A DNA stretch of 64,000 nucleotides from Gyromitra esculenta. Lineage: Eukaryota > Ascomycota > Pezizomycetes > Pezizales > Discinaceae. Where the stretch lies: assembly GCA_038503075.1 (NCBI GenBank), contig JBCAML010000004.1, forward strand, positions 517,149 through 581,148. The letters run 5' to 3'. The position numbers and the translations under genes are program-made. Of the stretch, positions 1 through 64,000 are shown piece after piece; the stretch's first letter is position 1; each line of letters begins with the position of its first letter. The notes under the pieces were generated by a model. It saw only the letters and a list, made by a program, of their open reading frames with translations. It did no database searches and was not told where the DNA came from.

Positions 1-2740
1 GGGGAGGATCATGGGTTGGGCAGCCACAAACCGGCAGAAAATGACAACGGTGTAGGAGATTTGGGAACTGTGAGAAAAGTACTATTTCTTTCTAGAAACT
101 AGAAAATCCATGCCTTCGAATTTCTAACTCTTGTGGCAGGCACGGTTCACATTTGTGCTTCTTTACGTATGTATCGCCCTTCAGTACCAGACAATTAACT
201 AATATGTATTCTAGAATCCGAGCTTAGTAGCAACCAAAATGTCAATCCTCTTCTTCTACTCAAGCCTCTTTGGAAATTTCACGCACCTTAAACGGTGTAT
301 TTGGATAACGATGCTAGTTGTGGGCATCGGAGGAATTGTATTGACGCTACTAGTATTTTTTCAGTGCCATCCAGTAAGCTTACCGTAAGCCCAAGTGCCT
401 ATTGGTCATTCCTAATAACATGTCAAACTGTAGGTTTCCGCGGCATTTTCAACACATTATACACCTCCACCGAAAGCCACTTGTCTAAATACAATTACAA
501 TTCTTTACGCTGCGGCCCCTTGGAATATCATTACTGATCTGGCTATTCTACTTCTACCCATGCCAGCTTTGACATCGCTTAAATTGCCAAAAAGAGAGAA
601 GATCGTCGTGATAATTTTATTTGCTGGAGGTGGATTGTTAGTGAATCACCTCTTACTCGTGGAATTTCAACAGCTAGGATCCTCGCTGATTAAGATTAAA
701 CAATAGTGTTACTGTCGTGGGTGTTGTACGGATATACTACCTCGACCGAGCTATATTATCTGGGAGTCTTTACTGTAAGCCCAAAACCAACCTCAACAAT
801 TAAACTGCAATAGTATCCTAATATAGCATATACTAGGGGATGGCTCACTATCATTTATGTGGTCCGCAATCGAAGTCAACGTTAGTATAATTTGCGCATC
901 AATCCCAATGCTCAAACCTTTAGTCACATTTCTCATCCCCGGATTCCTCGGCCTATCAGGCCACGTACCGAGCAATGAGAGAAACTACGAGTGTGGACGA
1001 CGTGACTTGAATTCCACATCTACCTACACGAATGGCCATACTATACCTATTCAGTCTGACGACGACACACCAAACATATATACCTCTCAAAGCGCCCCTA
1101 ACATCTCACCTGTTGGTGCTCCAATAAGACAGGTCTGGAAACCGTTGGGCTTAGTTACGATTCTCTTCTTCCTCTGGGGATTCGTGTACGGGCTTCTATG
1201 CGTCCTAAGGAACCAATTCCAAGTTCACTATGATCTCTCTATATCCCAATCATTGGGGCTGCAAGCAGCATATTTTGGGCGAGTGGCTCTCTTATGTAGT
1301 ATGGTGCTGGCTATTAACGCCTTACAGGCCATATTTTTTCACGCCAAGGGTCTTTTCCGGAGTTATATTAAAGAAATATGGCTTCAAAGCTACATTTATC
1401 TCTGGATTGCTAATATACACTTGTAGCACCCTGATCTATTGGCCTGCGGTAATATTGGGTTCGCTCCCTGGATATATCGTAGCAGATATCTTCGCTGGCT
1501 TTGGGGCAGCAACGTTAGTGCCTATCTGAACTATGAAGTTGAGAAGTTAAGCTGAGTATAACACACCTAGACTTGAAACTGCAGCAAACCCTTATGTGGC
1601 TTTGGTTGGTCCTTTGGGTATGGGTGAATCTAGACTCAATATCGCCCAGGGATTTCAGGCGGTTGGCAATATCTGTGCCTCCCTCTTACAATTTCGGCAA
1701 ACCTTTTCCAAGCTGCCAGGTACTCCTACAAGAGAAGTTGCGGATATGAATTGGGCTTTCTTGGCAATTGTTTTCTTCATGACTTCATTGGCAGTCGTAT
1801 TCTATTACTTCGAGCTGCCTGAGCTAAAGTAGATTATATCTATCGTTTCTTTCCAGTACGAGATGCTGATACCAACTCAGGGATTCCGAGTTTCCAACAT
1901 TACAAATGTGCGAGACTGACGACCTCTGGAGAAGTAAATGTGCAATCGGGCCAACACTAGCGGCGGTATCGATTTTTTTATACGTGGGCGCACAAGAGAC
2001 TTTAACAGTGTTTTGGGACAATTACTTTGCAGACATCGGAATAACGTTCGCAGTACTGATCCTCAACTTGATTTGCAACACTGCTAACATAAATTGGTTC
2101 AAGGACGGGAAAGCCCACGCTGGAGTGGGAACTACTCGGAACTGGCATTTTTGCAGTTGGGCGTTTTGTAGCCAGCATCGCCCTACTCTGGCTATGCCCA
2201 CGGATTGTATTGCTAGGATCTGTAGTAGGTTGTGCTATAACTTTAGGACTTGCTACAACACGGACCGGGAGAAGCGCTGCAATATTGCTCATCGTGAATC
2301 GGCTACTTCAAGTATAGGCCCCTCCTCGAGAGTTCAGCCACTGCACTCCTAACTCTTTGCAGTCGAGTATCTTCCCAACTCTTTTCTCAGTTGGTCTTCG
2401 CGGTTTAGGACGCCATACGAAAACTATCTCGGTATATCTTGTGACTGGTATCTCTGGAGGAGCAATCCTCCCAAGTATCTATTTCGCCATAGCGAAACAA
2501 CATGGCTATCACTTCGCAATGTACGTTCCTACGATATATTTTTGCCTCTGCGTACTTTCCCCGCTTTATTGCTACTTCTCCTCGGACCAGAGGTATCGCT
2601 TCGGTTTCCTTATACGCGGTGATACTACCGATCAGTTCAAAAACGTGCCCTCGATGGCTTTAGAAGCGTATCAATACGTGAGGAAAGGGCTGGGGACTAA
2701 GTATCTAGATCCCGACGAGTGCGTCGAAAGAATAGTATGA
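1..2740 (+). CDS. PTH11/rhodopsin-type membrane domain fused to FucP-like MFS permease (5' end outside window)
   Basis: Exons by splice signals and frame: 1-78, 140-166, 215-373, 434-636, 707-774, 837-1278, 1328-1513, 1571-1828, 1881-2045, 2104-2311, 2363-2740; together 724 codons with stop and no internal stop. Exons 1-6 give the fungal rhodopsin-like integral membrane domain: HGLGSH, KMSILFFY, FQCHPVSAAF, a Cys-Leu-Asn segment, APWNIITDLAILLLPMP, GVVRIYYL, WSAIEVNVSIICASIP. After a polar linker of about 60 residues the same exon (837-1278) starts a complete FucP/GluP-type major facilitator domain: LFFLWGFVYGLL, LQAAYFG, KYGFKATF, LETAANPY, RLNIAQGFQAVG, FLYVGAQE, FAVGRFVA, SIFPTLFSVGLRGLGRHTK, ISGGAILPSI. 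No in-frame Met lies between the halves, so the permease has no start of its own. The intron at 1279-1327 begins with GC. The TM1 Asp usual in the family is Cys. Function is inferred: membrane sensor/permease. Confidence 0.85.
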
Positions 2741-2971
2741 CGCCTAGGATATCTAAGAGTCCCGCCTGATACGGTTTTCTTCGCTCTGTTTACGCATCTG
2801 CAATACGGTTACAAGATCTGAAATTATTAGGAGTTTGGCCAGAAAGATACTCATGGAGTATGGAAGGAAGATGGTTGGGAGGAGACAGAAGTACTGGAAT
2901 AAAAGTTATCTATGGTGCTGGTGTTTCTTTTTATATGCTTCGATTTTAGTCATGTAGTTATATAGACATAT

Positions 2972-3004
2972 AGCACGTCCATATTTAAATCTAAATATCG
3001 TGCT
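2972..3004. repeat. Bulged hairpin downstream of the fusion gene
   Basis: AGCACG (2972-2977) and ATATTTA (2981-2987) pair with TAAATAT (2992-2998) and CGTGCT (2999-3004): 13 base pairs with a 3-base bulge and a 4-base loop, 230 bases after the stop codon. It could lie in the 3' UTR; function is not known. Confidence 0.5.
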
Positions 3005-3955
3005 TTTCTTAGTACATAGTACTAAAAATCACAATACTATATGTAGCCTAGGTCATACATACGTGCATTTATAGGCTTTCTTTTGTGTTGGAATCTTCTG
3101 TTAGCTAGATATCTGATTGCTGAATAGAATGAATAGATATGAATAATCGTAGACCGGTAAAAGTAGTAAAGAGAAAAGATAATAGAAGAACGAGCATAGA
3201 GCCCCGTATATACACACCTAATAGAGCCATATAGACCGGCTTATGGCAGGTTCTTTGGGCGTCGAATAGATCAGCCCGAGCAGCCCCCATTAGTAGCGAT
3301 GGCATGCCATTAGGAAGCCTATAGATACATTCCATATATCCAACACTGATAAATCCACTAGCACATCACTAAACATTGCATGGCTAGGAAGCCCACTTAC
3401 AATACTGGATTTTAAATCATCGAGTGATATAGAATGACTCCCCCTAATTAACTACATCTAAGCCTTACTAAACACAATCTAGTTCCCAGATCTAGTTCTC
3501 CAAAAACTCTTACGTTGTCTTAAATAATGCTCTAATGGGTTCCTGTAGACACTGTTTGAACTTGCATAATATCATACTTTTACAATACATACCCCATCAC
3601 CAACTCTCTCCCCCAAATCTTTACTAACCAATGATCTGAAGCGGCTAGCAATTCCCTCTAGCCAGGGTAAAACTAGTCTGGCCACGTAATCAGATCAGAC
3701 CGAGTCGCCTCCGTGGAGATGTTTAATTCTAGACTCTAAACACTATCCGGGTTTATATTTCGGGCTGTGTGATCCCATATTCGTCCCTGCGGGTTTTGGC
3801 GCTGGGAACAAGAGAGGAAATTGAAACCCTTGATAGAATTCCCTCATCGCTGGAACAGAAAACAAGCAAAGGAGAAGAGCGAACCTAGAAAGCGGGGCAA
3901 CGGCAAAATCCGATACTAGGCCAGGCCATTCGGCTTGATGTTCCTAAAGCCAGGT

Positions 3956-4930
3956 TTATCAGATGATCAGTAGAGATTTGGGTAAGGGGTATCGTTGATG
4001 AGTGGCGATCTAAGCATATGAATCCTCGGTTTACGTTCTTCCTTAGCGACGTATAATTAATTGAGTTATCAGATGCATCGATAAAAATTTTTTACAGGGA
4101 AGATCTGTGACTAGGGGTTCTTTTTGATAGTGGGGCGCTGATGCAATCTGGTACCTTTATGATTATGCACCACGTTTATTTCGGTCTTATATTTATGGGT
4201 ACTGTGGGCTACATGCTTTTTAACGACATACGTGTGCGTATGCAGCCCGTATAGCCGAAAATCGGGTAAAGCATTTCCATATTTGCGTTGGCCGAAGTTG
4301 TTCAGACAATTCTACCTAAGACAAGGATCTGCCTCGGAAATGGTGTTTATGATAACTTAATTTCAGGCCACTGCGTCAGCTTGCTCAGTTTTTATCAGAT
4401 GGCGGGGTTGTTCCGAATTCAGGTGTCTAAGCCGAGAACTTCTCTCCCCGGAATCCTTCACCAGGGGAGGGGAAAAAACTTACCGTTTCCAATTATCGTT
4501 GCTCTAGACGAGAGAAGTGGAGAAGGAGAAAAAACTCACCGTCACGGAAACAGGGAGTAATTTAAAATCGGCTCGAGTTTTTATCTGATCTTATGATCAG
4601 GTGCTGCAGCTAGATGGATTAGATATCGCTTACCGCTCATCTGTAACACGGTGACCCGCTCATTGTGCGTTGATTCACAGCCGGACCCGCGCTAGGAACG
4701 GGTCCTAGCGTGCTGAGACTCGTAGACCTAGTGATCCTGCAGGTCGAACGGTCAGACTTCACTTCACGCTGAACCGTTTGACTACGGTTTTTAGAACGAA
4801 CCTGCATCCTGCTCCTCAATCCTGGAAAGGCCGCGTCTCACAAAAAGCAGGTTTGCTGAGGGGGCATGGCCTAATTTCTCTTTGGACCCGAGAGAGACAC
4901 CTTAGCGGAAAGTTATCCAGGTTATCAGAT
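3956..4930. promoter_or_regulatory. Cluster of five SreA-type GATA-factor sites (ATCWGATAA)
   Basis: TTATCWGAT, the reverse complement of the SreA/SRE consensus ATCWGATAA, occurs at 3956-3964, 4066-4074, 4392-4400, 4581-4589 and 4922-4930, all in the same orientation. About one match is expected by chance in 64 kb; I saw only two others (37576, 39172). In Aspergillus this is the site bound by the iron-sensing repressor SreA, which controls siderophore genes including sidA. Here the next gene downstream is sidA, starting 1.8 kb after the last site. That the cluster controls sidA is inference; the distance is long for a fungal promoter. Confidence 0.55.
4690..4710. repeat. Perfect 8-bp hairpin
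   Basis: CGCTAGGA (4690-4697), a 5-base loop, then TCCTAGCG (4703-4710). About 45 bases further an imperfect second hairpin pairs AACGGTCAG with CTGAACCGTT. It lies inside the GATA-site cluster region; role unknown. Confidence 0.5.
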
Positions 4931-6628
4931 TCATCTGTTCCTATTGATTGTGGAAAAAAAGCCACGAAAAAGTCACACTATGGGCCATGTTGTCTGCAAG
5001 CCATGCTGATCCGATCCAAAAACAATGGAGCCATGCTTGTGCCTTCCTTGTCAATTCTGCAGGCAGGGATTAACTTTCGACCGCAATCTTACGATCTGAT
5101 TACGATAATCAGTCAATCCAAGGTATTACTGTCTATTATCATTATCACGATCCCAGGATCTGCAGATGAGAACGCTTTCTGCTCGGCCCTGGACTGCGTC
5201 GACTTGTTGTTTTCGAAACCCCTCATCTCTGCTGATTTTCTGCCAAGAGACTACTCCTGGATGTTGTTGGGTGATTGAGAATGGGGGTAATTGTTGTCAA
5301 CAATTGCTCATTACCCCCGGCGTCTCCGAGTGCTCTACCGACTAGATGGGAGCAAGGAAGATATTTTTCTTTTCTTTTCTGGCGAGAGGTTATTACATTG
5401 CGACGTTTTACGTTAGTAGAATAATTAGACAAAAGGACTAAATGAACTGGAAAAAGAAAAGCTATGCATTATTCCTCTAGGATACGAGATATCATAACGA
5501 CACCTTATTCAGCGGGATGTGCGGATCAAGAGACAAGTCGGCTCTCAAAGAAGAAACCCTAAGCTTTGCTAATTTTTCTTGAAGAGTGAAAAGAACCATT
5601 TTCAGTCGATAGCATCCCGTACTGAGATCTCGAAAAAAGCAACTGAGCCAACTGGCCAACAGGAGCAGGTCTATTTCAAAGCAAAAAACTAGAAGTTAAC
5701 TAGCTGACACATTTTAGGTCTGTCTTGATTCGCAATTGGTTAAACACAACATTTGGCCATGGCCTACATTGGTAACTATACTCGCAAAACGCTGATGTTG
5801 GTTTATTTTTGTTTTTTAGAACAGGCTGAGTTCATCAAACACAGTGCAAAATTTTGCTATGTGAAGTGTATGTGTGTGTCTAGTCCGTTCTAAAAATGTT
5901 GGCGTTTTACCAATAGTAATGAACGTGCGTATTCTGAACGGAAGGTACCTTGTAGCTCCAGGCCATTTCTCGTGGGGCGATAGAGCCAGGATTGATTCAA
6001 CTGCACTTTACCAAGAGCAATAGAATGGCACATACATGTACTTAAGCATCCGGATTCCCACCACTGTTACCAGAGATCATCGCTTCCCTCTACATGCCCT
6101 ATAATAAGCAACAACTCACAGGACATATTCATCTTCCTATCTGTGTTTACGTCCTCAACAAAGCGCTCCAAGTAACCATTGGGTTAACGAGCATCCTGGC
6201 TTTTGACTGAGGCCTTTTTTGGGTCCTATTGTTCTGGTAAAAAAATATACCAACCTTTATGGCCAATATGTCTAAGGCGTAGCGCTCGTACCGGAATAAT
6301 TCGCTAATAAGAGTATATCATCTTAGTGTATTACGTCGTGTTCTCACGTCGAAATCCGTTTTCAGCTGAGATAACGAGTTTGCATCAACAAGTCGCACGC
6401 TCCCCCACCCAAAATATCTCCCTTAGCGAGTTGCATATCAGGGTCAGTTCCGCGCATCAGGTCACATCCCTTGCTTTTTCGCATCCAAGCATCATCACAC
6501 ATCATCACCCGCATCACTCGCAGATTATAAACGTCTGCACATTGATTGGCTGGAATACATCTTGTGCCATTGCCCGCTGTGACGAGACGAATGAGGCACT
6601 GACGGATATAGAAAGCCATCCCCTTTGA

Positions 6629-8426
<1,798 letters not shown>

Positions 8427-8759
8427 TTGGCGTAAACGTTTTTGTGATTTCGCGAGGGGTTTGGAGTTGATTGGTGGAAAAAATTTACTTTTTGCGTTAG
8501 TTCTGGTTGTAGTCTGCTTTAGTTACCTTTTCTTTTCCTTTTGTTAGTTCTCGGTCTATCCTTGGGCAGCTTCATATGTCTCCTTCCTAATTACTACTGT
8601 CAATGTTAGCTTGTGTGTGAGATAACCAGAGTCAGGAATAATGATGGGGGTTAAAATTTGGGGTGCATTGATTTACACACATACATAGAATATGACCATT
8701 TTCCCATTACCACACCTACACTCTTAAATCCCCCACGCTCGCCACTCTTAGAAGCTTCT
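8427..8759. other. Convergent 3' flanks of sidA and pop8
   Basis: 333 bases between two convergent stop codons. Mostly AT-rich, with a pyrimidine-rich stretch around 8510-8550 that may belong to the sidA 3' UTR. No further gene seen. Confidence 0.5.
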
Positions 8760-9267
8760 CTATCCCCATACGCTATCTTCTTCCCCTTTTCCGATAACAC
8801 CCATCAAAAAGTCACCCATTCCAATTGTTCTAAATCCCATAGTCTTGTCCTCCATCAAGCCAACATACCCACTTATAGCTGCTCCGAACATACTCAGATC
8901 ACTCCGGGGCAATCTTATCCATGCTTCATCGCGCTCAAGGTGTAGGATATCGATATGAATAGCAGATCCCGTAAGGCCGAGAAACTGGGTTAAGGATGAT
9001 GTAAGGGCTGTGCGCCAGGTCAGGATATCAGGTGGATAGGAGGGGTCGACAGTTGAAGGTGTAAATGGAGGATCGTAGATCCTGACGGCGGAAGATGGGT
9101 CAGCACACTGCTTTTTATGTTTCCAGTCAATGTATATACATCTTAAGGTGGGCATAACTCCAATCAGGATTTTTAATGGATATCTGCTCAACTGCAGGTC
9201 CTTTATCCTTTTTTTGCCGCTTTGCTTGAGGCTCTTGTGCGGAGGGCTTCATGTTGTTGCTCGACAT
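8760..9267 (-). CDS. POP8: RNase P/MRP subunit Pop8-like protein
   Basis: Small protein subunit of the nuclear RNase P and RNase MRP ribonucleoproteins (tRNA 5' processing, rRNA processing). Exons on the minus strand: 9267-9140 and 9081-8760, joined by a 58-base intron with a CTGAC branch site; 149 residues. The N-terminus is Lys/Gln-rich and followed by NPDWSYAHLK; after the intron come YPPDILTWRTALTSSLTQFL, GLTGSAIHIDILHLE, AWIRLPRSDLSMFGAAISGY, the Pop8/Rpp14-type core. The start at 9267 is chosen over an in-frame ATG 15 bases downstream (9252) because it is first in the frame. It diverges from hmt1. Confidence 0.85.
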
Positions 9268-9647
9268 GTGTCCCCGAGATGAGGTAGGCCTGATTTGAGG
9301 CAGGCCTAATTTGAGGCTCTGCAGGAAGATAACTCGTTGGTCTTTAATGGTATTGGGCTAGCGAAATCGAGATGAGCGGTGTAGAAGAAAAATCCTCCAT
9401 GAGTCGATAACGGATTGCCATTTCGGTGTCGTGTCGTGTCGTGTCGTGTCGCGCTGGTAGCGGCGTTGCAATTTGCAGGGGAACGCGGCGGAGGAAAGAA
9501 ATTGCGAGACGCAAAAAAAAGTTCCCCACCTTCATCCCACCACAGCAACCTCAACGCCAGCGACCCCTCCTCCTCTATCCCTCTTCCCATCTTCCCATCG
9601 TCTCGTATCATCACCACACCGAGTCGATAGTATCACAAGCAGTAAAG
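9268..9647. promoter_or_regulatory. Shared divergent promoter of pop8 and hmt1
   Basis: 380 bases separate the two divergent start codons, so both promoters and 5' UTRs must fit here. It contains the (GTGTC)5 array and a C/T-rich stretch (about 9530-9610) just upstream of the hmt1 ATG, typical of fungal transcription start regions. An 11-base element (aggcctgattt/aggcctaattt, each followed by gaggc) occurs twice near 9286-9315. Confidence 0.6.
9426..9450. repeat. (GTGTC)5 pentanucleotide repeat
   Basis: Five perfect GTGTC units in the pop8-hmt1 divergent promoter, about 160 bases from the pop8 ATG and 200 from the hmt1 ATG. May be a simple microsatellite or a promoter element. Confidence 0.9.
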
Positions 9648-11209
<1,562 letters not shown>

Positions 11210-12105
11210 GTTTGACTTTCCTCGTTTTCCCTACCATGGATGCATCTTTGGGGTGCATTTTTTTATATCCCTTCTACTATATTGGACATGATATTAGGGG
11301 CATGATACTAATACGGAAAGGCATTGATACAGGTGCTAATCCCGAGGGCCCACTTGTTATTCGTTATCAATTTTTGCACCAGTTTTTCTTTTTTCTTTTC
11401 GGCTGCCTCGTAGTGAAAAATTATCGGTTGGGTCCGTGGTATAATACCTTCCTTTAAACGGGATGAAATTGCGCATCACATGATTGAAAATTAAAAACGA
11501 GTCAGGAATTAAAATTGTATTTGTATGATAGACAGGCGAAATTAAGCCACCCTTTCACCCCAAGTATTGAGTATGAGACACTGCTACAGGATATCCCAAG
11601 GTCGATTCGCAAAATGCACCGTCTGCAGTTTGGCCAAACACATGATAGCTAAATATGGAACACATCAATTCTTTGGTCTGTTAAGCAATTCGGTGCAAGC
11701 TCACCCAATGAGACGAGGGGCCTCTAATTGTGTAAGTGAATGATTGGACAGCATGAACCGACACATTCAAGCCGGATCCTCTGCAAATCTGGGAGAACAG
11801 GTAAGTACGAGCTTTGTCCTATCAAACGCACAGCAGCATTTGTATAAACGATTTTTGTAGTTGGAAACTATTCATTTCTAGGTCCTAGTCATAGCTGAAT
11901 AATACAAGCCTCTTGCTCTCTATCATAACCTTTTGAACATTTAATATCTTAGGGTCTTAGTCCCTAGCTCCGTCATTGATCTGAGACTGGAGTAAATCAA
12001 ACTCTTTTCTTCCCCTTCGCACTAACAGTAGGTACCATTTTAGACTGTATCCGGCAGAACATATCCATCATCATATATCCAACTATATATCACCACCACC
12101 GTCGA
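11210..12105. other. Intergenic, convergent 3' flanks of hmt1 and the TMEM97-like gene
   Basis: About 0.9 kb, AT-rich, without a recognisable gene. The first 250 bases probably include the hmt1 3' UTR. Confidence 0.5.
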
Positions 12106-12743
12106 TTAGTAATCACGCTTTGAAACCGGGAGCAATGGAAAGCACATACAAACACCAACAAACGGCGCGTAAAAACTCAGCAGAATATATTTCTGCAGCT
12201 CCTTCATATCCGCGTCCGTATAGATCCCAACGCAGCTTGTCGCCGTCGTAAGCATTCCAATGGCCGAGTACACCAACAGATGCGCGGGGAACTTTGGGTT
12301 ATCTAGAGCAACAAGGTTAAAAAAAAAATTTAAAAAATAGGTAGGGTGGGAGGGGGGGTGGGGTGTTTTGTACCTTTCGGTAGAGCGACCAGAAACCATA
12401 GCGTCATCGGTAACTGGTAGAGCGCTTCCAAGGTGACGAATGCAGCGAACCATGGCTCGAATTTGATCATGAGCTGGTCGTTGAAGGTGTTCAGGTACCA
12501 GGTGTGGTTATCTTTAAGGAATTTGGGGAGGACCGATTTGGGCCAGAGGGGGATTAGGTCCATGACTATTTAGTTTTGTTTTTTTCCTATAATGTCAGTA
12601 CTCTGAGAAAAAAAAAGGTACAAAAAAAACCAGCAAGGGGGGGGAAGAAGAAGAAGCAGAAACGAACAGATCATGGAAGTCGCGAACATGGCGAAGAAGC
12701 CGACGTAGGCCAAGTCGGTCTTTCGAGAGGTCAGAGGCGCCAT
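12106..12743 (-). CDS. EXPERA-domain (TMEM97/sigma-2 receptor-like) membrane protein
   Basis: Minus-strand exons 12743-12668, 12565-12374 and 12302-12106; 154 residues, typical of TMEM97-family proteins. Four hydrophobic segments are seen: residues about 9-28 (DLAYVGFFAMFATSMIFMDL), 64-84 (WFAAFVTLEALYQLPMTLWF), 96-118 and 128-148. The motif FMDLIPLWP after TM1, then a WY-containing loop, matches the family pattern. Family members sit in the ER/lysosomal membranes and bind sterols or act in sterol and lipid homeostasis; the substrate here is not known. Both introns have good GT-AG ends and a CTGAC branch site in intron 1, where a poly-G and GA-rich tract also lies. Confidence 0.85.
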
Positions 12744-14826
12744 CGTGAGGTTGATTTTTCTTGTTATAGGTAATGGTGTTTATTTATTTATTGTTTCGCG
12801 ATTTCGTTGGTTGTCTGAGTGATTGTTAACTCAGGGTGTCGCTGGATTAAGGATGAGAAAGGGGACTTTAAATACCTCTTTGTCAAGCCCGGTGAGAATA
12901 AGGCAGAGATCAGTTTTAATTGGCTAGCCGGAACGGAGAATCACGCCTCTTGTGCGCGTCGACAGTCGGATATCTCTGGTCAGGATGATAGTCGGAGCTT
13001 GTTAATCGTGGCAACTTGCCCTGAATATCTGCTGGGAGTCGCAAACAGTAGAGATCAGCTTTACCGCGTTACTTTAGGTTTAGCGCATATTAGTCAGCAA
13101 TATCAGCCCTAACCCTGTGAGACACCGCCCAACTACACATGCAGGTAGCACACGAGCAACAGGAAATAGTAAAAATAATCCTCTCCAAGTGGTAAAGCCT
13201 CTAAGGGATAATTACGGCAAACAGTAAAATAGTATTGCGATAACGCTCTTTGGCCAATCCTTCAACATCAAATAGTACAGCTGCTGTATGAATTCACCCT
13301 GAGTTTTTGAGCAGTTTCTGTCATAAACCTTAAGGTTGTTGTACAGGGTGTTCCACCCCAATAGCTTTTCTAATAGTACAAGAACTTCATTAAAGAAATA
13401 TATTCAACGGTAGGGTGGGCGGTGGGAATGGATCTTTCCATCTTTCGCGCTATCTTGTGAATCCTTAACGCACTCTAGAGATCCATCCCCTTGGAAGGCT
13501 TCCGACTGGTAAACAAGAATAATCGTTACTGATATCTTATGAGACAATGTTAGTAAAGTTATACTGCTGTTAGGGAACAGAGAAGTTTATCGCCATAGCT
13601 CGGGAAACGATATTCCCTCATGGGAGCGAAATCAAGTAATGCCAAGTTTCCGCCTAGTTGCACAGAACAATCAAATAGGTGAAATTAGGCAGCTTCGGTA
13701 TCGAGCAGTGTAATACGTGTTCTGTTGAACATTCTGCATCCCTTACTGTCCTTAATGTGGTGATAGTTTTCTTGATAGTTTTTGGCATGAGAGGATAAGT
13801 ATCAACTCTACATTCACTCTAAATGGCGATTTTGATTTCACTCTTCTTAAACCTCTTGCTTCTAGCACAAGAAATGTTAGCTTGCGACCTATCAATTTCG
13901 ATTTCTCTAGGGATGTTCTTTCTGATAACTTAGTCGCGTGAAAGTAATACCAAACACGTTCCTAACAAAGTTAGCGATTGACTATGAATATTGTACTCGG
14001 CGTAGGGTTATATTTGAAGGTAGAGTGTTTAAACTCGTAAAGACACCGAGCTACTGAACATGTTCCTAATAATACGGTTAGTAGCTGATTTCATCGAATG
14101 CCATATCTGGTTAATGTGATCGTTAGGGGTCGAATCTTGTATTCGTATAGCACAAAACTAAACGACAACTTCTAGCGCAGTCAAATGTCTAACGCTCGAA
14201 CATATCCTCTCCAAAGGCAATTTCGATCGAGCTGGATCATTCCGACTGTTGAATAAACCTTTGTGCCCGACTAAGGGGTTTGAAGCTGATGCAGCAGAAG
14301 CACAAGGAGGGTTAGAGGGTGTGGTTTTCAATGTCGGTTTGAACTTGAATCAAGGGTTTGTGGTGGAAGATGATGTCTGGTGGGGTGTCGTTGCTTTGGA
14401 GGATTTGGAGGGCCATGGCTATGGGGCAGGGTAACTGCGTGGGTTGGGGTTGCTGGAGCCAATGAAAGTGCACTGACACTGGGGTGTCCATCAGATGCCT
14501 ACATGTACCTGTCTGGAGAGGCGATGGCCACGGGGAGACGGGGCAGATAGCAGTTGAACCTCGCCCCTATGCAGATTCTCAAGCAATGCATGAAACCACC
14601 AGTGTTGGCAGAAATCACACTCATGTAGATATAAACCCGTCCATTCTGGCTGGCAAAACCCACCCCCACCCAGCCTATTGAAGACACAAAAACAACTAAA
14701 TTTGCGAGATCACTTCAGTATTGCTACCAGTATCGCCTCACACATCTATATGTCAAAATCATTCCACACAGCTACTTCCATCCCGCGTCGATATCCACGC
14801 GAGTGACACTTCATGATCTCACTCAA
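12744..14826. other. Intergenic region, no gene recognised
   Basis: About 2.1 kb. The first part is the upstream region of the TMEM97-like gene. Open frames are short and without recognisable motifs. One TACATGTA palindrome is at 14500. Confidence 0.5.
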
Positions 14827-15522
14827 CTACAAGCACTGACTCCCCCTCGGAGTCTGTGTATCATACCTCGTCCTACGCACATCATCTATCAAAACCTCAT
14901 AAGCATCCTGGACTTCCTGAAACTGGATCGCCCGCTTCGCCCGCTCTCCCTTTTCCACCCCTAGCGTTTTATCCGGATGACAATGCAGCATAAGTTTATA
15001 ATACGCCTTCTTAATAGCCGTAGTACCAGCAGAGCCGTCTACCCCAAGCACAGAATAATGAGTTTTCCGTGGTCCCAAAACCGGTTTCTCCACCCCTTTA
15101 GGCCTCGGTTTCTGGCGGGACCCAGTTTTCCTCCTAGGTTTCGATTTTTCACCAGCTTTTCGCTTCCTTCTCGGTTTTTTTTCGGGAGGTGGCTTGGGGG
15201 GGTCCGGGGGCTTAGCTCCGCTTATGTATGGTCGGTGGTTCGTCCACCAGTCTTGTTCTTCGTAGTCCCGCCGGGGCTGCATTTCGCCTAGATCCCAGCT
15301 GAGGAAGTAGGGGTCTCTAAATAGTGCTTCGCCGCCAGTGGAGTCCTCGTTGTCTTCTTTGGCAATTCTGCAAGCGTCACATATGGTGCTGGAGAATGCT
15401 AGTGAGGGTGTGTTGCAGCGGAACGGATTGCAGGCTTGCTTTGAGCAGTTGGGCTGGGTGAAAAAGGCTGTTCGGATAGTATGGCCGCATTTATGATATT
15501 TTGTTAGGTGGTAGCGACACAT
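14827..15522 (-). CDS. J-domain protein with Cys-rich N-terminus
   Basis: Intronless, 231 residues. The C-terminal J domain (about 154-221) starts HYSVLGVDGSAGTTAIKKAY, carries the HPD motif at 182-184 and ends EVLIDDVRRTRYD; it would stimulate the ATPase of an Hsp70. The N-terminal 55 residues are Cys/His-rich (MCRYHLTKYHKCGHT, then CNPFRC and CDAC), resembling a small zinc-binding module seen in uncharacterised Pezizomycotina proteins. Between them is a Pro-rich then strongly basic linker (about 105-150) that could act as a nuclear localisation signal. Partner Hsp70 and location are not known. The ATG at 15522 is the first in the frame. Confidence 0.85.
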   Translation of the reverse strand: MCRYHLTKYHKCGHTIRTAFFTQPNCSKQACNPFRCNTPSLAFSSTICDACRIAKEDNEDSTGGEALFRDPYFLSWDLGEMQPRRDYEEQDWWTNHRPYISGAKPPDPPKPPPEKKPRRKRKAGEKSKPRRKTGSRQKPRPKGVEKPVLGPRKTHYSVLGVDGSAGTTAIKKAYYKLMLHCHPDKTLGVEKGERAKRAIQFQEVQDAYEVLIDDVRRTRYDTQTPRGSQCL

Positions 15523-17472
<1,950 letters not shown>

Positions 17473-17965
17473 CCTGAAGGGTGCGTGTGGATAGTTTGAG
17501 ATAGAGAAACTCAGGCTGGCCTGAAGACAGGAGGGAAATAGTGGTCAGAGCTGTCGGGATTAGAATAGAATTAGAAAGTCATTGATATCCCAGATTCGTC
17601 GACTCGCCCTATAAATTCGAGATATACGGACACTCGCTTTAGGGGATATAGCTGGCACCCTTACAACAAGGCAGACCATCGCCAGAAAATGACGATCCTC
17701 TCAAGCGGATAGAAGAAGTACACAGCACGCTCTAGATATCAAGTCTCTTTATGATGCAATCCTCCTCCTCCCTGCCTAGTCTCCCTAGCATTGGAGACAG
17801 CTACACGTATTTAGTTTATCACCACCAGGGTACACGTATAGGCTGCAGATACAATTCTCTAGTCCAACGCAAACGATACAACACAGGGGCGCTCGGCATA
17901 TCTACTAGTTAACGCTAGAAATAAGTAGCTAAGCCTCTCTATCGCCGAGAAACCGCTTCAAACCC
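17473..17965. other. Intergenic region between GAL7 and the 5S gene
   Basis: About 0.5 kb containing the GAL7 3' flank. No gene or strong structure seen. Confidence 0.5.
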
Positions 17966-18090
17966 ACGTGTTCGGTCATAGAACGATGAGAATGAGCCAT
18001 CCCGTCCGCTCTGGCATATCCAAGCATCGTATCGCCTGGTTAGTACTGCAGTGGGTGACCATGTGGGAATCCCAGGTACTGAACTCATGT
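17966..18090 (+). rRNA. 5S ribosomal RNA (dispersed single copy, somewhat diverged)
   Basis: The hallmark segments are in order: CATCCCGTCCGCTC (about 17998-18011), CCAAGCA, CCTGGTTAGTACT, GGGTGACCA, GGGAATCCCAGGTACTGAACT. The 5' end ACGTG...TTC pairs imperfectly with GAA..CATGT at the 3' end, forming helix I with a small bulge. An 11-T run (18090-18100) immediately follows and would end RNA polymerase III transcription. The length (about 124) is slightly longer than the usual 118-120, and the first third is the most diverged, so it may be a variant or decaying copy. Isolated 5S genes away from the rDNA are normal in filamentous ascomycetes. Confidence 0.8.
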
Positions 18091-19067
18091 TTTTTTTTTT
18101 ACTTTTTAAAGTACCCCTTGGCACCTTCACTGTGTAAGCGGTTGGTTGGGTCTTGGCAACTCGTTAAAATGCACTGCAGCTATACGTACATGTACATGTA
18201 GTCATGAACCCCTCGGGTTCGTAATTTAACACCACCGAAGATAGTGTGGCGAAGAAACGAGCAGATGTACTGCAGCTGGTGATATTTTATGTAGGCGGAG
18301 GCCCCAGGGGCATGCACAGTGAGTGGGATAGAATATTCAAATGAAGGAATAATAAGAAGAAGTCTCTATATTTCCCATTAGGAGCTAACGTTATTTCGGG
18401 CTTAATTTTCACTATCTACTAAGAGACAGGCCAAGCATCTACAACTGACTAGAGAGGATACGTGTTGGTTCAGGGACAGGCAACACAGATTCTAGAAGGC
18501 TTGTGTTTGCATACCCCAATTGGAGCAAACCGACGATAGCTACTACAGCACCAGACACCACTCGATGTGTTGAGCTCGGAAGGAAGCCTAGTACAGCTGA
18601 GCAAAAAATAAAAATTTGAATATCGGGTTATGATTATAAAGAACTGAGTAACATGCTCAAACCAGGAGATTCTTATTTCATAGGGCGATTATTTCCAGAA
18701 ATACTAAGCATAACGTAAGCGCTTCCTCACGTCTTGTCTCACCTCCATTCTTACGCTACCCTGGAGATAGCCTATCGGTTCACTTAATACGATAACTACA
18801 CGTAGTCAAGAATCTCAATTAGCAGCCAGAAGTGGCTCACCGCGGAGATACTAGTATAAAACCACCCTACAGACCCGGATTACTTGGAGAAAACCATAAA
18901 AGACTTGACGAACTCGAGGAGAAACCACCTTCTCTAGAAAATACAGCATATACCTTCAAGTTACCGCCTCAAAACGCCTGATAGCATGCAACCAAACACT
19001 CCGAGCACTAGAAGTAACCTAGGAAACTAGAACGGTTTTCGGTTCATCATGGGAAACTTGGGGGGAT
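18091..19067. other. Intergenic region downstream of the 5S gene
   Basis: About 1 kb without a recognisable gene. Two overlapping TACATGTA palindromes lie at 18187-18200, directly after the 5S terminator region. Confidence 0.5.
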
Positions 19068-19319
19068 ATGGTCATTTTTAGTGCTGCAAAAAAATTCGAG
19101 GAGGTAGTGAAGTTCTTCAAAGCGAACCCGAACTGGCTTAAAATAGATGATCCGGCTTGGAAAGCAAGGGGTGTCAAATCTGAACCTATGGATGTCGATC
19201 CCAGTCCCGACTCCGACTCCGATTTCGATTCCGACTCCAGTTTCGATGCCGCAATAAGGGAGGCGGAGAGGAAGAAGGCGGAGAAAGAGGCAAAAAAGGC
19301 AAAAAAGAGAAATCTGTGA
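19068..19319 (+). CDS. Small acidic/lysine-rich hypothetical protein
   Basis: An 83-codon frame with an ATG start. The N-terminus (KKFEEVVKFFKANPNW) could form a helix. The middle is an Asp/Ser repeat, and the end is a charged KKAEKEAKKAKKRNL helix. I do not recognise it. The Asp/Ser run comes from a GAYTCC-type DNA repeat. No introns or partner exons could be placed with confidence; it could be one exon of a larger gene or a chance frame. Confidence 0.25.
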   Translation: MVIFSAAKKFEEVVKFFKANPNWLKIDDPAWKARGVKSEPMDVDPSPDSDSDFDSDSSFDAAIREAERKKAEKEAKKAKKRNL

Positions 19320-19937
19320 AGTTTTGAGATCAGGACCGATAGGTCAATATCGAATATCGTAGCTAGCTTATGGCATGAACTTCATAGCGGAAGAAGGCTT
19401 ACTTTTACTTGCTTGAATTCGTGCTTCTTCTTCATTACACGTTCCTCTTTTGAAATCTCGTATGTTTAACTTGATGACAGATAGTGATAATATACTTTCT
19501 GTTGTATGACTACCCTGTCATAACTACATTTAGTTTATTTCTCTCTTGATATTAATGAGACTTCTCTGCTAGCTTTAGGTGTATAATAAAGATGCTAAAT
19601 TTTCACTTGGAGGACGTAATTCGGGGCTTCTATAGACACAATTCGGTCCCAAAGTAGACTTTCTGTGGTTGATTTAAGGTGGGATCGATCCCGACACACT
19701 ATCACTCAAGTATTTAAAGGGTTTAACAATTCAATGCTGGTGGTTTCAATCTCTCTAGTAGGTCTCGTTCACGGGAATAGAATCGTTTCATTTAAAGTCT
19801 CATTTGACATTATATTCAGACTTGGCAGATAGGAAAAGGCCAGCGGATATCTTAGATTTGATTGAACATGTTTATGCTCCTGTATTTCACATGAAATCAT
19901 TAGATATAAGTCCTTTGTTTAGGGTATAGAGAACAAC
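19320..19937. other. Intergenic 3' flank of the GH53 gene
   Basis: About 0.6 kb, AT-rich, no gene seen. Confidence 0.5.
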
Positions 19938-21506
<1,569 letters not shown>

Positions 21507-24500
21507 ATTGTTGAAAGCTTTTAGAGGTCCCTGTTCTTGCTGTTTGAAACAGTCTTAGCTAAGGGACTAGCAACATCTTATAGATTTTCAGACTTCCATT
21601 AATTCACCCTCACGAACTTCTGCTTCTAACGGACGGGCTAGAGATACCCCGCATCTTGCTTCACTCCCATAGCTTTCTTCGAAATTCGCTTTTATGTTGA
21701 CCGAGCTCGAGTTGCAGAAAACGGGATGTGTTTCCGCAATTTTTGCATCACTAACCTTGTAATACTCCCTCTACGAGTACGACTGTAATCCTTCAGATAT
21801 TAGAGAGTTACTGGTAGTATGATAATCTTGTGACATCCAGACTTACATATCACGGATCGAGGATCCTAAATGTTTAAAGTATACGACCCTACAAAGAATC
21901 CACGCAGCGTGATAGTTCTGGGCAAGATGACAGGATTGAATATCCCCCGTTAATTTCGAAAACCATAACACTACTCACCCATAAAGCCCTCAGCCAGCTT
22001 TAGTCGGCGATTTTGTAGAAATGAAGGTTGTTCTAGATCTCCTGATGATTCACTTTCTTCAAACACCTACCTCTTGTTAACCCTATTATCCCGTACGTTT
22101 TGCTGATGATAATATACGCAACTCCAATCTCTTCATTTCCAAACTCGGGCCAGCGACCGAAAGAGAGTAGTATACTCCGTTTCCACATTAACATCAGTCT
22201 GCTTTTCCCTTTATGCTAGCCAAAACTGTACGTTTTATCATGGCTCGGTTCTACGGAAGCGGATCGATACCGGCTTTCCCTCCGTTTGGTTCAAGATCAA
22301 GACTACTTCCATACCACACACACATGCCTTCGAATTTACTAGTACCACAATAGTTCTAACTGTATCACCTCTCAATGCCCACCATGATTTTCCCTTCCCA
22401 GTTTCTAAAGCAATGCTGACAACCTCTAAGTCTCGTGATGGCTCCTGTGTTCCGGCTCGGCTTAAGTTAGTGCATTCCACAACTGTTATGCATGCCCTTG
22501 GAAATACAGAAAATTAAGAAAGGCTTGCTATAGGGATGGAAAATTAAAGATGGATGACCAGCAGAACTCAAAATCACAGCCAGCACCATATTTTTTGATT
22601 ATTTTTACAGCTAGCTGCTTCCATCTAATGTTAAAAATAGCATGGTGTATTGGCAAGGAGGGTTTTGTCCTTGTGCTCTATACAACATCCACAGACACTT
22701 CCTAGGAAAACAAATACATGTATCAGTAAATACTATGCCAAGAGAAGAATAAAGTATATGCCTCAACTGAAGAATTCTGCAAAGCCTAAACATTACATGC
22801 ATTTTTATGTACTACCAAACACAACCTACTACCAGGCATTATTGCACCTTGGTGGACTTTAATTTAAATATTCTTACCGAGAGATAAATTGTCGTGTTGC
22901 TGTGAGCTATCCAACCAGAAAAATGCAGCTAGGTGCATAGCAGGGGCCAGTGATTATTCTTGGCATTTCTTGGCGCAAAACAAAAAGGCGACCTGCCCCC
23001 ATAGGAACCTTTCGCAGTTATACATACACGTAGTTGATATGTAGACTTTGCTATTTTTTCAGATCTAAAAAATCCCACTAAATTTTGTAACCGAAGGCTA
23101 AACTAATATAAAAGAAGGCACCCCAAACTACAATAGAATCGAACACCCAAGAACTTGAAGTGTTGACTATAAAAACTTATCCTGACCATGCATCAACGTT
23201 GATCATGTGTTTATCCAGTATTACTCGAGGTTATCGCTATTTCGACTTGATGACATTTCCAAGCACTTAATGGTGTCAAGAAGGAGGGGTAATTTGATAT
23301 TAAAGGACCCATCGCTTACAACTGAAATAATTATTACGCACGTGCAAATTCCACTTCCGAGAAGCAGTGCCTGCCGCGGCCGATCCATATAAGTAGTAGA
23401 AAAATCAATACCACGGTGGAATCCAGTCTTCCCCTGTAAGAGGAGTTTATTTAATAACTGTAGGTATCGAAAAAATAGATTGGACCTGAAAAGTGGACCT
23501 CTCTATAAAAAAAATCACCAACTTAATTTTCATCTACTTTCTCTAGCTCGTATACACAAGATTTTCAACCGCCCAACAAATGTTCAGTACTACAAAGTCG
23601 TTCAACTATCCCTCCCACAGATGATTTATATTTTAGGGATAAAGAAGAAGTCGCCAAATCGGAAAGACTGGTGCTAGAAGCCAAGGATGAAAATGTTTCA
23701 GAGCGAAAGCGTTCCATAGTGACATACATGGTACGGTGGACTCACAACGAATAAAACGATCAATAATCAGACACGATTAACCCTAAGCAAATAAACAAAT
23801 GAGGTACAAGTTTTCCGCTTATTCGGCACAGGCCTTGGGACAATACACAGAACGTCATGAACTCGTGCGACCTTTTTGTTTTGCCTATTTTCTATTGTTT
23901 CTATTCCCTAGCACTTGACCAGTTGAGAATACATAATACACAAAGAATCCCATGCAAGAAACAATCGGATTCAATATAAAGAATCACCCGAGATGGTCAG
24001 AGGTGCATTAGTTGGGAATAAAAACCCTGCGTACAAGGATTACCATCAAATCTGCCTCGATACAGGCAACTGTTCAAGGTCGCTGGACAGGGTACACGGG
24101 TTGCTTACCGAGGGGCTCCCACCTTTGGACCCTCACGGGATCCACTAGATTGCGGGGAAATTCTCCTTGAGATTAAGTTGAATAAATTACCCAATCCGAT
24201 ACTATTATCGTTGGATCTAAACCAGAGACCGTGTTCAATATCCACAACCGTCATTACTACCCGTCAATACCTTGTAAATTTCACATCCCATTTTCTATTC
24301 CCAACATCATCCTCATTACATGTAGTTACAGCATAATCTATCACTCTTCCCTAGATATCGAAATAATATAATATCCTCAGTGATGAGGGAAGGTAGGAGA
24401 GTAGAATCCCTTTGATAAAAATCTCTCTCTAGGACAAATAGTCGGTTATTTAAGTCGGTTACATATATATGTATCTCTTTACCGGTAAGTTTCGCACAAA

Positions 24501-27500
24501 TTTCTAGGGAAGACCAAGCGACGACGAGAAATTGGTTAGAAGAACCTAGCCCCGGGGAGCCGGGAGCCACCCGAAATAATAGTAACAAAGCCCTCACACT
24601 CATGTTTATTTTTGGCTTGGTACTGTAAAAATAAATATCTCCTTTAATGGTAATGCATGTAATCAAGTTGGAAGATCCACCCTAACAACTCCGGATATAG
24701 TTGCACCAAAAATTCAGTCCCAGCACAAATATTTGCCTACTGCTGTTAAGTTTTACCAATCCCGCCAGCATATTGATGACAAATAATAACGATCGATTGG
24801 CTCAGAGCTCTGATCCATCTATTCTTTTCATCTAGCTCAAGATCGCCAGCCGCGGAGAGCTTTCTTGGGAACATGCATCTACGCAATATAGTAGTACCAC
24901 GTACCACCAGCTAGGCCAGTAGGCCAAGTTATTTAGGATTTCCAATGCTCGCATAAAGCTCCGAAGAGTCCTTAGACCCATACTCTTGCGCTACAGGTGT
25001 TTTGAACATATATGTTACCAGCAGTCCCTTTTTGCCGGTTTTGAGCTTCCTTATAGGGCTCAAGAAATTGCTATGGTAATGACGTCTCGAGCTGTGGGTC
25101 CTTAATATTTCCCACAAGTGATTTCTCTGGTCGCTTAATGATTGATTTGTCGACCTCCAACTTTGCCGCGTGATCTCGGAGCCTTCCTGTAAACCCATTC
25201 AAAAACCACATAAACCACGTGATGATTTTGCACTAGCTCGCATTATGTGCCTATCCTTGGTGGCTTTTGCCGTCCAAGAGCTGCTGCCCATCGAGAGCCT
25301 GCCCAGACCTCAATATCGAGCATCGAGCATCATCTCCCCCGCCAAAAGGGTGTCCAATTTGCAGATGTTCCCGAGGCTCTAACATCGCCAGCAAAGATGA
25401 TGAGCTTTTAGGTTCTTTCAAAGCCGTCAGACGACAAGGTGCCATGTACGGGGGAAGTAGGCCTATTCTAGCGGGCTCGACACAGTTACTATCCTAGAAC
25501 CGCGCTTTTTCCGTCCGTAGGTTGGTTGAGCAACATATCAATAAGATTGCTGTCCATTGTCTGGTAAAAGTAAACTTACTTTTCTCGTATAGTCGTTATT
25601 AGAGTATGTGAATTCGATCATCGAAGCCTCAGCTCTCCAGGGAAATAATAACTGCGCTCTTTGTACAAACTGACTAACACCTAACCCCAGGAACTATTCG
25701 AACACCATCTCGGTAATCCTTTAGTTCAATAGAATAAGCAAGAAAGATCCAAGCATGTGTTTGCGATAAAATAAAGGAGTCCAAAAATCCCTCCTAGTTA
25801 ATTTTGGAATCGATGTTTTCCGTTGTAGGATTTCTGTACCCATTTATATTTTATGATGTTGGCAAGTCTGACAACGCACAACCAATGGTGACACATTTTG
25901 ATCCCCGCCTTGTTATCCAAATAGTCATGACCAAGATCAAGATCAACCTTTTCAGAACGCAGAGTATTCCTGTTAATATAATTAAATCATCCCCTCACAG
26001 CTACTTTTTAAGATCAGTATCATCTGGGAAGATTCAGTCAACTTTCTTCAATACAACGAGATGGATGAGGAAATAGTATGCACGCAACAGTACTTATACT
26101 GAAATCAAAATGGAAAAATAGATAGCCCAGTTTCCTTGGGAGCCTCTATCCTGTTCTTACACGCAGTCCGTGGAATTTTTAGATAGTTCCGTACTCTCAA
26201 CGGGTGTCAGCAACAGCGCTGATGATGATGATTTAATGGCGGTGGCAATGGCGATGGCGATGGCGATGATGATGAAATTCCAGGGACATTCCCCAGAATT
26301 TTTGATACCTGTAAAGCAAGGCAGGCTCTGTTAGTAAAGATTTCTAAATACGAAGAGATTCTGATACTTAAAAACCCTCAGCTATGATACTTGAATCATT
26401 CGAGGAACAACAACTTATTAATTCAAAAAGTAATAACCCAACCACAAAAGGAACCAAAAGAGCGAATATCATCTAGTAATATGGATGAAACGCAGATTTC
26501 AAGTTGCTCATGATGGATACGAGGTATGGGCCAACAGAAGGAAGAGAAGACTGAGCAGATGATGGAGAGTGACAGTGGTGGAGGGTGACGGAGGGCGAGG
26601 AACGAAAGATAAGAAGAAAAGTATACAGTGGTGGTGGTGGTGGTGGTAAATGATTGAGATTAGTCTCTTGGCACAACTTACCCCAAAAAGCTAAGAAAAT
26701 ACATCATGTGGACAGTTATTACTTGCTCGACACATCGCATTTGATGCGAACCTTACACATTAACAGCTGGCTCGCACAGATGTCCGGCCACCTTCCCATA
26801 CGGTATTTGCCAAAGGCACCTAATATTAGTTCTCCAAGCATGCTTATCTTTTTTTAAGTAATTCTTTTGCTTTTTTGCGCAATCTCGTTCAAGGCGAGCC
26901 TCTCGAAACAGAATAACGATAAGTCATGAAATATCACTCGATTATAATACTATGGACAAATGCCAAAAATCGCCAAAAATTTTCATGGAAAAGCTAGCGA
27001 TAATTCCCCACAACATAAAATTTCAACGCATTTCTCCAATAAGAAATTAGGAGCCTACTAACTTAGCTACAGTAAGTTAAAACTGATGTATTATCCAAGC
27101 AAGAAAAACCAAACATCGATTTCCCAGATGTATTGGTAGTTGATGGCGCCCCGGCTGCCTCCAGCCTCAAGTTCAGCTACCTCGAAACCCTGCTCTTCAC
27201 CAACCCCTTCAGCAACTCTCTCCAAGCTCGACCCGACCAGAACTCTAGCACTCACCAGGCTCCCGAGCCTCCCAGCGGCGAATTTCACAGGGGACGGATT
27301 CGGAGGCGCTGGGATGGGCGGTCCCCACTGCTCAAATCCCAAAGATGCGGTTATCGGAAGCCTTCAACTAATTACCTGGTGTAATACTCTTACACTCTCT
27401 TTTAGTAGAGCACAAGATTTCCATTGATATTACATTCTATTTATGTATACTATATTGTCTAATCGCCTATATGGGTGTCTCAAGACTGCTGATTCGGGGA

Positions 27501-28486
27501 TAGTGTGCTCCACGAGTTCAAAATTCTCAGAACACGGAAGAAGGTACATACGACTCCGGTATCCATGCTGGCGCACCTTGTGTTATCTGAGCTATAGGTA
27601 AGAGGTTCATCCCCTTCCGGACGCGGTATTTCTTTTTGCTTTTTTTATTATTATCGGCCACTGCGTGAAACTTTTTAGATGTCTACTCGGGAAGCTCGTA
27701 CCGTACTGTTCGTTAGTATCCTCACCCCTTTTGGCGTTATTTCTTTTTCTCTCTATTTTTAGTTCTTACTATTCAACCCTAACCAACTTCTAATAAATAA
27801 TAATAGGTTACTGGGGGGATATACCGGTCAGTAAGTATCTACTTTGACGGTTTCCCAGCGCTACAGCCCCTCTCAAGTTGAGACGCCGTATAGTAATCGA
27901 AATTGCTATACCGTTTAGTGATAGCCCCAGTTACCATATAGACAATACCGACCCCACTAATCCTCAGAAGCGAAGAGAACAAATCGCTTAACCTTTCATT
28001 GTTGCCCTCTGCACTTTGCGGGAGCATATTCGCGGGAGTCCCATTGGGGTTATGGTTCCCGATATTTCTTGTGGTCAAGTAATTGAAATGAACAAATCGG
28101 CCCAGAAGACAGATTCAGAGTCGCGCTGCTCTATATTGTAGCAAGTGAGCACTGCCCATTAGCCGAGTCATTTGGAGCTCAAGTATTCGAATTGACCGAA
28201 TATTCTAGCACGACAGTCCCGAAAAAACTAAAATCTCAATCTTAGTTGGTTGTACCTCACGTAGTCAAACCAACGCTTGCCATGTTTTGAGTTTGTGAAG
28301 GTTTATAAAGCACAAAACTTCTCCGAACCCACACAACTCAGCGAAACGGAACATACTGACACCAAAAGACACTAAGGAATGCATTTCGTCCGATCTCAAA
28401 GTGTAAATAGAAACTTATATTGTGCTTGGAGGAATAGATCCAAAATAGGAAAGTGTTTATAACAATCTTCCGGATACTTCAATCGT
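21507..28486. other. Gene-poor AT-rich stretch
   Basis: 7 kb in which I recognise no gene. Open frames are short and mostly lack ATG starts. Seen: TACATGTA at 22715 and 24317; a trinucleotide microsatellite (GATGAT.. and GGCGAT units) at about 26219-26275; a (GGT)n run near 26630-26647; a GC-rich island at about 27130-27370 with overlapping open frames on both strands but no recognisable domain. Confidence 0.5.
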
Positions 28487-28570
28487 GGCACCGTAGCGTA
28501 ATGGCTAACGCATTGCTTTCCGGTTTTTCCTGCCTGGCAAAGACTGTGGGTTCGAGTCCCATCGGTGTCG
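28487..28570 (+). tRNA. tRNA-Arg (CCG anticodon) with 11-base intron
   Basis: Acceptor stem GGCACCG/CGGTGTC (28487-28493 with 28563-28569), discriminator G at 28570. D stem GCGT/ACGC, anticodon stem TTGCT/GGCAA, loop TTCCGG-T with anticodon CCG at 28520-28522. The intron 28524-28534 follows position 37, the standard place. T arm GTGGG-TTCGAGT-CCCAT. The mature length is 73. A seven-T run at 28580-28586 would terminate RNA polymerase III. Reading frames across it on the minus strand are artefacts. Confidence 0.92.
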
Positions 28571-28987
28571 TAAGAAATATTTTTTTCCTTACAGCTATCT
28601 ATCACCCACCTATTACACAGAAGGCTTGGTGACGCCCTGGATACGCGCACCAAATTTATTTCATATGAATATAACGGATAGTATCAAGTGAGATACAAGA
28701 ACACATCGTTGAAGCCCTCCCCTTAGAATCCATGCCTCGGACGGGCTTTCCAAACTATTAGGCGACAGATTTCTCGAGATTGAGACAGATATTTACAATT
28801 TGATGGTTCACGATAAACCAAGACGCTGATCATTGCCAGGTGGTGGTGGCAGCGTAGTACAAAACCCTTATTCAGGGGGTCGCTAGCTTGGAGGTTCTTA
28901 CTGTACAATTTGACACGACTACACTAACTTCACCTCTTCACCTTCGTTCAACGCAACACCAGCCCCCAGAAGGATAAATAATATACA
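28571..28987. other. Intergenic: tRNA-Arg terminator and ERG28 promoter
   Basis: About 0.4 kb. Starts with the pol III T run; the last 80 bases before the ERG28 ATG are C/T- and A-rich as in fungal leaders. Confidence 0.5.
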
Positions 28988-29638
28988 ATGTCTACAGATC
29001 TCATTTCAACTCTCTTGAGCTATCTGCCGCAAGAAGAAGGCCTTCTCCCCAAATGGCTTCTCTTCGTGAGTACCTATTCCGTCACACACACACACGCTGG
29101 TCTCATGCTCTAACTCTCGCTCGCTCGCTTGCTCTGCTCAGGTCTCGATTGTCGCGGTTGGGAACTCAATCCAGACATACTCAACGCTGCACTTCACCAA
29201 GCGCGTCTACTCAGCTCGCCCCGAGCAAGGTATGGCGATTAGCACTCTACCCGATAGAATCTCGTCCTCCACCTAGCTAGCCAGCCAGCCAGCCAGCTAA
29301 CGAACAAACAAACAGTGAACTGGCTCTCGTCGCGCACATTCGGAACATGGACGTTCTTGTCAGCAGTGCTGCGACTCTACGCGGCGTACAACATCACGAA
29401 TCCAGTTGTGTATGATTTGGCGATCTGGAGTTATGCCATTGCAGGATGGCACTTTATCTCAGAATGGTTGATTTTCGGGACTGCATCGTACGTTTTTAGC
29501 CCCCCTCCATCCATCGCCCCTAGAATATAGTCGGAGGGCTGAACATGAGGGAATAGGATGGGAGCTGGTTTGCTCGGCCCGATCATCGTGTCTTCGCTTA
29601 GTACAACCTGGATGATCACCCAGAGAGGACTTTATTAG
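28988..29638 (+). CDS. ERG28: Ergosterol biosynthesis scaffold protein Erg28
   Basis: ER membrane scaffold that tethers the sterol C-4 demethylation enzymes (Erg25, Erg26, Erg27). Exons 28988-29065, 29142-29229, 29316-29487, 29557-29638; 139 residues, typical length. Seen: LPKWLLFVSIVAVGNSIQTY (TM1), SSRTFGTWTFLSAVLRLYAA (TM2), the conserved YNITNPVVYDLAIWSY, GWHFISEWLIFGTA (TM3), GLLGPIIVSSLSTTWM (TM4). All joins are in frame. Intron 2 carries a (CAGC)n run. Where relatives often have Arg after FGTA the model gives Ser, set by the last intron junction. Confidence 0.95.
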
Positions 29639-30830
29639 ATTTTCGCTGTTGGTTTCATCTACGGGTTTTTTTTAGGGTTGGGATTCGGATTTCCTAAAGT
29701 GAGGTACACGAAGAGTAGGCGAGGTGTCTTAGAAAGCTAGTTAATATCCACCTTCTGAGCATTAATACCATATTCCCATCATACTGTACTAGCCACAAAA
29801 ACCGTGATTTTGTTGTTAAATGCGTGCTTATCGATATCGTGAGCGAAAGAAAATCAAAATGGCTACAACATGGCGGATATACTAGGGTGTCCACGACCAA
29901 TTTAGCTGGTCCGTTCAGGCAAACAGCTATGCTCCATCCTTAAGGACTTTTGGGACAAGAAACTAGTATTCGGATGTTCCTTTCCCTGATCCAGCGCTCA
30001 CACGATATCACGTTGCTGGTTATTCACCTAAAGTTAGTTAGCTTCGCCATTAGTGGTAGTTAATCCACTCCCTTGCTTCACTTTTAGCTTTCTGCAGTCT
30101 GCTAGGATAAGCTAGTATAGTTGGCAAAAAAAAAGCGCGCGTAGTTTCAGCGCACGGAGCAGTCACTGAAGATGTGAGTGGTGGAGAAAAACCATAAACA
30201 ACTCTCAAAACACTCTAGCGCTGCCGCTGTAGGATCAGTGCAGGCCGCCCGGATCATGAATTTGCACTCGCTCGATAGCAGGGACCAATAACGATGTCCC
30301 GCTACTTACCTCCAGGCGCCACGTGCAAATGCGTGCCACTTTAATTTAGCCTCGTGCAGTGCACGTGGATCTAGGTGGTACTATCGGATAGCGTGGGAGT
30401 CAGGCAAACACGATATACCAAGATCTGCTACAGACCTTGTTGGGGGTCTTGGTTGAAGTACCGGAGGATATCAATGGATTATCTGGTTGTAGTCGGCTCT
30501 GAGGTCCCTTCAAGATTCCGTATATCAAATTCAATATTTAGCGCCCAACACCACGGCCTACTAAGTTGTGGCCTATATACGAACTGTCCCAGCAAACACA
30601 TCTCAGTCCATTAAGCCTACACCCATGTACTTATTATTCATACACGTAATTCTACAGCCAATGAAATAAAGACTTTTCCAACGCCCTTAAAAGTACCATA
30701 GAGCTATATCTACCCTACGGAAATGTAATATATAGAAGCGAAAAAAAGGGGGGGGAACCAGATTAGTATACATTTAAAGCAAAACACCACCCAATAGCAT
30801 CTAGCAAAACAGAATCATCCATATTACTCC
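29639..30830. other. Intergenic, convergent 3' flanks
   Basis: 1.2 kb between ERG28 and the F-box gene, both ending towards it. No gene recognised. A/G homopolymer run at 30744-30756. Confidence 0.5.
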
Positions 30831-32661
30831 TTAGAACAACAAATCTAGCTTCAAATCACACCTCCCCCTCGCCCTCTCGGTGTGATCCCGTAACCTGGAG
30901 TTCTTATTCCATTTACCGCAACATCCTGATGCCCATTTCCACTCAGACTTAATCCTTGCCTCCAAAAACCCCGGCACATCAACAACCGCCTCCTCGGCCC
31001 CTTCAAGGTCCGGAACCAACGAATACGTCACTTTCGACTTCCAATCGCCCATGAAAGCCTCTAAATCGGCCTCCAGGCTCCTCTTCTCGGAATCAGTGAC
31101 AACGATTTTCATAAATGACGATCTGCGGGCCGTCTCTATCCGCTCTTGTGCGTTTATCCTCGCCTCGGGGAGAGAGCGGCCGTATCGCTGCTCCTGGTAG
31201 TAGTATTGATTTTGCTCTTGTCTTTGCTTTGCCGTGATCAGTCTGGCTTCGATTTGGTCGAATGGGAGCAGGATCTTTTCGAGTGGTCTGCAAACGGACT
31301 GCAGGACGCCATGGTGGTCGGATGGTGCTCGTAGGGTGCAGAGTGATGGAAATTCGTTTGCGCGGATGGAACGGGCTAGTACCACGTTTGCTGGGCCGGG
31401 GATGAGGAGGTCCCAGTGGAGGAATTTAAGGGATTTGGACGAAAGGAGGAACTTGCTTTTCCGATTCCTGACCTCGAGGGGGAGTTGAGGGGAGCTGGTT
31501 TGGAGGAGGGTGAATTTTTCGAGATTACTTAGGTTAGCTAGAAGCTTTAGGATGACCCGTAATGACAGTATCTCTAAATTCAGCAGCGATAGACTCCGGA
31601 GACGGCCGTATGCAGAAAGTCTTTCTACAAACTCGGTGATTCCGGGATCGGTGACTCCTGGGAGGTCGTCTAGTCGAAGGCACTCGACGTGTCCGGGGAT
31701 TGCCATCAACGTGGTGTTATTAAATTCGTAGTCGTGGAATCGTGATATCAACAGCTTTTTCAACCTTGGCAACCGATGAAAGACACCTGAAAAGGTTAAA
31801 CCGCTCAGAGAACCACTTCCCGACCCAGGGTTTCCCTGTAGCACCAGAATTTCAAGACTGGACCATATAGCGTGGGCGTTAATGAATGCCTCTGACTGTT
31901 GCATTTGCATTTGCCCGTTAGAAGCCATAACCCAGATGTGTTCCTTTAGAGACTTCCGAGCAGTAAGAGCCAATTGTATCGTATCATCACTCTCAGCTTT
32001 GTAGTGCTGGTAGTAGCCTATAAACCGTTCTAGATTCGTACAGCACCCAACAACAGACGCTGTGATTGCTCTGATATCTTTGGTTTCCCTTGCACTCATA
32101 GTGCTGGGGTCGTATTCCGGGAGCTTAAGCTCCCTGACACGAGCTGCATAATCTGGGCGGGACAGCAAGGTTCGTCGTAGTAGCAATGCTCTACATCCAT
32201 GTTTGACCTTCATCCGTTTCTTCATGTCGGTCGACTCTGCACCTGAAATCCATATTCGACTGTACCTAAAGGTCGCGTCCCCTGTCAATTTCTTGCACCA
32301 TCAAAGTACATAAATCAACAACAAAAAAAGAGCCAACATACAAACGAGGAACACCAGCAACATGCCACTCCTTGCAGACTTTAGAATAGGATGAAAAGTC
32401 TCTCAGTAGGCAAGTCGAGCAGGTTGGAGCAACTGGACTTCGATGCAATGCCTCCAGCTGTAGAAGTATGCAATCGTGAATCTCCTGTGGTAATACAGGC
32501 CTCACCGCCTCAATCTTTTTCACAATGTGCACTATGGGTTTCGAGGGGGCTTCATTTCGGCGAAAGAGGGATGAAAAGCTGAAGTAATTTGACTTTGTCG
32601 AAGTGATTGATTTCGTCGAAGTCTTTGTTCGCATTTTTTTTATTTCTTTTCTCGGGATCAT
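30831..32661 (-). CDS. F-box protein with leucine-rich-repeat-like C-terminus
   Basis: Likely substrate-recognition subunit of an SCF ubiquitin ligase. Exons 32661-32342 and 32265-30831 on the minus strand; 584 residues. An N-terminal Lys/Ser/Thr-rich stretch precedes an F-box-like segment (about 54-108): VLPQEIHDCILLQLEAL, then SYSKVCKEWHVAGVPRLYSRIWIS, the last part restored exactly by the intron (donor GTATGT). The rest holds irregular Leu-rich repeats (LKKLLISRFHDY, HVECLRLDDLPG, RLRSLSLLNLEILSL, LEKFTLLQTSS). A basic/Gln-rich region around residues 410-450 follows. The open frame extends upstream to 32778, but only by non-ATG codons, so the start is set at 32661. The target is unknown. 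Confidence 0.75.
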
Positions 32662-35600
32662 GGCTCTTTCGATTAAAATGATAGGATGCTTCAATAAAAC
32701 CACGACCCTAGGAACAGACGGTTGAGAATTGAAACGTAACAGTAGTCGAGCGAGCACTGCTTGGTGGGCTCGCTTCACCCTATTCCATGCAGCTCCTATA
32801 GCCTAACCGGGCCTGGCAGAGTCCATCGCCTTTTGCATGGCCCAAACAGCACACTGCACCTTAATTTCGGTGCCGGGCACGAAAAAGCAAACACGGAAGC
32901 GGCTTGACAGGTTGGACGGCGCCATTCTATTGGCCAGGGCCCGGCAGGGTGCGCTGGGACGGCAACAACTACATGTAACAACGACATCGCTCCAACATAC
33001 ATACATGTATATATACAATACAATCTCGCAACTCGTGTGAGATGCCTCGTGGTGGAAACAGATGGAAATAAATCCGTCAATGTGACCTGCCCCAAGCTTG
33101 CCCCAGAGACCGAACGAAGCCTGGGCGCAATTCCAACGTGTAACCAATGGATTCCGAATTTCCAGGCACGGGTTGGTAGTGTTTCACGATGATCTTAAAT
33201 TCAGAAAAACCTCGATCACAAAGGGGGTTGAGCGTCTTTTCTGGAAAACTAATTGGGGAAAGTGCGCCAAGGTTGAGATTTCTCCGAGCACAAGTCTGGT
33301 AGCGAGAAATCCTTGTCGATCGCTTCACATGGACCACCTCACGAACAATATCTCCAATCCGAGACCCGCTATTCGCTGTTTTGGAAATCCGGGCTCCGGA
33401 TCGCTGGCCACTGCTAGCCATATCTGTTCAATCCGACAACAGGCAGAACCTTTGCGCAGTTGCCATGATGGACGGGATCAATAGTGGGGCCGGCCATGAT
33501 GGGAACTGGGACGCAGACTCCAGGGAAGAGGGCGGCAATGAAGCTGATGGACCGTTTTATGGAGAAGCAGTTTGATGGATTGAGGGTGTTGCAATTGGAA
33601 CGGAAGCAAGTTTAACTATATACGCCTGGCGGATGTAGCATCCGCTTCAGATACATTGCCGTCTGTCGTTAAGATTGTGCCTGGAGGACACAGCGTGCGG
33701 TGATTAGCAAACCTGGGTGCTAAGGTCAGCGCATAAAGAGTTTGCAAAAGGGTTTTTTAAAAAAAAAAAAAACTGCCTGACCTAGATGATATGCTACTGG
33801 CAGGAACAATTCGTCTCAATCAAATACAGATCGTCGAGAGGTCGATAAAAGAACCATCCCGAACAACCACGGTAGGTATTCTGCCTCCAGGTAATAATCC
33901 GAAGCTCTGTCCTCTTTATTCTTCGAATGCTGGTAGATACATATATGCATCTAACGCAATACTAATCTATCTCCCCGTTTAGGAAGACGGCATGCTGATA
34001 AACAGGAGGCTCTGGCACCCAACTTAGATCACATGCTGTCCTTAATTAAGGCATTGAAGTGCTGCTATTTAGAGACCTAAAATCTGCAAATTGCTGCTTT
34101 CCGCCAATATCATAGGCCAGCTACATGTTTCTGGAACCAGAGCATGCATGTGTAACTTGCGCCCATTGGTCCCTACCAAAACTCCGTCCAACACGGCAAC
34201 TATTTCAGGCATCTCAGCGGTAAAAAAGGAACCCGGTCTCGCTTGTTTAACCGAAGTTGGTTTATTTCCTCTTTATTCGTCAGAAAATACACCTTTCCTT
34301 CGGTCATCGGCCGCGGCAGAGCAGCCCCCCGACAGGTTGATTATTATTTACGAAAAAAAAAGTCACAACGCAATACACCCACAACTAGCCCTGAGCCAGG
34401 CCCCATGTTCAAAGAGCGAAGACACCCAAAAATAATAATCCAGAAAGCCAGGAAATAACAAATAGCATTGGTGGAGCCTGGTGTTCTTGACTCTCAGCCA
34501 TGTATTTCCGGCATACGGCACGAACGCTCGGATATTTTTTTTATGTTATTCTCTCCCCCCTTGTATTTGCGACTGTGAAGCTTAAGCTCAGCAAGATAGG
34601 ATAAGCTCATGGATTTGTGCATGTGCCCATATACCTTATATGGCCTGAGCGATTTAAATTTTTTTTCTGGGAGAGAAGAAAAAAAATAATTCAGGTGAGG
34701 ATGCTGCCCCCTCCATTTCTATGATTTCCGCGGAGATTGACAGAAAAGGAAATAAGGCAACGTACGTACTATGGACTTGCATTGGAAGGTGTTAGTTGAG
34801 CTACTTTAAACGAGAGTCATGATCATCCTGGGGGGTCAAGACCCATAATTACGCAAAGGAAGCTTGAAATGAACCTAGGAACGAGCATTGGCGATCAATC
34901 AAGGTCCGTCTAAGGCTGGAGAAATGCTTCAAAGATACATGTATACATTGCAGATCTAGCCCTAAAACGCTCCCAGCTATGTAGAGTAGTTTCTGCTACA
35001 GCTAAGCTAGAATCGATATTATATGGCCTCACACACTATCACTCGGTATTCGTTGGTAACCATTCCTATATGGGTGACGTTGGGTCAGGGTCAGACTTGC
35101 TTTTCCCAGTAATCAGCCAAAGCATATCGTGGAGATGCTACCTGTATCTTTTCATTGGTGGCATTATTCAAAAAAGTAAAAGCAAACTGCTAGAGAATTT
35201 GCCTTTTTGTCACGTCACTGTACATTACGTGTACGCACAAATACTCCTGCGTAGGTAGGTCCGGCAAGCGAAACCGGAAAGAGAAAAGTTAGCAGGTTAT
35301 TCTTTTTTTTTTTAATTCCACCCCATTAAGGGAAGGGAGAATATATGCATCGATCGTAACGAAATATCCACCATAAGGCTGTACACACGTATGTACCTAC
35401 ATGCCAGCCCAGCTAGGCATGTAAGTATCGTGCATCACGAAAAATCACCCAGTTTATATCAGCTGAGCTTATCTGGAGCATCTAAAATCATTTCTTATCG
35501 GTCTAGTGCCGAGGCCTAGATGCCGAGGTCTAGATATCTCCCCGTTTCGGGAGGCCCACAAACTACAGCTCGCGCTTATTCACCCTCTCTCTACATATGC

Positions 35601-38600
35601 TTACCTTCAGCTTCTATCACATGTACCAGAACCGCGGTCTCTACTCCATCTGGTTTACATAGATCCTGCTCCCCCAGGAAGCCATGAAAAACATTTACTT
35701 CCGTTCACGCCCCATGCCAGCTTGATTCGCCCAGGGCACGCTTCTCTCGAATCACATGCTCCCATCTCTACTTGGCTTCTGCGGAGACGGTGGTGGCGAA
35801 CTCACAAGCGAGAGAACGTATGACAGCAGTTTTGCTTTCCCAGCTACCCAATATCCGCCACGTCAGCTCGAGGGAAAAAGGTGTTGAACCGCAGTCCCAA
35901 GCTTAAGGGGGGGCGTCCCAAATATAGCGTATCAGGTATCAGCCGTCAGTTGAACGTGACTGGAGAATGATTCCTTGGGGAAATCGATCACGGGTCCGTC
36001 TTGAATCATGCCTTGGAAGGTGGCGGTCGTCCTATCAAGCAAGGATGGGGTGTGGGCTGAAATAAGGGCATTCCTGGGGCGTGAATGCGAGGGTATGATC
36101 AGACTTTGAGGGTTTCGAAACATGACGGTCATGTCAGGGAGGTTTGAAGGTAGGTGACTTGTGCGATTTAACCACTTCCTTGTATTTGTAATTTCTGTTC
36201 TTTGCTGACTGTGAGTGGACGACCGGGTGGTGTACGCTATGATATATACGTTGCCATTGCGGTGGCTATGAGTAATAGAAATGCCGAAAAGCCAAGATCC
36301 GGAAAATAGCGCGGGAAAAAAACAAAAGAATACTTTATAGGAAACAAGTTCCTGAATTCTTTATTCGTGGCCTAATCGGGAAATATGGCTTTAGGAAATA
36401 ACCGTCGAAAGGTGAACAAAACCGTTCTCTATTTAGGTTTTGTATTAGTAGTTCGAACTGTGTCAACGATATCCCAATCAGGGCAACATACCAGCGTTTT
36501 GTCTCAACGTTCAGCGAATGTTCTAAGTGACTAATAGTGGCCGTAATGGAAACTCTCTTTATAGCCCTAGGACGTTACATTTCCACACCAAGCATTCTTC
36601 AACAGGCATTTCTTGGCCGCCCAGTCAATTCGGCGAGGAGGAGGATCTGCAACAAATAGAACCACGTCGATGTGTAAAAAATAAAAAATAAATAAAATAA
36701 AAATAAAAACGCCATATTCTCGTTCTGTAGAATAAAATCAGGACATAGCGGCAGGCTAGATGTTAAGATCGGAGAACATCCACATGTGTACTGGCCGATA
36801 CTACAGTACATGTACTCTGACTATTACCCCACGAATACGATTGCAAATCGAGCGTGGCAATAGCGGTTTCCTGCCCTTAGCACCCCCCCCCCAGATTTAT
36901 ATTCCCGGGCACGAGAGCCCGAAGGATGGATCGGTCTCGGAGGATGAAGACTGGAATTGTTCGGATGAACGCTAGCAATGATCGGTGAGCCTGCCAGATT
37001 TCTTTTCTTGCGCGTCAGCCGCCACGGAAAAAGATTTTTGAGCTGACAACGATAACGAAAACGAGAAATGTTTCTACCAGCTATCTCCTTGTGGCAAGCC
37101 AGATAGATGGTCCCCTCTTAATAGAGGGCGGCTATAAGTGTAGTCAATACACAAACTAAAGAGAAGAAAGAAAAAGAAAAAAAGAAAAGAGACGTAGGCT
37201 CTAATGAAACGCTATGAGAGCAAGACAAGTTTTGAAACTCCGGGGTTCGCGTGGGGGGAGGGATTTGGGTTGATCTGAATCCGTAGGGCTGTAGAAGTCT
37301 ATCTCCGAGGAGCCTTTCTCTGATATCGGATATGCGCTCGCGGCGAATTCTACCCCGTTGGACACGAGCAAGCGGGCCACACAAATCGACATCTCCGGAG
37401 AGGTTAAAGGCCCAGGTGCCGAAAAGGGGGTGAAGATTCGCGTGGCAGAAGTGATGATTAGATTTGAAAATAAAGAATGCTTTTTCTCTCCCTCCCTTGT
37501 TTTCTTTTGCCTTCCTTTTCTTTTTCCTTTCGCTTGATGCTTAGGGATCAGAGGGATTTACGTGGTGTTGATACCTTATCTGATCCAACGTACCGATATC
37601 GGATCAGTACTGCAACTACATCCTGATTTATTACCCCCACACAGAAACCCCCACACAGAGCCTCCGCGTGATGCGGATGGCCGAATATCATTCAAGCAAG
37701 TAGGTAGGCAAGCAAGCAAGTAAGCCTTCCCCTAAATCTGCTGCCCCTGCATTTCCGTTCCTAAATGCGACAGATAGCATTGCGAATGAGGGGCATGATC
37801 ACCAAGCCTCATCGTTTCTAATAAACCAAGACAGCACTCTGGAAAAGGATCGCTGCCGGGAGAATCACTCCATTCCCTCGATTGTTATTGTCTATTTTTT
37901 TTTTTCTTCTTCCAGGCAACAAATCACTCAGGTTACGTAGCTCCGAAGTACTGATTATCTGAGAATCAGGGGATAAAAGTCAGGTGGCTTTGCTGTCGAA
38001 ACTCGACGATAGACGGCGAGTAAAGCAAAGCAATAGGATGACCTCATTCATATTCGTTATTTAGATCTAATTAGGTACTCATCCACCTTTGGGGCGTTAG
38101 AGGATTCCAGGAACTGGGTTCGGTGTTGTTCCCGCGAGATGGCCGGCAGTTTGGGGAAGCATTGAGGAACTACCGTTAGTTTCGAATCGCACAGCATACG
38201 CTACATGTATGTACTTAATTCAGATGTGAAGCGCTTGTTCCGCACGCCTTTCTATTTAGAGTGCATTTCTGGTCCACGAAAAGGGCTCCAGCTGGCCGTT
38301 TGGGAGAGTGCCAGTCCAAATAAACGATAGTCCACCCCCGAATAAAGCATAGTGACAGCATCCTCACCGCTGGCCGCTGCCCGTGATATTACATGGTATC
38401 CTTTCACCATTTACCGGAAGATCCGGGGCAGGCATGTCGGTGCTTGCTGAGCGTTTAGCCGGGCGAATAGCTAAAGCAATGCTGATCGCGGATTGGCTCG
38501 TGTGACGCCGTGTGTACCTGCTTGACCGTTCCCTGAACGTTGATTGGTAGCGGGGCTCGTACTATGCGACTTCCCAAGGTGTCGGGGCGGGACGAGGAAA

Positions 38601-40890
38601 ACCCAAGAGATCGGTTTGGCCTTTCGAATCAAAATCATTTTGGGCCATCGGATGAGACAGTCATTCGGTGCCCAAAACCCAACTGCGGATAAGCCACATC
38701 CTCCAAACAGACGAATGAGGGTTGAGCAGTAGCAAAGCTGACGGGGACTTATCCCGTGCTCATGATCATTACCCTCAACATCTCTCCATATCCTACAGCC
38801 AAAGAACTCGAAGGAATACCAGAACGTGTATGCGCGAGCCAAATTTCACAGGGAAAAAGAAACAGCAAAAACAACGGCTTCATCTCCGTTTCCAATTTCC
38901 AGGACATTGGATTTCCCAGGAGTTTGATCATTGACCATCTAACTAAAAACCGCATTCAAAGGGTCTCAGGCAGATCCTAAGCAAGACAAAGGTAGCCAGG
39001 CGTTCGCCTATTCAGCGCCACCACCGTCGTCACGTCAAACTTAAAGCCTTGGCACATTTTAGAGACCGCACGTGTGCGAAGCTAGGGCTTATCAACCCTT
39101 TTGGTGAGGTAATAGAAATCAGATAGAAATCACCACTCTGGACTTAGCATGACAGCAATCCATTCCCCCCATTATCAGATCAGAGATTATGTTCAAGAGC
39201 TTCGGTGAGACCCTTCTCGTGAGGTGACTGTATCAGAACTCCGTGGTAATGTTCAAGTGGGCAAGTTTCGTATCAGCACGGATAAATTAAGTAGAGTAGG
39301 TGCTTGCTTTAGTGGCCATAGCTATTTTACTCACGATGAAATAGGCATAATGTGCGAGACGCGCACTACTTACGAAAAGTAAAAAGCGTGCCAATGCCAA
39401 TTCCTTCCCGTCTCTCTCGCTTCTAGAAGTACAACCTAGGGAATTAATGATAGTTTCACGGCTGGAGCCTGTCGCCCCAAACGTGGCTGTTTCCTTTTTT
39501 TGCATAACGACAAACTGCAGTTTGTGGGTTTGTTTGGCAAGGCTCTGTCCAAAGCAGGGTTATTGATCACCCCTTCCGTGCTGTTGGGTTGGGTCTGCCG
39601 CTACAAGGGATTGGTAGGTCGGTTTGGTGCGCAGTGCTCAAAAAAACCCCATTACAGGCAAGGATTGGCCTGCCTTTCATCACTTCTTGACGTTTTAGCT
39701 CTCTCCCAAACCAGTCCTGCCAAAAAGTGCTTGCTTAACAGTGCCGCGCTGGGATCCAGGAAGGGCAGAGAAAATGGAGGAAGAAAAAGCAGTTTATTAG
39801 GATATCGATGGCGCGATTCCTCATCGTCAAAGAACCCTGTGAAAAAATTTTCATCGGGGTATCGCCGTATCAGAGAAACCTAGAATACAGGAGAGGGAGA
39901 AAAGCGAGGGATCATCTATCGAAGAAGCAAAGAGAGAGGGAAAAAAAAAACAGCACGCCGTTGCGCTTGAAGGTATGTTCGGCATACCGAACCAATGCCA
40001 CAGCACCAGTGCCACTCCACATCCTCCCTCCGAACCAGCTCAAAACGGATCCCGTTCCGCGATAGATCTGGTTCGAAAAAAAGTGATCTGGCCCAAGCCT
40101 TTGACAACCTCATCTGGGGATTGGACGGGTAACACAAAACAGACCTCCTGTCTCGGTTGGTATTCTAGTGGCTACTCGCTGGATATATTTACTGGATATA
40201 GCTTTTTGTCGTGCGCTGACGGAGTTGGCCGCCACAGGCTTGGGAGCATGCTTGGCCCTGAGGAACAGCAGCAGTAGCTTTAGGAGAAACAAAAAAGGGT
40301 CTCAGATTTAAACCAACCAGAAAAGGATGTCGGATATATTTTTTTGCACTGAGGGGGGAGAGCTGCGAGTGGTTGGTGGAACTTTCCGTTCCCCGCATTT
40401 TTCTTTTAGGTTAGGGTGAGAGACACTTCATGCGAGGCAATGGGTGTTGAGGAGGTGCATCTGTCATCTGTGGGTCTCGTGAACGGTATGATACGTTCTT
40501 GTGTTCCGTAAAGATCTCTTCATACATTGCATTCAGGCTTGAGGAGCCAGTACTGTACAGCATGCTGATGCTAACCAAAGGGCCATTCGGGTTGTCTGTC
40601 CGTCGAGAAAGACGATTAGACAGGAATGAGTTTTTATCCGAATGTTTTCCTTTCGTTGGGAAACCCACATGTGGTGCAGACTACCTACCACCCGGTAAAT
40701 ATATAACTGCTCAACAGAAAAGATCAACGTGAAAAAGCCGAAGTACAATTGGTGGAAATATGTTTGCCTTGATGTAACACACTTTCGGTTGGAAGGGAGA
40801 TCAGTTTAATTGTAGAGGATAGCTGGCACGTGTTGGTAGCCTGACGTTGAATGACGATGGGCGATGGATGGTGAAGGGGAAGACATTACT

Positions 40891-41015
40891 ACTCGTATTC
40901 TCATGACGTTTTTAAAACGGGCTACCTCTGCATCCCATATAAAATAGGTAAGTTCAGGGTAGTTTGTATGATATGCGGACCTAGCCCGTTTTAAAGACGT
41001 CGTGAGAATACGAGT
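40891..41015. repeat. Long inverted repeat: 34-bp arms, 57-base spacer
   Basis: Left arm 40891-40924 (starts ACTCGTATTCTCATGACG) and right arm 40982-41015 are reverse complements with only two mismatches. Pairing continues weakly into the spacer (about 10 of the next 15 positions), leaving a loop of about 28 bases. I see no clear target-site duplication at the ends. Could be a MITE remnant or a hairpin RNA precursor. Confidence 0.8.
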
Positions 41016-42653
41016 ATACCTATTTGTATTTCTATTTTTGCTAGCACTCGAGGGAAATGGCGATCCAATTGTTCGCAACAGGCCTCACATCCTTAGATTT
41101 TCTTCTTCTCCCCTTCCTGTAAGCCACCACTGAGTTTGCGGGACGTGGTGACATGCCCAGGCCAGGCACTTGGGGGGGGGGGGGTCGAACAACGGATGAA
41201 CGGGGAAGGAGGAAGGAGAAAGGAGAAAAGGAGAGTTGGCATGACATTGACAATGAGGATGGATCGAATCCCATAGTGAGATGAAACTTGAAAGGGAAGA
41301 GCGGCCAATTTTTTTTATTGAGAAACTGGAAACGAGAGCATGGCATCGGGAACGGTAGTAAAAAGCATGAACGACAAATATAAGAGCGCGGATGGAGCGC
41401 TTCCCTACCCCGCCTTTACGAGATGAAAACCTATTCTCCGGGTCTGTAGAAAGACCTGGGTCTGCAGCCTTCCACTGTACCATCCGAGAAATTTTTTTTC
41501 AGGGCCACGGCAGCCAAAGGCGCGTGCCACTCGTTTTAGTAAGTGATTTGTATATTCCTTTTTTCCTCATTTCGTTGTCAATTTCGCTGATGCCCGCCGC
41601 AGCGGACATGCCCTTCATCGTTGTGTGAGAGTGGGAAAAAATAAGGGCTCTCTCTATTGATTGCCTACAAGGTACAAGGGTGCTGTGGTATCGTTTTGGA
41701 CAACACTAGAATCCAGAATACCCAGAGCTCAGATCTGGTATGCAAACCATCTTGAGTGACATCCAGCCAGGGCCAGGAGTTCCTTCTTTTTCCGGGGGCG
41801 GATGCAGCCACTGGGAGACTGCATCTTTGGGCCGCCTTAGATGACCGCGGCGACTTTATAGTTCCTTCTCTGGCCCTGGCCATGGGCAGCAAGGCTCTGC
41901 AAGGTGTGCATGTACATACATGTATGTAATTTACTATAAGTTGCTACTGTACCCAGCTAGGCTGGGAATGCAGGCAGAGGCAGAGGCCGGCCAAGAAGGA
42001 GCAGGAGGAGCAGGTGGAGGAGGAGGAGGAGAAAGGACCTGTCGTATGTCGTCAATGTCGTACGCACGACTGCGAGATTCATCAGGAAAGGAATTTTATT
42101 TTTTTCCGCGGTGCCCTTTTTTTTCTTCTCTCTCCCCTTCGTCATCTGGGACTGTCGCAGCAGGCCCAAACGCGTAATAGCCAGAGACGTGGTTAAGGAG
42201 AGACTGCGAGGGCACGGCTCTCTGACCGCCTTTTGGTCTTCCAAATGCTGAGTCTCTGGTCCTGCAGAAGACAAGGTATCTGTATCTGTACATGGGAGAC
42301 ATGGGTGCAATGGGCAAAAGCCCAGTGTAACTAGAGGTATATGAACATCTCGAGTCTGGGAGGTCTCATCTACTCGTCCCACCACTGACAAGACGTGGGT
42401 AACATAATGGCGACTCGTGTTGTATGTACCCCAGCACGCACCAGGGACGAGGCCTTGACTTGAGAGTTAGAGCAGCTGTCTGCCAGCCTGCGCTTGGTAT
42501 AGCTGGCTGGGACCGCCGCCCGAGATCCATCGAGGCGCTCTGCGGCTTTTCATTTCCACGGCCACCACCATCCCTATCCCTCGTCCTCCCTCCACCCCTC
42601 CCCCTCTACAATCACAAGCCCTCACCCACCAACCCCCCTCCCTCGAATCATCT

Positions 42654-42687
42654 CCATCCATCCATCCATCCATCCACCCATCCATCC
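42654..42687. repeat. (ATCC)n microsatellite
   Basis: About eight CATC/ATCC units with one imperfect unit, in the C/T-rich upstream region of the C2H2 regulator gene. Confidence 0.85.
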
Positions 42688-43704
42688 TCACCTCTGTCTT
42701 CTTCGCTACTGTCCCCTCCAGATTGAGCTCCCGCAGCTACTGCTGTTCGTCTGGGCATTTGATATTGCTCGTTGCTTCCAGAATATTACTGTGCCTTTTC
42801 TGTTCGCTGGCTAGCTGGTTGTTGCTCTTGCTGCTGTTGGAACTTGGAAGGCTTCCTGCACGAGCACGAGTACGACGACGACGCTGCGTCGATTTTACCG
42901 GTTTCTATCCAGTGTCTAGACCCGTACTCTCCCTTCCTCACCTCACCGTGTGTTGCTGCGGCCACTACTGAACCCTTCCTCCCCACCCAACAGCTCATTG
43001 CTTTGGTGGTACCGCCACAGGCATCACATAGTCTACTGTCCATTCCTATCAAACATAAGACGCGCAGTTTTTTCTCAACCTACCGGTTTTGTGCTCTGCT
43101 TTGGTCCCACAAGGCAAGGCCATCAACCCCAGACGCTATATTTGTCCAGACCTAAAGAACCCCAACAGCCCCCCCAAGGTGGAAAAAAAAACTTCCTAGT
43201 CGCCGACTCCTGCAATTGGGCCTGCGCCGCCTACCCCTTCGCCCCGTGTCGAACTATAGGAGACACGATACTCCACCAACAGTCCCGTGTTGTCTCCACC
43301 TTTAACGATCGATCATCTCTTGAGACAAAAAAAAGGTAGTATCCACACTCCTCGCTCTTCCCACATCAAACCAAGCGCACTTCACTGGTCCGCTTGGGGC
43401 GAACGGCGATCCATCGGTGGCCCGATCCTCGCTTCCAACATTATTTCTGGCCGTGTACTTGTGGGACGTGCCCCGCAAATATATGAAGTGGAAGGCTAAC
43501 TATTCGATATCGTTGCAGTCGCATTCCCGTCGTTAAAGGGTTTTATTTCCGGCGCAACGTCCCCCGCATTCCGCTTGCGATCTAGACCTGCTCTTCCCCC
43601 TGTATCCACGATAAAGAATATCCGGCCGGTTTAATTTTTTTTTTTGGGTGCAATACTCACCAACAAGTTTTCGAATTTTCGTATGAGCTGTTGAGCTCAC
43701 GGTT

Positions 43705-46700
43705 ATGGGCTTGGAAGTTGAATCGCATCGCTCACACGATGGTACGCAATTAACAACATTGGCACCTGGAATTACCCGTATCGAAGACGCACAGCAACAC
43801 CAACTCAGAGCCGGAAACTATCAACAGCCACTAATAGGCCAGCAAAGTTATCAAGCTGATCACCTCGAAGAAGGAATACATTCAATCTCAATGGCTGCAG
43901 GAGAAAACCATCAAAATACGGGGCAATACCAACAACCTCACGAAGCAGGAGAGAAATCACGAGGGAGGGAAAGGAGCAGGGAGGGCATGGGAGAATCAAA
44001 TGGGGCAGTTGGTTTGGGAGGGCCTCTGAGTAGCAGCGCAGAACCTCAAACGCGGAAAAGAAGGAGGAGTAGGAAAGGGCTAGACAAAAGGTTCGAATGT
44101 CCACAACAAGGATGTGGAAGAGCATATTCAAGGATGGAGCATCTCTCCCGACATCAACTGAACCGTAAGGCTCCCTTGGCAAATTTTGAAAAACCACTCC
44201 TCCAAATAGATGGCCAATTTGAAAGATCTATTTTATATATGGAAAGAAGAAGAAAAGAAAAGAAAGAAAAGAAAAGAAAGAAAAGAAAAAAAGGATACAC
44301 AAATGCGTATCCTTTTTATTTTATGGTTACAACTTTTTACCTTAATTTTAACAGTGGGTGGACTTATTGAGGAGTAGTTTCATTATTGGTGGGAAAAACA
44401 AACAAAAGACTTGGAGTTCTTGAACAACAAGAAAGTGGATGCTGACGGTTGGCGGACTCTAGATAAGCCGAAACAAATCTACTTTTGCGATTTCCCCGAT
44501 TGCAAACGGTCATTCGTTCGGCAAGATCTATGCGCACGACATCGTGAGCGACATACAAATCGAGGCTCCCAGCTCCAGAGGAAGGACAGTTTTCTTAATA
44601 ACCCGGTTGGTGCGGCCGCAAGGACCATTCTTGATCGAAAGCATTCCATGACCCAAGGGTCATCCTCGCCTGAATCTCCCACCGCTCCTAGCATTTCAAT
44701 GAAGGCTGAAGTCGATTCACCAACTATGGCACCAAATGGCCTCCGCTCTGGGGGACCTATGGATATGACAGCTTCTCCCGAGACCTCGACTGCGACTTTG
44801 CCCGGGTCCTCGAGTGGGTCAACACCTGCAGGGGAAAATCGATCAAAGATCCGGAAGATCTCAGCTGATCACTCACACCCAGGCCAAAGAATGGCAAATG
44901 GTATGGACGGAGGTACACAAGGGCAGGGAGGAAGAAGGTTCAGCATGGATCACTCAAGGTCACAGTCGATTTCCGAGTCTTCTCCAATGCCAATGGACAG
45001 CAACCAAATGTACAATGGTGTGAACCACCAGAACCGGCAAGTACCACAGGGGAGTAGACCAACTCTTCAAACTTTGGTTGGGACCCCAAATATGATTGGT
45101 CTGTCGTTGCAATCACCCTTTTCTGCTTCTACTGCATCACCTGGAAATCCTTACTCTGGCCATCCAGTAAGCTCTGGATCTGGATCTATCCCAATCACCA
45201 CGGCTGCAGGTTCGGGTCAGGGAACGTTTATTCCGCACAATGGGTTCTCATCGTTTGCCTTACCACAGCCAGCATATCCAAGTCTAAGTCAGAGCAGTGC
45301 TCCGAACGTTGGGCATGGCCAATATATCACCTCACCTCCTACGAGTTCGTCGTCTGTAGATCACCAACATTCAACTGGAACAGTTACAACTAGTGCAGGA
45401 GACTTTGACCCAGGCATCATACAATATACCATACCTATGTTTGGCGGAGATGGTTACACTCGATCTCCAAACTGGATGGCTAGCGATTTTGCGTCTTGGT
45501 TCTTTGATGATCCTTCCATGGGAATGAACTCGCAAAGACAAAATTCAATTACGGGCTATAACGGAGATATTGCCATGTCTCCCCAAGGATACTACTTAGC
45601 TAGTCCCGAATTCAACACGGGCCAGGCTTTCTATCCTTCCCCTTTGCCGCAGCATCCGATGTCAGTGACTAGTCTCATAGCACCCCCAAGCCCACCGCAA
45701 GAATCGCTACTATCAGAGCACAGACGTCAAGAGTTAATAGACATCATCGATACGTTTCCTGTAGTGGACGGACCTTTCGGTTCACGTTCTGGACAGTCTA
45801 TAAGTTCTGGTGATCAAGACGATGGCCACTTTATGAGCCTCTATATGATGCAATCATACATTTCTGACTACTGGATTCACTTTCATCCCCAACTCCCTAT
45901 CCTGCACAGACCAACATTCTCTGCTGACAAGACACCGAGCTATCTTCTCTTGATGATAATTGCTATCGGAGCATCAATGGCAGATCACAAAAAAGATCCT
46001 CAATTTGCGCAACTCGCAGCCGAATTAGCTTCGATGCTGGCGTGGAATCTTCGGTGGCAGATCTTTGCAGATCCGGATTTTCGACCACCAGCAAAACTCT
46101 GGGTTTTCCAGGCCTTGCTTCTGTTGGAGACTTTCGAGAAGATGTTTTCAACGCGACTGCTCCATGAACGTGCTCATATACATCACGCGACCACGCTCAC
46201 TCTGATGAGACGAGGATCTTCATTAACTGGAAGGTGTGCTTACGATTCCCCACAAAGCGGCCGTGACATGAAATCCAACAGTGAAAACGGCAGTGTAATA
46301 TTCTCTGGTCAGCCATCGGGCGCGAATACCAATGACGAAGGCTGGAATCGATGGATCGTCAGCGAGGCAACAAAACGGGTAGCGTTTGCAGCTTTCGTGT
46401 TGGATTCGACACACGCGACAATGTTTGGGCATTCGGCGGTAATGGTGGCACACGAAATGCGGTTACAGCTTCCTTGCGACGAGTGCTTATGGGCAGCAAC
46501 AAGCGGGTCTGAGGTCGCTAAAATCGAACAGTCGCTACTTCAAGCGGGTGTCAAGCCGACGATCTTCCTCGAGGGCCTGAAAAGGATCTTGAATGGACAA
46601 AACGTGCGGACAAATTCATTTGGCCGAACGATTCTGATGGCTGGGTTGTTAAGCGTAAGCTGGCATATGCATCAACGAGATCTTCAAGTTTCTTCTCTTG

Positions 46701-47542
46701 GAGTTGCATCACAGCTTGGAGGACAAGTTAAATGGCGCCAAGCGCTGACACGATCTTTCGACCACTGGAAGAAAGATTTTGACGGGGCTCTGGCAGGGAT
46801 TCGAGCAGCAGGGACCTCGTTTGAAGCGATGGGTGCATACTACGTTCCTTCAACTGAGGACGTGGAACATGAAAACATTTTTGAAAGTCGGACCGTTCTG
46901 CATCATTTGGCTCACATGTCAATGCACGTCGATATTGTCGATCTTCAGATCTTTGGTGGTGCCAAACGGCTACTGGGCCGAACTATAACCCCGCACGATG
47001 CTCAGCAGGCGCGTCAAAGAATGAAAAATTGGGCGCCCAGTGCTAGAGCAAGAGATGCTACGTTTTATGCTCTTCGGTTTCTAAGCCAGGTTATGTTGCC
47101 GGAAGAACGCATGGACATGCCTTTTGAAGACGATGATCAGCCCGGAACGCCAGGCTCGAGAAAAATTTCGCGTGCAACAACAGGTGTGCCGATATATAAT
47201 GCACGAGACGACCATCTCCTTAATCGGCCATGGGTACTGTACTATGCTTGCCTGGTTGTTTGGTCTTATGGATTCGCGCTAGAGGGGTGCCTTTCACAAC
47301 CAATTCAGATGCCAGCTACACGAGCGGAGAAGTATCGAGATATGAGATTATTCCTGAATCGCGTGGGGGGCGTGCGGACACCAGATGAGTTGACAAATGT
47401 CATGAACAAGAACGCTTGCTTGGGGTTGGTCCTGACTCTGCAGGAGATGTTCAGCAATTCAAATTGGGAACTTCTAATCGAAGCATCACGGCTACTAAAT
47501 CAATGCCTTGGTATCTTGACCGGCGAGATTCCGGTCCTATAG
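43705..47542 (+). CDS. Transcription factor: two C2H2 zinc fingers plus fungal-specific TF domain
   Basis: DNA-binding nuclear regulator; target genes unknown. Exons 43705-44164 and 44463-47542; 1179 residues. A Gln/Gly-rich N-terminus and basic patch RKRRRSRKGLDKR lead into finger 1 (CPQQGCGRAYSRMEHLSRHQLNH, about 132-154) and finger 2 (CDFPDCKRSFVRQDLCARHRERH, about 162-184). The single intron (298 bases) cuts finger 1 immediately before its last His, which the splice restores. A long Ser/Pro/Gln-rich region (about 190-560) follows, then the fungal transcription-factor middle homology domain (from about 570; YISDYWIHFHPQLPILHRPT, LLLMIIAIGA). The architecture resembles Klf1/AmdX-type regulators. 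The ATG at 43705 is the first in frame. Confidence 0.9.
44288..44317. repeat. Perfect 11-bp hairpin after a purine tract, inside the regulator-gene intron
   Basis: AAAAAGGATAC (44288-44298), 8-base loop, GTATCCTTTTT (44307-44317). It directly follows a pure A/G stretch (about 44242-44292) of GAAAA/GAAA units. Both lie inside the 298-base intron that splits zinc finger 1. Confidence 0.9.
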
Positions 47543-50494
47543 TCAAGTTTCTTTCTCTTCTACTCATGATTTCTCATTCGTTTGTTTTTGTTTTTTATTC
47601 ATCGACTATTTTTATCCATTTTTTGGTCGGGATCACTAAGCTTTGTGGTGGAATTTGTGCTCATTTTCTTTTGTTCGGCCTGGGAGGAACAATCTGCTTT
47701 ATTTTGTTTTACTTATTCGCATGCATGCCCTTTTATCCATCTTCAGCGTTTATATTACTACATATATTTGGTATATATATAGAGATATGTATACCTAACT
47801 TTGCTCCTTTGTTTGGTTTTTTTCTTTGGTTATGGGGGCATATGCGGTGGTCTCTATATTTTTAACACTTCTCATCGTTCTACCACGTGTTCTTGAGGCG
47901 CTTGCTCTTGCAAATTCTGTCTTTTTTTGGCGTCATACCTTATCGTTCTGCGTACGGTTTTTTTCGTCCATCGTTCTTGTGCGAAGATTGGGGAAAACAG
48001 GTGCTTGGGTTTTTCTTCTTTTTTATTGGTTAGGAGTAAAAAGATACCAACGGTTTTTTTGTTTTTTTGTTGTATTTTTTGATGGACAGACAGTCGTTGT
48101 ATGCTAGTGAACGTTTCGTGGTGGCAAACTTTTTTATTTTATTTTACTTTACTGGGCCGGGGTGTTTTTTGTTGTTGGCTTTTTTTTTTGACGTGGGATT
48201 CTCCTGGCATGGTTCATGGCATCTGAGTTCTATTCTTTTTATTGTTTGAAACTTTTTTTTATGTTTGCGGGTCATTAGTATGTGGTTCTTTCTGTCTGGT
48301 CGATCTGGAAAACGTTGGTGAGGGGGGTCATCTCATCGATCGACGCCAATCCCCCTCCCCCCGTCCGGTTGATGGCTCGTTTTTTTTGTTTTTTTCTGTA
48401 GCAGAAAATTATCTTTTTTTCTGTCGTGGTTATTTGTTCTCGTTGGGTTTTTGGTTTGTAGGGAGGGGGGATTGACGGTACGTTAACCACATCTTTGATG
48501 GCGTGGCTAGAGGGAGGTGAGGGGCTATAACCACGAAATAACTTTTTTGAAGTTTTCCGAATTTCTGTATGGTTCATGTGATGAAAGTGATGTCACCGTT
48601 GAAATGATCCACCCCTCACACACTGAGAGAGAAAAATCGACTGGATGGTCGCCATAAAAAACTCACCGCAGAATCGGTGGGCAAGGGAACGTTGAGGAGG
48701 ATGTTATGTAGTGTCCCGAGACCATGTTTCCTGCCGCGGTGGGATGATTTTGGGTGATGATTTCGATTGGCCCTGTTTCTTGAACTGTCTCGATCCTGGA
48801 GCTTTGAAGGGATTAGGTAGGGGGGGAATGAGAACGCAAGCTGCATATGTGATTTTCCCGCAATATGCGTGACGCAATTGAGGAGGCTTGCACGCATCGC
48901 AATAATAAGGAGAGAAAAAAGGAACACTGGAAGAAAAGAATGGAAACAGGGGCGAAACCAAGACCCGAGAAAGAGCAATGTCGCCAACCATGGCTGGGAG
49001 GAGCCTCCTACCAGGATCTCGGGGACCAGGTGCTCGGACGCGATATTGACTTTGCTTGCCTTGCCAACAACTGTTGGGGGATCGTTACGATCAGCAGCTA
49101 TCACTGGGTCTTACTTCGGTGTTCAGAGGTACTCAGAGGTGGAACATAATGCCCGTGTGAGATCTCTGCCCAGTGTTCATCGCCAGCTGTACCTGCACTC
49201 CACACGAGTATATAGTGCTCGAAGAAAGTAGAACGAGAGAAACAAGCCTGAAAGGGTTTCCTGGCCATCCCTGAGAATGGCGTTTTCGTTTTCATGGAAA
49301 GTCACTCGAAACATGTCTCTCGGTCCGCTTTTCTCCATTGTGGGGTTCTCTTCCATGCATCATCGATGTCCACATGGTTGGCTGGGATGAGGCTGACAAT
49401 TAAGTTAATTGCAGGCAGCATCGGGGGATCGGGCTGCTGCATATAGAGCTAGCATTCCCGTGAGAGTGGGTTCAACGGAGCCCGGACAGGGGTATTGCAA
49501 TCACCGCATGCCTTGGTATTGTCTTGTCCCCATACACTGCAAATGGCGGTTTGCATACGGCAATATGCCTCCAAAATACAACAAACTACATGTACTCTAT
49601 ACACAATTGTCCACATGATGAAAACATTAGATTATTTATCAGAATATACTTGTAATTCTCTTGCGGGGCCGCCTTTCCCTTGTGGCAAGACGCCCGCCAA
49701 ATCCCATCACATCGCGCTAACTCCCCTGCCCATGTCGGCGCACGGACTTTTTCCACATTACCGGTTTGCTGGGTGGGACCAAATCATCGGAACGGTTGCT
49801 AGACTTTGTCAACTTGCTGGCAATCCAAAACAGAAGCCTGTCCAACAGGCCGGGAGACTGGGAGACGGGGAGAACAGGCAAGAGCTCCAGAGGAAAAAGC
49901 ATCCCCGTCAGTCGTCGTGCCATAATATGTTTCGCAATTGACCCCTCTCTCCATCCTGTCAGGCCACATGTGCACAAATCGAGAAGAACGAACGGAGGGA
50001 AAAAATAAAAATAAAAAAAATAAAAAAAGGAAAGGCGTGGAGCCCCAGGAGGAACACACATCATAGACCGTGAAAATAAGGGAGGGCGAGGAAGGAGTAG
50101 CAAACACGGATAGAGAGGGGTTCGAGCGCGGGGAGGAATCTCAAAGACAGATTTCATATATAAGCTGTCTGAGGTTCCGTTCCCTCGGGCAGAGCCAGAA
50201 ATCCCTCGACCACTCCCTCGGAATCTTTATCTCTCCCGTCTACCGCCCTTGATTGCCGTTGTGCCCTACATAGTTAACTGCCGCCTTGTGCACCCAGCAG
50301 TATTAAGCCTACGCTGCGGATTCTGAGCGATCCCAACTGTTCACCACCAGCGATCGATCCTGGAAAGAGCCCTTTAGTGATTTATACTGAATTATATATC
50401 CCTATATTCCTTCATTCGACTGCGAGCCAGGACTCAGCGAAAGCGCCTACAGACGGAACGCATTGCAACGTAGAGAGAGAGTATCAGCCACGCA
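47543..50494. other. Intergenic: T-rich 3' flank and methyltransferase upstream region
   Basis: About 3 kb. 47543-48480 is very T-rich on the plus strand, probably including the 3' UTR of the regulator gene; the long open frames there come from skewed composition. The minus-strand frame 48616-49104 (162 codons, GTG start) has no recognisable domain. TACATGTA at 49587. Confidence 0.5.
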
Positions 50495-52364
50495 ATGGCG
50501 GAATTCTTGGAAACGATTCGGCATTCCCATGAGAGCCACGATATCGAGCCCGATTTTAAAGTATGTTTGTTTCCTTTTGATTTTAAACTACAAGTTTTCC
50601 AAAAACCTACGTTGTTACCACGTGTGCGTATTTTGCCGCGTTGTCGTGTTGTTCCTGGCCTAATGGATTTCGGCTTGTTCCGTTAACGCTGCTAACTGGA
50701 GTGGATTGAAATTTATTAGTTCGACATTGAGAGTGATACATCATCAATATTCAGCAGCCTAAGCCACTCTTCTTCAATATCGTCAGCTGTTAGGTCGAAT
50801 TCGTCCATGTCTGGAATCAGCAATTATCGTTTCGAACACGATAGACGTTACCATGCATATCGAGATGGGAATTGGGTGTTGCCGAATGACCAGGTACGTT
50901 GCAGATCCTCCATGTCTACGCCGTTGGGGTGCATATTGGAATTCTGATAACTGATGTGCTTTTTCTGTGGGGCCTGTAGCAAGAACAAGATCGTATGGAT
51001 ATTGTTCATCAGATGATGTATCTATTGTGAGTTTATGCTGGACATCAGCCGTGGAGTGCATATTCTAACTAGGAGGCTGTTTCTAGATTGGATAATGAAC
51101 TTCATCTTTCGCCTCTTGATAATCCTCGAAGGATTTTGGATATCGGTACTGGAACAGGTTTGTTTACTACCTAATCTCTCTTGAATGGACAGGGAGCTTA
51201 ATTTTAGCTAAATTTTGCATATGAATAGGGATATGGGCAATTGAAATGGCCTTGTAAGAACCAAAATGCACCGTAGATAATGCTACCTATCATATACTAA
51301 TAGTGAACCGATAAACAGTAAATATCAGAACGCTAGGGTTAGTGCTCCATGAACCCTCCTTCCATTGCTCGAAATCACACCCTCAGAGATCCTAACACAT
51401 GACTGGAGCAGATTGTCGGAAACGATTTATCGCCGATTCAGGTCTCACCTCCAGTGAACTGCACCTTTGAAGTGGAAGACGCCGAATCAGACTGGCTGTA
51501 TCCTACAAATAATTTCGATTTCATCCATACAAGGCAGTTAGTGAGTAAACAAAAATATATCGCTATATTTCGTCTGTGGGTGGCTAGGTTGGCTCTCATA
51601 GAAACAACTATTTCATATGTGTGCTGACAGCGTCGTTGAATAGTTGGGAGGTATTTCCGATTGGCCGAGGTTTTTCTCACAGGCATATACGTATGTCTTC
51701 CCTTCCTTCCCCTTTTCAATATATTTGTTTTGGATTGGCCCGTTTTCTCACAGTTATTGAGGGTTTAGGCATTCGAGACCAGGTGGATGGCTAGAGATGC
51801 AAGAGATCCCATTAGACCCGTTTACAGATGGGACAAACCCGTCTAGCGATTTACCACTCTTCCAAACCCTTAGACTATTGCGAGAGGCTTCGAAAATTAC
51901 TGCAAGAGACTTTAGCGTTGAAGCATACAGCTTCAAGGATCAGATGAAGAAAGCAGGTTTCGTCGATATCGAGGAAACTAGAGTCAAAATACCTTTAGGT
52001 CCTTGGCACACTGATGCAAATCAGAAAGAAATCGGAAGGTATTTTTCTCTTTTCCTACAGCACGGTGTTTTCTTACACGTAGAACTCTGCTAAGGCTGCT
52101 TTAGATACAATATGCTCTGTTTCCTAGAAGGGATTGAGGCATATACTCTGGCCTTATTCACCCGAGTATTGGGTATGGGTGTTGAGGAGATCCAGGATCT
52201 GCTAGCAAAGTCCCGCGCAGATATCCGCAATAAGAAACTCCGGATCTACTTTTGGCTGTAAGTCGGAGATACATTCCAACGAATCAATACACTCTCTCCT
52301 CGTTTAAACACTAACAATCTGCAGAGTCGTAGTTCGTGGACGTAAGCCAAAGACGGCCTGCTAA
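50495..52364 (+). CDS. LaeA-like SAM-dependent methyltransferase
   Basis: Class I methyltransferase of the LaeA/UMTA-like family; substrate unknown. Eleven exons: 50495-50560, 50720-50893, 50980-51026, 51087-51157, 51229-51253, 51319-51337, 51412-51540, 51644-51690, 51769-52038, 52105-52257, 52325-52364; 346 residues. Exons 5 and 6 are 25 and 19 bases. Motifs: Ser-rich N-terminus, YHAYRDGNWVLPND, DNPRRILDIGTGTGIWAIEM (SAM motif I), IVGNDLSPIQ, VEDAESDWLY, FDFIHTRQL, GISDWPRFFSQAY, RPGGWLEMQEIPLD, YNMLCFLEGIEAYTLALFTR, and a short basic tail. The acceptor at 51642-51643 was chosen over a CAG at 51628-51630, which would hit a stop. No backbone enzyme lies nearby, so a link to secondary metabolism is not shown. 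Confidence 0.92.
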
Positions 52365-54327
52365 AAATCACCATACCTTAGAAAATGGAAATATTCAGCA
52401 TACGTTCTTTCTTTCTCTTTACTTTGTTTTTTCTCGTAAAGTAGGCGGAGTCTTTCCCTTTTTACACACTAGATACCTGGGTTCTTACAATTTCTACTGG
52501 CTACCTGTTTATTTTGTTTATTGGTATTATGGGTGGCGCTTTTTCGGGTATACATTTTTTTGCTTTACGGTTGACTAGCTATAGTCGTACGTTTTTTATG
52601 ACCACTTTTTTATTTCCGTTACTATCTTACGATCTCAATAGATTAAGTACTACTACATACACATCTAGTTCAATGAATGAGAGCTATCACACACGCACGT
52701 ATCCGCCGAGGCCGGCACTGAAGTCTAAATAAATGCCGTTCTCCACAATCCCCAGGCTTATTCGTGCAAATAAATAGCCGTAGGGCAGAAACTTGCAGAT
52801 GGCCTGGGGTCATCTAGCCAAGAGAATAATCTTATTCTTCCGAATCTAATTGCTGACTAGATCATTCTGCAACACCGGCAGCAGCGGGTGCAACATCCTT
52901 TTCTCGCGCTTCTGACCACGTTATGTCCGATGGCGGTCGAAGAACTGTAATTTAATAGGGAAAGGGAAAAGATCTATGGCCCAGGTTAGCTAGGATCACG
53001 CACATCCATGAAATGTGGGGATACCCCAACAAAAAGCGGGATACTACCATCCAGGTTAGCCTGGGCAAACCATAAGATGAGTAATCATACTACCTATTAT
53101 AACAGAAGATCAGACGAACAGTCGTTCGTGCCAAGTGCACGATGTACCCTACAAGCAATGAGTACTTTATCTGGGTGGATTTCGCCATAACTATATCCTT
53201 GTAGCCCCGGCTTAGGGTATCAGATTGGCTATATGCACCCCGCTTCATGGAATACAGCCTGTATGCATGGATATATGCTTTTGTACTATTTTATATTGAT
53301 TTGCAGAGCTGAGGTTCTACAAAAACTCATACAAGGCCGAAGGGAGAAGCAGGATTCGTATTAGCACGCATATTATATATATATATATATATAACTAAGG
53401 ACGTTGGCGTACGCGTTGGCTTAAGTTCTTGGTACTTTTCTAGATTATGGGTTGGACTATCTCATAATATATTAGCAATATTTTATTTTATTTTATTCTG
53501 CGCCTCGTTACGAATAGCTATCTAATCTGAAATTAGAGTGCTACGCGAAGTTATTACGAGATCCTGAAAGAAAAAAAAAAAAAGGGTCCTTGCTGAAGAA
53601 AAAAATGTTCGAAATATGTATGCGAGTTGAACTGGCAACAATTTCCGGTCACCGATTTTATTTATTTATTTACTTTTTTAACGAGCGGAGCGATCGAGAC
53701 GTTTCAGCGAGGCTAGGGACGTTGTCAAACATTTCCTTTTTTACCCAATTATCTTCTTCGTGGCTTATCTCATGTAGCGCGTTCAGGTTTTTCTTTCTTT
53801 CTTTCTGTTCGATCGATTTGGTGGGCCGGTGAATGGTATGACAATTCTTGATATAAATCGGGGGGTTTTTTTTGGCGCGGCTAGGCGAGATTACCGGGTT
53901 GTAATTTCTAAAACCGTATGTGGGTGTGGAGATCGAATGGACGAGTGATTTGCCATGAGGTGAAATGTAGAACGAAGTGTAATTACGGCTCACTGCAGGC
54001 GGTAATGAGACTCGCACAGAGGGACTTAAAACTAGTGTTGAAGCTATGCTGAGTTTGCAGAGACCGTACCAGTAAAGCGAAAATTTAATGACTCATTTTG
54101 CAACTCAGTGAAAAGACAGCACATATAGCTCATCCAGCGGCCAACCGAAATCGAAGATCTGAGAAAGCCCCAGGATTTGGAATAGCTATGCATTTCTGCT
54201 TGGGGTTTAGAAGCCTTGCAGAGCCTTATTCTAAACCTGGTCGCTGTCGATCTGCGTAGAAGGCACTTGCATTGGCCACGAATTGTGCATGTGTGCTATA
54301 TTGGCGGTACACAAACTACCACCAATT
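52365..54327. other. Intergenic between methyltransferase gene and tRNA-Ser
   Basis: About 2 kb. No gene recognised; a T-rich part after 53590 gives spurious frames. Holds a (TA)10 run. Confidence 0.5.
53374..53393. repeat. (TA)10 dinucleotide repeat
   Basis: Twenty bases of alternating T and A in an AT-rich intergenic region. Confidence 0.9.
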
Positions 54328-54424
54328 GACACTGTGGTGGAGTGGTTAACACGTTCGCCTGCTATTCCCCGGAAAGCGAAAGCGGATGCCTTCGGGCGCG
54401 CGAGTTCGAATCTCGTCGGTGTCG
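54328..54424 (+). tRNA. tRNA-Ser (GCT anticodon) with 16-base intron
   Basis: Acceptor stem GACACTG/CGGTGTC with discriminator G at 54424, D arm from 54337, anticodon stem TTCGC/GCGGA, anticodon GCT at 54361-54363. Intron 54365-54380 after position 37. The long variable arm (TGCCTTCGGGCGC) is the class II mark of tRNA-Ser, followed by T arm GCGAG-TTCGAAT-CTCGT. A six-T run at 54430-54435 follows. Confidence 0.93.
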
Positions 54425-55515
54425 TATTCTTTTTTCTTTTTTGCCTTATGCACTTAGTGAAGCGTAGTGCAGTGCATCTGCGGCGTCGGCATCTAAGCGA
54501 TTACTATAGCAGAATAGGTTAGTTGGTTGGCCTTGGGAATTTTAATAGATTACTGATCAGTAGATGCATACGCATGGCGCATCACTCGAAAATGGTTAGA
54601 TATCCCGAATAATTCGCAACCTGGTCTTGTTGTTGTTGTTTATTCATTAGGTACATTCAATCTGCAGGTTATGATATTCTTTCGCAAAGTTTAAAAAACA
54701 ATAGAAAACAATAGAGAAAAAACGAACACTCAAAAGAGCTCAAATGCAACCTAGTCTTCCCAGTAGTTTGAAATGGGAGACTCCAGCCATAGCTAGTAGA
54801 AGCAGATTTCTGCATTGGCCCGAGGTCAGGAAATTTGACTTGTTCTGCATTCTTGGGCTGTGTAGGGAGTTTGATGCTTCTGAGTTGGTGCAAGAATTAC
54901 AACCATAGTAGGTGGGATTTTGTGGCTATGTTTCAAAGGATACCTGTGGCTTAGGGTAGGATTAGAGGGGAAGCTTGGGGATAGTTTTTTTAAACGACCG
55001 AGTTCGCAATTGGGAGGACTTCGTTGAAAATATCAAGTCCTAATAGTTCCTTGCTGGATGGTGGAGTTCGGGTTCTGGATTGGTCATGCAAGGATGCTTC
55101 GAACAATACTATAGCTCTATGGTAATCGATTTGACAGAGTTTTGGGACCCCGGGGGGGGGTTATTTGCCAGGCAGCTGCATAAACGTATTCTCCATGATA
55201 TATGGCTACATGTATATATAAAAATTAACGTTTTGGATTTAAGCCTTGACTTTTTTGATTTTTGGTTTTTGGTTTTTGGTATAAGAATATTGCATCTGAC
55301 GAAATCTGTGATGTAGCTGAGCCTCGGTATAGGCCTTGGTTGACTTTGCTGGAATGCAAGGTATATGTATGCCAGGGCTCTTTGGACTGCAGAAACACTG
55401 ATGAAGTAAGTAGTAAGTAAGTAAGTAAGTTTCATTTACGCATCCAGCAGAAACACTGATGAAGGATTTGGTGGCGGATATGGTATATCTGTGTTCTATA
55501 TATATAGAATATATA
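54425..55515. other. Intergenic between tRNA-Ser and the LINE insertion
   Basis: About 1.1 kb, no gene. An 18-base direct repeat (starting GCAGAAACACTG) sits at 55389-55406 and 55447-55464 around a (TAAG)n stretch. TACATGTA at 55207. Confidence 0.5.
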
Positions 55516-57317
55516 GCAAATTCTTGCACCCTTTCTTCATTCACGCGAATGCGCCCTCCTTTTTAAAGGATCACCAAGAAAATTCCTTCCTGTGTCCGTA
55601 GGAGTCCCTCAAGGCTCACCTATTTCTCCCCTTTTATTTTGTATCTACGTCGCCCCCATCTCACGCCTTTAAATTCACCTTTTCATATGTGGATGATTTT
55701 GCCATCACAGTCTTCTCGCACTCAAGTAGGAAAAACGCATTGACTCTTAGAACAACGGCACGATATTAACATCGTGGGAGATGCCATTCAAGTTTCTTTT
55801 TCGATTCCCAAAACAGAACTTATACACTGGACAACCATCCATAACCGACTACCCCCTACTCCCGGCGCCTCCATCAAACTTGATGGAAATACCTTTCTCC
55901 CACAACTATGTATTCGTTGGCTTGGCTTTTGGCTTTCCCACAACTTCAATACGAATACTCATTTTCTCAAAAGGTTGTCATCTGCCCAAAAAGCATTTTT
56001 CGCAATCAAATCTCTATCAACATCCGGTTCAGGACTTACAGGTTCCAATGCCCGTAAACTTGCCATGGGCCTTATACGACCAATACTCACATATGGAATG
56101 AACATACTCATCCCATCAGCAACTATCCTAAAAAAACTCGACCCGTTCTGGAACAGTGTTCTCAGATGGATCACGAATTGCTTTTCCTCTACAAACATCG
56201 GTGCTCTCACTCGAGAAGCAGCACTTCCTCCCACACTACCATACGCTAAATACCTCAGAAGACGCCATGCTGTACGCATAGCCACGCTACCTGTGTTATT
56301 TAACCCTGCATCTGCACGCCTTCCGCCAAACTTCCAAGCAAATGGTGCATTCTCTCCCACTTCTCGAAGCCCATCTCAGCGCCTCGCCTCGTAGACCCCG
56401 ACCCTGGAACTCCAATGCCAAATCACGCGTCAGACCTTTAATTATAGACGCTCTCGCACACGAAGCATGGAAATTTCTTCCGTGCAACTACTACCCTGGT
56501 GCGTCAGGCCCTGCCATTGACAAACCAAATCCTGATCAATCAATGATCATCGAATCATGTAACAACGCTATCTTATCCCAATTAAAAACAGACTGGGACG
56601 ATCACACTCCTCGCCCTCCTTACTATGATTACCTCACTACCACCATACCTCACCCATTTATGAAACTTTCAAAATTCACAGCTGGGAGACTCCATCAAAT
56701 GCGAGCACATAAAAGCTACCTCAAAGCACACACTTCCTGGTCTCATCCTGGACCTACTACATGTCCCCTATGTGGTGACAGCTCCCAAAATTTTTCGCAC
56801 GCAATACTATACTGTTTTGCTCATGAGGTTGAACGAAATTTATTTATTCCCTTTTTAAATTCCTTAAACTCTGAGTCTCCCGTATGGGTAAATCCGATTA
56901 TGCTACTAGCCCTTGCTGAATTTATTTCAAAGACAAGGACAAATTTTCCTATTAAATCTCAAATTGATATTTCACATTTATCATCATCTGGTTCGTCTGA
57001 TGTTCTTTCATCTATTTCCTCTCATTCTATAACATCTATTACTTCTCTTTTAAACTTTTTTGAGTCAATGGAAGAGTAATCTATTTGCATGCTGGATATA
57101 TATTAGGCTTATGTTAGCCATGGAGGGAATCTCTGAATTGAAAATTTTCAGTTATATTTGTTTGATTTCTATTATTGTCAGGAGGGTTGGGCTGTTAAGG
57201 GTTTTGTTCACGCTATAACTTCGGTTGCATGTGGCATTCTTGTACCATTTATAAAACAATGAAACAATGATTTAACAAAAAAAAAAAAAAAAAAAAAAAG
57301 CAAATTCTTGCACCCTT
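55516..57317 (+). mobile_element. 5'-truncated, frameshifted non-LTR retrotransposon (LINE) with 18-bp target-site duplication
   Basis: Identical 18-base flanks (GCAAATTCTTGCACCCTT) at 55516-55533 and 57300-57317 bound an element that ends in 23 A's (57277-57299). The body encodes only the C-terminal part of a LINE protein: the reverse-transcriptase block GVPQGSPISPLLF, then SYVDDFAI, IRWLGFWLSHNFN, LIRPILTYGMN, and near the end a CPLCG...H...C zinc-knuckle-like motif. The frame breaks near 55670, again near 55760 and near 56340, so the copy is dead. Truncation at the 5' end, poly-A and duplication together show target-primed reverse transcription. Clade assignment (Tad/I-like) is uncertain. 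Confidence 0.9.
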
Positions 57318-59449
57318 CTTATTTTCACTTTTGGTTCTCTTCTTAACTTCTGTAAGCCCTAGTTTGGTATGTATTCGTTTTCACTAATTCCCCTACTGTA
57401 TATGATCGAGTGATTATCCATGACAGAATATGGATTCTGGTCAAATGGCAAACCTTCTTTTCTTCTTGGGTCTTCGTTTGCGCCTCTCGCATTCAACCAG
57501 GTATTTATGTGCTGCAGAGTGATTTGAGTTTGTGATTGGTTTTTTGAAAGTCAAGAAAGCTCTTATAGTGGGGGCGAAAGTCTCTAGCCGCCGCGTTTCA
57601 CAGCGCTTGCTAAGTTTCGGCTTTTTGGTATATCTGCACGCTTAGATGTTAAATTACTCTGGATTTAAAAGAGAACGAAGTACAAGCGAGAACCTACTGC
57701 AGTGCTGGTACGTGCTATTTGATCGCTCGGTTTTGTAAACGCGTAGCACGTTACATATACGGTAACTTTCTGTATTTCTAGATGCCTAAGCATAGCTACC
57801 TGGACCCTTTTAGCTTGGCTTAATCTCGTCTACTTCTTCTCCCGTTGACTAGAGCCGTAATCGGAATGATGGCCTGCAATTGTAACAACTCGTCGTGTTG
57901 TGTGGTGCAGATGTTTGAATTTGCCTAAAAAGCTGGCTATATCTATACCCTGGAACTTACCTGTCGCCGCTAGGATCGGACCGCTAACTCCTTTTACTAC
58001 TGTTAAGATTCAGCGTGCGGTATGTCGTGTAGGACAAACTACATCCTAATATATACATATGAGCGTAGACGTCAATACAACCTCCTCCAGCGCCACGCAA
58101 ACCGGTTCTGCTTCAGGATACTTAACTGGTACTCTAGGTAACTTAAATGGCCCGAGATACAAGGTTTCCCGTATCCAAGCAATTATTATGCGTTGTTGAT
58201 ATATTCTCAGTGCTGCCCAAAGCTCCAAAGTCAGTCCTTATCACACTCCGAGCTCCGAGCTTAAAATATTGACAATGAAACTGGGCAGCCTGAGCTGAAG
58301 CCATGTGGTGGGGATGTATAGATAACCATACGCAGCATATCTCTAAATAATAGTAGGGGTTTGTTGGATGGGCGACAGCGAGGGTTGCTGGCAGTGCTGC
58401 CTTGAAGCTTTCAGCCAGCCACTAGTGCATTCAGCACCAACATCCGTAATTGAATTGAATTTCAGCCTTACGGCGCAGTTGGGATAAATGGCCCCCACAA
58501 TAAGTAACCAAATCTACCAACCCTGTCTTGACTTTACATACAACGAAGTCCTCGCCATTGTATTGAAGAAGCAAAGAAGTAAAAGAAACTCATCTTTCAC
58601 TGATTCGCACCGATATTTCTTCGCAGTAGCACACCCTTAGACCTAGAGTCTTAGAGGCTTGCTATATGATATGCGGCATTTGTGATAGCCGACAACCGCA
58701 GCCAACCAGCTGAGCACTCTTCTTATCAACGATAATCCTTTCCCCTCCCTCCATGAGGATCAATTTCCAATTTCTCGGAAACGCTTATTAGGGCCTGCTA
58801 TAGGCACATACAGTTACATGGCAGAGTGTAGCCAAGCCATTTCGACCTCATTCCTCACCCCCACCTGCAAACTCCGCCATCTCCTGATGTCGACATTTTA
58901 GGGAATATAGCAGTAATTACCGTCTCGGCTGCAATTGGTACTGGTACGTCCTTAGAGAGGTTATCTTATCTATGTAGTTTTCCCTTACTGTTACTATTAT
59001 TCCCTCTCGGAGTTTCGGGGCTTCGGCCCACTATTGAACTCCGAGGCCATCTTTCTTTTTGAATGACACGTTGTCAATGACTTACGGAAAGCCGTTCTAG
59101 CCGTGTGTGGTTCACCCTTCCCTTCCTCTGTTCTCCTGTTCGGCTGTGCCAGTCCCGTCATCTTACGGCTTTGTTGGGCTGAGATGGGCGGTTTGTCACT
59201 CCACAGCTGAGTAGGATTATAGGACTTTCGCTTTGGGTAATTGTTGTTATTCCTTTCGAGCCTCTATACAGCACTGGGTTCATGGTATATATTGAGCTTG
59301 AATCTAGCTCTCGAAGTAGTTCTCTTTTCTCTTTTCTTCTCCTTCTGTTCTCTCTTCCTCACAAAGTCTCAAGCTCTACAAGCCCATACATAGTCGATAT
59401 AAAATCACCCATATATCAATTTCCTATACACACCTAACCAAAACTAATC
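57318..59449. other. Intergenic region
   Basis: 2.1 kb, no recognisable gene. The last 200 bases before 59450 are C/T-rich, as expected for the leader of the F-box gene. Confidence 0.5.
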
Positions 59450-60249
59450 ATGGCGCCCATATCTTCCCCAACACTCAATTCCCTCCCCACCGAGCTCCTC
59501 GAAGAGATACTATCACACCTCCACCTCAAACAACTCCTCCAAATCACCACCATCTCCCAGCGAATCCACGCCTCAGTAACCTACATAGTCCAGCAGCGGT
59601 TCCGAAATCTCAGTAACCTAAATGGACAACACCTAATCTTCGAATGCTCTCTCCCATGCCACCGAGTTCGTCTTCCCTAACTCCCTAACTATGTCTGACT
59701 ATCATAGCTAATAATGATATATAGCGTACAACCCCATACCATACGTGTGAATATAATGGAGCCTCTCCCATCATAGCAAAACAAGAAGTTACGCCGAGTT
59801 CGGTGTATGCACGCTTCACACCTCGCTTTGAAGATGGGCTTGACCGCGTGTGCAAGACTCTTCCGTTCGATACTAGTGTGTATTTCACGCAACTGATTTC
59901 GTCGGCGGTGCTTGCGGAGCGGGTGTGTGGGATTACGAGTGTCGTGAGTGTGATCCCCGAGACAGTCTTTCGGATCCGAAGACAGTGGCTGCGGGAGGCG
60001 GCTAAGACGGGGGAGGCGGAGATGTTGTGGCTGAATGAGGGTGAGAATGTGGGGATGAGATTGAGAGTGAGGGAGGTGCAGGTGCAGGCCCGCAGACGGG
60101 AGTTGTTGGTGTTTCAGAGGGAGGAGGAGGAGGAGGAGGAAAAGGCGACGAGTTTTGAGGTTGCGTTTGAAGAGGTTAATGTCAGGATGGGGTATTTGGT
60201 GGGGAGAGTGGAGGAGGCGGAGAAGAAGGAGGTGGTAGTTTTGAGGTAG
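59450..60249 (+). CDS. Small F-box domain protein
   Basis: Probable SCF ubiquitin-ligase adaptor of the large fungal F-box family. Exons 59450-59665 and 59725-60249, joined in phase 0 across a 59-base intron with a CTGAC branch site; 246 residues. The F-box is at about 10-50: LNSLPTELLEEILSHLHLKQ, LLQITTISQRIHASV, YIVQQRF. The rest has no named domain. It contains VYARFTPRFEDG, a coiled-coil-prone region, and a run of Glu (EEEEEEEK) near residue 205. The substrate is unknown. Confidence 0.85.
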
Positions 60250-60533
60250 AGGGTTTGAGGGGCTATTTGACCTTAGATCGGATTGTACTATAGATTTTTG
60301 TCTTCACTTTATCCTTTGGCCATGTATATGATTTCTCTTTTTTGGGTGTTTCTTTTGATTTTTTGAGTAGAGGTGTGATAATATATAGTAAAGGGACTTT
60401 TATATACCCGCCTATGATTGCTGTGACGCGTAATTAAGTGGTCTCGAAGCAGGCCTTCAAAGCAACCTTAACCCTACGATATAGTCTTCTGTAACAACCG
60501 TCAGTCACACAAGACAAGCCTGAGACAAGTTAC

Positions 60534-61305
60534 CTATCCTACCTTTTTTGCTAACGCCTTTTTAACAATGGCCGCCACCTCCCCCTTCACAACCGGCTTT
60601 CCCTCAAAAGCCTTCATAACTTCCCTCATCACACTGCCCATACCTTTCGCCTCACCATCAATGACGCTGTTCACAACAGCTACAATCTCATCTTCGCTAA
60701 TCGTCTCCACCTGCGACGCATACGAGTCCAACACAGCGACCTGGCCTGCCTCCTTCTCAGCAAGGTCTTCACGGCCAGCAGCACGGAATTCAGCAACAGA
60801 GTCTGCCGACTTAGCTTTAGTCTTTGCGATAAGGGCGAGGATATGGAGGTCTGTTGTGGGCGGGTTGGACGTCTTGGATGCGTTCGTGACTTCGGCGAGG
60901 AGACTCTAGGGAGGCGAGTGTGTATTAGATGGTGTGGTTATGGCATGGTGTGGAGGGAGGATAGCCGTACTCGGAGAACGTTGAGTCTGTGTGCTGGGTT
61001 AGCTGTGATGTCATCCAAGAGCTATTTTAAGGGAGAGAGAAATTCTACTCACTTATTGGTGTCCTTGTTACGCATGGCATCTTTCAGATCGGCCCTGTGA
61101 AATGGAAGCCATCAGTCCCGGAACCGGAATCTCCCTTTTTCTTCTTCATCATCCCATCTATCACTTTCTTCACCCCATTCTCCTCCCCCACGCTGGAACT
61201 CCGAACACACCTGATCTTAGACAACAACGGAGGCGTTGGCACCGAGGAGTAAAGTCTCCGAGACGCAGGGGCAGCAGCTAGCCGGAGGACGGATCTCGAG
61301 AACAT
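60534..61305 (-). CDS. AIM41: Mitochondrial GatB/YqeY-domain protein Aim41
   Basis: YqeY-family protein of the mitochondrial matrix, related to the tRNA-binding tail of the GatB amidotransferase; exact role unclear. Minus-strand exons 61305-61211, 61094-61053, 60986-60971, 60905-60534; 174 residues. The N-terminus (MFSRSVLRLAAAPASRRLYS) is a typical mitochondrial presequence. Exon joins restore the family core LLSKIRADLKDAMRNKDTNK, LNVLRSLLAEVTNASKTSN, then EFRAAGREDLAEKEAGQVAV, SYASQVETISEDEI, GSVMREVMKAFEGKPVVKG. Exon 3 is only 16 bases. The gene diverges from YIP4 across 361 bases. Confidence 0.92.
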
Positions 61306-61666
61306 TGCGTCTTTTTAATCGACTAGGGGTGCAGCAGTCAATTGAGTGAATCTGCCGAAGGGGTGGGTGGGGTGGGGGCAGCGATGGATGGGGGGTGTAA
61401 ATGATGGTCTTGGATGTTTTTGGAGAAAAGAAAAAAAACGGCGTGACATCAAAGTAATAAAGTAGTAATAAAAAAGAATTAGTTATTACATAGGGTTAGG
61501 GGTGAATGGTGTCAACGTCAGCCTCATCGATGGCTCGAGCGCCTCTGAACATAGCCCAGTTCTCATCTGCTCCACCACGATCTCCGCCAACCACCATTGC
61601 CTTATCTATCGAAACACCCAAATCCACTGTCCCCGTAGCTGCAATAGCTACGCTCTATAGCTAGCC
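61306..61666. promoter_or_regulatory. Divergent promoter of AIM41 and YIP4
   Basis: 361 bases between the two start codons. A G-rich stretch near 61355-61400 (plus strand) and an AT-rich centre (61420-61490). No specific factor site could be assigned. Confidence 0.5.
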
Positions 61667-62590
61667 ATGTCCTCAAGCTCCCATCTAAACCCTTACGACA
61701 ACTACGAGTCTAGCCGTATCGAACAAGACATCATCGACCCAGACGACCGTAAGCTCCCCTCCAAACGCGCGGCCTGCTCGCTGAGCTCGATGAAAGGAGA
61801 AAGCTACTAACATACCCTCTAGTCGACATCAACGACCTCGATGACCCCCTCGACAATCCCAGCGCTCCTCTTAACCCAAACTCCCTCACCTCTGCCATCC
61901 CTGGTGAGGATCGGCGCGCTCCAACAAACACCCTCGATGAGTCCGTCTGGGACACGCTATCCCGCGATATCTTGGCTGTCTGGTCAAAGATGAAAGCAGT
62001 CTTATACCCCAAATTCACTTTCAAAAAATGGCCAAACGCAAACGATGTCCTCGAGTCTGGCGGCCACAGCGGCAGCGGTGGGGCTAAGGTTATTGGGGAT
62101 TGGGACCTGTGGGGTCCACTCGTGTTCTGTTTAGCGCTGAGCACGCTATTGAGTTTTAGTGCCAATGAGAAACAGAAGACGGATGTGTTTGCTGGAGTGT
62201 TTGCTATGGTGTGGATCGGGGAGGCGGTGGTGACGGCGCAGATTAAGTTGTTGGGTGGAAATATGTGAGTTTTTTTTTCCCCCATCTTTTTTTCGAGAGT
62301 GGGGAGGGTTTGGGTTACTGATGGTAGTTGGCGGTGATAGATCGTTCTTTCAGTCGGTTTCGATCATTGGGTATACACTCTTCCCGGTCGTTATCTGTGC
62401 GCTGCTTTCGGCACTGCATATTCCTGCACTTGTTAGGGTTCCGGTATATTCGGTTTGTTTCCTGTGGTCGCTTGCTGCGGGTGTGAGCATCCTTGGTGGT
62501 AGTGGCGTTGTTATGAATAGGGTTGGATTGGCGGTGTTTCCGCTGGGCGTGTTTTATGGAGGGTTGGTCTGTTTGTGTTTGGTTAGCTAG
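61667..62590 (+). CDS. YIP4: Yip1-family Golgi membrane protein (Yip4/YIPF6-like)
   Basis: Multi-pass membrane protein that binds Rab GTPases in ER-Golgi traffic. Exons 61667-61748, 61823-62264, 62341-62590; 257 residues. Cytosolic acidic N-terminus, then the conserved VWSKMKAVLYP, GDWDLWGPLVFCLALSTLLS (TM1), FAGVFAMVWIGEAVVTAQIK (TM2), and after intron 2 SFFQSVSIIGYTLFPVVICA (TM3), VYSVCFLWSLAAGVSILGG (TM4), AVFPLGVFYGGLVCLCLVS (TM5). Both joins keep the frame and recreate the family pattern GGNISFFQSV. Start is the first ATG. Confidence 0.93.
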
Positions 62591-64000
62591 GAGAGTGGAA
62601 ATACTGGTTGTTGTTCTTGTAGGGTGGCTGAAATGGGGCTTGTATATATATGTAGTGTTGGGATTTTTTTGCTAGCCTTTCTTTTTCTGCCTTTCTCTCT
62701 CGCTTTTCTCTCTCCTGTTTCCTAGTTTCTCGGTTTCTTATCCCTCTATCCATATCTTGCTAGAATGCTGGAGCCCTGACAGTTTTTGTAGCTAGGAAAA
62801 GAAAACCATGGAGGGCTGCCGCTAGCATCGTTAGTGCTCGTGCAGCGAAAATACACCCCAATTCAAACATGAATGTTACTGTTGACCGTTTTTGTAGGCG
62901 AGTGATATTTTGAGATTCTTTGTGTGGAGCAGTACGATACGCGTACGATATAGAAAAGTTGGGCAAACGAGCACACGCACGCTGAGACTGAGTATCTAGC
63001 AAAATTACTCCATAAGGGTTTGGGCTATAAGGATAAGGGTATATATTCCTGGCTTTCACAGGGACTAAGTATCCCCGCATGCATGGGACTTTTCTATAAG
63101 AATGCTTGTTCTGTAGGAGCGCGTGATTACTCCACCGGATCCAGCCTCATATCCTTAACGAGCGACTGTACTGTAGCTCTAGTTTTACCCTATCGGGTTT
63201 TCAAGAGGGTCTATAAAGTGTTGCTACGATCAAGGTAAATTTGTCTCGAGATTCCTCCACCAGGGTGAGCTTAATTGGTTATGTCCCCTTATCCAATTGT
63301 AGCAACTGCGTTTCCCTCCCTCATTTTCGAGTTTTAAATACCACCTACTGCATGTATTCCATTCCTTTTTGACCGCCGTTTTACTCGTGAGATTTTGTAA
63401 AGAAGGCTACATGCATTTCTCTAGTGTAGTTTGGGCGGTTTGACCATCAGCCTCCTCTAGAACCACACTCAAAACCGCATATAACCACTGTCTGAGGACA
63501 AATCGCCTTTGACAACCTACAAGCACACCGAGGCTCGATCCAGTAATTAACCTTGACACCGCAGCTGGTGTTGTCCATAAGGTGGGTGAAACTCGAAACG
63601 GTGATTCTCCCGTCGGGTCCCATATTCGATCAGTAAGATGGTATTCAATACAAGCGAGTCTCAGTGTGGAGTGATGTCCCAGCCGTATATGCAGTGGGAA
63701 CCGTAGAGTAGATGTAGGTAGGTACAAGCGTATCGAGGAGGCAATTAGGGCGCCCCAGGGTACTGGTAATATCTTCTCTGCAGCTTAGATACCATGGCCT
63801 GGTGTCTCATACGTTTCCTAAACACTCATTCCGTACGGCTGGCGTGGGCATCGTGTGACAGTCACGGGCTCTAAGGTTCCGAGTCATCAAAGATCACTCG
63901 TGCTGCTTCGGCAAGCGGAGTCACGGGTTTGGACGGTGTTGTTGCGCAACAGACGGCTTTGCATATAGAATACAGCATGGAATGGATGATTTCGGATGGG
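62591..64000. other. Intergenic to the right edge
   Basis: 1.4 kb, no recognisable gene. The first 170 bases are pyrimidine-rich and probably the YIP4 3' UTR; the last few hundred bases may be the upstream or downstream region of a gene outside the window. Confidence 0.5.

Follow-up and report, generated by a model that had tools for sequence, protein, structure and literature searches.

Transporter folds act as nutrient receptors in the Snf3/Rgt2 glucose sensors and other fungal transceptors (available sections of PMC3824880). In animals, GPR155/LYCHOS joins a transporter-like domain to a seven-transmembrane (7TM) domain; it binds cholesterol and is described as a cholesterol sensor regulating mTORC1, and its G-protein signaling is called unclear (available sections of PMC12716839). 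In the sugar permease FucP, Asp46 has been presented as a working, proton-coupling site (accessible part of PMC4882079). Most fungal G protein-coupled receptors (GPCRs) are orphan receptors (accessible part of PMC13308352), and MFS_1 is mentioned among domains gained or lost at other places in the same genomes (accessible part of PMC12842992). An earlier note on the DNA analyzed here, made from its letters, had reported a rhodopsin-type domain fused in frame to a FucP-type permease and knew of no described protein joining these families. Among the literature matches listed, with subscription journals mostly outside the search, we found no published description of such a fusion. Term searches of the accessible text of four works on fungal GPCRs (PMC12842992, PMC4683645, PMC13308352, and PMC12161586) likewise returned no passage on one.

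We analyzed a stretch of 64,000 nucleotides (the window; G000:C4:517149-581148) from a genome of 47.1 Mb in 23 contigs, adding upstream sequence for the gene model. The start codon of the fused gene lies 317 bases upstream of the window, at window position -317 (C4:516831), and the gene ends at 2740. In the splice model, 13 exons and 12 introns yield a protein of 787 aa. Two introns lie upstream of the window and 10 within 1-2740, where splicing restores one frame as the earlier note had read it. The features are as follows (the paralog is a second fused gene, on contig C3):

C4:516831-516995 and C4:517052-517088 (window -317 to -153 and -96 to -60), + strand: exons 1 and 2, from the splice model
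2-69, + strand: exon 3 of 13, rhodopsin domain, from the splice model; flanking introns common to the paralog
140-166, + strand: exon 4, rhodopsin domain, from the splice model
215-373, + strand: exon 5, rhodopsin domain, from the splice model
434-636, + strand: exon 6, rhodopsin domain; its own open frame matches PF20684 (E 2.4e-14)
707-774, + strand: exon 7, rhodopsin domain, from the splice model
837-1278, + strand: exon 8, the junction exon, with the final rhodopsin-domain helix, the linker, permease helix 1, and the start of helix 2
1279-1327, + strand: intron directly 3' of the junction exon, with a GC-AG boundary (GCGAGT...TTACAG); GT-AG in the paralog, at the same position and phase
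1328-1513, + strand: exon 9, permease, from the splice model
1571-1828, + strand: exon 10, permease, with the LETAANPY motif (equivalent of FucP E135) at its start, after a split codon
1881-2045, + strand: exon 11, permease, from the splice model
2104-2311, + strand: exon 12, permease, from the splice model; the preceding intron, 2046-2103, is missing in the paralog
2363-2740, + strand: exon 13, C-terminal half of the permease and tail, from the splice model; stop codon at 2738-2740

The two halves meet inside a single exon, exactly as the earlier note had it: exon 8 is free of stops, and no Met occurs from the end of TM7 (SIPMLKPL) to permease helix 1. By the usual topology of both folds, the linker between them would be cytosolic. 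Exon 8 also carries the equivalent of FucP D46, here a Cys. The paralog has an equivalent exon with the same flanking introns. An unseen intron parting the halves was rejected, since the junction exon of the paralog is equally uninterrupted (373 bases, versus 442 in the window gene). A pseudogene was rejected as well: all apparent frame changes coincide with predicted introns, and 11 of the 12 introns (all but 2046-2103) are common to the paralog. Another reading would be a window copy in decay, its GC donor at 1279, where the paralog has GT, splicing poorly. Read-through of the intron meets a stop at 1424-1426, so that a truncated product would retain the 7TM domain and end after one or two permease helices. 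GC-AG introns are nevertheless a known minor class, every exon 3' of this intron is open, and over 421 columns the permease half shares 59% of its residues with that of a morel protein, which speaks for continued translation. We consider such decay improbable.

Searching the spliced chain against Pfam, as the earlier note had proposed, gave a strong match to Fung_rhodopsin (PF20684) at residues 32-272 (E 1.5e-59; 201.8 bits against a cut-off of 27; profile positions 1-235 of 237). MFS_1 was found with an E value of 1.1e-6, yet under its curated cut-off (28.3 versus 33.4 bits); in the paralog it scored 34.8 bits, above the cut-off. Direct comparison with a solved structure gave a clearer picture of the permease. 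The Morchella importuna protein, which was the best match of our whole-chain search and is 55% identical to the window protein over its full length, matched the solved FucP (3o7q) with an E value of 2.7e-26. With kinship to FucP in sequence and fold over 12 helices, the permease half belongs to the FucP-type major facilitators (FHS family), and the reading of a rhodopsin-type domain joined to a complete permease of this type is supported. The earlier label "PTH11-like" holds for the PF20684 part and is otherwise loose: Pth11 proper has an extracellular CFEM domain, and no CFEM domain appeared among the Pfam matches of the two spliced chains, from the window gene and the paralog, at E 0.001.

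Protein and DNA searches of the same genome recovered the paralog as a second locus with both domains (L021, G000:C3:1758337-1761308). It splices into one intact chain of 751 aa from 12 exons, with no stop in its junction exon and no Met in its linker. The two proteins are about 40% identical (receptor half, 123 of 263 aligned residues; linker, 9 of 40; permease half, 164 of 429). Each of the paralog's 11 introns has a counterpart in the window gene with matching position and phase, allowing in one case for an offset of one alignment column; intron 2046-2103 is extra in the window gene. Because the shared introns span both halves, gene structure indicates that the two copies derive from a single fused ancestor. 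Two more FucP-type permeases, on C14 and C18, lacked a rhodopsin half in the reading made. The stand-alone permease on C18 (L023, G000:C18:467500-474500, minus strand) adjoins a long frame, which we take to be a sugar aldo-keto reductase and which may hint at the sugar used.

The same build recurred in many fungi. The whole-chain search returned 114 proteins, 64 with both Pfam domains, 44 with the permease alone (4 fungal and 40 taken as bacterial), and 6 with the rhodopsin domain alone. A profile built from 20 fused proteins had 463 matches, the best 120 of which all carried both domains, 108 of them new. Among the matches listed by these two fused-query searches, 172 of 222 distinct proteins had both domains, so that a search for the same architecture, as the earlier note had suggested, uncovered at least 172 fused proteins. 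No PF20684 domain was found in the best 120 of 3,426 matches to a stand-alone fungal permease. Together with the introns shared with the paralog, this recurrence excludes a chance fusion at this locus. The earlier statement that no described protein joins the two families agrees with the listed literature, although the architecture is not unique to this gene. The window gene is ordinary within its family; what is apparently undescribed, and new, is a widespread family of fungal receptor-permease hybrids.

We used a working set of 174 fused proteins, comprising the 172 and two entries listed with PF20684 only but long (P0037 and P0071). Their sources included Penicillium, Aspergillus, Talaromyces, Fonsecaea, Cadophora, Lachnellula, Zymoseptoria, Trichoderma, Morchella, Xylographa, and Lasallia (the last two being lichen-forming genera), as well as three Cryptococcus entries. 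Database names ranged from "MFS monosaccharide transporter-like protein" and "fucose permease" to "Rhodopsin domain-containing protein" and "hypothetical protein." One fused member, P0002, encodes 799 aa on a contig of 2,918 bases; because the window gene needs 12 introns for a similar build, this contig is probably a spliced transcript. The Cryptococcus members (P0044, P0050, and P0055) come from a basidiomycete; two of them entered the permease tree and were nested within other fused rows, a placement that may reflect gene transfer.

The permease tree held 33 fused rows (31 of the 174 and the two loci described here), 17 stand-alone fungal rows (16 of 121 and the C14 permease), and 10 of the 40 rows taken as bacterial; 7 of 40 chosen fused rows were left out because the cutting pattern missed them. 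All 33 fused rows formed one clade (support 100/94; a single change in all 200 bootstrap trees), and the fungal permeases without a rhodopsin half formed a separate one (90/35). The window gene and the morel protein were sisters (100/100); the C3 row sat on a long branch, was flagged as such, and is unsure in its place. The receptor-half tree grouped the window gene, the morel protein, and the C3 copy (89/63). It included only three rows taken as stand-alone, too few to test the origin of this half, and one of the three (P0072), nested among the fused rows, may be a fragment of a fused protein. The claim of one origin is for these reasons drawn from the permease tree, which indicates that the fused permeases arose once. 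Gene predictors do merge neighboring genes, and the chain could in principle be two adjacent genes read as one, or a prediction artifact. We rejected that explanation and give it hardly any credence: at both loci the join lies in one stop-free exon and neither linker has a Met, introns are shared across the join, the build recurs in the 172 of 222 homologs among the matches listed, and the fused permeases form one clade.

We placed the D46 and E135 sites by alignment to the solved FucP (3o7q). The E135 site was Glu in all readable rows, both fused (173/173) and stand-alone fungal (120/120), and Gln in 39 of 40 rows taken as bacterial. The D46 site was Asp in 121 of 121 stand-alone fungal permeases. 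Among the 173 readable fused rows (P0071 aligned poorly, and P0070, a fused row, has a gap), it was Asp in 113 and replaced in 60 (N in 37, S in 5, A in 5, Q in 5, G in 4, V in 2, and F in 2). The site had changed at least nine times over the 50 fungal rows of the tree, which was built with the D46 column left in. A FucP-type H+ symporter is acidic at both sites; the two fused genes of this genome keep E135 and have D46 replaced, by Cys in one (the window gene) and by Asn in the other (the C3 gene), and the morel protein carries Gly there. The case for D46 loss as a feature peculiar to the fused proteins was weakened. When the 122 columns that are invariant in stand-alone permeases are ranked by how often fused proteins have lost them, D46 comes 36th, with 35 columns less well kept, and D was missing in 15 of the 40 relatives taken as bacterial (N in 12, G in 2, and S in 1). 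At the level of sequence, the window gene has likely lost proton coupling and may have lost transport itself. It and the morel protein have probably given up proton-coupled uptake, which would leave a sensor; members with D46 may both carry and sense sugar. Because relatives taken as bacterial have lost D46 too, a sensing role is something we infer.

A simple pattern could cut 139 linkers from 164 long fused chains, and in this rough cut many were longer than that of the window protein (median, 132 residues). A Met-free linker was not general (2 of 139). An FDFV-like pattern preceded the permease in 98 of the 139; it had no match in the linkers of the window gene, the paralog, or the morel protein, and we set it aside as a family linker motif.

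Ten of the 21 window frames of at least 170 aa were scanned, and none had a clear functional link to the fused gene; the other 11 include the junction exon. The next scanned downstream frame with a Pfam match, at 6629-8344, is an ornithine/lysine N-monooxygenase; its two same-frame pieces are parted by a stop, which points to an intron or break. A galactose-1-phosphate uridylyltransferase frame lies at 16548-17309, about 14 kb downstream of the fused gene.

The window gene is predicted to encode one 787-residue membrane protein, in which a probable seven-helix domain of GPCR-like fold is followed by a flexible linker and a complete FucP-type permease, and we propose that it works as a receptor-permease hybrid. 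The permease half would bind an outside sugar of the L-fucose, galactose, or glucose type in its pocket. Its rocking, or change of state, would be passed to the 7TM half via a shared membrane interface and the linker, and the 7TM half would then signal inward, most likely through G proteins. The earlier note had called such a chain a natural ligand-sensing device. This is the best reading, with some support from the changed proton-coupling residue, and its signaling step is one that we infer. We put the chance of this reading, with sugar binding as what drives or tunes the receptor-like half, at about even. Alternatively, the protein may be a sugar transporter first, with the 7TM half a regulatory, trafficking, or dimer-forming module that sets both where and when the permease works and sends no signal. 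The fused proteins that keep D46, the invariant E135, the bacterial-type relatives that also lack D46, the close match of the Morchella permease half to FucP, and the many source names that denote transporters (others denote a rhodopsin domain or nothing) are all consistent with a carrier. Against one stands the loss of D46 from 60 of the 173 readable fused proteins and from the window gene (Cys), with repeated changes on the tree, while all 121 stand-alone fungal permeases keep the residue. We regard a regulated carrier as less likely than the hybrid, and it is a live rival above all for the D46-bearing members.

Receptor-like proteins that carry their own sugar permease point to a likely ligand class and to a way of testing it. 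Because some members have D46 and others lack it, they offer a natural series for studying how a transporter turns into a receptor; Snf3/Rgt2 pose the same question, as does GPR155 among fused proteins. The family is present in many filamentous fungi, often under transporter or hypothetical names, and receptor surveys may miss it. More tentatively, at somewhat below even chance, we suggest that fungi evolved their own transporter-receptor hybrids once and early, joining a Ste2-like 7TM domain to a FucP permease as the ligand-binding half. In many lineages, including this one, proton-driven transport would have been given up to leave a pure sugar sensor, so that the family would record repeated steps from carrier to receptor.

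Compared with known systems, the window protein differs from Escherichia coli FucP, an L-fucose:H+ symporter (3o7p and 3o7q), in its added N-terminal 7TM domain and in the change of D46 to Cys. With the Pth11-like fungal GPCRs it shares a full PF20684 domain as its N-terminal half, from which it continues into a permease, and it is without CFEM by Pfam. GPCR-PIPK proteins are best known from oomycetes and amoebae. These "GPCR bigrams" (PMC5784254) likewise carry a 7TM domain and a C-terminal second module in one chain, the partner being a phospholipid kinase where the window protein has a transporter. Snf3/Rgt2 signal via the cytosolic C-terminal tail of one 12-helix chain, whereas the window protein has a fused 7TM receptor-like domain (as far as the available text of PMC3824880 describes them). 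The nearest idea found in print is GPR155/LYCHOS, likewise a single chain, linked to sensing, that combines a transporter fold with a receptor-like 7TM domain (accessible text of PMC12716839). GPR155/LYCHOS runs from a PIN-like 10-helix transporter through the 7TM domain to a DEP domain, whereas the fungal protein places its 7TM domain first and an MFS permease of the FucP type second, and Pfam at E 0.001 gave no DEP match in either spliced chain. With a different transporter fold and the opposite order, the analogy is one of build, and the two hybrids would have arisen independently.
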